A stretch of DNA of 64,000 nt from Catenaria anguillulae PL171. Lineage: Eukaryota; Blastocladiomycota; Blastocladiomycetes; Blastocladiales; Catenariaceae. Shown in pieces: positions 1 to 64,000 of the stretch. The stretch lies in NCBI GenBank assembly GCA_002102555.1, contig MCFL01000033.1:1-64000 (forward strand), in the 5' to 3' direction. A program made the position numbers and the translations under genes. Positions within the stretch are counted from its first letter, which is position 1; each line of letters begins with the position of its first letter. The notes beneath the pieces were generated by a model. It was not told where the DNA came from. It searched no databases and worked only from the letters and a program-made list of their open reading frames with translations.

Positions 1-710
1 GGGCGATGTGCTTCCCGCGGCTTCAAGGGCCTTGACAAGCGCCGACGGCGTAGTTGGTCGGGACGCCATCGCTGTGTCACCGCCACTTGGCTTGAGCAAC
101 GACGCGAGCGTCCCAGGTGCAGGTGCAGCCGGCTTGGTAGGTGTCGGCGGCGGAGGAGGCACGTAGGATGGATTTGAAATGACCAGTTCACCGTCGTCCA
201 GCTCGTTGGTTTCGAGCGACTTGAGTGTGGTTCCGCCGCGGTTGCGCAGGTCGGCCATGACTTCAGGCTTTGACCAGCCCGAGGGTGTCACATAGGACCA
301 ATTGCGAGTAGAAAACTGTGCGGATGTGCCATTGACGGTGACGGAAAGAATGTCTGAAATGAATCGTCCGATCCTCCATGTCAGCCAACCCGTTAAATGT
401 AGGTGTTGTGCACAAGCATACCAAGCCCATGAGCGTGCAACTTGAAGTTCTGGATGGATGCGACAGGCACATGTGGCTGCAGCGTGATTTCCGCCGACCC
501 CACGAGTGAATGAGTGTTGAGGTTGATGGCCACGTCGAGTCGTTGGTGGATCAGCGACATGGACAGCGACTGCGTGTCTCTGGGCAGGCGGCTTCCGCTG
601 CCGCTCCCACTGCCGCCGGTGCTGGCCGAGGTGCCCCCACCAGCTGCGCTGGCCCGTGAGTGACCATCCGGCGCCTTGGCCATTGCTGAGGGATATGATA
701 CGCTACGCAC
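1..710 (-). CDS. TAF2: TFIID subunit TAF2, N-terminal part (runs off the window)
   Basis: Minus strand. Exon 1 is 422-710 and exon 2 runs from 353 to the window edge; the intron 354-421 starts GTATGC and ends TTTCAG, and splicing keeps the frame. After a Gly/Ser-rich leader of about 45 residues, the protein reads QRLDVAINLNTHSL, then GSAEITLQP, then IQNFKLHAHGLDILSVTVNG. This is the first beta-sheet of the M1-aminopeptidase-like fold with which TAF2 begins. TAF2 is the large TFIID subunit that contacts initiator DNA. Downstream the visible part becomes Pro-rich (PPPPPTPTKPAAPAP), probably a lineage-specific insert. The zinc-binding region that would separate TAF2 from a true M1 peptidase lies outside the window, so an aminopeptidase remains the alternative. 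It is divergent from the RWDD1-like gene. Confidence 0.68.
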
Positions 711-1079
711 GGGCGAGGTTTTGAGTGTTGGGTCGAGTGCTGGCGATCCGCGTCGAATGGATAACGCGGGCAGAATCAGAGCAGGAAAGTGAGGAGAGTG
801 AGCGATTCAAGATGTTGGGATCCAATTGCTCTGGGTGATTCATGCATGGATTCGGGCTCGCTCTTTACCCGATATGAAATGCGAGTATCCGGATCCGTCC
901 CGATCCATCCAATTTTGTGTTTGGATCCTATGATATATTGTCACGTCACGTGATTTGGCTCCCCTTTGTTTCCATCAACAATCAATAATGTAATGCAATT
1001 TGAGTCGGATTGGGCCATAGATTTACAAGGAAAGCATGAGGCACATTGTTTACCTAGCGCACATTATTTAGCAACGACC
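711..1079. promoter_or_regulatory. Divergent promoter between TAF2 and the RWDD1-like gene
   Basis: This 369-bp interval separates the two start codons and must hold both promoters. It contains a CACGTCACGTG stretch with a perfect CACGTG E-box at 947-952 (a bHLH/Cbf1-type site in other fungi; its function here is inferred) and an AT-rich TGATATATTG just upstream of it. No coding sequence is recognised. Short ATGs occur at 986 onward in the frame of the RWDD1-like gene but lack family similarity. Confidence 0.4.
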
Positions 1080-2091
1080 ATGGACTACGACCAAGAGCAA
1101 CAAAACGAAGTGGAAATTCTCAAGTCCATCTTCTTTGACGAGTTTATCGACTTGAGCGACCCCCCTTCGGTCCGCCACTATGCGCTGGCTCTCACCCCAG
1201 ACGAGTCCGTCTTCTCGGACCTCTTTGCCGCCGAGGAGGACTACATTCGCAAGAAATGGCGCCTCTACCTGACCGTCACCGTCCCGGAAACCTACCCGGA
1301 AGCAGCCCCCGAGTTGCATCTCTCGCTCGATCCGCCCGAATCCGCCATCCCAACCGATGCTGCAAACGACTCGGATGCCGACGCCTACGGCGACTCGTCC
1401 GACGAAGAGGATCTCTCGTACGACCCGGAAGAAGACGAAGACCACCCTTTGCACCCGCTACGCTCGCTCGACCATCTCATTTCGTTTGCCGACGAGCAAG
1501 CCGCCTCACTTGCCGGCGAAATCCTCGTGTTCACCGTCGTGTCTGCACTCAAGGAGGAAATGGCCGCACAAGCGACCCAACTCATTCACGCACATCGTGC
1601 AGCAGAGGCAGAACGCATTCGGCTGGAAGAGGAGGCAGACAATGCAAAGTTCCGCGGCACGCCCGTGACCATCGAGCGGTTCATCGAATGGAAGCGCAAG
1701 TTTGATGCAGAGATGGCCGAAAAGAAGCTCAAGGCAAAAGCCGCCGAGGAAAAGGCCGCCGGCGTGTCTGCGGCTGTCAGGGCAAGAAGCGCAGCGGCGG
1801 CGGCCGGCGCCAAGACGGGCAGGCAGTTGTTTGAGAGTGACAAGAGTTTGGTCATGTCCGATTCCCGATTCCTTGGTGAAGGTACGCCCTGTCTTGTCTT
1901 GCCATGCCATGCCATGACATTGGGACGCTTGCTAACATGCTCCTATGGATGTCCTGGCAGATGATGAATCGGTCGACGCACACGCAATGGCCGCAGATCA
2001 GGCCGCAGAGGGGTTGGAGCGGATCAATTTGGACGAGGACGATGAGGAAAACAATGTGGCCGCGATGCTCATGCACGAAAAGTTGGACTGA
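1080..2091 (+). CDS. RWDD1: RWD-domain protein, RWDD1/Gir2 family
   Basis: Exon 1 is 1080-1881 and exon 2 is 1961-2091. The intron 1882-1960 begins GTACGC, has a GCTAAC branch-point-like sequence and ends GGCAG. The start MDYDQEQQNEVEILKSIFFD matches the beginning of the family (acidic EQ.NE.E.L.SI). The RWD fold covers about residues 1-165 and includes the YPEAAPELHLSL (YP..P) signature; an acidic insert DSSDEEDLSYDPEEDED sits inside it. The C-terminal part holds FRGTPVTIERFIEWKRKFDA, GRQLFESD and SRFLGEDDE, all hallmarks of RWDD1/Gir2. In yeast Gir2 binds the DRG GTPase Rbg2 and Gcn1; that role is inferred here. The frame is intact. An in-frame extension to 966 exists but is unlike the family. 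Confidence 0.9.
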
Positions 2092-2299
2092 CCGGTGATT
2101 TTTTTTTTTTTATTGCCGCCCGTTTCTGATTCAGTGATAGTACCCACCCAAAGTTTGTATCAGGTATTTACAAATGATCTATGCACAATTCGCCGACCCC
2201 GCATATGTGCAACCAATTCTTGTGCTTAAAGATACAGGCCACTCGGTTGGACAACTCTGTAAACATCACACAACTCTGAGGTTCGATCCAACTCGGGAG

Positions 2300-4747
2300 T
2301 TAGGTCAACATGGCCGCCACAGCGCCAACCCCTGCAATTCCCGAAAACGTGAGCATGGTGGTCGTAAATGAAGGATCCGCAGCAATCAAACCAGCGAAAA
2401 AAGCAGGTACTATCGCCAGCATGCCGTTCACGCCGCACGTCACGACGCCATACGCCGTTGACAGCGTCGACGGATCGCGCACGAGGATCGGAATGAGCGG
2501 CCACAACATCTATGTTTGTTTTGAATAACAACAATGTCAGTCAACACACGAGCTATCGAGCTATCGGGAAAGAGGACGACATCAACGTACCGATGCACCA
2601 ATTGCATACGCCGACCCAAGCAACCCGAGTGCCACATAGAGATACTCGACGCTGTCACTCCACGCCAATCCTGCAAACGCACAAGCTAGCCCCATGGCAT
2701 TCACCACGACAGCCGTCCGTTGGCCCCACCTCGGCAACCGCTCAAACAACAATCCCGACGCGGGCACCACCACGGTCGCCATAATGTCCATCAAGCTGTT
2801 CATTTTGCCTGCTTGTGTTGCATTCATGGCATACTTTGACTGTAGGAAATCCGACGAGATGGATGTGAACGTGTTGCACGACACGTACAGCGACACCATG
2901 GACAGCGTGAGTGCCCAGAACGACAGCGGAAAGGTGAGCAAGACAAACCGTGGCCGGCCGGCCGGCGCGTCATCACACGAGTCGAGGAGGGCGGCCGTCG
3001 GTAGCGGCAACGTCATGATGGACGGTGTCGCCGACAAGGACGGCCGCGGCGTGAATCCCAGCACAATCGTTGCATCTGGGGCCCCCGTGCGTTCAAAGAT
3101 AGAACCCGCTGACACGGATGGCGGCCGGGCACCGTTCTGTTGCGACACTTCAAAGTTTGCCACGGCGGCAGCAGCGGCTGACGCGCCGGCATGGCTTGCT
3201 GCAGCAACCGCCGCCAATCCCATCTGATCCGCGCCGGACCCGGCCACGTCCTTGACGTCAACGAGAATCGACATGGATCTGCGCCGAACGAGGGTTGTGG
3301 TGGGTGCAACGAGTGGGGTGACGGGCTGGTGAAGCGTGTCGAGAAGGGATCCGCCAGAGAGCGACCGGTACGAGGGCGTGAGAGACGAGACGCGCGCGCG
3401 GCGGTAAGGCGAAGTGATGAGGGGATTTCCGGAGCCGGAATACGAGGCCGAGAGGGTGCGGGAGGCGGCATGGCCCAAGAGCGGGGTGGATTCCGAGGCT
3501 TCGGTAGTGTTGGGAGAGTCATGGGCGGGTTCGCTGGGTGGTGACTGCGCAATCGGGGACAAGGGCGCGTGCTCGGGCAGCGGAGACAGAGTTGGTTTAA
3601 ACTCGCCGGTGCCAACCCGCCAGTCGTCGGCAGAGACCTCCTGTTGCTCCTCCTCATCGTCGCTGTGGTCAAAGTGGACGAGATCCGATTCCGAGACGGT
3701 GGGCCGCTTGTGGCCATCGATCAAGCAGGCGATGACACCAAAGAGCATGGATGCAAGGCACACGGAAAGCGCGGATGCCGACGAGGTGGTTGCGCCTGAG
3801 GTGGATTCGATCGAGGCCGTAAAGAGGTCATTGAGGACAGAGCCCATTCTATCAACATGACAGGCTGTAGTGGTAAGACAATAGCGACGATGGCAGCAAT
3901 GGAAGAAAGAAAAAAGAGGGGTACCGAGCAAAAGCCAAATGGAATCCGAGTGCAAATCCGAGTTCGTTTTCGAGAAACCTGTGCCAAAGTCAGGGTCAAA
4001 AAAAAGAATGAGATACACGACGGGTGATAACTGCTCAGGTGCAACCGTAGAAAAGAAGCAACAGACCAATCGCAGGTAATCCTGGCCTGGCGACACTCAG
4101 AGACTCGCCACCAACGCCAAGCAAAAAGCGGCCGACAACAACCTCGGCGTAGCTCACCTGTCGAATGCCCCACGTGACAAGGCCTTGGCCGAGGACCACA
4201 AACGCCAAAAGAGCCGCGTGAATGCCCTCGGCCCGTAGCGATCGACAAGGCGACCAGCAATAAACGGCATGACAATATTGGGCAAAGCGTAGACGGCATA
4301 CAACCGGCCAAACGGCAATTGCCACTCGTCGGGCGTAAACCCAAAGCGTTCACCGAGAGGGACATTGAGCTGGCCAGGTAAATCAAAAGCCCAAAAGGAG
4401 CCCGTCACGGAAAGGGCAAGCGTGAGGAGGAGCCAGGGTCGCCACAGCGCAAGTTTTGTGGCTGCGCGTGGTGACAAATGTGCAGCGTCCGGTGGGGTGA
4501 GCGAGTGGTGGAGGACGTCGTTGCTGCCGTCGGCGAGATGTGCGTGGGACAGAGAGACGGAGGCGTGTGCGAGATGGCCTTCAGCAAAGTAGGTTGAGGC
4601 TAGGTGCATGGATTGAGTGCGGTGCAAGTGCAAGGATACGTTTTCGTGACGGTGGTGCTGGTTGTCAATGTGAAAATCAAGGCCGTTGTCGTTGTCGTCG
4701 TCTTCAATAAAGAGTGTTGGTGAGGAGGTGGTGCGATTGGCATCCAA
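2300..4747 (-). CDS. MFSD1: Major facilitator transporter, MFSD1-like (one apparent frame break)
   Basis: Membrane transporter of the lysosomal MFSD1 type. Exons read from the minus strand: 4747 to about 4097, then 3978-3925, 3848-2591 and 2509-2300. The N-terminal half has LDRYG-type residues (RLVDRYG) and GRFLLGVGGESLSVA, the MFSD1 signature. The small exon and its neighbour give ALGFHLAFARMGSVLND, and after a roughly 200-residue Ser/Pro-rich loop follow FPLSFWALTL, ALGLLGSAYAIGAS, LWPLIP and STAYGVVT. The last intron (2590-2510) starts GTACGT and ends CATAG. At about 4232-4234 the frame changes inside a GGG run; one added G restores it. The splice after GESLSVA is not resolved. The central loop holds PLLG, a possible sorting signal (inference). 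The start at 4747 (MDANRTTSS) is the first ATG in frame. Confidence 0.75.
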
Positions 4748-5696
4748 GGTGGACGTGGGCGAATGATGGAGCAGGTTGGGGAAGACGTGCGTCGCATCGG
4801 CGGAGGGTCGCCGTCAAAGGGAAACGGTGGGACTCTGTTGTGACTGTGCTGGTGGATGGCAAGAGTGCAGCAGAGGTGAGGCGAGGCAAAGACCGCTTGG
4901 GCGTGGGTCCCTCGACATCCTCGCTATTGTGGTTTTGGGATGCTTCACAAGCATTGTTGGGCGGATGGTGGGGATGGGAGTCAAGGTCGAGATCGACCAG
5001 GAGGGACCCAAGCATCATGTGAGTGCCACTGCCAGTGTGGCCATGATGCTGATGATGATGATTGTGATGCTGGGATGGAGAGGAAACACTGGCCGCAATC
5101 GGGGAGCTGGACAAAGGCTGCGGATGCGGATGCGGATGTGAGAATCGGTTTCCGCTGTTGGTGCCCATCGGCATGACGATGGACGACGATGAGAGCAAGC
5201 AGTGATCAATTGTTGCCGGGCAAATGGTACCGGGCGCAAATGTTGTTGAGTTGAGTAGATTTGGGTTGCTGGGTTGCTGGCTCGAGGTGGGGAGACAAGT
5301 CGCAGGCAGCAGAGTCAAGTTGGAGAGCAGACGAGGGCGGAGCGAGTGCGGACGGGGGCAACCACCAAAACCACAGTTGAAATGTGCGATTGCAATCGAT
5401 TGCGCAGAGTCTCACTATAGCTACTGTTCAATTCAATACAGTACATGGATTCAGTTGGGAATGATTTATATACATACATAGAGTGTTTATCGTTACTTCA
5501 AGGTGATGGCTGGCATCGACACTTCCAGAACACATCTAGAAATGGGGAGCGCTTCTTCTGGACATGACTACCAGAGATCAGGATGGGACGGTGTTGACCT
5601 TGAGTTCGTTCTTGAGTCTTGATCTCATTCCTCGTTCCCACAGCCAGCCAAGAACACTTGGGTATATGTACAGCAAGGCTACTCAGTCCATTCACC
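4748..5696. other. Intergenic interval, His/Pro-rich ORF on the minus strand only
   Basis: No gene is recognised. A minus-strand open frame (4704-5318) is rich in His and Pro (HPHPHPQP, HHNHHHQHHGH) and contains LLVDLDLDSHPHH. It could be an N-terminal extension of the MFSD1-like protein if a frame break lies near 4750, but no family similarity supports it. The interval should hold the promoters of the MFSD1-like and ARMC2-like genes. Confidence 0.35.
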
Positions 5697-7908
5697 ATGA
5701 ACATGAATCCCGACAGTAAGACAGAGCGGGCAAGCCCAAGCCCAAGCCCAAGCCGGACTCCGGTCCCACCCGGGGCCCGCCACCCACCACGCGGCCCTCT
5801 CTTCGCCGGCCCTTCCGCCCCGTCACGCCGGCCACGGCCACGCACGCCAACTTCACCATGAAAAAGCAAGACAGCGGCCTCATCCTCCCGTTCACTCTGA
5901 CGGACGACATGGCCAACAACAACAACGACGATCACGTCAGCCGCCATGATACAGATCCGCTGGCGCCCGTCACCCTGACCGTCTCCAACTTGAGCTTGAA
6001 CCTTGGCACTGTTCCGCTCCCGATCCCACGCAAACTCGCCCCGCTCTCGCGTCCATCCACAGCCTCTTCTCGCTCGTCCGCCTCATCCTCCTCCTCCTCC
6101 TCCTCCCAGTCTCTCGGCGGCACCATCTCGAGCGACTCTCGCCCCACATCCTCCTCGAATCTTGACTCTGCCGCCAGCGGGCCGTCCCTGGCGCGAACCA
6201 TGGCCGATCTCGACCTTGCCCTACGTTCTGCCAGCTGGCAACACATTCCGCACTACCTCGCCCACTTGCGCACACTCCTATCTGCTCCCACATTGGCAAA
6301 GGACTGGCTCGCGCGCAACGGGCTCGCGCAACTGGTGCGCGTCACAACGTCGCTCAACGCCACATCTGCAAGTTTGGACCCGTCGAAGTCCTTGTCATCC
6401 ATGGGCATGGCAGCAACTCTCAATCTTGCGCGGCTCGCATCGGCCGCCATCTTTTCACCCGATATTCGTGCTGCCTACTCGCCACTCCCACAGTCCATAC
6501 CGAGCTCGTTGTCGAGCTGCTCAAACTGCACGCGTCACTTGCCAACCTGGAACTACCTGACCAAGGTCAAGCAGCGGCTGGTGCGCGGCTCATGTATGCC
6601 GTGGGGGCACTCACAGAGACATTATCGGATGCACACCAGGCCGCAGAACCATGGATCGACCATACGATCAGAGTGCTCGCCCAAGTCGGCGTCAGGTACT
6701 TGGAGTTGGATATCGAGTCACAACATGACCAGGACGTGTGGGAATGGCTGATCAAGGTAAAGATTTCCCTCCTCTAACTGTTGCCTTGATCATGTGCCAC
6801 TAATTCCATGGAAAACGATGCAAGACCATCCGATGCCTGGCCAACCTGTTCCAAGATCAGTCGCTCGGCACTCATCACGCACACAATCATCACTTGTCCA
6901 TTCTCATCGACCTTGTCGAGTCCACTACGACCGCATGCACCAATCCTACACACCAATCCGAAGAGCTCCAACTCAACCTCTTGCTCCTGCTCAACAACAT
7001 ATCGTTTTACCCACCTCCATCCGCCACTTCCAATCACTATTTCACGGCACAATCCAAGCGCTGCTGGATACCATCGCGTTCATTCTGACACCCACCTCTC
7101 CACCCACATCACATCAACGGCCAGTGTCGACTTGACGGAAGCACACATTGAAGCGCTCGGTGTGCTTGCCAATCTGGTACGCATGCCCGACTCGAACGCC
7201 TTCACCATCATGACCGAGGCAGTTGACATGGCGGCGAGGGCCGGTGGCCGTGGCCCGCGTTAATTGAGGGCTTGCTGGACGCTGCCGTGCAGGGCGGCGC
7301 CAACGCGCCTGTCCTTGTACCCTTGTGCGGCGTGTGGACCAATTTGGTTGGATGCGAAAGCGACCACGATCATGGTCAACAAGAGACCGAGGGGTGTGGA
7401 GGCGGTTGGTTGTTGACAACATGGACAGGTCCGTCGGTCTTGTGTGGTCGCCGTTATGATGTTAATACGCTCACACGCACGTGGCATCTACCCTTACACC
7501 CACATGTGTGCATGTACATAGCATTGTGGATGTGTTGTCGATTGCCATTGAATCCACCTCGGAGCCTCTTGTGCGCGTGTGGTCACGCCTGCTCATGAAC
7601 GTGCTTGTTGCATTCGACGAGTCCAAGCAGGGCATTGACGAGGTGAGGAGCAAGGTGACATTGGGTCATGTGGATGAGGTTGGAGCGTATCTGGATGAAG
7701 CCGAACGTACGTCTACTATATACCTGTCGCGACAACGGGAAGCGGAAGTGGGCGGCTGATGTGTTTGGATTCGGGTGAGAAACTCGTAGGGAAAGGAATC
7801 AAGGGCTCCGAGCTCGTCAAGGAGGTCATGGACAAGTTGGTTGAAATGGATTTGGGGCCAGAGGCGGATCAAGACCAACGTGATTTGGAGCCCTTGCCTG
7901 AGCCATGA
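5697..7908 (+). CDS. ARMC2: ARMC2-like armadillo protein of the flagellum, many frame breaks
   Basis: Armadillo-repeat protein; in animals ARMC2 is needed for radial-spoke and central-pair assembly of the sperm axoneme. Recognisable pieces in order are: a Ser-rich N-terminus; HIPHYLAHLRTLL; TELVVELLKLHASLANLEL; IRCLANLFQDQS; EELQLNLLLLLNNISFY (ARMC2-typical LNL...NNLSYY); EAHIEALGVLANLV; GLLDAAVQGG followed by PLCGVWTNLVG; VWSRLLMNVLVAFDESK; and a charged tail ending LEPLPEP. Introns: 6757-6824 (GTAAAG to GCAAG), one ending at 7521, and 7707-7789 (GTACGT to CGTAG). The frame changes near 5800-5855, 6470-6500, 7010-7050, 7090-7135 and 7235-7262, each by minus one. An initiator is either ATG 5697 or ATG 5858. 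Sequencing deletions are the simplest cause, but the density is high, so decay is possible. Confidence 0.68.
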
Positions 7909-8113
7909 TTGGGATGTGACCACATGATGGCCCGACAGGAAGACGCAAAAGACACTTGAATTCCGATCCTCACAGTCAATACAATCTCTTCACTCCTCCT
8001 TCAACTTAACGACATCATTCACCATTGTACATGCTTCCACGGTCTCCTTAGCGCCATCGCCAGCCCGGCCCACAAGCATCATTCACGATACTTGAACCCA
8101 TACCGCCAGACAA

Positions 8114-8684
8114 TCAACATTGGACAATGATAAACGGCGAGTACACCAGAATCATGGCGGCGCGCTGTGCCGTCGAGGCGCCCGGCATGGCCTCGGGCGA
8201 GCACGTCGTGGCCAGGATTGGGACGAGCGTCGTTGAGACGTGTGCGCCGTAGATCACAAGAAAATACGAAAAAAGTCTGTGACTTGGTCTACAAACCTCG
8301 TCGCCATGCGTCATGGGTGTGAGAGCATGCACCTAAAGCGACTGGGACAATTCATGAATCAAAGTCCTGCGTACCTAGCCAGAGCTTGCGGACCGCATAC
8401 ACAAACACGGGCAACTGCACAAGCAACTCGCACCACACAAATGTACTGAACCATGTCCACTGCGGGTCAACGCGAGCGTCGCGCATGAGGACGTCGCCAA
8501 ACGTGGCCGTGTACCAGGCGGCCAAGTCGACGAGCGGCTGGCTTGCACGCGAGTAGTCGAATAGCGCTTGAAAGTCCATGAGCAACGAGATGGGGATGTG
8601 AAGCGCAAAGTAGACAAAGAACACAAAGTCCCATGGACGGGACGTAAGCGGGCGGCGCCGGTGGTGATGGTGCATGGTGGACAT
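8114..8684 (-). CDS. TMEM97: EXPERA-domain membrane protein, TMEM97 (sigma-2 receptor) family
   Basis: Exon 1 is 8684-8375 and exon 2 about 8276-8114; the intron starts GTACGC at 8374. Exon 1 encodes a His-rich start and then VYFALHIPISLLMDFQALF, WYTATFGD and WTWFSTFVWCELLVQLPVF, the first two membrane helices of the EXPERA fold with its D and E residues. Exon 2 encodes IYGAHVSTTLVPILAT and LVYSPFIIVQC, matching helices three and four. TMEM97 homologues are endoplasmic-reticulum/lysosome proteins linked to sterol handling. The two exons join in frame only if one T is added to the TTTTTT run at the exon 2 start (about 8270-8275), the same kind of single-base loss seen elsewhere. EBP or TM6SF relatives are less likely given the short length. 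Confidence 0.8.
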
Positions 8685-10318
8685 TGCGTGTAATTTCCGT
8701 ATGATTGATGCAGACATGTGTATCATGCATGCGAGACTCGAGAGGTTCGAGGGGTTGGCAAGGGCGAGGGGTGCGGCACCCAAATCATACTCGACGCGAC
8801 CTCCGATCCGACGCGCTCAATTCTGGTTGGTTGTGCATTCACGCGGATCACCGTTGCGAAAAGAGCGACTGGGCACCAACACGACGGATGTGAAAAGTCA
8901 TGATTTACCCACTCGAGTGCTCGACGAGTCTCGCATGTCCTTCGGTGGACGTTGGTACATATGATACGGAGTATGGAGCGGAGCGGCCGCAGCTCAGCTC
9001 AGCTCGCTCAGCTCAGTTCAGCTCAGCAAAGCGGTGCGCTGCTCTTGGCTCTTGTTGGAAGGATGTTCCCACTGCGGTGTTTGCGAGCAATGGAAACAGG
9101 AGAAATCGGGTGCCAAACAACAATTTGCCTCATGCATTCCCATCCCTCGGTAGGATTTCATTCACTTGGATGTGGATGTGGATGTGGTTGCCGTCCTGGT
9201 TGCCGTTCTTCCAAAAGTACGTGTTAACTCGTAGACAGGAACAACGTGAAACAACCACCGCAGGGTTACAGCAGAAGCTCACACTTGCACTTGGCACGGT
9301 TGCACATGTCAAGCAAGTACTCGCATGCAGTATCACTCCATGCAATAGCCCTCTTGAAACTCGCTGCACCCAGCGCCGACCCAGCCCAACCCAACCCTTG
9401 AACCAGAGCGGCCGCACCTGTGCCCTGTTTGATTATTGATTTGCCGCACGGCGAGCCGCCTCAAACAAGCACGCGTCGTGTCGTGCCATCCACCCAACTC
9501 GAAAGAAAACACTCAGACATTCCTCGCTCCTCGTGCAAGCATTCAACCATTACAGAATCGGTGGCTGTGCTGTGTTCTGGTAGCAACTGCACTCTCACAT
9601 ACAGCTCCAAGTGACCAGGGCTGCACGCATCGCCACACACCACACCAACTTTGGTTGATCTCTGCTGCTTGTTTTCAACGATTCAAGGCTTTTCCCACCC
9701 ATCCACCGCCTGCGCCGACTCTCTGGCCTGTCTCTGTCGACCACCGACCGACAAACGCCGACCTCCCCGGCGACCGGTCTATTGTGCGCCTCTTGTGTCA
9801 ATCGTACCCCTGGCAGAAAATCAATTCATGACCCTTTCTCGAACCTTTCCCCAGCTGCACCAACGCTCATTAGGTCGCACATCACAGTCATCCTGTGGGC
9901 GTGAATACCGACCACCGCCAAAACGTAATAGACCGGTAGCACTAGTCCATCTTTCAGCCCAAGACCACCCAAGACCGGCAGGACCCGTCCTTGATCCATT
10001 TCGTCTTCACTCGATTACAGCCGTTATAGTCCTTTCGTTTTCATTCGTACACGCTACACTTGGGCGCTCAGATTCAGCTTTGTTTCTTTCCGTACACGCT
10101 CTGGTATTTTTCGTCATCGCCCGCCAACTTGATTGGGCCCTGTGCTAAGAATCGTCGTTTAACTTTTCGCCCCAAGCAATCCGATGTGCAATGCCTGCTT
10201 GATCCAATCGCGCCCACATGCTTTCATTGTTCATTTCCTACATCGCATAATGCCTCACACCAAGGTCAGTCACCACACATGCGGGTGACATGTCATTTGG
10301 GTACCCTTTTTGCATTGC
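8685..10318. other. Long intergenic region with an AGCTC microsatellite
   Basis: About 1.6 kb without a recognisable gene, between the divergent TMEM97-like and membrane-protein genes. It holds an imperfect (AGCTC)n array at 8991-9027 directly after a NotI-like GCGGCCGC, a short TGGATG repeat at about 9169-9189, and pyrimidine-rich stretches before 10318 that look like 5' leader sequence. Open frames here are short and dissimilar to known families. Confidence 0.4.
8991..9027. repeat. AGCTC pentanucleotide microsatellite
   Basis: Tandem AGCTC units with two interruptions (CGCTC and AGTTC) over 37 bp. Because AGCT is self-complementary the array can pair with itself. No gene overlaps it. Confidence 0.75.
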
Positions 10319-13300
10319 ATGGCTGGCTTGCCTGATCACCAAGTTCCCAGAGCTGACAGCACATTCAAACTTGGTTTAGACATCAACCCGCCATCATGTC
10401 GTCGCCTGCTCGTGGCACTTTACCTCGTGTTCCTGGTTCACGTTACCACTGCATCATTTGTCGACATTGGCCCGCGATCCAACCTCCTCTTCACGCCCTC
10501 ACCAGAAACCTCCGCCACGCTTTCGCTCCTTCCCACTTCACCACAATCCGCTCCCACGCTGCGTGGCATCCCGCGCGCCATCACCTACGACCGAACGGGT
10601 CAAGTCATCCTCGTGTCTGAATCAACCACATCATGCATCACGTCGGGCCAGCTCGGCATCGACATCACCGTGTACCGGCCCACCATGTCGCTGACAAAGC
10701 CACTCTTCAACCAAACCATTTGCGACGACGCGACACACGTGCAAGCTCTGGGGATTATTGCTGACCAGACAGCAAACACAATGTACATTGCCTACCTTGT
10801 CGACGAGTCGCCCGCGTTCATCAACGTCGACAAGCTCGATTCGCTTACGGGAACAGTTGAAAATGTCTTGAGTTTGAATGCGACGCATGGACAGCCCTTT
10901 ACGCTGGATGTGGTGTCGCTGCCTGCCGCCAAACCAAACGAAGAGCTCGGAACCACACGCGTGTTTGCCGGCGGTAACGAAAACGTGTGGTACTTTGAGG
11001 ACAAGGTTGCCGATGTTGCGCTGCTGTATCCGCTGGGAAACACCATTGTGGCCATTTCCACGACCGTGTTGCCTCCTACACTCAGGCTGCCGCCAACCAC
11101 TGCACCAGGTGCTTCAGGCGAAGACGAAACGATTCCCGACACCGGTGCGCGCCTGTACGCCGTGGTCCGGTCCGACTCTGATGGCGCCCTGTTTCTTCAT
11201 ATGCAAGATGCGTACAACCCGGAAGTGGCGGTGGCCGACGTGGATCTCAACACGGCTGCTCCTATGCGCGTGCTGCAACCGCCGACTCCATCCGTCATCT
11301 CCCCCTGCGTCCCGCCGCCAACGACTCAAAGATTCACCAGTCTGTCCCCATGCACCACGGTCTCGTAGCGTGCGGCGAAGCCGTCTACGTCCTGATGCAT
11401 GACACGCGCACGCCTACGGGATTTGCGCGTATACGCGCATTCAGCGCTGTGGACTTGGCCGAGGTGGCCGCGCCCTTGACGCTGGCTGCTGCGGACCACG
11501 GTGTGGTGGTGGACTTTGCGTGCGAGCGCGAAACAAGCAACTTGCTTTTGCTGACGCGTGCCACGAGCGCAGAGCGGTTTTCGGGCACGGGCGGCGTTGG
11601 GTTGCCGCGCGAGTCGCTCATGGTCGTGACGCCTGCGCTGCGCATCTTGTCGGTGCAGCCGTTTGGCGCCATTGTCAAGTCGGTGGAGGGCGGCGCAGCA
11701 GTGAATTTCAGGAGGGTCGCCATGGGGGCTGGGCTGCAGAGGGGCATGAATTTGGTCACGTTGATGCAGGCGGTGCCGAATCCAGCGCGGCCCGACGTGC
11801 CAAAGGAAGCAAGCGGTGGCAAGGCGCCCGAGCTTGTTCTGGGTGCAATGGCCAGCGTGAATTGCATTCGACAGGGAACCACCGCATCGTCTCAATCACA
11901 GCGATTGCAGCCGAGGGATACTGGCGAGGAAGTGGTGGGTGCCGGCGGGTACCTTTGCGCGCCATGCGCCATGTCAACATCTGCCTCGTCCAATCCGGGT
12001 ATCAAGATTGCGCCTGTCGGCGGTGCCGACTCGAGTTCGACATGTATCTATCTGCGGCGAGCTTCCAGCGCCAACGCGCCGTCCCCCATTTCGCCCGACG
12101 GGGCAGGGCGCAATGGAACATCGGCTGCCGACCCATCCAAGCCATGCGGCGACGCGCCGTACTACCGTGACGAGCGCACGGGCCAGTGCCGGATATGTAC
12201 GGGCGAGTGGGACGGAAAGCAGTGCCGGACGGTACTTGAGGCGGATGCAAACAGGTCAAGTGCGCGCAAGCCGGGCAATATGAGCATGTCGGTGAGCGTG
12301 CTGGTTGGGACAGTGGGTGCTGTTGGTGCTGTCGTGGGCGTGCTGGGCGGCTTCTTGTATCATCGTAAGCAGCAGCAACAGAGCAGGCAGCAGGCCGAGG
12401 TGGCCGTCATGATGGGCGGGCACAAGGGCGGCGGCGGACACGGCGGTGGGGCGACGGACAATGATGGGGTGTACAATGCAACGCCCAGAACGGGACATGC
12501 ATCCTTGGGTCGTGACGGCGGCGGCGCAGATACGACGCTCGAGCATATTTTGCATGCGATTCCGCTGGTTTCAGCCAAGGTTGCACCTGGTGCAGCACAG
12601 CCGCAGTCGTCCGCGTCAGCGGCCAATGGCAACGATCCGTTCAAGTCGCAGCCCCAGTCGCAGACACATACGAGGAGTACAACGACTGAAACCACAACGT
12701 CCACGGGTGTGACTGAGATGTTGCGTGCAGTTGGCGGGCAAGCTGCACCACCGATTCCGAGGGCCTTGGGATTGGTTCCACCGAGGAGTGCCACTAGTTC
12801 TCCCGCAGCCTCCCGCGACGTGGGTGGAAACAGGCAGCATGACGGCCGGCCACCGACGGATTCAATGCAATGGCCAGGGCCACCTGCTGGGCCGCCGCCC
12901 GCAAGCCTGACAGGGGTGGAAGATGAGCAGCCTCCCAAGGATCCGCCTGCCAGAACTGCAGCTGTACCCACCCACCGACGAGGAACCACAGTCGATCAAC
13001 ATTTACGCACAGTCACGGCAGGATCCGTGGAAGCCACCTTGTTCCATTCGCACTCGGGCGACGCACCGCCGCGAGAAACGGGCGGGATTCAGCAATCTCG
13101 ATCCGTACCGACCAACCTCAACCATCTTGCGGCTGCTGCCGACCCAGACTCGTCCACGCCTCCGCCTGTTCCCACCCCTCCCGCACACGCGTACCTCGGA
13201 TACCCTGGATCCGTTTCGCGTACCGTGTCACAAACATTGGCCACAAGTCACAACATTTTCACGCCCAACGCGCCGCCGTATCCGTATGGGCCCTGGGCGA

Positions 13301-13895
13301 CTCATGCTGCCGTGGCCATGGCAAGTGGATCTACATATGATCTGACCACGTCTTCAGGTATTCTCGGCGCGTTGCCCATACCTCCAAGCCCCTTGGTGTC
13401 GACACACGGAGCAGCGTCTCAGTCTCGGCAACAGCACCAAGACCAGGAGGCAGCGAGCATTCCCGAAAGCAATCCGTCCTATGTGCACTTGGCTGCCACG
13501 ACAGCTGTGCAGCACGGCCATGAGGGAGTCGCGGGCGAGCCTCCCGTGCCGCCACTGCCCGCATTCCCAGAGGACTTGTCGGGCATATTCCCCATGTCGC
13601 CCACCACTGCATCGGACAACATGATGATTCCCATTTCTGCCGCCGCCAGCACAGTTTCCCTCAACCCTATACGGCGCAATCCTTCCAACGCCTCGGCCCA
13701 TTCCTTTGCTCGGTCTGTTATTGTCGCGTCTGCATCAACCACAATCGCTCGCTCCCGACCGCCCTCTGGCACCATTCCACCCTTGGGCCTGAGTCTCCAC
13801 AAGTACTCGTGTCACCATCCGCCACGTCGACCGTATCGGTGCCAGTGGCAAAGTCAAGTACGAGCCCTTCAATTGTGGTCAAGCGAAGATACTGA
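10319..13895 (+). CDS. Large type I membrane protein, function unknown
   Basis: I do not recognise a family. From ATG 10319 the protein has a short leader, then a hydrophobic segment RRLLVALYLVFLVHVTTA (signal peptide). A lumenal/extracellular domain of about 600 residues follows, with SITYD-type beta-rich repeats (RGIPRAITYDRTGQVILVS, VFAGGNENVWYFEDKVADV, RLYAVVRSD) that could form a propeller. Next come a short Cys cluster (CGDAPYY, GQCRICTGEWDGKQC), one membrane helix (LVGTVGAVGAVVGVLGGFLY) followed by HRKQQQQ, and a Ser/Pro/Gly-rich cytoplasmic tail of about 520 residues. The frame drops by one near 11285-11295 and again near 13780-13792. With the second correction the protein ends KRRY at 13895; read uncorrected it would stop at 14103. 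Surface sensor or wall-linked protein is a guess. Confidence 0.6.
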
Positions 13896-14670
13896 TTGGT
13901 TTTGTTCGTCATCATGTCCAAGATTTGCATCCTTGCTTCGTCATCATTCGATTTTGTTTTTTGTATCCCTCATTCACAAGTCTGTCGTCCAGTCGTTGAC
14001 TTTCTTTCCGCAGTGGCTCACCCTCGTTCCTTTTCATGCGAACTCTGTTTGCCTCGGTTTCGGTTTAGTTCAGAGTTTCTTTCAACGTCATCCCATGAGT
14101 TGACGTTGGCGTTACAGCTTTGGGGTTGATTTCATGCTTGGCACCTTGGCTACACTTCCCCTTCTTCTCCCCTCCTTTGACCTTGTCGTGCTCATCAATT
14201 TTTTCGATTTCTCCCTTATCACCCATATTGTCCTTTTTTTTTGGTACCGCCCACAATTACCTTACCTCCAGTACTTAACTGTTCCTGTCGTGTGTCTGCT
14301 CACTTTTCCATCCCCCACTGCCAGTCGTCTTGACGCTTCACTCACTCTCTCACTCATTTGCAGCAAGCTCGGCCACACCAAGCAGCATCGCCACATGGTC
14401 GATGGGTGCGGCGAACCTTTTGATCTACCCCTTCCCCCCCTCCTCATTTTGAAAATTCCATGGCATGCAATAATCTTCCGAATACAGATTCTGGTAATCG
14501 ATTGAAAAACGCTTGCCCCCATGCGGCTGGGCGAAATGAATGGTATTTTGTGTCTGGTGCATGGGAGCTGAAAATGGCCAAGGCAACCAGAAAGAAAAGC
14601 AAAGTGCACATCCAAATCAAGAAGCAAGAGTGAGTGGAAATACTTATGTACAATCGACCATCAAAGTGTC
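13896..14670. other. Convergent intergenic region
   Basis: This holds the 3' flanks of two convergent genes: the plus-strand membrane protein and the minus-strand peptidase. It is pyrimidine-rich on the plus strand. I see no gene, repeat or RNA structure that I can support. Confidence 0.4.
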
Positions 14671-18091
<3,421 letters not shown>

Positions 18092-19008
18092 GATTGATGA
18101 GCTGGATGAGATACGGGGCACGGATGATGGATGATGTTGGTATGTAAAGAGCGTGATTACAAAACAGGAGGATCTCTTCAGCTCGGTCAGACACGGTGCC
18201 GCGCAAGTATGTACACGTATGCACAGGGGTCAATGGATGGATGAGGGTTGGACCAGTCACAGACAGATTTTGGGAATGAATATTCACTTTTTTTGGATCT
18301 CGGTAGCAAGAACACATGGATTGCGTCGAGTTTTACGGATGCCCGGTCAAGCTGGATGTCAAGAAAATTGCCTAAAATCTCCGTCAACCTCAACTCCATC
18401 AAGGTAGCCTGTGGGAATGTAAGATCTGCTGCAAACACCGTTCTGCTGGAGTTGGCTGCCAGTGGTCGATGGTAGCGTCCTTGGTAAATCCATGAGCTGG
18501 CCCAACTTCATTCATCCCGATGGCCAGGTCCCCACAAGACTGGAGGGTCGTCGAGTAAATATTCATATAGTTTGAGCTTTGCAGTGACGCGTATAGCCTG
18601 GAGCGTGAGTGGAGTGCCGTCCAAGAATGTTCTGGGCGCCACCGAGATGCCGATCCCGCTTCTAGACTTATCTTCGCCAACAAGAATCAAGAATGGAGCT
18701 TGTCTTGGCATCACTTTACTTCCATTCAAAGTCGGACTCCCCGGCTGTGTCTGAAGATTGACTCAGTCAATATCAAGCTCACTGTTGGGTCCGTCCATGT
18801 CATCTGCACTGAATGCATTCCATGCCATGCCATGCCCTTGCCGCCGCCGTGCCGCCGCCAACCTCCCAGTCGCTCCCTCGCGACCTCTTCATGACGGACT
18901 GAATGCCGCCGAGTCGAACACTCACTCACACCACCGACACTTTGGACATGTAGCCTTCCTCTCTCTATCCTCACACGCATTCAACACGACTATCGTCTCA
19001 TCATCATC
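18092..19008. other. Intergenic region with an unassigned coding-like stretch on the minus strand
   Basis: Minus-strand pieces at about 18729-18510 (PFLILVGEDKSRSGIGIS then LDGTPLTLQAIRVTAKLKL) and 18438-18270 (LMELRLTEILGNFLDIQL then LDAIHVFLLPRSKK) look protein-like and are linked by minus-one frame changes. I cannot assign a family, and start and end are unclear. It could be a small gene broken by the same single-base losses or chance open sequence. The remainder up to 19008 should include the zinc-ribbon gene promoter. Confidence 0.25.
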
Positions 19009-19378
19009 ATGTTCTTCATCTGTGCGTGTCAATTCTTTGTCAGTGGACCGTCGTCACCTCAGGGTCGTTCTCGTCTGACTGGCCGACTGTGTTCGTGAAT
19101 AGGCGGCGCCTCGGATTCCATTGAAGAGCTGCAATCGCAGCCCTACAGCTGCCCGATGTGCAAAACACCAAACTCGGTCATCTTGTACGCATCGACTGCC
19201 GCCTCTGGGCATGCCGATTTTGCCTCAGACACAGTGGGACTCACGCTCCGCCATCCCACCTCGTAGGACGCGCAAAACGACAAAGTTAACATTTTGCTTT
19301 ATCCCCGTTTCCAAGAAGACGGGCAAGCCAGTGTACCGGTGCCAAATGCCGCGGTACGGATGCTTTCTGACAAGTTGA
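19009..19378 (+). CDS. Small zinc-ribbon protein (zinc_ribbon_15-like), 68 residues
   Basis: Three exons: 19009-19021 (13 nt), 19103-19184 and 19267-19378. The introns start GTGCGT and GTACGC and end GAATAG and CGTAG. The spliced protein starts MFFICGASDS, continues YSCPMCKTPNSVIL, then LTFCFIPVSKKTGKPVYRCQ and ends GCFLTS. This is the plan of the short fungal/protist zinc-ribbon family: MFF(I/F) start, CPxC knuckle, F.FIP strand, second Cys pair. The second knuckle reads C-QMPRYG-C, wider than the usual CxxC, so metal binding there is less certain. Function is unknown in the family. It was missed by simple ORF logic because the first exon is so short. Confidence 0.65.
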
Positions 19379-19870
19379 CCTTCATTCATGCCCTCACTCA
19401 CTGTAATCTGCTCACCACTCAGCTGCCACTGGGCTGGTCCAATGCTCGAGGACAACGCCAATCCGCAAGGCACTGGCAATGTCCACAACACCACAACCCA
19501 CGCCATGGGTTGATGAAGCATAGCATAGGATGCATCGCGTCGCCATCGTCTCCATGTTCCCTTTTTTTTTCGCTGTTGTCTCATTCTCTGTCGTTGTGTG
19601 TAAGCATATTGTTTTCCTGTGGTTGCCTTCCTTTTTGCCTCATCCCCTCCCGCCTGGCGTGTCGTCTTGCCGCCCGCGACTGCTTTTACCGTGCCCCTCG
19701 CTTTGCTTCTTGGTTTGTTCAAGAATGTCTGTTTGTATGTACGAATAATGCGGAAGTCCCCCTCATTTTTCTTCAACATGCAAGTACAGCCTGTCCAACC
19801 GGGCAATGAAAGGTAATGTATCGAAACTAAACACGCAAACCTCGTTCGCTGCTTGCAAACGCCGAACAGC
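19379..19870. other. Convergent intergenic region
   Basis: 3' flanks of the zinc-ribbon gene and the minus-strand RPA34-like gene. The plus strand is T-rich (TTTTTTTTC near 19560-19570). No gene recognised. Confidence 0.4.
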
Positions 19871-20719
19871 TCACTCTGCCTTTGCCTTCTTCTTGTCCTT
19901 CCTCTTCTTCTTCTTGCCTCCCTCCTTGTCCTCTGCTCCGCCGTCCGCGCCAGCCTCCACCTTGACCTCGGCCTTGTCGGTCTTTGACCGCTTGGCCTTT
20001 TTGGGCTTTGCTGCTTCCTCCTCCATCTCACCTGCCGATCGCTTCACCGCTGTTGAGGCAACTGGCGGCACGCTGTCCACGGCCATGGCGTCACTCTGAT
20101 CGTCCATGGGAACTGCGTTGCTCGCAAATGCATCAAATGCTTCGCGGTACGGCATGTCGGGCTGGGCACGTGGAATGTAGGGCTGGTCGAGAATGCGTTT
20201 ACCTTGGTCGCGGATGGCGGCCGTTGGCACAGACGTAGGCACGGCAATGGCGGCGACGTGGGTGATGGGATGTGCTGTTTAGGAGGGGCGTCAAACAGTC
20301 AGCGACATGGGTGAGTGACTTGAGGCATTGAAGAGAGGCGTACCGCGGAATGACGACGAGTCCTTCTTGTTATCTGCAACCAGCACCATCATGTTTGCCG
20401 CCTCGGGCGCCAACCCGGAATCAAACACAAGTTGCGGCGCATCCTGCGGCTGCTTTGCGGCCGCAGACCTTTTGCTCTTCTTGCTGGCCTTGGGTGCGGC
20501 TGCCTCATCGCTGCCCTTGGCAGCCAACGGGATCACAGCGCCGTCTGCTGGTGGCCAATCAAACTCGACGCCGTCAAGCGCGGCAAGCGTCACGCCCGCA
20601 GGAAGGCGAATCAAGACGGTCTCGACCTCGTCGGACGAGTCATCGGCAACAATGTGCGGCTTGGCGAGCACAAAGTTGTCGGGAATGTGGGTGATGGCGG
20701 GCTCGAATTCCGTGTCCAT
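19871..20719 (-). CDS. RPA34: RNA polymerase I subunit RPA34 (A34.5/PAF49)-like
   Basis: Exon 1 is 20719-20344 and exon 2 is 20274-19871. The intron starts GTACGC, contains CTGAC and ends AACAG; the join gives SSFRAHPITHVAAIA. The protein has an N-terminal half with PDNFVLAKPH then VETVLIRLPAGVTLAALDG, the dimerisation-module strand order of RPA34. The tail is strongly basic (KKAKRSKTDKAEVKV, ending GGKKKKRKDKKKAKAE), as in RPA34 and PAF49. This subunit pairs with A49 and stabilises Pol I during rRNA transcription. The chosen ATG sits in a textbook GCCGCCACCATGG context; an ATG 15 bases upstream is in frame. Similarity is weak, as usual for this fast-evolving subunit, so another Lys-rich nucleolar protein is possible. 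Confidence 0.55.
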
Positions 20720-21330
20720 GGTGGCGGCGTGCATTGATTGAATGTCGGTCGTATCGTATAGCACGGACCTTGGTGTGCAATAATTCGTCAAGCCCAGAGA
20801 CAGGTGAATGCTTGGCTGGATGCATCACACGAGCGCACGTGATGAGTAACCGCACATGTTTCGCGTCACTTGGCCCGTCCACGACGAAGACTTTCCCATC
20901 AAGTTGGGCGGTAAAGGCGTCATGCATCCTGGTCCAATGAATTCGAATCACTCATTCTCGGCAATGCGTCCACACTTGTTTGCTCTTGAGCCTATTGGAC
21001 CCATCCCAGGTCCCAACTCGGACAAGCCTGGTCTGTCAGTTGATATTGAACTTGTGCTTTGCGCTTTGGAGCTCGTGGCTGACAAGTGCATGCACCATGT
21101 TTGCATGCCAGGCAGATCCCTCAGAGCATCATCAAGAGCAGCTTCTGTAGCTGTCGACCTCAACTCGTCGTCAACATCAGGATCGATACAGGTGGCGGAA
21201 TCACATCATCGCGGCCCCTCTTGCCCAATTGAAGGACACGACAATGATTTGCGAGCCCGCTTGCTCCTGGGATTTGATGCATTCGACTGGCTGCCCGAGA
21301 ACGAACGTGTCCGATTTGTACGCTACTATG

Positions 21331-24300
21331 ATTTATCCCAGCTCCTCTACGTTTGAATCTGACTCCTCGGCGATAGAGGAACGCATTCGTCGCGGAACTC
21401 TCGCTGCGCTTTGCCGACGAACTCAAGCAAGTACTGCGCCTGCTCCTACGGAATCTGCAATCTCGCTGTACATTGAAAACTTGCGCGCCGTCCGCGACAA
21501 TGCCGCTCACCACACTCGCGACTTTCTTATGGGCCAGTCCCTCACGTCCGCCCTCCCGATCTCGGCCAACATTGACCGCGCCGTGACGCGGTTCCGCAAA
21601 CACCTGAAGCAACACTTGCGCCCAATCCACATTGCTTACCTGACATTGCACGGTGTGAAGCTGCGCCGTGGTGCGTCTCCCACACCTGCAGCAAGCGCAG
21701 CCCAGCCCGCGCTGGTGGAGGCGCAAGCCATCCATGATCATGTGAACCAGCAACTCTTGACGCACAAAAAGCTCGATAAGGTCGTTGCATTGCCCAACAC
21801 GTTGCCCAGGGACGTGCAGGCATTGCATGAGAAGCGCAGGATCACGGCCGAGGTGATGCGCGAGTTCAAGATGCAGCACTTGCTGCAGACGCGGTTGGCG
21901 GCGGCCAGCAAGTTGGTCAAGAGTGTGTCTGGCGGCGGCGAGGAGGTATCAAGTATGGGTGAAGCGGGCGAGGCGGGTGAATCCAAAAAGGGCAGGACTG
22001 GGAAGCGGGGCAGGAAAGGTGAACAAAGGTCTGCGTCCAGATCAAGCTCGGTTCCACAATCCCCATCCAGACTGAACGCTCGCACCGCAATCACCAACAC
22101 GACCACAAGCGCCACTGGTGGGCGCGCGACATCTGCCATTCAAAACGATCCTTTCTCGGACCTCACCGTACCTGCCAACGACCCGGAATTCACCAAAACA
22201 GATGATCCACTACTCATGGCTTCGTTTCTGCGCCGGCCCATCCGCTCGCATGTACCCGTGTCGTCGGCGCCGCAAGAGCGCTACTTGTTCATACCTGAAT
22301 CGCGGCGTGCTGGATCCGCAGCCAGGCGCATCACTTCGCAACACGCGCAGCTGCAAGGCAAGGAACTGTATCGAATGGTGGTCGATGCCGAGCGACACTT
22401 GTCGCAAGCCGGGCCGAGCGCGCCCGTTCGACGGTTGGCGACGCCGTCGATGAGTGCCAACGGGTCGCTGAATGGATTGGCACAGAGTGCCGGGGGCGGC
22501 AGCGGCGAGGAGGCATATATCAACATGTCGACCGATCTCTCTGCACGGTTGCCGCTGACGGGAATTGGCCCGCCCAGGATGATTTTGCGTGAGATGCATG
22601 CAAGGCTGGCGTCGCCATACGTGTTGAATATGATTCATTGGGTCGATGACAATGAGATGAGGGGACGAGCTGATCATGTCAAGACGGAGGACCTTGGTGC
22701 GGACATTCTCGATTGATTTCTCCTCATCAGTTGCAAAAGTTAACACCCGCAAATGATGTGGCATACACGCAGATGACCAGATTGCCCGCGCTCAAGAAGT
22801 CGAAGAACTCTTTGAAGAAATCATGTCTGGGGTCTCTGGGTCCACCCATACGCTCATCGAGCCCCCATCGCTCGCAAAACGGTATCCGGGATTCCCGCCG
22901 ACTCGCTCGCAGCGCAACTTGTTCCAGGTGCCGAAAAGCAAATCGGCCGTTCATCTGCCTCGCTCCACTCTGCTTCAACGCCCGTCGAAACACATACCAT
23001 CGCGCACCGCATTCAAATGATGCCGCGCCACGTGTCTCAGCACGAGCTGCATGTGTCGGCCGACGAGTTTGCAAGGCAACGAGCCGTGGCCATGGCCAAG
23101 GTGCCGAGTTCAAAGGAGGCTGCGGGCGGCAAGTACAACTATGGTGGGTACATTCCGCAGACTACTGTGAGAGTGCGCAAGAACAGGTTGACGTGGGACT
23201 CGTATCGTGAGTATGTCTCAAAAACGCCCACTAATTTCATTGGACCCATCATTGTGCGCGGGTCGGGTACGCGGCCTAGGTCGCCAGGATTGTTAGCGGC
23301 GGGAATCGAGCCAGAGTCGGAAGTTGAGGAAAGTGATGGGGAAGAGGACGTGGAGGATGTCAAGAACGTGGTGACTTATGTGCAGGGCGAATGGAGCGTC
23401 AAGGCCCTAGATGCAATGTCCCCCGTGGTGGAGCGGGATCCACTTGTTCAGGAGGGGAAACTGGGTGGGCATTTACATCCATTTCGTGACGAGGAGGGCG
23501 AGACCAGTGTTCCCGTCGGTGGCGGCGTGGGTACGTGCGGTCATGCATCAAAGGCAACGTCTATTGCGGCGTCACCTGTCATGCCACATGACAACCCTCC
23601 GCTGCCACGGGCACCGGTACCGGCATCCAGCGAGCCATTCCATCCGCCACCTGCAGCAGCAGCAATTCCCACGTTTCAAATCGATGGCCAGCCCGCACCA
23701 GCGTCCGCAACAGTTAGCCGCGCCGTCAGCCCGAACGCAGCAATGTCAGCATTGCATTCGAAGCCCAATACGCCCGTGGGCTTTGACCCAAACGCGCCCG
23801 ACGCAACCGACTTGGACCCATCGCTGCTCGCGCGCCGCCTCGACGCCGTCTCCACCACGCTCGGCATGTCGGCAGTCGACAAACTCAACATGGCGGTAGT
23901 GTATGGACGTCAGCCGCTCGACATTCAGTTTCGTATTGTGTGCGCGTGGGAGGCAGTTGCAAGGGCGGTGGTGGACCGCGAGCAGGTGTTGGGCGAGTGG
24001 ATCCGGTGGGAGTATGACCATGGGCAGCCCATGAGGTTTTGGCAAGAGACAAGTGTCGAACGGTTGCCCGAGAGCAGAGCGAGGGCAGAATTGCTGGGGA
24101 AATTGGACAGGGCGGGGGAGAGGGTCAGGGAGGCTGTGCGGGAGATGAGGAGGGTCAAGTTACGGGTGGTGCAGCAAGGTCGGCCCCTGGATACGGTCGA
24201 TGAAGAAGAGGTCGACGACTCGGACGAGAGCCAACTGCAAAATGAGGGCCAAGAGGAAGAGCGCGGAAATCAAGTAGAAGGGGGAGGAACCAAGGAGAAC

Positions 24301-24792
24301 GATAAAGCTCCCGTTGCATCCGTTGTTGTCCTCGGTGACAAGCAAGCACACGAAGTCTCTGTGTCCTCGGAAGAGAATGCCCAGGCAACTGCATCACTTG
24401 CACAACCCGCTTCGGCCGCATCGTCATCGTCATCATCCGCGTCAAAGCGCATCGGCCGCAAAACTGGCAAAAGGACTAAGAAGAAGCGCTCGCAGCCCGA
24501 GCCCCAGTATTCCAGCGTCGACATGCCTGTCATGTACCGCGGGCAGGACTATTTGGCCAAGATGCGTGTGGACCAGCGCAAGCTACTTCATTCGCTCGCC
24601 AATCCCATGGAAAAGCGGCCGCAATGGATGCAAGGAATGCTGCCCGATCCAGCGGGGCTGACGCTTGAAGAGGAAGCACAAGGGCAATCGCAAGACATCA
24701 TCGCTGCTTCACCATCAACCAGCAAGTCATCAAGGACACGATCCACGACCGCGTCGAGAAGGCGAGGCATGTCAGAGATGGATGAAGGATGA
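21331..24792 (+). CDS. CCDC87: CCDC87-like flagellum-associated coiled-coil protein
   Basis: Exon 1 about 21331-22696 and exon 2 22773-24792. The intron begins GTGCGG, contains GTTAAC and ends CGCAG; it rejoins as EDLDDQIARAQEVEEL. The C-terminal half follows vertebrate CCDC87: LTWDSYREYVSKTPTNFIG; YVQGEWSVKALD (family F.PGEW); LLARRLDAVSTTLGM then DKLNMAVVYGR; a W..A....REQVLGEWIRWE helix; and VMYRGQDYLAKMRVDQRKLL near the end. CCDC87 is linked to sperm flagellum and acrosome function, so a zoospore role is inferred. Between the helix and the end is an acidic and poly-Ser linker. The frame drops by one near 22945-22985. The 5' end is uncertain: upstream frames from about 21240 are also open, and alternative frames near 21395-21470 look coding. 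Confidence 0.68.
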
Positions 24793-26125
24793 GCGGTTTG
24801 CTTGTTCGCAGTCACTCAACTCTTGTAAATTAAGTCAATTCAAAGGACATACGATGCCGTTTTTGCAAAACCTTCACTTAATTTGCCCGCTGGGCCCTCA
24901 AGTTGTCATGCAGTTTGAGCCAGTTTGTGAGATGCCCGCTCGCTCCCAGACATCGTATTCTGATGGCTGACTCAACTGATTGGATGGACGCAATCAGGCG
25001 AGCGTGAGCGTGAGAGATCAGTCTCGGAAATCGTGGGAGAATGAAACACGCAAGCCCAGCACGGTTGAGTGAGGAGTGATCGGTTGAGTGTGAGTGAGCG
25101 GCCGTGCTGTGTTGTTGATGTTCAGGTTGAGAGAGGATAAATGTCATGCATGCAACGAAGGCCTACTATTAAGTATCCATACGCTGCACTGACTGCAATC
25201 GACTCGTACGGCAAGCTTTGACCCGATACGCCCTCTCTTGACGCCAGGCGACCCCACGACGCCTTGCTCGCGGTTCTCTCTTCGGCGCTCTAAGATAGTT
25301 AGCGGGTGCTCGTCTTCCTTTGCTGCTCTCTCAGCAACAACAGCAATCCCTCGGCTTTCATTCCAGCGCACAGCTCCCCTGTTCCGCAACCGGTCGCAAC
25401 GTGTTGCAAAAGACACTGCTGAATCGATCCACGCGACTGGGTAGGTGGTATACACTGTTCTTGCTCGCCGGTCGTCGTCGAGGGTGGGTATCTTCCCGGT
25501 TGTGCCATGTGTGGCCACGTGGAGGGAGCCAGGCTTGCCCATCCAATTGACTGATCTCATTCCCGTTTCTGATGAACATATGTATGTGTCCCAGAACTGA
25601 CGGTGGACCTCGCCGCCCACCTGCCCCTCTATCGCGCTCGCTTGCGCCGTTCGCCTGCACCCAACAACAACAACCGTTGGCGTGTTTGCCTCACTTGGCT
25701 TTTTCGTTGGGTTCCCGGCGATCCTATTTTGCTTTTTCGCCGGTATTTTCATCATCTATTCCATCCAACAAATCACCATTCAACATCGTACCTGACATCA
25801 CGCTACAACGTATGTCCCTCTCTATCGAGTCGATTGCCATTTTCGGCCTTCCAGGCACTCGTCTGACCATGTTTGTGTCTGTCCACAGCTCGCGCTTTCA
25901 TTTTCTCGCTTGTTTCTGCAATCATTGCAACGCCGGCTTGCCGTCCAACGACTCTACTCATCCGCTCATTCGCCCGACCGCTATTCACACCGTGTGCTTG
26001 GGCCAATTACTCACTCATTCGCTGTATTCGACGCATTTCGCCTCCGCAAACCGCCCAACACCCAAAGCTTCTTGATTTGCTTCCTGTCAACACGTCTTGA
26101 TCTGAATTCATCCGTCTTGGCCATT
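24793..26125. other. Intergenic region / long 5' leader of the nucleotidyltransferase gene
   Basis: About 1.3 kb with no recognised gene. A GTATGT donor at about 25810 and a TGTCCACAG acceptor at about 25888 could bound a 5'-leader intron of the next gene. The minus-strand frame over 25144-25755 has no family similarity. Confidence 0.35.
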
Positions 26126-29100
26126 ATGGCTCCAGCACGGGCGGCAACCAGGGTAATGGAGGCGGAGGGAGTGGTGGAGGTGGCAGTGCAAAAGACGACC
26201 CCAACGGCAGCCAATCCGGAAGCAGCAGCAATAGCGGCTCGTATTCACGCCGAGGAGGGCGTGGCCGAGGTGGATCCAAGCGATTATCCACTCGAACGCA
26301 AACGCAGCACGTCGCACCAGTTACAATTCCGATCCTTCAACATCCCCCCTTGTCAACGGATCACCAGCCAACGCCACCGGCGGGCCTGCTTCTGCATCTG
26401 CTTCTGCGTCATCATCGCCATCGGCGACCCCATCGTCATCCCGGCCTGCAAGCGCAAGTCATGGTGGCAGCCGAAGTGGCAGCCAGTCGCGATCTACAAA
26501 GTCAAAACGCGGTGGACACGGAGCGGGTGGTGGGGTCGGTGGGAGTAGCAGTGGCGACTCGAATTCTCCACATGCTCCGAGCCATGGCGGCAACGGTGGC
26601 GGGAAACGCTCCCCAGCCATGAAAAGCAACCGCAAGAATACCAATGCTGCCAGCTCCAACGCAAATGCGAACATTGCCAGTGGTCACGGCGGGACATCTG
26701 CAACAGCCGCGTCCAACAACGCTTCATCCTCACCTTCGATCAGCGCGGCACCAACATCGTCTACACACCACGGTGGCGCGCCACCGTCCCTTCCAACCAT
26801 TAACGAGCCACCAATATCGACAACCCAACCCACGCAACAGCAACCTGCGCTGCCACCACCACCTGTTGCAGCGCCCACTCCCAGATCAGCCACATCCCTC
26901 GCATCCATCCCACATCCGTCCATGGCAAGTACAGCCGCTGCAAATCCGCACGGCCACATTCCCGGCGCACTTGGCTCGCCCACGTCCACATCGGCCAGTT
27001 TTGCCTCGCACGTACGCAAGTCGTCGCAATCCACGGGCACACAGACACCAACCCTCGAATACATGCCCGCGCCCGACCTTGTTCCTGCGCACTTGGCGCC
27101 CGAGGTGGAAAATGCATTGACGGACGAATTGTGGACAATGTACGACCGGCTTCGCCCGTCCGAGGCGGATATGGCGAGCAGAAAGCAGCTGGTGGAGAAG
27201 CTGCAGCGGATATTTGACAGCGAATGGCCCGCACACCGGTTTATTGTGCATCCGTTTGGGTACGACATGCTTCTTGTTGATTTGACATGTCCAGGAACTT
27301 ACCTGATCGTGATCCCATGTACAGTTCGGCCGTCAACATGCTCTGCTCGCGTGCCTCCGATATTGATGTTTGCCTGACAGCTGCCGACGAAGAGGCGACC
27401 CGACCCAATCAATCGCGCGCAAACACCTCAGATCGCTCCACATCAAACACGGGCGGCACTGGCGCCGGCCTTCGACGTGGACGAAACGGGGCCGGTGGCG
27501 GAAGCGCTGCCAATTCGCGATCGGCAAGCGCCATGGGCGATCTTGCCACGTCAGACGATTACTCGGCGACCCGACCCAGCGGATCCAGATCATTACAGCA
27601 ATCCCCATCGGGCCACTACGGCCACACGCCGCACCACCACTCGTACTCGCACGGCCACGGCCATGGACACGGGCACCACCATGCTCTCAATGGGCCCATT
27701 TCGCGTAACCCGTCCGACATGATGTTTGAGATTGCACACCTGCTTCGGAAGCACGGGTTTCGAGATATCGATTTGCGCAAGGCCCGCGCACGTGTCCCCG
27801 TTGTACGCTTTGTCGACCCAGACCTGCACCTGTCGTGCGACATCAACGTCAACAATCCACTCGCCCTGCACAACACGCTCTTTGTGCGACATTATGTGAC
27901 GCGGCACCCCCTCGTTGCTCCCTTCATGCTGCTCATCAAGTACTGGACGCAACGCCGCGTGCTCAACGATGCGGCCGGTGGGTCGCTTAGCTCGTACTGC
28001 TGGACCATTCTCATGATCTACTTTTTGCAGCGCGTGGGAATTGTGCCCGTCGAGTCGCTCACGACCATTGCGCCTGATTTGGCGGCATGGGAGCAGCCTG
28101 TGCCACCCAGTCCAGGTGGTGGTACAGGTGCTGCACCCGCGCCGGGCAGGATGCGCATGCCGCCAGTGCCGCCAACAACATCGTTGGTCGTGAGCGCGCC
28201 ACCGGGGGTGAGGAGGGGGACCAAGATCACGTTTGATGTGCCAATCATGCCGGTGAGTAGCATACCGGCAGGCGTGTTGCCGCCCGGGGTGGCAGAGGCG
28301 GCAGCGGCGGACGCGGGTACGCCATCATGCGGAGGTGGAGGCGGATCGCCAGCAAAGCAAGGTGGGCCAAGTGGTGGACGATCGAGAAGTCGAGGCAGTG
28401 CAAGTTCCAAAGCCGCTGACCAAGTCACGGCCAGAGACCAACAACCGCCTGCCATTCCAAGCTCGACGCTATCGCTCGGGTCGCTGTTCTTTGCATTTTT
28501 TCGCTACTTTTGTCTCGAGTTCAACTACGATGCGACCGTCATTGCCCTGCGCGGCATGGAAACCATCGACTGGGACGCGGTGCGCAGCATGGTCCGCGAC
28601 TATGCGCAAGTGACTGCCGATGCTGTGGCGCGCCGGGAAATGTACAAGCAACTTAAGCTGTGGGCCGCGACCCAGTTGCCGCCCAGGGATTATCGACCCT
28701 TGTGCGTCGAGGATCCACTGAATCCAATGCGCAACTTGGCAAACAATGCGAGCTTGACGACCGTCATGGGCATCAAGAAGGAAATGTGGCGCGTTGTCTA
28801 CGTGTTGACGGCGGATCCCATGTACTTGGACGACTTGAACACGGGGACGCATCTATCGCCGGCTACGTCACCAACGGGGACCACTACTATCGGTGCGAGT
28901 GCAAGTGCGGGAACAAGAGGCGGGATGGCGGGCGAGCCGTCGCCGACAGAGAGCGAAAGCCCGACAAGCGCCAACGGGTTACCCGTGGACGTGTCGCCGA
29001 CAACCTATTACCTCAAGCACTTGTGCGAAAAGTATCAGTTTCCCAGCTCGACGCCTTCAGCGCAGCCACAGTACCTACTGCTCCGCACTTTGTTCAATGG

Positions 29101-32100
29101 GACCGGCGCCGGGTATCAGCAGGCGCATTACCAGAACCCTCCATATCAACACCACCATCGCAAGGGCACGACCAGCAGGGGCAGCATCAGCATCTCCAAC
29201 AAGCGCAACATCCGTCTCAGCAATTTGGCTCTGCAGCGGCCGCCACCAGCCCGGGGCCGCACCTACCTCATCACCCGTTCACCAATCCGCCAGCACCTAC
29301 GCCCGCCGCCCGCCAGCAGCAGTGGCATTTCGCATTCGTCGGCGTCGTCCAACGTCGTGACTGGGTCCGGGGGCGTGGCTCCGCAACAGCAGTACGATCA
29401 GCAACATGTTGCGCCGCAATCGGCCACTTCTTCATCCGTGTCACCAACAAGTGTTGCAAGCAATGGGCAGCTTACACCACCGAGCAATCGCAGCATCAGC
29501 AGCCGGTATATCACCATCATCACCAGCAACCAAGGTCGCCAACATACTCGTCGCACCCTGTTTCACCAAACTATGGTGGTGGACACAATCGTCATCAGCA
29601 TTCACAACAGCAGCAGCCAGCAGCAGCAGCATGCGCACCAGCATCAACAGGTCAACAGCACTATCAGCAACAGTTGCAGCAGCAGGTTCACCCACATCCA
29701 CAAGCTGGCGAGCTTTGGTATTACTACTTACCGCCGGCTGGATGCAGCAGCAGCATCGGCAAGTATGCAGCCAACGGTGTTGGGACCGCCGCCACCTGGC
29801 CGCGGGCGTGGAGGTAGTGGGCCAAAGCGACATTCGTCCTATTCGCACCAACAGCATTCTCTGCATTGGCATGGCAACAATCAGCAGCACGGGTCGCAGC
29901 ACCACCACTCGACCCAGCCACAGACCCCAACATATGGGAGCCAACACGGGTCGCCGTTCCCGTCACGGCATTCCGGAGCTCGCAGCCCGCCACCTTACTC
30001 TGATCATTCGCATTCACAATCACATGGACAGCACCACCACAGCCGGCGGTCGCTGAATTCGTTTGCGCACGCGGACGCATTTTCCGCCCCGGAAGTCGTG
30101 ACTGCGTTGCCCTCAACAGCCAATTCCAGTCCGTCCGGTTCCGGTTCGCGAAACCGCAGATACAGCTCTGCGTTGTCGACACGGCCGTCACTTCACCAGT
30201 CGGTGCCGACTGTGGCCGCGAGCATCGCTCCGACCCCAGCTTCCGCCGGGTCTCCGCCATCATCGACCTTGGCCGCACCTGCATCCAGTGGGCAGGCCAG
30301 CAGTGGACCTGGCGCTACTGTTGTCACTCGAAGTAGTACTGGACCGCCACATGTCCTTGCACACCAGATTCAATCGGCTGTTCGGCTCATGGACGTTGTT
30401 TCCGGCACCCCGTCTTCGTCCACGTCGCCGTCGTCAACGTCACCGACGCCCGGGCAGCAACCTTCGTCGCATTCGTCGTCCATGTCGTCAACTACCGGAC
30501 TAGGCGGCGCGCATACTGAGCTACCGCCGCGTGCACCAGCGCCGCGAAGCGTGACATCGGCGTCGCCAAAGATCTCTCCAACAGCACCCATCCCTGCCGC
30601 ATCGTCCCAGCAACTGTCGACAATTCAAGGACAAGCATCGGGATATCAACCGCAGCCGCAGCAGCAGCAACAACAACAAGCAGTGGATCCGCGACAAGTG
30701 TATGCCCAGTATGCGTCGGGGCAGTGGCTTCAGCAGCAGCAGTTTGCACCCGTTCATCACGGTCAAGGATGCTCGGCGCAAATGAGCCAACAACAACAAC
30801 AACAGCAGCAGCAGCAACAGCAGCAAGCATACCTGGCTGCGCAGTATCAGCAATCGTACATGTACAACCCAGCACCGCAGTTGCATCAGCAACAGCAAGC
30901 GCAACAGATGCGACCGCATCTAGGTTCCGCCCGCATGTTCCCGCCTCCCATGTACGAAAAGCGCCGCAGTTGGAGCGCAGAGGCGGGCGATTTGATCTTG
31001 CCTGCTGCCGCAACCGCTCGTGCTATCGAGAGCCGGATTGCCGCTGGTGCATCCACCACGCTTGCTGTACTGCCTCCCGCATCTGGCAAACATTGCAATC
31101 CAAGCGCGCCCTGATTCAGCAGCAGCAGCAACAACAACAAGGGCAGCAACCCCCACCTCCGCCGTCGGTCGTGCTTGCGCAATCGGCTAGACAACAAGCA
31201 CTTGCGGCCGCACGGGATGCATTACCCGCCGCCCAAGCTTCGTCGTCTCTGGCACCATCGTCTTCATCATTGGCCGCGCAGACGCCTCGTACCCAGACAA
31301 GTGCACCTCTTTCCATCACAATTTCCGAGCAGGACCCAGCACATTTCGAACCCTTTTCGTCGCAAGAATCATTTCCCGACTTTGCCGAGGCTCAGTCCGT
31401 GACGACGTCTGTTCCAAGTGCGCCCCAGACTTCCACGCAGCCTCTCAGCAAGAAGGCCCGGAAAAAAGCAAGGGAGCAAGCTGCCAAAGAGCAAGCCGCG
31501 CTTGCTGCCGCCGCTGCAGCACTTTCTTTGGGGGGCGACATGACGGACGGGGGTCTGGAAAAGGACGTCACCGCCAAGGAGGCACCAGTTCGGCATGCCA
31601 AAAGCGGTAACAAGGACGATGTATCCGAAGCCACAGCCAACTCGGGCTCCAACCCATCGTCCCGGAGGTCATCAATCGCGTCCAACAGGGGACGGCGCAC
31701 GGGTGGCAGCGAAGGCAAACGCGAATCTGCTCCGCGTTTGCGAGACGACTCACCATCGGTACCGAAACCCGTCGGCGCCGCAGAGCTGCCCTCACTTTCA
31801 CCCGTGTCCAACGAGCCCGAATTCTGGCCGTCACTATCTGCGACTGCGATTGCTGGCAACGTGTCCATCATTTCGGCAAGCTCGGAGGGATCAGAGTCAA
31901 CTGGGCCCACAAATGCGAGCAAATCATCAGCCGGCGGCGCAGTTTCGTGGGCACAAGTCGTGCTGAAGCCGCCACCGCCGGCCCCGCCCGCGCCGCCTGC
32001 TCCACTGCCCGAGCCCGCCGAAGTTGCCGTGCCGGACCCTCCCACAGAGTCAGCGTCGCCGTCAAAGCGTAGCAAGACCTCGTCACCGCGAAAGCAAAGC

Positions 32101-32451
32101 AAATCGACAACGGCGTCACCGCCGCCAAAGTCGGGCAGCAGCCGAAAATCATCCTCATCGACACGTTCCTCGCCTGCAAGTTCGCCCAGCAAACAGCGAT
32201 CCTCGTCCGTGTCCGTTGTCCCGTCGACGTCAGTCTGGGCAAATCCGGAACCGGCTCGATCGGCTGCAAAAGCACCCTCGGCGCGCTCCACATCACCCTT
32301 GTCGGGTGCCGCGGCCGGAGAAGCACCAGCATCCGCCTCGCCAGCAGTCGTGGCAACAGGCAGTGGACCCGCAACTGAGCGGATTTCCAAGAAGGTAAGG
32401 GATTTGGATGGCGATTGGCGGAAACCAAGAAAATCCGAGCAGTCGGATTGA
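26126..32451 (+). CDS. Very long Cid1/Trf4-type nucleotidyltransferase (TUTase or poly(A) polymerase)
   Basis: Nucleotidyltransferase that would add U or A to RNA 3' ends. A Gly/Ser and RGG-rich N-terminus (SYSRRGGRGRGGSKR) and a Pro/Ser-rich stretch lead to LTDELWTMYDRLRPSEAD. The intron 27260-27324 (GTACGA to TACAG) falls exactly inside the catalytic motif: spliced it reads FGSAVNMLCSRASDIDVCL, the Pol-beta GS...DxD signature. The third catalytic Asp is in LSCDINVNN. The PAP-associated domain follows (LIKYWTQRRVLNDAAGGSLS, LGSLFFAFFRYF, RPLCVEDPLNP). Then comes about 1,100 residues of low complexity with poly-Q (about 30786-30826 and 31118-31140), His-rich runs and a basic C-terminus ending RKSEQSD. 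Frame drops occur near 26330-26350 (CCCCCC), 29100, 29330-29750 and 31090; the tail reading is therefore approximate. The start is uncertain; ATG 26126 is the first candidate. Confidence 0.75.
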
Positions 32452-33302
32452 TGCAATGTGTGACGAGATAGGAATACCAACGAGTGGGCAACGATACAGT
32501 TGGCGCGAAGGTGGTTGAGAGTTTGAGCGACTATGATTGAAGAGTGGGTACGGACAAGCAAGTCCATACCGAGTCTTGTTCTTCTTTGCGAGGTGCGGCC
32601 GGATGTTTGTTGACGAGTCGATGGTGCGCAATCGACGTGTCCTTGTTGAGTCGTGCTCGAAAAGTGTGTGGTCGAGGACGCTCGCCGTCGGAACGGTCAT
32701 CTCCTGCGATCGCGGTGGCCCATTATCATTTGCTTGTGCTGGTCCAAGGTCAGTGGCATTTTGGTTTTCGTCCGTCAGCTGCTGTCAAAGTGTGTTCCTC
32801 GCCTCATCCACTCGTATTTTGTCGTGATTCGCCCTTGCTGTTCATTGTCTTGGCCTGTTTTCCAGGTGATTTCACTTTTAGTTTCCCGTCTTGTCTTCCT
32901 TTTTTGACTCTGCCCTTTTGATCTACCCGCACACCCATACATCTTTTCTTTACCACCCCACCACCCAACCGACCCGTAGCATCTCTTTTTCAAGTTTTTG
33001 ACTTTGCTTCGCGTTTAAGTTTCCATTTGTTGTCGCTTCAGTTTCCGAATGGGCTCTTCATTTTCGATTCCATTCAAACAAAGACATTTTTCTTTGCGCT
33101 TGTCAAGGGAGGGTTTCAAGACACTTCAATGTTGATTCAATACGGAGCAGCAGCTTTAATGCACAATAAGGGAGAGACACCATAGGTACTGATTCGGGTG
33201 CGAAACAAATGGCAGAGTAATGGCCATAAGGAACACTTAGTAAAGGCTCAATAATCGGCAACTGAGGTCGAGGGCTTGATCCGCGCATCCGGACGCCTTC
33301 AT
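32452..33302. other. Convergent intergenic region
   Basis: 3' flanks of the nucleotidyltransferase (plus) and the class C receptor (minus). Strongly pyrimidine-rich on the plus strand between 32830 and 33100. No gene or repeat recognised. Confidence 0.4.
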
Positions 33303-36300
33303 TCATGCACCTGACGTGGTCGACTTTCTTTGCATGGAAGTTGCCGCACCGGTACTAGACGATGTCGGCGTCTTCCTTGTTGCATTGGACGAACCCAAGA
33401 GATTGAGCCACGTCTCCATCTTTTCTGCACTTTCGAACTGGATAGCCCAGCCTGTATGGAACTCGCGAGAGTCAGGATACTGAATGAGCTGGGAGTTTAG
33501 ATTTCTCATCAACATACCTTTTCCTTTTGCCCAAACCTCAATGCAATTCTGGAACGACTCGGAGACATCGTATTGCAACTTTGACAGCCGAATCACCGTC
33601 CCAACTCAGCATCGTCCTTGGCGTGAATGAGCGACAAGTAGCCGGTGTTTGAATACAGCACCACGTTGTGATTGATCCATGTTGACATGAGCGACCCCAG
33701 CTTTTTGCAAGCAAGCGTCTCTTGGGTGAATGAGGTCGTCTGTAAAGGATTTGCGACACTGTTGGAATCTTGGATCAATCACCAACAAAACAAAGAGCCC
33801 ATGCGTACCTTGAGATCATGAGCAGAGGACTGACTTGGTACAGCACTTGGAGTCGCGGAAACAGGCCTTGCAGACGAATTGACGGTCGGGGAAATGTTTG
33901 CATGCCCGCCTTGGCGGCATTAGAGTTGAGAGGGGCCTTGGACTGACTTCCTGGCGTCGATGGGGCCAAAAGAGCGGCAAGCGCGATTCGACCAACCAGT
34001 GCCGCAAACGCGAACGCAACCGAGTACTGCATTTTCGAGTTGTGGTTAGTTTAAGTTCGGAACTATTGACGGAAATGTGCCAAGAGACTAATGGGAGAGA
34101 AGCAAACCATAATGACGACTTGCTTGACAATGAGCCGGACAAGTGCGACTCGCCAAAGTCGAAAAAGGCAAACGCGGCAACAACCGCGCCGGACAAGAAC
34201 GTGTTTTGTGCCGTATAGAACAGAAATGACGTCTCGTTAAAATTGGCTGCAATATTCCTAGTCTTGTAGCCAAAAACAGCAGCGCAAATAAGAGCAAGGT
34301 GTTGTAGGCGATCGTCACGCCAGACAGGATCATGTTGAAGTTGGCATCTGGGCTTGTGCAGCGGTAGAAGTAGTACGTCCGGCGCGACACGAGGATGGCC
34401 ATTTGTGCACCGACTCCATTCCAGACGGCCAAACCACGGTTTGGATGAGCATGATGCAGCGACACCCGCAAACAAGTATTTGTTGCCAATTTTGCCCGCG
34501 GAAATGTATCGGTTATCGAAGATGCGCCACAACTTGCCCGAAGGAAACGGCGGGTTCCAGAGTCAGTAGCTGCTCTTTTCAGATGGTGGAATGCGAAAGG
34601 AGAAAGAGAAACTTACCCGATACGCCTTGGCTGCGCTCGATGCCATGACGAGCTCAAAGCCGTACGTGAACAACCAAAGACTGGCTTGGCAACCAACGTT
34701 GGTTGGGTCTCCAAGCGCAGAAATGTTGCTGAAAAGAACTGATGCCATCCGAGCGAAATCAAGGTCAAGAACGGGAAACTGAGACTGCGCACGGTAGGCT
34801 GCTCTCTCTTGACAAAGAGCAACGTCCAAGCAACGGCAATGACTGCAAGGATGATGACGTTGAGAACAGTCAATGCGATTCCCGACGGACTGCTCCAGTA
34901 CGGCACGAGCGGCTCTTGGAATGTGCTGTCGCGCGGGACGTTGGACGTGCCGTCGTTGAAGCGCACTGGACCGCGAGGAACAACAGTCTTGTTGGCGAGG
35001 ACGTCGTAAACGAGGCTCGAACTCCATTGTACCAGTTATAGACTTGGAAAGCTCTGTGCAAATACATACCAGAAAGCACGAATAAGGATTACTGTGTGCA
35101 AGTGGTTCTTGTTGGAGGTGAGTACGCACGCAATCCGATTGCCGTTCCTGTCGTACTCTACACGGCCAGTGACACCATCAAATGGCTCAAGAAAATAGCG
35201 AGTCATGTTTGGTCGGTAGTTTCGGGACAAGATGTCGGCTGGCGATACGTCTTGCGCCAACTGCGTGTACATTCAGACATGGTTAGCGGCCGTCAGTCAG
35301 TTGCAGGTGAAAGGATTGTGTCAGATAGCAATCAATGTACCCTGATGACTCCACGAGCGATCGCAGTCAGGCAATCTGCAAAAGGAAAAGAAACGTGCTC
35401 CGGTCAATTGGCATACACATCAATGGGAAAAGTGATGGGAAGCACATTCCCAAAAACATGAACCCGTAGTTTGAGGTTCCGCCATTTGGGTATGCTTGGG
35501 TGTACCGGGCGAGTGATGCATTGAAAGCAGCATTGAAGGTCTTTGCCTGCGGGTAAACGTAAATCATGCCGTTGGCCAGGTCTTGATGGGCTTTCGTATT
35601 CCCCAACGTGCCCCAAGTATCGTACGCCTAAACGCAGTCCCAGGAGTGAGTGCTTGCTGTACGAATCTACAACCAAATGACAGTAGCGGCCGCCAACGGC
35701 ACAGACCTCGGGTGCAACCCAACTGAATCAAGTGGAAGGGGAGAAAGACGTTGCGTCAGATTCATCCGTTTGATCAACTATTGTGATCGAGAAACAGAAT
35801 CGCTCAACGAAACATACACCCATTGTGGACCGATCAAACCTCTGGCACTGTTCAAGACAACGGCAGAACATGGTGTCAGTGTTTTTCGGGTCTCCTAGAG
35901 AGTGAAGAGATCAAGTACTTTGCAGCCCGCATGAACGGAAGCGAAGTGGATGCGGACGAGGCAAGGACGATAATATGACTCCCAGATGCGAGAATGGCAT
36001 CAATTAAAAAGGTGTAGTCAGTCTGGCCAGGATTAAAAGCTTGGTTCGCTTTGACTGTGATGCCGAGAGTTTGCGCCGTCGTCAAAAATGTGCCACTCAC
36101 TGCCATGATTTCGGAATGTCACACTGTCAGTTTCTCATGTGGGTCAGCGCCAAGGTTCCTTGGCAAAGGAACGGACCTGATTGGCCGTATGCGTCGTTGC
36201 TAGTGACGAGAGCAGCCGATTTCCAGCCCATGTACTGCAAGTATTGCGCCTAATTAGTTGAAAACATGCAGTCAGTAGGCAGGGCGTGAGAAATTAGCTG

Positions 36301-37165
36301 GTAGTCTTGACTGAAATCGACGTACAATTACAATACCCTGTGACGGGTCGTCGGCAATGGTTCTGTTGGGTTCAAAAGAACACGTTTGTCAACCAGAGAG
36401 GACGTGATGGAGCGGTCGGGGCCAGCGTACCGGAAAAAGTAGCTGTACAGCGACTTGTCTGAGAGCTGACCACTCGTTGAAGCACCCGAGCACATATACA
36501 GAAAGTACTGGCAACGCGGGGCATCATCACAGTGAGGACCCACAATTGCAATTGCGATACAGAGGGAGGTGGCAACGACATGGTCAACGCACCTTTCCTC
36601 CGGCCAAAGCAGCTGGGATGGACATGCTGGACGCGAAATCACCCACTGCTGCCACGATGTTGTCATTTTGAATCGAGTTGAGAGTTGCAATCTATTAAAA
36701 AGAGCAACTAGTCATTAGTCACTTGTGCTGGGCAAGAAAAAGACACCAGGTGGGAGTACCGTTGTGGCGAGCTGTGTGTGGTTGGTCGGCGTGTAGACTA
36801 GTTCAATCGTGTGCTGGCCGTTTGGGTCGATTCCGTTGAGTACGGAAGCCTCGTTGGCACGAATGTAGTTGACAATATTTTGAATAGTCGTGCCAAATGA
36901 GGGTGTGAGGAAGGGAAGGTTAATTCCAATCTACATGTATATAGTTGGTCAAATCACAACAGCAAATGTATCAGGGTCGATGCATGCCACTGGAGAGTAC
37001 GGGCGAGTATGTCTGTGGGAATGAACGTACCTTGAAAACGGCTGCGTTCGTACCGGACAGCCCCAGATAGAATGGGAGCAAGAGTATGGCAAGGACGAGT
37101 GTGGGAAAGCCAACATGGTGTCGACGTGTCAGTCTGACCCGAGGAGGGGCGACGTGATCTGACAT
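33303..37165 (-). CDS. Class C (GABA-B-like) GPCR with ligand-binding domain and C-terminal PH-like domain
   Basis: ATG 37165 starts a signal segment (TLVLAILLLPFYLGLS). Exons then read 37165-37031, 36930-36760, 36691-36593 and 36507 onward, with many more short introns of 40-110 nt. The extracellular part is a periplasmic-binding type-I (ANF receptor) fold: IGINLPFLTPSFGTTIQ, NDNIVAAVGDFASSMSIPA, TIADDPSQGIVI and YMGWKSAALVTSNDAYGQ. Seven-helix segments follow: GIALTVLNVIILAVIAVAW; GCQASLWLFTYGFELVMA then KAYR; YYFYRCTSPDANFNMIL; GYKTRNIAANFNETSF; and FAFAALVGRIALAALLAP. The KTRN..FNE motif and the Cys of GCQASLW are class C marks. The cytoplasmic tail ends with NVVLYSNTGYLSLI, VIRLSKLQYDV and GWAIQFESAEKMETWLNLL, which fits a PH fold with its C-helix Trp. 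Frame drops by one at about 34730, 34460, 34400, 34270, 34110 and 33605. Confidence 0.82.
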
Positions 37166-39218
37166 TTCGTTTGCGAAGGAAGGGGATCGCGAGCTGACTT
37201 GTGAGGATGATTGGGTCGATAACTCAGAGATACTTGTATTGACATGAATCTGTCGACTGATAGTCCGATGAAGAGCACGAACCTTCTGGTTTTCTTTGGA
37301 GGGAGGGGGGGGGGGGTGCGCACTATAAGTGAGGCACCCTCAGGTTGGGAACTTGGGCGGCTCTTTTGTGATAGCTTGTTTCCCAATGACGTCCTCTATC
37401 TCTACCGTTCTTCCCAAATTTCTTGCGTCGTTTCGGCACCGGGAAAAGTGAGGTCGATCGGGTTGCATACTTGACATTGAGGCAATGCGGTGAGTTGTGT
37501 TGAGGTGAACTTCGTTGAACACCTGATGTGAACGACGAAACTCACAGCAGAGAACCTCACATTCCAAGTTGGTTCAGCACCACCTTTCACGGGTGTAACA
37601 AATAGGTCGATGGAGTATTGATACCACTAGTAGGGACCGCACAACGTACCTCGCTGGTATCTGTGGAATCTTTGTATTGCAAGTGGCCGTGGATCGACTG
37701 CGTAGCAGTTATGCATATCGTGTCCTGACCAGATGATTATTCGCGCGATAGCAGGAAGATTACGCCGCTTGGCTTCGGCTTTTCGGGGGAGGCGAGGAAA
37801 GGCGCCGTTGTAAAGAAATTGTGTCACATGAACAGCAGCTCAATTCTTTAATGCGCCGGTAAGTACATGCGCAGTATTGTATTGTATCGGTGATGGTCAT
37901 TGTGCTGATGGAAGCAAAAAAAGAACATTCATTTTGGAATGCTCACCATGTGAAATGACTTCCTCAAGGCCGACGTTAACCGTCTTCAGAGAGGCTGACG
38001 GTTTTATTTGTCGCCAGCTGCCTTTAGACCTTGACTAACAGTCAGTCTGGGATCCTGCGTACACACCCACAACGATCGTGTCTGTTTGCGGACTACCATC
38101 CTACCGCCCCTAGGATGTGGATGTCCCAGTCGCCGTTTTCACCGACGACAACAGGCAACATGGCCGGGGACATGTTTGACTGGCCGAACCCTGCTGCTGA
38201 GGTGTACTTCCCGCCCGTTGTACGCCCACTCCAACCGCCATTCCCATCGCCGCCTTTCCGCTTGACACGGCGCAGCGGAACGGTCGTTCCAAAGTACGTG
38301 TCATGGTCATGGTGACGGCTTGCCAGGCAATGACCCAATATGGGGCAGATGGAGGTAAGATGAAAAAAACGCTTGTTTTGATGGCCAAGAGAGCTTTGGG
38401 ACGAAATTGGCCAGGCGCAATGAAGAGAGGTGCTTCACGAATCTGGAGGGCCATTGGATCTGGGGATCCGTGAGCAGTGAGTCACCATGCTTTGCGAATG
38501 TCTAACAAGAATCCGGTGATGATCCAAATATGTTTTGACAAGCTTGTCAGCTGCTGGTTCATGTGACTATGGACGTAAATGCAAATGCACCAAGTCGATG
38601 CTCAGGTAGACTCGATACGAGGGAAACGCTGGCGAAATCCAGCACCACAAGCCGGCGTCACTGTAAACCTGATCGAGGGGAAAGCTGAGCATGGGTCCAA
38701 ACGTCGACAGGAGCGGAAGGCTGTTTGCAGGCCGAGGGAATCAGCGAGCGACCCGGAATGAAGCATATGGTGCCAGTAACGGGCATGGTGGAAGAGAAAA
38801 CGAGCGTTGGCAAACAAGCACACAATAGAGGTTGTGCGAATGAGACTGTCGAGGTTTTGAGCCGGGTCAGTGACATTGCAGTCATGGTTTCTCAGACGCG
38901 ACATTGGTTTGTATTCAGCAATATTTTCAACAGGTTACAGTTAGTTCTTGAGATCACCGTCAGCAATGCATGGGACCTCGGCTTCTCCATATGGGACGTT
39001 TCTCGACAGAATGGTCTGAATCGGGCCGATTGGCCAGTTACTGCAGGCACGCTCGTCTTGCTTGTTTTGACGCGTTCTTGTCCGCGCTTCAAGTTGGTGG
39101 CAACAGATCCATCCAACTCGTATGTACACCCAACAATTTGACTCAACAAAGTCAGCATGAATATTCCTGAAACATGCCGCAATTGAAATATTGAGCACGG
39201 ATCCCTTTTCTCTCAATC
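37166..39218. other. Two-kilobase interval with no recognised gene
   Basis: Divergent spacer between the receptor and the next gene. It has a G12 run at 37305-37316. A minus-strand frame at 38892-39182 starts with a signal-peptide-like RHVSGIFMLTLLSQIVGC, and a plus-strand frame at 38031-38315 is Pro-rich. Neither resembles a known family, and I do not call them genes. Confidence 0.35.
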
Positions 39219-40695
39219 ATGCTATCAATACTCAAGTCTATCCGGGACGTTGTCCGGCGGAAACGGCGACAACACACGGAAAAGGCTAGCAGTAACCAGC
39301 GCCACGGTCAATCTTCCTTGGAATCATTCGAGTTACGTCCCGTCGTAAGAAAGGTCTCTTTGCAAGAAAAGGACTCGGCCGTTGACGAACTGAGCCTCGA
39401 TTGCTCCAACGAATCACTGTGCGCCCTCCCGCCCGCCCACTACCAACGATTGGCCTCAATGTGTTGAGCATCATCAATCTAACTCTTTGCCCTGCGCATT
39501 TATAACACAGGAACTATCTTGTCGCTCATGAACTACCCCTGGACCAAACCACACTTGAACTCGCCCAAGCACTTGCAGCTAAATGCGTGTACCACTTTTT
39601 CGCTCCAAACGAAAAGCATCTCTTCGACCTCTTGAACGAAGCACCTGGAAAAACCTCCGAGACTCTGAAAATTGCCCAAGAACTTGCCAAGAAATGCGAC
39701 CAATTGTTTGCGAAATGGGTCGAGCCGGAACCGAAACGAGTGAGCTGGCGTGACCAATCGTTGTACCAAACGCAATCGAGTGTTTGTCGCGAACTGTATG
39801 ATGTGTACATGATTCCGTCCCGCCACAACGACCCGCAGTTCTTGATTAATTGGGACATTGAGTTGAGGTACGTTTACCACACATTGTTACGTCGTGAAGT
39901 CCAGCATCTCACCAGAATGCTTGTCTGTCTGCAGCGAAACGGAGATGCCTTCACATCCCTTCCCGCCACCCTACCACATTTTCCAACGATTCCAACCTAT
40001 GTCCTGTATGCGCAGTACACGCCTCCTTCCAGCGATCTCGCCACGACGGCACACCTTCGTCATTCCATGCAAGTTCAACACGCGCAAGTCGTGACTCAAA
40101 GCGTCGCGGCCGCCCTCGTTCTCCACCATCACTACATTTCCACCTCGGGCCAACCGTTGCCCGAACCCGATCGTTGGCTCCTCGCGTGCAATATTGCGAC
40201 CGTGCACATCCTTCGCTTGTTTGGACTCGGTTATGGTGCTCAAGTCGACCTGTTTTCCGCGCAGCCATTTGTGCAACTGGCTCTTCGCGCCGACGCCATG
40301 CTGCTCGACATTGTAACGTATTCAATTGACCGCGAGGAGTGGATGGACGCGGTTGAGTTTGACGTCACGACTGCCGACTTTACGGTGCTCGACGCTGACT
40401 ACTTGCTAGATCTCGCTCAGTGCAGTGACGAGATTGTGAGCGGCGATGGCGGGTGTGTGCGTGTGCTTAAGGTAGACACAGAAGAGGAGCGAGTGCAGTT
40501 GGAGGCATCGGTAAGGCCGCAGCTGGCACAAGTGTATGCATTCGGGTTCAGATGCAGAGGTATTTGACGCCGCTTGCGCCTGGGTCGGCGGTGGTTGCGC
40601 CCAAGCCTGCCAAGGGGGCGTCAGAGGCCGTGAGCCATTCATCTCAGTGTCGGGAGTGGGCATACGATGACGACTGTACGACTGAATCGGTTTGA
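39219..40695 (+). CDS. Unrecognised conserved-looking protein with basic N-terminus
   Basis: Exon 1 39219-39460 encodes a polybasic start (LKSIRDVVRRKRRQHTEK). The intron 39461-39510 (GTGTTG, TCTAAC, AACACAG) joins it to exon 2, giving YQRLASMNYLVAHELPLDQT. A helical segment follows (LAQALAAKCVYHFFAPNEK, EAPGKTSETLKIAQELAKK). A possible second intron is 39868-39934 (GTACGT to CTGCAG); using it needs one further frame change. The C-terminal half is rich in helices (VVTQSVAAALVLHHHY, WLLACNIATVHILRLFGLG) and beta-like acidic stretches. At about 40550 the frame drops by one; with that correction the protein ends DDDCTTESV at 40695, otherwise at 40567. I do not recognise the family. Codon use resembles the neighbours. 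Confidence 0.6.
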
Positions 40696-41027
40696 TGACA
40701 TGATGAGGAACGATTCATGGGATGTGACGGCATTGTATCCTTAACTCTTTTCATCATTTGCACACGACGACGACACAGGATGTTTCGTGGTCATTTTTTC
40801 CCGTGCCGAAATCCCTCATCTCGCTTTTCTTCTTGATTGACCGACTTGCATGACTCGCTTATTCGGCATAGCCTGGTTCCTGCGATCCTTATTCTACTTG
40901 CTCATTTGCTATCAATATCCTTGGCGGTGTATGTACATGCACAGATATCGGAACGTGACGAGTATCATGACTCGAAACGAAACTGCCCAGATGTACAAGC
41001 AACAAATCAACTCGGTCTCCGAGGGCC

Positions 41028-42918
41028 TCAGTTCCTCCTGGTAAACTCGATCATGATTCCCTCGGCATGCAACAACCCGCCGCCAGGTGCCGTCCTGGGC
41101 CTACCCTTGAGCGCCGCCTCATTCCCCACCACCTTCCACGTGTACCTCAACAGCAACATGGCCAAAATCACACGCTGCTCGACCAAACTGAACGCATTGC
41201 CCACGCACGTCCTTGCTCCGCCGCCAAACGGGATCCACGTGTAGTTGTGAGCGCCAGGGTGAATGGGCACGCTGGTTGTTGCCGAGCCGTCAGTACCATC
41301 TGGCGCGGTCGCGGCGGCCGTGGGTGCAGAGGCCAATTTGGCCCACCGCTCGGGCTTGAACTCGTCCGCATCTGCTCCCCAGTACTCTTTTGCGCGCTGA
41401 ATCGCATACGAATGGACCACGACCAAGGTGCCCTTGGGCACGCTGACGGGCGGCGTCGTGGACGTGAATGTGAATGGCGATTGCAAGTCACGCATGGGAA
41501 TGCGAAGCACTGACGGGTACAGGCGCAAGACTTCCTTGACAATGTGGCTGATGTATGTGAGCTGGGCTTGTTGCATGTTGGATGGGTATGGGAAACTGTC
41601 GGCAGAGGCGTTGTCGGAGGTTGGCGTGACGATGGCGTCGTCGCCCATGACGCGCAAGACTTCGGCACGTGCGAGCTGTTGCTTGTCTTGGTGCAGGCCC
41701 AGCAGGTAGAGAGCAAAGGTGAGACTGTTTGCCGTTGTGTCATGCCCCTATAGAATAATAAAGATATCAAAATATTCAGACGTGGGACAAGACGACGAGA
41801 AATGAGTGGCTGGCACGACGTACAGCGAGAAAGAACGTAACAACGTTGCTCCTCAACTCTTCCCTGGTAAACCCGCCGCTACCGCCGCTCTGGCCATGGT
41901 CCTTCATTTGGGCACGAATCATGAGCTCTAGCAAGTCCATTTTGCTCTCCTCCTCCTCGCCCACCTCTTCATCCCGACCCCTCGCGCGAATCTCGGCCAC
42001 TTTTTGGTCAATGATGGCAAAAATGTACTCGTCAAACCTGGCAATCTCGTTCTCGACCTTGCGCACACTAGGCATCCACCTGCCCCACTTTCCAAACAAG
42101 AGCAAGACGGGCGACGTGATGCCCTTCATGACTGCATCATACGTCTTGAGCATATCCGACTTGTTGCCCTGCCTGACGGCCTGAAAATCTTGGCCAAACG
42201 CGGCGCCCGCCAACGCATCCAGCGTGACTCGCTGCATCCAATCGGCCACATCTGCGGGTCGGCCATCCAGTTGGTCAATTTGTGCAATTAAATGCCTTGC
42301 GGGCTCGGCAAACAAGCGTGTATCCCATCCGCGCCGAAACGCTGGATTGATCACCTTGCGCTGCCCACGCCATTCGTGTGTGCGCACCATGGCCACGTTA
42401 CGGCCCAAGAACCGGCCGGTTGTGCCAAAACCGAGCGCAAGAAAGTCCATTTTTTCAAACGTCTCGATCTTGGTCAGTACCACTTTTGCGTCGTCGGCGT
42501 TGGCCAGCACCACAGACCACCGGCCGAGAACCCATGAAGCAAACATGCGCGGGGTTTGCGACAAGTCCGAAATGAGTCCGCGGTGCTTGGCGTCCAGGCG
42601 TACCGCGTGCATTTGCTTGTCGATCAAGTCGAGGGCCGGTGCCCGCGAGAGGAGCAGGCGCAGTGTGAGCCAGGGGGACGCCCTTGGGAGTGAGGCGAGG
42701 TGAGCGGGCACGTGAAAGAGCGACGCGTAGATGCGGTAGCTTGCTGAGGCAGCCATGGCGGCCAGGGTGAGTGTGATGAGAAGCGGGGTGCGGATAAGCG
42801 GGGCGGTGGGAAAGGTGGCGGCCAGCTGTGAGTCGAGTCTCGCGATAAGCGATTGCCCCGTGCTGATGAGGGCCGTGGTGGCCGTGGATACGGCGCTGAT
42901 GGCGGAATTGGCGGCCAT
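41028..42918 (-). CDS. Cytochrome P450 monooxygenase
   Basis: Two exons, 42918-41824 and 41747-41028, with an intact frame (604 residues). The intron starts GTACGT and ends CTATAG and falls just before the I-helix motif, which reads FFLAGHDTTANSLTF after splicing (AGxDTT). Other P450 marks are EVLRLYPSVLR (ExxR), FKPERW (PERW) and the haem loop WIPFGGGARTCVGNAF with the thiolate Cys. The N-terminus has a membrane anchor (TPLLITLTLAAMAASASY). The start ATG 42918 has a good CCATGG context. It lies 101 bp downstream of the glyoxalase II stop on the same strand. Substrate and CYP family cannot be named from sequence alone; length and I-helix fit microsomal CYP families of lipid or xenobiotic type. 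Confidence 0.93.
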
Positions 42919-43019
42919 GGTGAGTCGAGTACTCAATTGGCACCGTATTGCATTGGGTGATGAATGACAAACACTTGCGCACACTGGCAGGCAAAAAAAA
43001 ATAAAATAAAATAAAAAAA

Positions 43020-43861
43020 TCATGCACGAAACTCATTCTTTGCTTCGCGCAACGCGGCCATCACCGCGATGGGGTCACTCTTCCCGCCAACAACACCAAC
43101 CGCATCTCCCACGCCATGGACCCTTGTGCGCATAAATACATTCGTGGCCAGCTCCTCGGCGATGGTGCCGGGAACCGTCACTGCCTGCAGATTAGCCAAC
43201 CGCTTGCTCAGCTGGTCATTGGCGGCATCAACCGCCACGCCAAACTTGAGATTTGCCTTCGTGTACTCGTGCCCACAATACACCTTCGTCTCCCCGGGGA
43301 GCGCGGCCAACTTGTCCAAGCTCGCCAGCATTTGGTCCGCCGTGCCCTCAAAGAACCGGCCACACCCGCCCAGGAACAGTGTGTCACCCGTAAACACCAC
43401 GGGCGAGTCAGTGCCACTCAACGACGTGCAATAGTATGAAATGTGGCCCGTGGTGTGGCACGGCGTGTGCATGGCCCGGATGGAGATGGTGTCGCCCAGC
43501 GCGAGCGTGTCGCCGTCGGCCAGTGTGTGCGAGATGGCTTGGACACGCGGGTCGCCCGCGTACACGGGGATGGCGGCTGGCAGCGAGGCCAGCAGGGCTG
43601 CGTTGCCGCCGGCGTGGTCAGAGTGATGATGAGTCGTTCTATTGAGGATCGGGGTGGGTGGGTGCGTGAGTGGCCGGTTGGATCACGTAAGAATCAAGAA
43701 ACGGACGGACAGAATAAAGGCCAGTTGCACGTTGCGTCGGGCGGCCTCGGCGAGACCTTTTTGGGCTCGACGGGGTCGATGGCGGCGGCCAGGTTGGATG
43801 CGCGGTCAATGAGCAAGTATGCGTAGTTGTCACGCAGGCACGGCACAATGGCAACGTCCAT
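43020..43861 (-). CDS. GLO2: Glyoxalase II (hydroxyacylglutathione hydrolase)
   Basis: Hydrolyses S-lactoylglutathione to lactate and glutathione in methylglyoxal detoxification. Exon 1 is 43861-43711 and exon 2 43638-43020; the intron runs from GTCCGT to CAATAG. Exon 1 encodes VPCLRDNYAYLL and DPVEPKKV. The join gives AFILTTHHHSDHAGGN, the metallo-beta-lactamase metal-binding HxHxDH. Exon 2 has TPCHTTGHISYY, FTGDTLFLGGCGRFFEG and KVYCGHEYTKANLKF, the other metal and glutathione-site motifs. At about 43750 one base seems missing after AAGGTC; the corrected reading VLAEAARRNVQLAFIL matches the family. An upstream ATG at 44007 could add a mitochondrial leader in another frame, not claimed. The P450 gene follows closely on the same strand. 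Confidence 0.9.
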
Positions 43862-44233
43862 GATGGCGAGCGTTGGGCCAGGTGAAGCGAGTGTTGGAAT
43901 GAGCGCCGGCCAGAGGTGACGTGGCGTCGACACGGGCAATCGGGTGCAAGGATACTATTGCCGACAGTTGCTGGCACGGCGTATGCCAAATTGAAGAGCC
44001 GGTTCATGGTTTATGTCTATGACAAATCGTGTATAAGTCATTCACATGTCTCACGACCTTGTCAGGCGAGGCTGAGCAGTCTCAGCTGTCCCGTACCATT
44101 AGTAAATAGACATGGCTGCTTCCCTCACTCGCGATCGGCTCCCAGAAATGCGAGCCTCAACCCGAATACATATGTCTTTACTGCCTGGAAAGGCTGAAAG
44201 GCTTCAGGCACAGACACTTGATATGGAACTGCA
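43862..44233. other. Spacer between GLO2 start and CPA1 stop
   Basis: 372 bp that should hold the GLO2 promoter or leader and the CPA1 3' end. No further gene is seen. A minus-strand ATG at 44007 opens a short frame that could be a GLO2 leader. Confidence 0.4.
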
Positions 44234-45834
44234 TTAGCTGACCAAAAACATCAAGTCAAGAGGATCTTGATCATCACACAGCAACTTGCTTTCCGGAACT
44301 TGAAGAAACACTGCTCGACACGCTCGACAACATCCCCAAATCCATCTCGGGCTCGGCAGCGACCCGCACTCATGGAACGCCTTGACCTGGTCCTTGAACT
44401 CGTCAAACATGTAGAGCGTGTCTGTGGGCCCGCCCCATGCCTCCGGGTGGAACTGCACCGCCTTCCACCGGCCACCGGCTGCCCAAATGCCCTCATTCGA
44501 CCCGTCGTTGGCATTCTTCAAGTAAACCTGCCATCCTTCGGGCATGGTCGAGTCATCCAGGCAATACCCGTGGTTTTGCGACGTAATCACGCACTTGCCG
44601 CCGTGAATCAAGTCAATGCACGGCTGGTTGTGCCCGCGGTTGCCATACTTGAGCTTGTACGTCTTCATGCCCGCGGCCATGCCCAGCACCTGCACGCCCA
44701 TGCAAATCCCGAAAATGGGCGTTTGTGTGTGTTGGGCAAATGCTTTTGCTTTTCCAAAATGGCACGCACATGCTTGACGGGCGTCGTCATAAACTTGGGA
44801 TCACCGGGCCCATTGCTCAACAAGATACCGTCAAACTTGTGAGCGTGCTCGTCGATTGGGAAATCCCATGGCAACAAGGTCACCTCCGTTTCGCCGCCCT
44901 TGAGCGCCGACCGCAAAATGTTGTGCTTGACGCCATAATCCATGACTGCAAGCTTGTACTTTCCGCCCTTGCCAAACACTTGCGGAGCCTTTGTCGACAC
45001 ACTGGCCACCAAGTGCGGGCCCGATGCGGGCGGCGGCAACGCAACGGCGGGCCCGCCAACCACTTGCACGCTGCCCATGGTGGACCCTTGCTCGCGCAAC
45101 ACGCCTACGAGCGCACGTGTATCGACGCCCGAAACCAATGGCACGCCATGTGCGGCACACCACGCGCCAAGGCTCGACACGGCTTGCCTGTGAGAAAACT
45201 GCCAGCTGTAATCTTGTACAATGACGGCCTTTGCGTGAATCCGGGCGCTCTCGTAGTACTCGGAAAGCCCCTGCTCGAATTTGGGCGCAGGCACGCCGTA
45301 GTTGCCCGCGAGCGGTTGCGTCAGCACTAGGATTTGGCCCGCATAGCTCGGGTCCGTGAGCGATTCCGGGTACCCGACAAGGGCCGTCGTGAAGACGACT
45401 TCGCCTGCGGCAGACGTGGGCGCCCCATAACATGCGCCAGAAAAGGTGTGTCCCGTGGCGAGCGTGAACGAGGCGGGAACTGGGTGCTCCGGCGTCGGCT
45501 TGACGCGATGGGTTGGTGGGAGCGGGGCACATGTGGATGGGTGGTGGACAGTCGACGCAGACAGTGGGAGTGGGGAAGTGGTGGGTGCAATGGTCGCGAG
45601 CGAGCGACGCGTGAGAGAAGCTGCGGACAAGGCCGTGGACGTGGCACGGAAGGCGACTTGGCGGCCTTTTCGAGTCGAATACAGAGGTGTGTGTAAGCCA
45701 ACTACTCTGCCTGTGATCTCATCCCAGAGACGGAGAAATGAATGTGTGCGCGTACCAGTGCCAGTCAAGGTGGACTGAAGCGAACGCTTGATAGCCAAGG
45801 AAGATGCCGTGGGAACAAGGTTGAATAGCGACAT
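44234..45834 (-). CDS. CPA1: Arginine-specific carbamoyl-phosphate synthase small subunit (glutaminase), mitochondrial-type leader
   Basis: Glutamine amidotransferase subunit that feeds ammonia to CPA2 for arginine synthesis. A leader of about 95 residues rich in Ser/Thr/Arg and poor in acid (MSLFNLVPTASSLAIKRSLQ) suggests mitochondrial import. The N-terminal CPSase domain has GEVVFTTALVGYPESLTDPS and GNYGVP, then QDYSWQFS and GVDTRALV. The class I glutaminase domain has MDYGVKHNILR, LLSNGPGDPK, the nucleophile loop IFGICMGVQVLGMAAG and the His-Glu pair VQFHPEAWGGPTDT. The frame breaks at about 44734-44736, where adding one C to CCC on the coding strand restores QHTQTPIFGICMG. A stop 20 codons later would otherwise remove the active site, so a sequencing error is likely. 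The uORF at 45847-45945 precedes the start by 12 nt. Confidence 0.93.
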
Positions 45835-45846
45835 GATGATGTTTGT

Positions 45847-45945
45847 TTAACAAGAGGTGGATTTCCAGAGTTGGTCTGCAACGTAGTCGAGGCACACGAG
45901 TTCGAATGGGTGGTTGTAGGTGATGGGCAACAGCAATGTAGCCAT
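45847..45945 (-). CDS. Upstream ORF encoding an arginine-attenuator-type peptide (AAP), 32 codons
   Basis: A minus-strand ATG-to-TAA frame lies in the CPA1 leader and ends 12 nt before the CPA1 ATG. Its C-terminal 15 residues are CLDYVADQLWKSTSC, directly before the stop. Yeast and Neurospora AAP end in the same pattern: D-Y-(I/L)-S-D-H-(I/L)-W-(K/R) and then exactly four residues before the stop. The invariant Asp, Tyr, second Asp, Trp and Lys are all here with the same spacing. In those fungi the nascent peptide stalls the ribosome when arginine is high and lowers CPA1 translation. The N-terminal 17 residues (MATLLLPITYNHPFELV) are longer than usual. The region is intron-free and lies downstream of the likely TATA box. 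Confidence 0.88.
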   Translation of the reverse strand: MATLLLPITYNHPFELVCLDYVADQLWKSTSC

Positions 45946-46000
45946 TGGGTGGGGGGTAAGGTGTCAGAGCGGAATCAGTCCAAGCAGGATGGATCAAGGT

Positions 46001-46014
46001 GGGGGGGGGGGGGG
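46001..46014. repeat. G14 homopolymer in the CPA1 leader region
   Basis: Fourteen consecutive G on the plus strand, hence poly-C in the CPA1 sense direction, between the TATA box and the uORF. Length is unreliable given the deletion-type errors in this sequence. Confidence 0.8.
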
Positions 46015-46066
46015 AAGGGTTGGTTGGATGGCTGCGATGGGGAAGAGGGATGGGAATCGAGCTGCT

Positions 46067-46310
46067 CTTTATACCTCTGAAGTTTTTCAGGCCGCGCACC
46101 CACTTGTCGGCCGTCCGCTGATGTTATCTTGACGACTCATCTCTTTTCATCTGCAGCCAATCAGCTGTCCGCATACAGTCCAAAAGCCGCTTCAGCCGGA
46201 AAGGCAAGCCATTGATGAGATAACATCGCCGCAGCTGATTTTATCTACACGTGACGTTTGTCCAGTTAAAGTGCTTGATCTCGACTCATCTCCTTTCTTC
46301 AACAAGTGAC
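46067..46310 (-). promoter_or_regulatory. CPA1 promoter: TATA box and Gcn4-type sites
   Basis: On the coding (minus) strand TATAAAG lies at 46073-46067, about 120 nt before the uORF ATG. Upstream, GACTCATCTC occurs twice (46134-46143 and 46283-46292; the second is preceded by CTC, the first by GAC), and TGACTC lies at 46307-46312. TGACTC is the core of the Gcn4/Cpc1 site. A GATAACAT motif also recurs in opposite orientations. Regulation by general amino-acid control is inferred from these motifs. Confidence 0.45.
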
Positions 46311-46512
46311 TCCACAGTGGAATCTGGATCGTCTTAACTTCTGGAAGGACTTCAGCATGAACCCATGACATCGATTGTGGAAATCAAACCTCGTCAAGGC
46401 ATCAGCCGATGCTGGCATGAAACTGAGTGGACTAGCAGGGCAGGTCATACGTGAATCCTTGTTGTGAGGAAGCTGGTCTGGATTTGGTGGCAGAGCGGTG
46501 GTCGTCCCGTAG

Positions 46513-46579
46513 CCTGGGAAGCACGTCAACGGTTTGGGATTGCCGTTAGATATGCACAATGCAGACTGGATGGGAGACT
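46513..46579. repeat. 67-bp direct repeat, copy 1
   Basis: Begins CCTGGGAAGCACGTCAACGG and ends GGATGGGAGACT. Identical by eye to 46769-46835, 256 bp away, in the same orientation. No gene overlaps it. The unit has no open reading frame feature that I recognise. Confidence 0.9.
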
Positions 46580-46768
46580 ATATTGATCTTGGAACGTAAT
46601 CGAATGAAGACAATGGTTGACAGACAGAAACAGTCGATGAATTGGGAGTGGGAAGATGGTAAAGAAAAACAGACGAAACGACAAGACAGACCAATGAGCG
46701 GACAATACACGAAAAGGACAGAAACTGAGAAAAAGGAGGATGGAGAAACTCAGAGGCTCGGGGACGGA

Positions 46769-46835
46769 CCTGGGAAGCACGTCAACGGTTTGGGATTGCC
46801 GTTAGATATGCACAATGCAGACTGGATGGGAGACT
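46769..46835. repeat. 67-bp direct repeat, copy 2
   Basis: Same 67 bp as 46513-46579 without a visible mismatch. The 189-bp spacer is purine-rich (GGACAGAAACTGAGAAAAAG). The flanks differ at the very next base on both sides, so the unit is sharply bounded. Confidence 0.9.
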
Positions 46836-47317
46836 GGAGAGCGAAAAATGATGGCGGGGCGATGGCAACGCCAAGCCCAGCAAACGCGTCCAGATGCACC
46901 TCCGATCCAACCCGCTGATCCCAAGCCGGTCCGGCCTCTTTCCACCTCAATTCCTTGGCCGCAACTCACTTCGATTCCACTCAGACCCAAACGTCGTTGC
47001 GACCGACCGTCGCGACATTGTGCGATTTCAAAGCATTAGAGTCAACTTTAGCAAAGGTTCGGATGCTGTCCTCATCAAGAGTTCCAGACGGGTGCAGTGC
47101 ATCCCCCGCACAGTGTTCATAGCATGCATTCTCAGAAAAGCCGAATGTAGGAACATCAGCGGTATTGGGAAACGGTTCCGTTGTAAACGTAGTTTCATCA
47201 ACTTCTCTGATCTTACTCCCGTCTGGCGTCGATCTCGCATATCATGCCAATTTCCCAGTCTTGGGGCAACACATGATGCATTTCATTCATCCTTGAACCC
47301 GATCCAAACCAATCCGG
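46836..47317. other. Intergenic region
   Basis: Between the repeat pair and the 3' end of ERCC8. No gene recognised; the plus-strand frame over 46894-47361 has no family similarity. Confidence 0.4.
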
Positions 47318-49057
47318 TCAATCTTCATCGTCGCTCCACTCATCCATCCTCGCCCTCTTGACCGACGTCGTCGTCACGTCACTCTGCTCACCCTGGCCCG
47401 CCACCTCCCATGCATACCTTACCACCACTTGATCGTCCTCCTCTGGGTCGTCAAAACCATCCGCCCTACTGCCTCGCCTTCGCTTCCCACTCGCCGCCGC
47501 TGCCGCTGCCGCCACCGCATTCGCCGTGGCCGCCGACGTATCCCACACCACGACCCCGCCGGCCTCATCCGCACTCACCAGGCTCATGCGCTTGGCACTG
47601 TACACGAGGGAATTCACCGTGGCCAAGCCCGTGCCGACCTTGCGCGTGCGCGCGTGTGATGCACCAATGAGTCGGCCCGGGCGAGGGGATGTGAGCGGAG
47701 CAAATGCGAGCGGACGCCGCGAGGAGGAGGAGGTGGAGGATTCAAACAGGTCAAGAAAGAGCACGTCTTGGTTGCTGGGCACAAAGTAGCCAGGAGCCGA
47801 TGTGTGGTGCGTGCTTGTGTGCAAGAGGGCGGGTGGGGACGAGTAAGGCAACGAATGATGGGTGCGTGTGGTTGCCATCTATTCACAAAGCGAAGCACGA
47901 CAAGTCAGCTGAGCGCCATGGGATAGGGAACAACGACACGGTCAAATGAAAAACATGTACAAGTGCGTGTGCGTGCAAATCCCATACTTGTGTGCGCCCG
48001 CTGGTTCCAAGCATCAACACTGCGTACGCTCCGTCGGGCGCCACCGCAATGCCCGTGGGTGTGCCCAGCATGGCCTGTGACGTTCCTGCACGCGACGGGT
48101 CGCCTGCTTGCATGATGGCAAGCTGCGACCGCGATTGGCGCGTGTCCCATATGCGTAGCGTTCCATCGGTACTGGTAAACAACATCATGATTTTTGAGCG
48201 CAAAAGTCGGTGCACACAGCGCACAAGTTGGAGCAATTCAAGGAAAGAAAAACAGGGGGGGAGAGAGAATACGAAACCTGCCGGATGCAATCATGTACTC
48301 GTGCTCAGGAAACCATGCCACGCTGCGCACCTCGCCAGTGTGGCCGCGAAGCGCTTGCACACTCGCGGCCGAGCGCAGATCGCACAGGCGTACGTTGGGC
48401 TCTTGGGCGGCGGCGGCAATGAGGGCTGAAGAGGACACGGACAAGGCGTGGATTTCGGAGCCGAGGTCGAACAAGGCTGCTTCCTACACAAGGAGTCGAG
48501 ATTGGTGAGAAAAGAAATCCAAAAATGAATCAGCTCAAGCGTATAGGTACTTCAAGGTGGTTTGTGTCCCACACGCGAATCGAGTGGTCGAGCGAGCCGG
48601 TTAGGAACATGCCCGTGTCGTTTGGGTACCAAGCGAGCGAAGTGACACAGCTCGAGTGTGATACGTCTCTGATTGCCTGGCCCGAGTCGAGCGTCAATCC
48701 AATCGCACTAGTTTCACGCGGGAACAAAGTGATGACAAGACAATGATATTCGACATACGATCCAATGCTCGCTACTGGCCGAATCCGTCCACCGGCCCCA
48801 CGCACACTGACATCGTCGACTTGTGGGCGAGTGTCCCACAGAGCGATGGCGGCGTCGACCCCGCTGGTGAGCAGGTAACGGTCGTCGACGTGCTCGAGGG
48901 CGAGACAGCGGCACGCAGCCTTGTGGAAGAGGCGCAGCGGGTATAGGCGCGAGGGGGCGAGACGTTCGAGTTGGGAGGTGTGCCAGTGATGCGAAAGGGC
49001 GCGTGTGGGGTGGGTGGCACCGAGCGAGCGGGAACGGAGAATGGTCGTGTGGGGCAT
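47318..49057 (-). CDS. ERCC8: ERCC8/CSA-type WD40 DNA-repair protein
   Basis: Five exons in an intact frame: 49057-48759, 48668-48551, 48483-48278, 48171-47961 and 47878-47318. Introns have GTATGT, GTACCT, GTTTCG and GTACAT donors. The WD40 propeller is seen as YLLTSGVDAAIALWDTRPQ, then SLAWYPNDTGMFLTGSLDH with SIRVWDTNHLE, then EPNVRLCDLRSAASVQALRG followed by VRSVAWFPEHEYMIASG, and STDGTLRIWDTRQSRSQLAI. The C-terminus is acidic (DEWSDDED). W-YP-DTGMF and the acidic end are diagnostic of CSA (Rad28 in yeast), the substrate receptor of a CUL4-DDB1 ligase in transcription-coupled repair. Residues 270-330 contain an Ala-rich and Arg-rich insert. The early RSLGATHPTRALSHHW segment may serve as the DDB1-binding helix region; this is inference. 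Confidence 0.88.
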
Positions 49058-49357
49058 CTTATTGATTGGATTGGGAAACATTGCAGTGGATTGCATTGCA
49101 CAGAGTCATTTCACATTTGGGTATTTGCGTTTGTTCCGATTCATGTTTTTATTCCCAGGAAGAATGAGTCATTTGCTTTGTTCCTTTATTGGCCACCGAT
49201 CCGATCCGACTGACGTGTCTGAATATGTAAGCGAGGCAAACATGTCACTGTATGGAAACAGTTGTCATCACACCGTGACTCCACTTGCCAGTACGGGAGT
49301 AAATACATTGAGCTGAAGATCTACATATGTAGCACACCAGCAGGCTTGTCGGTCAAC

Positions 49358-50566
49358 TCACACGTCCTTGCCTTCCACAATGCGCTCGGTCGCCGCCCGA
49401 AACTTGTCCAACACAAGCTTTGCTTTCCCACTGGTGATGCTGTCCCTGGCCATCTTGACGCCCTCCTTGAAATCGCGGGCCACGCCACTGACATAGACGA
49501 GCGCCGCGGTATTCAACACGACATAGCCGACAATGGGATGGTCCTCGGGCAACTTGTTGTTGACCAAGTCGCTCAACACTTGAGCATTCTCAAACTTGTC
49601 GCCGCCCCTTACGTCGGCCAGCGATACACGCTGAATGCCAAACAATTCGGGCGCCACGACCGAGTACTCAATGTTGCCTGCATCCAACGTCCACACCTCG
49701 GTTTCACCCGCCGGTGAAATCTCATCGAGGCCTTCCTTGCCACACACCACCAAGGCACGCTGGACGCCCATCAACTTGAGCGACTCGGCAACCAACACGG
49801 CCAGTGACCGGTGGTACACGCCAATGACGGCGCGCGAGGGTGCGGCGGGATTGGCGAGCGGGCCAAGCACATTGAAAAGCGTGGGCACGCCGAGCTCGCG
49901 GCGCACGGGCGCCACGTGACGCATGGCCGGATGGTAAGTTTGAGCAAACAAAAACACAAACCCGTTGGTTGCGTGCAAGATGGCAGGGAGGTGATGTGGC
50001 TGGATGGCAGAAATGTGGCATCCGGCGGCCTCGAGCAAGTCTGCGGATCCCGATGAGGACGACGACGCACGGTTGCCATGCTTTGCGACTGTGCATCCAG
50101 CACCCGCAGCAACAAGGGCGGCCGTGGTTGAGACGTTGAAGGTGTCGTGGCCGTCGCCGCCTGTGCCGACAATGTCGCACACAATGGTGGTGTCGGTATC
50201 GGCGAGGGCAGGGCAGGGCGTGGCGTGGTTGCGCAGCACGTGGGCGCATGCGGCAATGAGGGAAGGCGAGTGGTCAAGGCCCGAAGTGCGCAGCGATGTC
50301 AGGAAGGCGGCGATTTGCGCGGGCGAGGCGTGGCCGGCAAGGATTAGGTGCAGGATCGAGGCAGCGAGGGAGGAAGCGAGCGGGACGTTGTGATCATGAT
50401 TGGGCTTGTCTGGGTGCTGGTGCTGGTGCTGGTGCGAGGGGGATTGCAGCAGGAGCAGGCGCTTGAGGAGCGGACGCAGGTCTTGCGAATCGGGCAGTGG
50501 TTGCTGTTGCTGTTGCTGTTGCATGTTGGCGTATTGCATTGATTGGATTGGATGTGTTGAAGGCAT
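49358..50566 (-). CDS. TRP4: Anthranilate phosphoribosyltransferase
   Basis: Transfers phosphoribose from PRPP to anthranilate, second step of tryptophan synthesis. Single exon, intact, 402 residues from ATG 50566. After a Gln-rich start (MQQQQQQQ) and an N-terminal helical domain comes DIVGTGGDGHDTFNVSTTAA, the PRPP-binding GTGGD loop with the NxST Mg site. Then AKHGNRASSSSSGSADLLEA, the anthranilate-site HGNR and SGSAD, and FAQTYHPAMRHVAPVRRELG, the RxxLG signature of the family. The enzyme is about 50 residues longer than bacterial TrpD because of the N-terminal Gln/His-rich part. Earlier codons to 50578 lack an ATG. TGAGTC (Gcn4-type) lies 44 bp upstream at 50610-50615. TRP5 is divergent, 2.1 kb away. 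Confidence 0.96.
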   Translation of the reverse strand: MPSTHPIQSMQYANMQQQQQQQPLPDSQDLRPLLKRLLLLQSPSHQHQHQHPDKPNHDHNVPLASSLAASILHLILAGHASPAQIAAFLTSLRTSGLDHSPSLIAACAHVLRNHATPCPALADTDTTIVCDIVGTGGDGHDTFNVSTTAALVAAGAGCTVAKHGNRASSSSSGSADLLEAAGCHISAIQPHHLPAILHATNGFVFLFAQTYHPAMRHVAPVRRELGVPTLFNVLGPLANPAAPSRAVIGVYHRSLAVLVAESLKLMGVQRALVVCGKEGLDEISPAGETEVWTLDAGNIEYSVVAPELFGIQRVSLADVRGGDKFENAQVLSDLVNNKLPEDHPIVGYVVLNTAALVYVSGVARDFKEGVKMARDSITSGKAKLVLDKFRAATERIVEGKDV

Positions 50567-50898
50567 CACATAAAACACACGAGAGACAGTCTATGGAATA
50601 GTGTTAGTGTGAGTCTCGCAAACGAGAGCCAAGCATTTATGGGCGCGTGGTTGCAATTGGAACTTGAAAGGCAAAGACTCTTTCCGTCACGTGCGCGTTA
50701 CGTTTGCAAGCACGCACACACGGGCCGAGCACTGGCATCTGGCATGCATTTGTCAGGCATGTGACCGAAAATGCATTGGTTGGGCGATCACGTCGGGCCG
50801 GTCATCGTAAATACACTCTGTTCTGTTCTGCTGCAACAGAGAGGGTGCGAGACAGACATATAAATATCTCATCATTAAGGCGACAAGGGTCGATCGCC

Positions 50899-50981
50899 TC
50901 CAGCCAATCAGAAGCGCGGATTCGCGTCGATCCCCTGACTTCCAACCAATCAGAAGCGCGGATTCGTGTCGATCCCCTCAA
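50899..50981. repeat. 42-bp tandem duplication carrying CCAAT boxes
   Basis: Two adjacent copies (50899-50939 and 50941-50981) beginning TCCAGCCAATCAGAAGCGCG and TCCAACCAATCAGAAGCGCG. They differ by three or four bases in about 41. Each has a CCAATCAG box and a GTCGATCCCCT tail. A degenerate third tail, GGGTCGATCGCCTCC, precedes them. Confidence 0.8.
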
Positions 50982-52468
50982 TGCTGATTAATCACCTCAT
51001 TAATTGCGCATACATTGGTGATTTAAATGAATTTATCATCGCAGATCCATCCAACTGAAGCAGCTGATGTTTGCATCACGGATTGCATCACCTCTTCACT
51101 CACTCTTTGCTTTGGAAGAAATCGGCGAGCCTTCTCATTGTTGCTTCTCATTCACGCTGATCCCATTCAAACCTCTGCATCTCTTGGCTTGCTCTTCTTT
51201 TGCGCATGTTGCCAATGAACTGAGATGCGCACTCCATTCGATCATGATCCGTTGACGTTGCGGTTACCTCTGCGTCCAAACCGGCCGGGCACTGCGCATC
51301 GATCACCGCCAGCCGACGCCCCCAACGCCGGGCGCCGCCACCGCCCCCCCCCCCCCCGCTCACTCGCTTCAGCGGCCGACACCAACGATTTTCCTACCTG
51401 CCATGAACTATTCTCCCTCCCTTTGATCCCGATTCGGCGGCGCCCCGCATCGCTTCGACGGCTGGCCAGCATGCGTCCTCGGTTGGTTTCTCGGCCCTGC
51501 TTTCCACCACGCTGAAGCCCGAGTCAACGCCTCAGTTGGCGCTTCCAGTCTCGATTCGATCCTCGGACTTGCGTTATCCGTCTCGCCCACCGTCCACAAG
51601 CGACCAGTCGTGTCTGTTCCTGTTGTCGGCCACTGTTGGATCGACCGGGGAGTTGCAGGCACGCTTTCACACGTCTACGACGCGGTTTTCTTCGTTGAGA
51701 TGTGACGAAAAGTGACGGGAAATGTGTGGGTCGCGTGTCTGTGCACGCCGTGTTGGTATGCGTATTGACGCGGGCAAGGATACGTTGGCAATGTAATGGA
51801 TGCGTGGGACGGCACTCATTGACGGTATGATTTGGTCGGGCGCCTGAGCGGCAAAGCATTTACTCACTTCCGTCAAGGACGACGATTCCGATTGGTCAAG
51901 GATTTGCTCATGCCTGCGAGGCGGTCAATACACGGACCACGGGTTGTACGGGCTGCACGGGTCGTGCTTGAATAAGGGAATGCTTGCGCGATCCGCGCGA
52001 TACGTGGGATGGTTGGGTCGCACTGGGATGCACTGGATACGCAACGCCAGTTGGTGGGTGACACGGGCGCGGAATCATTGGGACCAGTAGGACACGCGGG
52101 ATGCGTTGGGTCAGGCGCTGCTGTTCGGTAACTGGAATGTGTGATGAGCGTGCTGGATGAGTGTTGGCCAGTTTTCAGAGGAATACGTTGGTGGTACAAG
52201 AGAGTTTGCAGGGTCGACGCAAGAGCAGGTGGTGAGCCTGTTTATCGGTCGCAGGCATGAATGGGTGACAAGACGGTTGTGGAAGTATGCGGATTGATGT
52301 TGGTTTCGTTGTCCATGTATCTGCCAATATCTGTTCCACTTCCATTCATGTGTTTCTTGCTGTGGGACTAATTTACCATCCTTGCCAATGCGGTGTCTGT
52401 CAATGTACAACTTTCACTTGCAATGGAGCATCAATCTGTCTGGAAATCCGTTGGGGGTGCTCCTTGAC

Positions 52469-52571
52469 TGACTCGAGTCGGAGACGGCCACGTTGGAACA
52501 GTCACCTTCACCCCGATCTTTCAAGCTGACTGTGGCCGGGCAACGCCGGCGGGTCGCGCTAGTTATAAATA
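52469..52571 (+). promoter_or_regulatory. TRP5: TRP5 promoter: Gcn4-type palindrome and TATA box
   Basis: TGACTC at 52469-52474 is part of the perfect palindrome GACTCGAGTC (52470-52479). TATAAATA is at 52564-52571, 82 nt before the TRP5 ATG. The layout fits a TATA-driven gene under general amino-acid control; direct evidence for regulation is not visible. Confidence 0.5.
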
Positions 52572-52652
52572 ACGTTGGGACCGACCCCATTCTCACTTTG
52601 ATTTCTCATCTCACTCTCTGAGAGGAGCAATCATCAACACCATTGACGCAAC

Positions 52653-54791
52653 ATGACCAACCACACCTCGCTCAAGCAAACCTTTGCCAAGTGCGCCAAG
52701 GCTGCCCGCCCGGCCTTTGTCGCCTACACCACCGCCGGCTACCCGGACCTCGCCTCGGCCACCCGCACCCTGCTCGCCCTCCAAGCGGGCGGCGCTGACA
52801 TTCTCGAGCTGGGCGTCCCCTTCACCGACCCGCTCGCCGACGGACCCACCATCCAACACTCGACTCACGTCGCCCTCAACAACGGCGTCGACCTCGCCAC
52901 CGTCCTTGACATCACCCGTGCTGCCCGTGCCGCAGGCCTCACCATCCCCGTGCTGCTCATGGGCTACTACAACCCGTTCCTCCAGTACGACGGCGACGAC
53001 TTTGTCGGCCTCATGCGCGACTGTGCCGCTGCAGGTGTCGACGGCTTCATTGTGGTGGACTTGCCGCCCGAAGAATCGGCCACGTTCCGTCGTGCCGCTC
53101 ACACGCACGGGCTTTCGTATGTGCCGCTCATCACCCCTTCCACGTCGCTTGCCCGCATTGGTCATTTGGCACCCGTCGCCGATTCCTTCATTTACGTTGT
53201 GTCAAGGTCGGGCGTCACGGGCGAGCGCGCCAATGTGTCGAGCGAGTTGCCCGACTTGATCAAGCGCATTCGCTCGTTTAACAAGACGGTCCCCTTGGCC
53301 GTTGGCTTTGGCGTGGCCACCCGCCAACATTTCAAGGACGTGGCCAAGGTGGCCGACGGCGTGGTCATTGGCTCAAAGATCATCAATGTCATCAAGCAGG
53401 CCGTCGCCGAAGGCAAAGACCATGTCCCCGCCGTCGAGGCATTTGCCCGGATGGTGACGGGTGCCGATGAGCCCGCTGATCCCTCCCAAGCCCAAGCCCA
53501 AGTTGATGTTGCCGAATCCACCAAGCCTGCCGAGGAACCCGAGGCCACCGCAGCCGCTGCGGCTGCCGGATACACACATCTGACGCAATCCGACTTTTTG
53601 CTGTCGCCACGCTTTGGTGACTTTGGCGGCCAATACGTGCCCGAATCGCTCGTCGACTGCCTGCGCGAGCTCGAGGCCGCCTTTGTGCACGCCAAATCGG
53701 ACCCCGAGTTTTGGGCCGAATTCCACTCGTTCTACCCGTTTATTGGCCGCCCTTCGCCCTTGCACTTGGCCGATCGCATGACGGCTGCTGCCGGTGGCGC
53801 ACGCATCTGGCTCAAGCGCGAAGACCTCAACCACACGGGGTCGCACAAGATCAACAATGCCCTAGGTCAAATCCTGCTGGCCAAACGCTTGGGCAAGAAA
53901 CGCATCATTGCCGAAACCGGTGCAGGCCAACACGGCGTGGCCACGGCCACGGTGTGTGCCAAGTTTGGCCTCGAGTGTGTCGTGTACATGGGCGCGGAGG
54001 ATTGCGAGCGCCAGCGCCTCAATGTGTTCCGCATTCAACTGCTCGGCGGCAAAGTGGTGCCTGTCGAGTCGGGCAGTCGCACGCTCAAGGACGCCATCAA
54101 CGAGGCCATGCGCGATTGGGTCACCAATGTCGAGTCGACGCATTACTTGGTTGGATCGGCCATTGGCCCGCATCCGTTCCCGCGCATTGTGCGCGAGTTT
54201 CAGAGCGTCATTGGCAAAGAAGCGATCCAGCAGTTTAGGGAAAAGACGGTGGTTTCTGGCAAACTGTACCCGGACGCGGTCATGGCGTGTGTGGGTGGCG
54301 GATCCAATGCCATTGGCCTGTTTGGCCCCATTGCCGACGACCCGCTGGCCGCGCACGTGCGCATTGTGGGTGTTGAAGCCGCAGGCCACGGCATTGGCTC
54401 GGGCAAACACTCTGCCACGTTGGCGTGTGGCGTGCCGGGCGTGTTGCACGGCACGCGCACTTACTTGCTGCAAGATGCAAAGGGCCAAGTCACGGAAACC
54501 CACTCGGTGAGTGCCGGCCTGGATTACCCCGGGGTCGGGCCCGAGCACGCCCATCTCAAGTTTTCGGGTAGGGCAGAGTATGTGGCCGTGACGGACGACG
54601 AGTGTATGCAAGGGTTCAAGACCATGGCCGAGCTTGAGGGCATTATTCCGGCACTGGAGACGGCACATGCCGTGTTTGCGGCCATGAAGGTGGCAAAGGA
54701 GATGGGCCACGACAAGGATTTGGTCTTGTGTGTCAGTGGCCGTGGAGACAAGGATGTTAACCAGGTCATGAAGATTGTTGGATTTGAGTAA
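52653..54791 (+). CDS. TRP5: Tryptophan synthase, fused alpha-beta enzyme
   Basis: Single intact exon of 712 residues, the fungal single-chain enzyme. It converts indole-glycerol phosphate and serine to tryptophan. The alpha domain (about 1-260) has [11 protein letters not shown], the catalytic Glu in [16 protein letters not shown] with the catalytic Asp in PLADGP, and [20 protein letters not shown]. An Ala/Pro linker (about 270-305) leads to the beta domain, with [20 protein letters not shown], the PLP lysine in [28 protein letters not shown] and the phosphate loop [12 protein letters not shown]. It ends [20 protein letters not shown]. Codon choice is strongly biased to C-ending codons, as in other highly expressed genes here. 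The start follows a TATA box by 82 nt. Confidence 0.98.
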
Positions 54792-55461
54792 TTGCCAAGT
54801 TGGTTGTGTTGGTTCTTGTTTATTGTGTTTGCACTAGTGGTACAAGATGAATGAATTATCTCGTTTGCTCTGGTAAACATCTGAATCATTTGGTTCTCCG
54901 TCATGCTTGATGAGCCATAGTCCGTCCATTCACTCGGGATGTAAAGATGTAAGTCCTGTTGATATGGTGCTGCCACTGTGGGCGAGCAAGTTCGAGGCCC
55001 AGCCCTTAGAATCCGCGGTCTGTTTTGGACTAGACCTGGACATGAGAATGATATTTCGGGACGCTTGGTCCACGCAGGTTTGATTGTGTGGATTTGGAGG
55101 CGATGGGGAATGTGGATTTGACACACATTCAAAAGTGGATGCGGATTCGAACGCGTTCGTCGTTACGTATCGTAATTCCTGACGCACGGAGACTCGGGCT
55201 CCAAATGGCAAGTTGACTCGGTAGGTATCCACTGTTGCTGCGCTTGCTGTGGATCATATGTAGCCCAAGAGTGGAGGTAGCCGATACTCCGCATCAGATC
55301 CATCAGGCAGTAATTTGTGCTTGGGGATGATTGTCAACGCGTCTCACAGACGAGTTGGAGCTTCCCCACTGGTCAAGATTGGAGTCAAGCTCGAGCACAA
55401 ACTTGAGCCAGCGCTCATCCACTTTACTCTTGTGTGTCACAGGCTCTCCTAGTGAGAGGCC
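54792..55461. other. Intergenic region
   Basis: 3' flank of TRP5 and upstream region of the repeat-protein gene. No gene recognised. Confidence 0.4.
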
Positions 55462-55477
55462 CGAGGGTACAAATACC
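55462..55477 (+). promoter_or_regulatory. 16-bp promoter element shared with 59474-59489, TATA-like core
   Basis: CGAGGGTACAAATACC, with a TACAAATA core, lies 130 nt before the ATG of the repeat-protein gene. The identical 16-mer lies 108 nt before the secreted SMB-like gene. Both are followed by CACTT(T)CCCT(C/A)ACC. Confidence 0.6.
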
Positions 55478-55607
55478 GAGCCGGTCCCCGCCCACTTCCC
55501 TCACCCTTTTTCGTCGGTTCCTCGTCCAAGCAACTCGCCCGCTTGCCTCAGTCTCGCTCTTGACGCGTCCTTTGCACATTCACACACACTCTCTCAAGTC
55601 ACCCACC

Positions 55608-56201
55608 ATGTCGTACTACTCTGGTTCCCACACGTCCGAGTACAAGGACGATTACTACGGTCACGAGTCCAAGGACGAGTACAAGGAGGAGTACTACGGT
55701 GATTCCAAGGACGACTACAAGGAGGACTACTACGGTGAATCCAAGGACGATTACAAGGACGAATACTACGGTAACGACTCCAAGGACGAGTACAAGGACA
55801 ACTACTATGGCAACGACTCGCACGAATACAAGGAGGACTACTACGGCGATTCCAAAGACGAGTACAAGGACGATTACTATGGCGGCGGCTCGGAGGAGTA
55901 CAAGGATGATTACTACGGTCACGAGGACAAAGAGTACAAGGACGATTACTACGGTAACGACTCCAAGGACGAGTACAAGGACGACTACTACGGCGATTCC
56001 AAGGACTCGTACAAGGAGGACTACTACGGTGAATCCAAAGACGAGTACAAGGACGATTACTACGGTAACGACTCGCACGAGTACAAGGACGACTACTACG
56101 GCGGCAGCTCGGAAGAGTACAAGGACGATTACTACGGCGACGAGTCGCACCAAGAGTACTCGGACAGCTACTATGGCGGCGATTCTGGTTGCCACCACTA
56201 A
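55608..56201 (+). CDS. Tyrosine-rich tandem-repeat protein, (S)KDEYKDDYYG units, 197 residues
   Basis: Not recognised as a known family. After MSYYSGSHTS the whole protein is about 13 imperfect repeats of 11-15 residues. Their core is YKDDYYG or YKEDYYG, separated by short variable linkers (HESKDE, DSKD, NDSKDE, NDSHE, GGSEE). It ends SYYGGDSGCHH with the only Cys. Composition is almost only D, E, K, Y, G and S; it should be disordered, strongly hydrophilic and Tyr-rich. There is no signal peptide or membrane helix. Codons are highly biased (TAC, AAG, GAC, GGT), the leader is clean and a TATA-like element is present, so strong expression is likely. An alternative start further upstream in frame (55434) adds a low-complexity leader but lacks support. 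Dehydrin-like or adhesive roles are speculation. Confidence 0.85.
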   Translation: MSYYSGSHTSEYKDDYYGHESKDEYKEEYYGDSKDDYKEDYYGESKDDYKDEYYGNDSKDEYKDNYYGNDSHEYKEDYYGDSKDEYKDDYYGGGSEEYKDDYYGHEDKEYKDDYYGNDSKDEYKDDYYGDSKDSYKEDYYGESKDEYKDDYYGNDSHEYKDDYYGGSSEEYKDDYYGDESHQEYSDSYYGGDSGCHH

Positions 56202-56565
56202 GTGCGCTGTGATAATCTCGGCGCGCTGTCGTCGTCGTCGTGATTTGTTTCTTGCCTTTGTTCCCTTCTCTGTGGTTTTGTGACGTTCTCCTTGCTCGGT
56301 TCCCATCCATTCTCTCGCTTTCGTTGGTTTCCTTTTGCTTGTTGGCGTGTCTATCCTTGCTTGTCAATCTATGGAAGAATAAAAACTGTTTTGCTGATTC
56401 ATTATGGTGCGGTCCGCGTTGCTTCAAGCTGACACTGGTTCATTTACGCCCTCATATGCATGGTCGTTGAAGGATCAACCTCCTCTTCCGGTACCGGTAT
56501 TCAGCAGAACATAGCTACCAAGTGTCATACTTGGTGCCAAACAGGATGTATTCTCTCTGACAGAT

Positions 56566-58581
56566 TCAGAGCAAACCCGACTCCAACCACCAGGTCCTGA
56601 TCGCATCATCAAAATGAGCTTGTTGAAGATCTTCGACAGCGAACTTGACAGGTAACCCAGAGTGTCTCCACCACTCGAGAATCGGAATGCACGTCTCTTT
56701 TGTCAACGACGTTAAGGCTTCGTGCGTGTACTCCAACGCCAATTTCGAGTACGCTGCCGCCCATTCGAGCACAAGAACGCTCATAGAGGCGAGAATAACA
56801 CGGTCCAAGTTGAGGGACCGTTTGAGATAACCGGCTCTTCTACACATATCGAGAAGCAAAGGGTTCCAAAACGCTGCACACTCCCCCGCTGCCCCATAGA
56901 TAATGTCGACTTGAACTTGACTTGTATCCAAATCAGAGTGCATCAACCACCACAGGGAATCGAATAGCGCCATTCCAGGTGTGGAAAGCTCAACTGCATC
57001 AAAAAGGGAGCAAACGTATTGAATCCTGTCCCACTCTTCGCGAAGCCGCGCCGGACCTCGCCGCTGTAAGATCTGCTCAAGCTCGCTTGCATGACCCGCC
57101 TCAGTCGCAAGTTGAGCAAGCGCACCCCATGATCCGGCAGTGGCTGGAATGCCTGACAGTCCAGCGGGCACATTGGCCATCCACCAGTCGAGTACATTGA
57201 CCTGCCCATGCGACACAGCCGTGCGCACACTCAGCGGCTCGTGCATGTACAAGTCGGTCAACCCACAGTCTCGCCACCATTGCAGCACGAATACATGACC
57301 TCGGGCGCTTGCTTGATTCAGGCAGTCATTGATGAGCACTCCATACTCCATACTACCACGAATGTGGCCATGCTGGTGCAGCCAAACCAAGATGTGCACT
57401 TGGCCAAACTCGCTTGCCACTTGCGCCGCTTCCATGCGCACTGCCTTGCCATCCCACACATCCCATTTCGATTCCAGAACGTCCACGCGACCCGTGGCAC
57501 AAGCAGCGAGCAAAGGCGACTGCGAATCGCTCGAATGAGTCATGCGCACCAAGGCCGCGAGCGGCGCCATGTGTTCAAATGGTGCCAGAGCGTCGTACCA
57601 CTTGGCCGACGCGGTAAAGCAGCCGAACGGAGCACTCCGAACACCATCCACGGTTACTTGATGCACTTCCAGCCAGTCAATGACATGAATGTGCCCAAAT
57701 GCGGATGCTAGATGATAAGTCAAAGGTGAATTGATTGCTTCAGAGCCAAGCTGGCGAGCGCAGTGCTTGATGTATGCCAAGTTTCCCGCTGCACACGCAA
57801 ATGCTGCAATGTTGGGCGTGAACGCCTCGCTGAACTGGTCGAGCAACTTGTCGAGCGCCGCTTGCTTGCCCAGCGCACACGCGACCACATTGCATCCTGC
57901 ACCATACGCTGATCGTGGCCGGGAAACCGCAATGGTGACGGATCCAATCGATGTGCATGCGATCAAGAAACCAATCCAACACATGCGCATGGGCTGACGC
58001 AACAATGTGTGGCAAGCAGCCTACTTGCACAGCACCGCTCCAGCGCTTGTGCTCTTGGGCTTGCTCGAAAAAGGACAAGATGTGCATGTGCCCGTGCTGG
58101 GCAGCCAGTGTCAGAAAGCCTTGCAAAACGGGCTCGCCCCACTCGTCCAAAGTCGGGAATTCCTCTGCCCACCATTCAATCACATCCAGTCGACCCGCTG
58201 AGGCTGCTTTATCCATGACGCCTTTGAGGTTGTACTTTGGCAAGCCAACATGCCTCTTCCACCATTCCAACACATGAAAATAGCCCAGCCCGCCCGCATC
58301 GCCCAATGCAGCGTGCGTGTACTGAATGGGCCGATTGAATGGAGCACGGGTCAGCCTGTGATGCAGCGCATCAAGAAGCCAGAGGTCACCATGGCGAGCG
58401 GCGGTATCCGAGTCGATCCACGGCATGACCATGAGCGCGGTGTATGTGACTTGAGGGCTTTGGGACCGCGAAAGGACGTTGACGATCAACGCGATTTGGT
58501 TGGCGGCGACGGCCGTTGGCGGGTGTGGACAGCACGAATGGCCGTGGCGAGGACTGGTACGACGAGGTCGTCAATGAGCAT
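56566..58581 (-). CDS. Divergent ankyrin-type repeat protein (LDWW/LEWW family)
   Basis: ATG 58581 starts MLIDDLVVPVLATAIRA. One minus-one frame change near 58525 is needed to continue as VAANQIALIVNVLSRSQSP, then DSDTAARHGDLWLLDALHH. The remainder is a string of about 33-residue helical repeats with (V/I)LEWW or LDWW at their end and ASxxGH(V/I) at their start. Examples are GLGYFHVLEWWKRHVGL, SAGRLDVIEWWAEEFP, QHGHMHILSFFEQA, SHGQVNVLDWWMANVP and IPILEWWRHSGLPV. These resemble degenerate ankyrin repeats. A second change near 57900-57950 shifts by two (two lost bases or one gained). From memory such LDWW ankyrin families are greatly expanded in Blastocladiomycota. Function unknown, probably a protein-binding scaffold. 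Confidence 0.75.
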
Positions 58582-59473
58582 GGTTGTTTGTTTCGTGCAC
58601 TGGGTTTTGCATTGAGTTTCGTTGATCTGGCAGTAAACTGTGAGTCACACACAGTGCACTCCCCATGGGTCGAAGTCGGCGGGGATTTCTCCATGTACGC
58701 AAGGCGGGCATGTTGCGAACTGGCGCGAACGTCCTCCACTGCTCGAATGGACACCCCTTTACCCGCCTCTTTCCTCTTTCCAGCTGCAATCCACCTCCCA
58801 GCGCAAACAGTACCTTCGCACCGAGAGAAAAGACAGCTCATAGTATGTGAGCTGCTGGAGAAACGCACTGCCAAAAGAATTGGCCCGCAGGACGCAGCAA
58901 GTCGGTGACCGCTGCTTCAACCTACCTCCTTTCCTATCCCTGCTGCATGAATACTGCAGCGGTGCTTATACGGCCGGGTTTTTCCGTTACCAACAGGCTA
59001 ATTTGCAAGGTTTGCAACAGAATTGATTGAGTGAGACAGCATACATGTAGCTGGGCTTTGCTCGCCACACTTGCACCTCACCTCATAAACGCGTGAGACA
59101 GCAAACATGATCACTTCACCGTCTTGATGATTGGGTTGTGGGTACGGTATGTGCCTGCCTGCTGCCGGCGCTTCAAAGTAGGTGAAATGCATTATGATTG
59201 TTGACCGCATCGTAATGATGAGCAAGTTTCACTTTGTTACTACCGTCCAGCTCATCGTGAGCAAATGTTTACAGTGTAAAAGACGCGACAGATCAGTCCC
59301 AACTTCCCAACATCCACCACATTTCATTCAGACCGCACCACAGAAGCCGCTCTAGCTCTATTCTACCACCAATATGCTTTGATGCTGGCTGCGCAGCAAC
59401 ACGGTCAAAGTATCCCCTCTGCTGCCGGCTCAGAATGGAAGGCTTCCTGCTCGAGGAAACAGTGCCAGGACCG
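58582..59473. other. Intergenic region
   Basis: Divergent spacer between the ankyrin-type gene and the secreted SMB-like gene. No gene recognised; short frames on both strands lack similarity. Confidence 0.4.
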
Positions 59474-59489
59474 CGAGGGTACAAATACC
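59474..59489 (+). promoter_or_regulatory. 16-bp promoter element identical to 55462-55477
   Basis: CGAGGGTACAAATACC, 108 nt before the ATG of the secreted SMB-like gene. The TACAAATA core probably serves as a TATA variant (inference from position). Confidence 0.6.
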
Positions 59490-59597
59490 CACGACGACCC
59501 GCCAACCACTTTCCCTAACCGACTTGTTTCATCACCAATCCACTCATCCATCCTGCCCTAGTACTATCTAACCTCCAATTTCCATTCAACATACAAC

Positions 59598-60633
59598 ATG
59601 AAGTTCCTTGGCCTTCTCTCTCTCGCGACCGCGTTGGTTGCCACTGTTTCCGCCGCTCCCCTTGGTTCGTGATTCTCTCGGTTCCCACTCACTCACTCAC
59701 ATCACATATATACTCACTCAATTTCCCACAACCGCTTACAGAGAAGCGTGCCTCGTCGACCTGCCTCGCCACCATGACTGGCATGACCATCATGGACTGC
59801 CACTGCAGGGCCGACTGCACCCTCACGGGCCGCTGCTGCGACGACTATGCCGAATTTGCTGCTCGCACCCAGCAAGCTGTTGCTACCTCGCGCTCTGGTA
59901 TCGCCGCTGTGCGCCCCAATGGTGGCCGTGTCCCCGAGTTCCACAAGACCGAAGTGGTCATGACGCCAACACTCGCGGCCCGACCAAGGGCTCTGCCCTT
60001 GTGACTGTGCGTCACTGCCTGTTCGAAGATGTTGCCAAGTCGCGCAAGCCCACCCCGACCAACCCGATCGTGCTCCCCGTCGAGCCCAAGTGGGAAGTCC
60101 GCGAGTGCACTGAGGGCTACGATGTGTTTGCCGTCAACCAGTCTGGCGCCATGGTGCCCTTCACCCAGGCCGTCAAGGTTCCCGCCAAGGTCCGTGCCGC
60201 GTTTGGCATTATGCCCAACAAGAACGACATTGAGATCTACCCTCGTCCCTCCGACACCTTCTTCTACGTTGAACTCTCGGGTGCCGATGCCATCAACGCC
60301 GCCAAGGTTGCCATGACCCGCGACGATCTCACGACCGGTTTCTCTGCCAAGTTGCCCAAGAAGCCCGCGGGTAAGGCTCCCTTTGACCCGACGTTTGGCC
60401 GCAACTGGGCCGTGTCGTCGCCCACCTTCAACCTCGTTGAGCCCCATGTTGCCGTGATTCCCGAGTCGGATGTGACCCCGTACGACTTGCAGCGCAACTA
60501 TGCCGAGGTTGCCAAGAACGCCAACTATGCTGTGTCGAGCACCAAGATTGTGCTCCGCAAGGTGTGGGACGGCAAGAAGTGGGTCGATGTCATCAACGAG
60601 GACGGTTTGCGTCAGGTCATGACCGGCTTCTAA
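59598..60633 (+). CDS. Secreted protein with a partial somatomedin-B-like motif
   Basis: Exon 1 from ATG 59598 encodes a signal peptide (MKFLGLLSLATALVATVSA). The intron runs from GTTCGT after CCCCTTG to CTTACAG before AGAAGCG; the join gives APLEKRASSTC, with a KR dibasic site typical of Kex2 processing. Next is CHCRADCTLTGRCCDDYAEF, the CxC...C....CC.DY core of a somatomedin-B domain, although outer cysteines of the eight-Cys fold are missing. At about 59964 the frame drops by one (GTCATGACGCC). The rest (RHCLFEDVAKS, VFAVNQSGAMVPF, YPRPSDTFFYVELSGAD, VLRKVWDGKKWVDVINEDG) is a compact beta-rich domain that I do not recognise. Ends at 60633. Codon bias is strong, so it may be an abundant secreted protein. 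Confidence 0.72.
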
Positions 60634-60876
60634 GGTGTTTATTGCGAGTCATGTTGTCGCCGCTATTGGGAGTGTCCTTTGCCTTTCTTTCTTTTCTGCT
60701 TCAAGTTGGTGTGGTGTGCTTGCGTGAAATCTTTGAACCGTGACTGTGTGTACTTTTCTCCCATGATCCTTCCTACCTACGTACTTTGGTTGACTGTTAC
60801 ATTGCAATGTACTCTGAAAATGTGATCTGGACTTGAATTCTTAGTTTCTACGAGGGTTGCTCATGTTCCCAAGAAA
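60634..60876. other. 3' flank of the secreted protein gene
   Basis: About 240 bp of T-rich sequence between the stop and the retroelement remnant. No gene seen. Confidence 0.4.
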
Positions 60877-61733
60877 GTGTTCGCATTGAGAATGTGGCGA
60901 GAGGGATTGAGCGATGCCAACGGTTTAGTCGAGCGTGTCATGGCTACTTTGCGCAACGGTACCGTATCCTATCTGCAAGACAAATCGATTGAGACACGCA
61001 CTTGTCCGCTTTGGCGTTTGCGTACAACACATCCATTTATGCGTCGTTGCACGAATCCATTCTTCCTCATGTTTGGAAGTGACACGATGACGCCTGTCGA
61101 CTTCATTCTCTAACAGTCCATGGACTCGTCCGTGCCCGTGTACACTGACATTGGCAAAGTCAACACCACCCGATCTCAACTCCTCATTGCCTTATCGCAA
61201 GCGTATGCGCTCGTGTCCCGTACTACTGGTCTCCGCCGTGTCGACTATGCATCCCGCCCGACTGTTGCCTTCAAGGTTGGTGTCCTGGTTGCCTTATACA
61301 CGCCCGTCCAGTCCAATGCCAAGAAACAAATCGCCAAGAAGTTGTCTCTAGCCTGGCAGTTCCCGTTCCGTGTCGTAAAGATTGTGTCGCCATCAACATA
61401 CGATTTGGTGCATGTTCCTGCTCGCAACCGCACGCACGCGTCCATCCATGTGTCTCGGTTGAAGCCGGTTGTTGCTCGGCCCGAGTGACCAACTTGGCGG
61501 AGGTTGTCAAGGTTGCTCCAATCGCTCCGGTTTCCGCCACATTCCCAAGAGCTCCATTGATCAGTACCGTGCCCGTCCGCGCCCGAACACTCTTGTTTCC
61601 GCTCTTGTCTCACCTACTGTTTCCGGCTCTTCTACGTGTCGTTCGCCACAAGCCCTTGTTTCATTCATGCTCTTCATGCGCTCGTGCACCATTTCCAAAC
61701 ATTCATTTCATTCATGTCCTTCATGCAATCTAG
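60877..61733 (+). mobile_element. Ty3/gypsy retrotransposon remnant: integrase C-terminal part
   Basis: Only the end of a pol gene is visible. SDANGLVERVMATLRN corresponds to the integrase NGxxERxxxTL region with the catalytic Glu. FAYNTSIYASLH and TNPFFLMFGSDTMTPVDF are the FAYN..H...PF.L.FG segment. LSLAWQFPFRVVKIVSPSTY then IHVSRLKPV is the GPF(R/K)V...L..IHVSxLKP end of gypsy integrases. Frames change at about 61003, 61040 and 61485. No reverse transcriptase, RNase H or protease lies upstream, and I find no LTR pair, so this is a 5'-truncated decayed copy. After the LKP motif a Pro/Ala-rich tail (VVKVAPIAPVSATFPRAPL) continues to about 61733. Confidence 0.8.
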
Positions 61734-62040
61734 TCTGTGTTGCCAGTGGAGAGGGGCGAACTTGACCATGCAGTCGATTCTGCGCCCTAGGTTGAGGAGT
61801 GGTGGACCCAATATCAGGTGAAATCCGCAGTCTACGGCAGGAATACTCCTGTTCTAGTAAAGGGTAGTTTGGGTGAGCATTCGTTTCTGTTTTCGCATGT
61901 GTAGAGTAGTGATTGCTTTCAAACATGGCTACATACACCACCAGAAATGCTAATCAATTGAAGAAAGCGGAGATCTCAGTACAATATCCAAGATCCCGAT
62001 GCACACACTCACACGGGCACGATAGGTACAACCCTTGCCA
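61734..62040. other. Intergenic region after the retroelement
   Basis: Possible residual retroelement 3' sequence or flank, without a recognisable LTR end, tract or gene. Confidence 0.3.
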
Positions 62041-64000
62041 CTACTTCTTCGCTTTGCCACCCTTACCACCCTTGCTCTTGCCGCCCTTTTGCACCTCACT
62101 CAACTGCGGCGCAAACACCTTGACCTGCGCCCGCATCGTCATGGTCCACTCTGGCTCGGGAATGGCCTTGATCAAAGCCGCCTCCCTTTCTGCAGCCTTG
62201 CTCTCGTCCTTTGTTGCGCCCGACCCGCCGGCGACAGCTGCAGCCTTTTGAAAAATTTGCACACACAGCTTTGCCGACTTGCCCTTCTTCATGGTCCCGG
62301 GCGTCAACTTAACCTTGTACTTGAAATTGTTTAGCGCAGCGTATGGCGCACACATGCACACGGCGTACTGCAAGCCGTCACCGACGCGCGGCATGCCTGT
62401 AAGCGAATCGACAAGATCGGAAATCTGATCGGCCGAATTTTCGGCATTGTTTGTTGCCATGGCCTCCTCATCGTCATCTTCGTCCTCATCCGCTGCACCG
62501 TCCGCCGTGGGACCGGCAGCCTCGCCTTGTGCCGCCGCACGTTCCGCGCGCTGCTGCTCGCGCATCTCGGCCTTGATGGCCGCCGCCGCCGCACGCTGCT
62601 CCTCGCGCAACCGCGTGACCTCGGCCTGCTGCTCCTTTTGCGCGGCCTTGCGCTTTTCCTTCTTGCCCTTGGGCTGCGGGCCTTGGTTGGACTTGAGTAG
62701 ATCCATGGCCAGCTCGCGGTCGTCGTCGGATTGGTCGGCGTACTTGGACTTTGCCTTTTTCAGCTTGCCCTTTTTGCCGCGGACGTTAGCGTTGGCCGGT
62801 TGCTGCTGCTGTTGAGTTTGCTGCTTGGATTTCTTGGTGGCAGGTACGGGTGGGGAGTAGGCTGGTCTCGGCTGGCGGACGTGGGGCGTGAGGTCGACTC
62901 GGAGTCGGTGGCAGCGGATCCGGCGGCGGCGGCTTTCTTGAGACGACGGCGTTCGGCGGCGCTGATGCGACCGCGCTTGCCTTTGCCCTCGTCTTGACCT
63001 TGGGTTGTGGAGGCAGTATCGCCATCTTCGGCCTCGTCAACGTCGGGGATGTCGTTGGACTGGACTTTGGCGACTTGGTCTTTGGTGTTTGACGCTTCTC
63101 GATCGTTCTCTGCGACGGCGTCAGAGTCAGAGTCCTCATCGAGCATGAGCTGCTCGAGTTGCGCCATGAGCGACGGTTGAGGGGCTGGTTGATTCTGCTC
63201 CGTATCATGCGCGTCTTCTCCCGCTGCCACATCCTCACCTTCCTCCTCTTGACCGACAGCGGACACGCCCGCTTCGGCATTGTCTGCCCCATCGTCACCT
63301 TGATCTTGCTCATCAAACTGCTCTTCCTCTTCCTCTTCCTCGCCACCTTGCCCGTCAACTCGACCGCTGCCACCGACCTGCGAGGTTTCGCCGGGCAACA
63401 TGCGCCTCGGCGCACGCTCGCCCTTGTGCGACTCGCGACTTTCCTCGTCCAAACGGAACACGATGCCCAATCCGTACACCAGTTGGCTGGGCGGGAGCAT
63501 GTTTTTGCGGCCGCGAATCATGAATGAACCCGTCGTCAGGTATTCGCCTGTCGGTGCCGATTTCGAAACTTGATGCCACCTGTGAGTTATGAAAAAAGCA
63601 AACCATCAGAGAAGGGCTCACGCAAGGGAGGAGAAATTGCGAAACAAAACAACGTACCAAACCCAATATGCGCTTGTGACGGTCTTGGAGTCCCAGGCCT
63701 TGCTCAAACACAGCGCCATGTTTCCCGCCTGCGCCAACGTCGAGGGCGGAATCTCGGGAAACCCTCCCGACGGATCCTTTGCCAGCTCCTTAGGCCCCAA
63801 GGCAGCCGGCTTGACCTTGTCCCCGTCACCGCCCGTGCTGGCCCCGCGCATGTTCTTGATAATGATAGACGGTGCACCATGCAAATCGCAATGAATGTAC
63901 ACGTCGCCCGGGCGCAAGTAGCGCTTGACCAGCAACTCGTTTTGATGCATGTCCCTACCGCCAATCACGAGGTACCCTTCGGACGACACAAACCAGTGGA
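62041..64000 (-). CDS. RQC2: Rqc2/NEMF (ribosome quality control), C-terminal part, runs off the window
   Basis: Binds stalled 60S-peptidyl-tRNA with the Ltn1 ligase and directs CAT-tailing. The window starts inside [62 protein letters not shown]. The intron 63580-63657 (GTACGT to CTCACAG) joins [20 protein letters not shown] to [19 protein letters not shown]. After an acidic linker ([14 protein letters not shown]) and the coiled-coil/basic region ([30 protein letters not shown]) comes the NFACT-C domain: [37 protein letters not shown]. It ends [15 protein letters not shown]. At about 62855 the frame drops by one; the corrected reading [17 protein letters not shown] is continuous. The N-terminal NFACT-N domain lies beyond 64000. 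Confidence 0.93.

Follow-up and report, generated by a model that had tools for sequence, protein, structure and literature searches.

A probable arginine attenuator peptide upstream of CPA1 in Catenaria anguillulae points to a likely origin of this peptide before the Dikarya

The window, i.e., the whole stretch of 64,000 nucleotides that was analysed, is part of contig C257 of the genome searched, an assembly of 41.07 Mb in 457 contigs. On the minus strand it carries a gene for the small subunit of carbamoyl-phosphate synthase (CPA1), preceded by a short upstream open reading frame (uORF) that resembles the arginine attenuator peptide (AAP) of other fungi. The features discussed below are the following.

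46068..46073, starting at 46073, minus strand: TATAAA, a likely core promoter element found by sequence scan
45847..45945, minus strand: AAP-like uORF of 32 codons plus TAA, encoding MATLLLPITYNHPFELVCLDYVADQLWKSTSC and stop, from translation and the score against known AAPs
45850..45894, minus strand: AAP core, the last 15 codons of the uORF, CLDYVADQLWKSTSC, from a stop-anchored comparison
45862..45888, minus strand: DYVADQLWK, aligned with Asp12-Tyr13-Leu14...Asp16...Trp19-Arg20 of the N. crassa AAP
45847..45849 (reads 45849-45847), minus strand: uORF stop codon TAA, the arginine-dependent stall site predicted from the known AAP mechanism
45835..45846, minus strand: intercistronic spacer ACAAACATCATC, 12 nt from the uORF stop to the CPA1 ATG at 45834
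44234..45834, minus strand: CPA1, most likely the small subunit of an arginine-type carbamoyl-phosphate synthase (PF00988 and PF00117)

The initial annotation of this DNA had described a 32-codon uORF ending 12 nt before CPA1, and the coordinates proved exact, with translation placing the frame on the minus strand; a plus-strand reading of 45847-45945 gives an unrelated frame and was rejected. The uORF and CPA1 share one reading frame and are separated by the TAA. The 5' end of the uORF is closed by an in-frame TGA, seven codons upstream of its ATG, and a sequence scan revealed this ATG as the sole one from 46080 down to the CPA1 ATG. Transcription usually starts about 25–35 nt downstream of a TATA box; applied to the TATAAA at 46073, this rule of thumb gives a predicted leader that would include the uORF. 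At position -3 there is a C at the uORF AUG and an A at the CPA1 AUG, so that the weak uORF start context, together with the A before CPA1, may fit leaky scanning. A poor uORF start context is common to the Catenaria uORF and yeast CPA1, for which leaky scanning is described (PMC7969011).

Several other elements were observed around the leader. At 46001-46014, within the inferred CPA1 leader and between the TATA box and the uORF, there is a homopolymer of 14 G, read as C on the gene strand. Upstream of the TATA box (46123-46290, minus strand) there are three GATAA/TTATC sites, at 46245, 46223 and 46128, and two ATGAGTCG repeats, with TGAGTC at 46288 and 46139. We take the GATAA/TTATC sites and the TGAGTC repeats to be reminiscent of GATA-factor and Gcn4/CPC1 sites; no exact TGASTCA occurs between 46500 and 45834.

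The CPA1 coding sequence spans two overlapping frames, 44665-45834 and 44234-44701, which are offset by a one-base break close to the GATase Cys. PF00988 (8.2e-41) and the initial portion of PF00117 are found in the ORF at 45834-44665, and the frame 44701-44234 holds the remainder of PF00117. In the database, the product is best matched by P0003, a carbamoyl-phosphate synthase from Catenaria anguillulae PL171 with 90% identity across 68% of the query, followed, among the matches listed, by Blastocladiella, Allomyces and Paraphysoderma. This agrees with the phylum proposed in the initial annotation from the letters alone, since NCBI places C. anguillulae in Blastocladiomycota, Blastocladiales. 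The first 26 residues of P0003 and another stretch of 238 are identical to the window ORF, and the differences fall where P0003 removes sequence as introns. The gene model begins at the same CPA1 methionine, leaving the uORF outside. The one-base shift falls just before the GATase active-site stretch GICMG (44665-44740, minus strand), which P0003 omits in an intron-like manner, and the frame break is likely a sequencing or assembly slip. P0003 also removes approximately 45480-45760 (minus strand); because the end of the removed region, RVKPTPEHPVPAS, resembles Blastocladiella RVTPTPETAVPAE, its first intron is probably too long. The N-terminus of CPA1 looks like a mitochondrial presequence.

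A genome-wide search with PF00988 detected the CPA1 locus of the window and two more loci, on contigs C107 and C334, each in two pieces; the window holds the sole CPA1-type locus found by this search. The other two also carry large-subunit domains, and they are 98.4% identical to each other over the 3228 bases compared (C107:25046-29208 and C334:750297-754471). Their domains suggest a CAD-type pyrimidine gene in two copies, which are probably allelic or recently duplicated, in contrast to the single CPA1. Large-subunit domains also occur as a separate pair at C79:340218-342540. Given this pair and the CAD-like character of the other two loci, what follows the uORF is most likely a free-standing small-subunit gene of the arginine type. 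Upstream of CPA1, at 49358-50566 on the minus strand, lies a TrpD-like anthranilate phosphoribosyltransferase (PF00591, PF02885), and between the two genes there are ORFs, one of which (48530-49096) has a WD40 match.

To compare the uORF with known AAPs, we used as references the 25-aa S. cerevisiae CPA1 leader peptide, in what we take to be its sequence, and the N. crassa AAP, identical letter for letter to PDB 2xl1. The three peptides were aligned at their stop codons, and BLOSUM62 scores were summed over the last 15 residues. The Catenaria core has 7/15 identities to the S. cerevisiae AAP and 5/15 to the N. crassa AAP, and the sums are 51 for uORF and yeast, 36 for uORF and N. crassa, and 49 for N. 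crassa and yeast. By this measure, the uORF core is as close to the yeast AAP as the N. crassa AAP is. The yeast peptide, the nearer of the two references, shares with it the first Cys of the core and the Lys after Trp. The combined score of the uORF against the two AAPs is 87, while the window's 1902 remaining open 15-mers anchored at a stop reach a maximum of 27 with a mean of -30 (z 8.4); among all 1903, 762 have an in-frame ATG. The exact tail for a score of 87 with random residues is 1.4-1.6e-9 per 15-mer, corresponding to 3e-6 expected across the window. The match to the ascomycete AAP claimed from the letters alone, i.e., Asp-Tyr, a second Asp, Trp-Lys and four residues to the stop, is thus borne out by the alignment.

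The N. crassa arg-2 AAP (24 aa; PF08252) is likewise encoded by a uORF directly before the CPS-A small subunit, and shares with the Catenaria peptide Asp-Tyr, the second Asp, Trp followed by a basic residue, and the four residues to the stop. In contrast to its 24 residues the uORF has 32, with the extra length all N-terminal, and it carries Leu for Gln before Asp, Gln for His, and a C-terminal Cys. When compared to S. cerevisiae CPA1, the Catenaria locus differs in the longer N-terminus of the peptide, in the 12-nt spacer and, by inference, in the presequence-like start of CPA1. A review names Asp12, Tyr13, residue 14 and Trp19 as critical in the AAP, and prints residue 14 as Lys14 where the sequence has Leu14 (PMC3130931). 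Their counterparts in the uORF are D20, Y21, V22 and W27, of which D20, Y21 and W27 stand at -13, -12 and -6 from the stop, with the same spacing in all three peptides. In yeast, the change D13N abolishes the arginine response (PMC7969011).

The uORF precedes a CPS-A small-subunit gene, keeps the spacing of the critical residues and has a core similarity above chance. On these sequence features we regard it as a member of the AAP family, even though it misses the threshold of the Pfam model. PF08252 (Leader_CPA1) detects the two references with 56 and 58.8 bits; it does not match the whole 32-aa peptide, which has no Pfam match of any kind, and a PF08252 search of the whole genome gave no match. 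With the last 23 residues alone, a trim chosen after the whole peptide had failed, PF08252 scored 13.2 bits (E 0.061), below the cut-off of 18.5, and was the sole family reported at E<=10. The missed gathering score is a matter of the detection threshold of the model and not a biological feature. A sequence search of the PDB with the uORF peptide gave two weak matches to Elongator proteins (E 0.42-0.43), which were taken as chance.

We also searched both strands of the genome for the motif. DYxxDxxW followed by AAR/AGR (GAYTAYN6GAYN6TGGARR) has one match, the uORF, and DYxxDxxW followed by CGN has one, on contig C24. The latter was rejected as an AAP: it lies in an open frame of 45 residues with no methionine, with 24 residues after the W, and not at the end of an ORF. 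Reversed-pattern controls gave zero matches in either motif search. Since about 2.4 chance matches are expected per pattern under uniform base composition, the argument is the place of the motif and not its rarity: of the two DYxxDxxW[KR] matches in 41 Mb, just the one in the uORF sits at an ORF end.

Based on this evidence, we are confident that the uORF encodes a genuine arginine attenuator peptide, one that shares its ancestry with the ascomycete and basidiomycete AAP and would stall ribosomes with arginine and block CPA1. It is highly improbable that Blastocladiomycota evolved an arginine-stalling uORF independently, AAP-like in function and not homologous. Such convergence could draw on the small number of residues reported as critical (PMC3130931), since a short motif of this kind could arise twice, and on the N-terminal half, in which the first 17 residues correspond to nothing in either reference. 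Against it, when the positions aligned to Asp12, Tyr13, Leu14 and Trp19 are left out, the remaining 11 still match with a tail of 1.2e-4, a result more in keeping with homology than with convergence on a minimal motif; the gene, the place and the distance from Trp to stop are also equal in all three peptides.

It is likewise highly improbable that the uORF is a decayed AAP that lowers CPA1 translation constitutively with no response to arginine. Such decay would fit the sub-threshold PF08252 score, the frame break in the assembled CPA1, and the changes at two positions common to both references, where Gln before Asp and His after the second Asp are replaced by Leu and Gln. However, all residues called critical in the review are kept or conservatively replaced (PMC3130931), and drift is unlikely to spare D, Y, D, W and K at the exact distance from the stop.

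To examine the relatives, 223 CPA1 homologues were listed from two protein searches (the best 120 of 7761 and the best 120 of 7999 matches). One of them, P0006, is the annotated CPA1 of Paraphysoderma sedebokerense (Blastocladiomycota, class Physodermatomycetes), which begins MYSAYTHACEKVQLDYVS / MYSAYTHACEKVQLDYVSRNTLSEL... and contains VQLDYVS in an N-terminal extension, with 38 residues preceding the apparent true start, a methionine at residue 39. P0047, the closest relative of P0006 among the matches listed, aligns only from P0006 residue 52. VQLDYVS scores 23 against VCLDYVA of the Catenaria peptide, when compared to 15 for the best stretch in the other 222 proteins listed. This 7-mer was chosen after the match had been seen, and the scan took in the 11,449 positions that precede the enzyme domain, the start of which was set by a rough pattern or else at residue 60. 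By chance, a score of this level is expected at 1.6e-5 per position, which amounts to about 0.18 for all 11,449 positions; for the 283 that belong to the three other Blastocladiomycota, the figure is about 0.004. Among the 223 homologues listed, P0006 alone carries an N-terminal extension with an AAP-like stretch; other loose-regex matches fell within the enzyme domain or, for P0126, at the third residue, and were rejected. The extension of P0006 is apparently an AAP uORF that the gene predictor joined to CPA1.

AAP-like VQLDYVS was thus seen in one of the three other Blastocladiomycota gene models; no AAP is visible in those of Blastocladiella and Allomyces, which are uninformative because they apparently start with CPA1 itself. 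On conservation in close relatives, by which the initial annotation had proposed to check the uORF, two of the four Blastocladiomycota species give evidence, the second of them via a gene model. A second haplotype of the Catenaria leader, as a further conservation test, was not found in the assembly. Leu replaces Gln before Asp in both Catenaria and Paraphysoderma, which belong to two different classes. If the P0006 extension is an AAP, Paraphysoderma has 14 residues before this Asp, close to the 11 and 12 of the known peptides, so the long N-terminal half is probably peculiar to Catenaria. The initial annotation was correct that this half is longer and unlike the two references; its suggestion that this would show which residues matter did not hold to the same extent, as the half alone says little about them.

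An IMG/VR search with P0006 returned one contig (L033:3001-4047) whose CPS small subunit shares 50% identity with the Paraphysoderma protein; the plus-strand frames of this contig contain no AAP-like motif. The match region is open without introns and has a long branch in the tree. We used this sequence as the outgroup of a quick maximum-likelihood CPA1 tree of 44 hand-picked rows (43 homologues and the outgroup), in which basidiomycetes are absent. Catenaria, Blastocladiella and Allomyces form a group with an SH-aLRT of 100, which is joined by Paraphysoderma and an environmental sequence at 92. Seven ascomycetes constitute a separate group (100) and fifteen chytrids another (99). Four Zoopagomycota stand beside Blastocladiomycota at 85-87, a position that differs from the usual species tree, and the long end branch of Catenaria (1.06) and the long outgroup are weak points of the tree. 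Vertical descent of the Catenaria CPA1 would be the simplest reading of this topology. It is very improbable that CPA1 and its leader were acquired together by horizontal transfer from a Dikarya fungus, which would make the AAP uninformative on age: the four Blastocladiomycota CPA1s and the environmental sequence fall together, apart from the seven ascomycetes, and this grouping argues against transfer from an ascomycete. It is scarcely conceivable that the uORF is a chance ORF or lies outside the mRNA, since, common as uORFs are in eukaryotic leaders, a random tail of 1.4e-9 per 15-mer leaves 3e-6 expected in the window and the TATA box lies 5' of the uORF.

Under the AAP reading, we infer that the uORF is transcribed and translated and that it stalls ribosomes in an arginine-dependent manner, possibly with nonsense-mediated decay. 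Scanning ribosomes would either translate the uORF from its weak-context AUG or leak past it to the CPA1 AUG. With abundant arginine, the nascent CLDYVADQLWKSTSC in the exit tunnel and free arginine would together block the peptidyl transferase centre, and the ribosome would stall with TAA in the A site. The ribosome stalled at the uORF stop would cover the CPA1 AUG, only 12 nt away, and block scanning, while reinitiation over the 12-nt spacer would be unlikely. The output of CPA1, and hence arginine synthesis, would fall. The exit tunnel is lined in part by the uL22 stretch RRRTYRAHGRIN. In Catenaria, this stretch is identical to the solved chain 60S ribosomal protein L17-A (8cgn_B), and with the uL22 hairpin conserved there is no objection from the ribosomal side. 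The mechanism follows that described for AAP in PMC11550727, and a transcript on which an AAP stalls ribosomes also becomes open to nonsense-mediated decay (PMC2075485).

Small-molecule sensing by a nascent peptide has a textbook example in the AAP. Other such peptides, TnaC and the SAM-decarboxylase uORF peptide, respond to other ligands and act on other genes, and we know of no sequence relation between them and the AAP. As in the AAP, nascent chain and small molecule together stall the ribosome; the likeness of TnaC to the AAP is drawn in PMC10501990, and the SAM-decarboxylase uORF peptide is treated as an arrest peptide in PMC2075485.

The AAP sequences and experiments behind our comparison come from Ascomycota and Basidiomycota. 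The initial annotation had named AAP in basidiomycetes as well, and PMC7049704 confirms this with the CPA1/arg-2 uORF, conserved and functional in Cryptococcus, N. crassa and yeast. There, the Cryptococcus CPA1 uORF is a conserved, ribosome-occupied AAP with a translationally repressed main ORF, and the CPA1 transcript is up 5-fold without Upf1; we liken it to the Catenaria uORF by this description and not by sequence. As far as the literature searched shows, the AAP is known in both Dikarya phyla, and the Catenaria uORF would add a zoosporic phylum. We found no report of AAP in Blastocladiomycota, chytrids, Mucoromycota or other early-diverging fungi in the literature searched, which covers AAP thinly, and priority is not claimed.

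That the AAP predates the Dikarya, as proposed in the initial annotation, follows if the peptide is homologous, and the Blastocladiomycota CPA1s group apart from those of Ascomycota. We consider it likely that the ancestor common to Blastocladiomycota and Dikarya already possessed the AAP, which would place this peptide among the oldest sequence-conserved metabolite-sensing nascent peptides of eukaryotes, that Blastocladiomycota have their own version with Leu before Asp-Tyr, and that Catenaria added the long N-terminal half. The deep splits among fungi are dated to roughly 0.5-1 billion years (PMC8371127). If true, the AAP of a zoosporic phylum would place the origin of this switch before the Dikarya. 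The uORF is also a natural variant in which D, Y, D, W and K/R are kept and their neighbours changed, and may help to sort required from dispensable residues. Furthermore, the age of the AAP switch becomes testable from the CPA1 leaders of early-diverging fungi.
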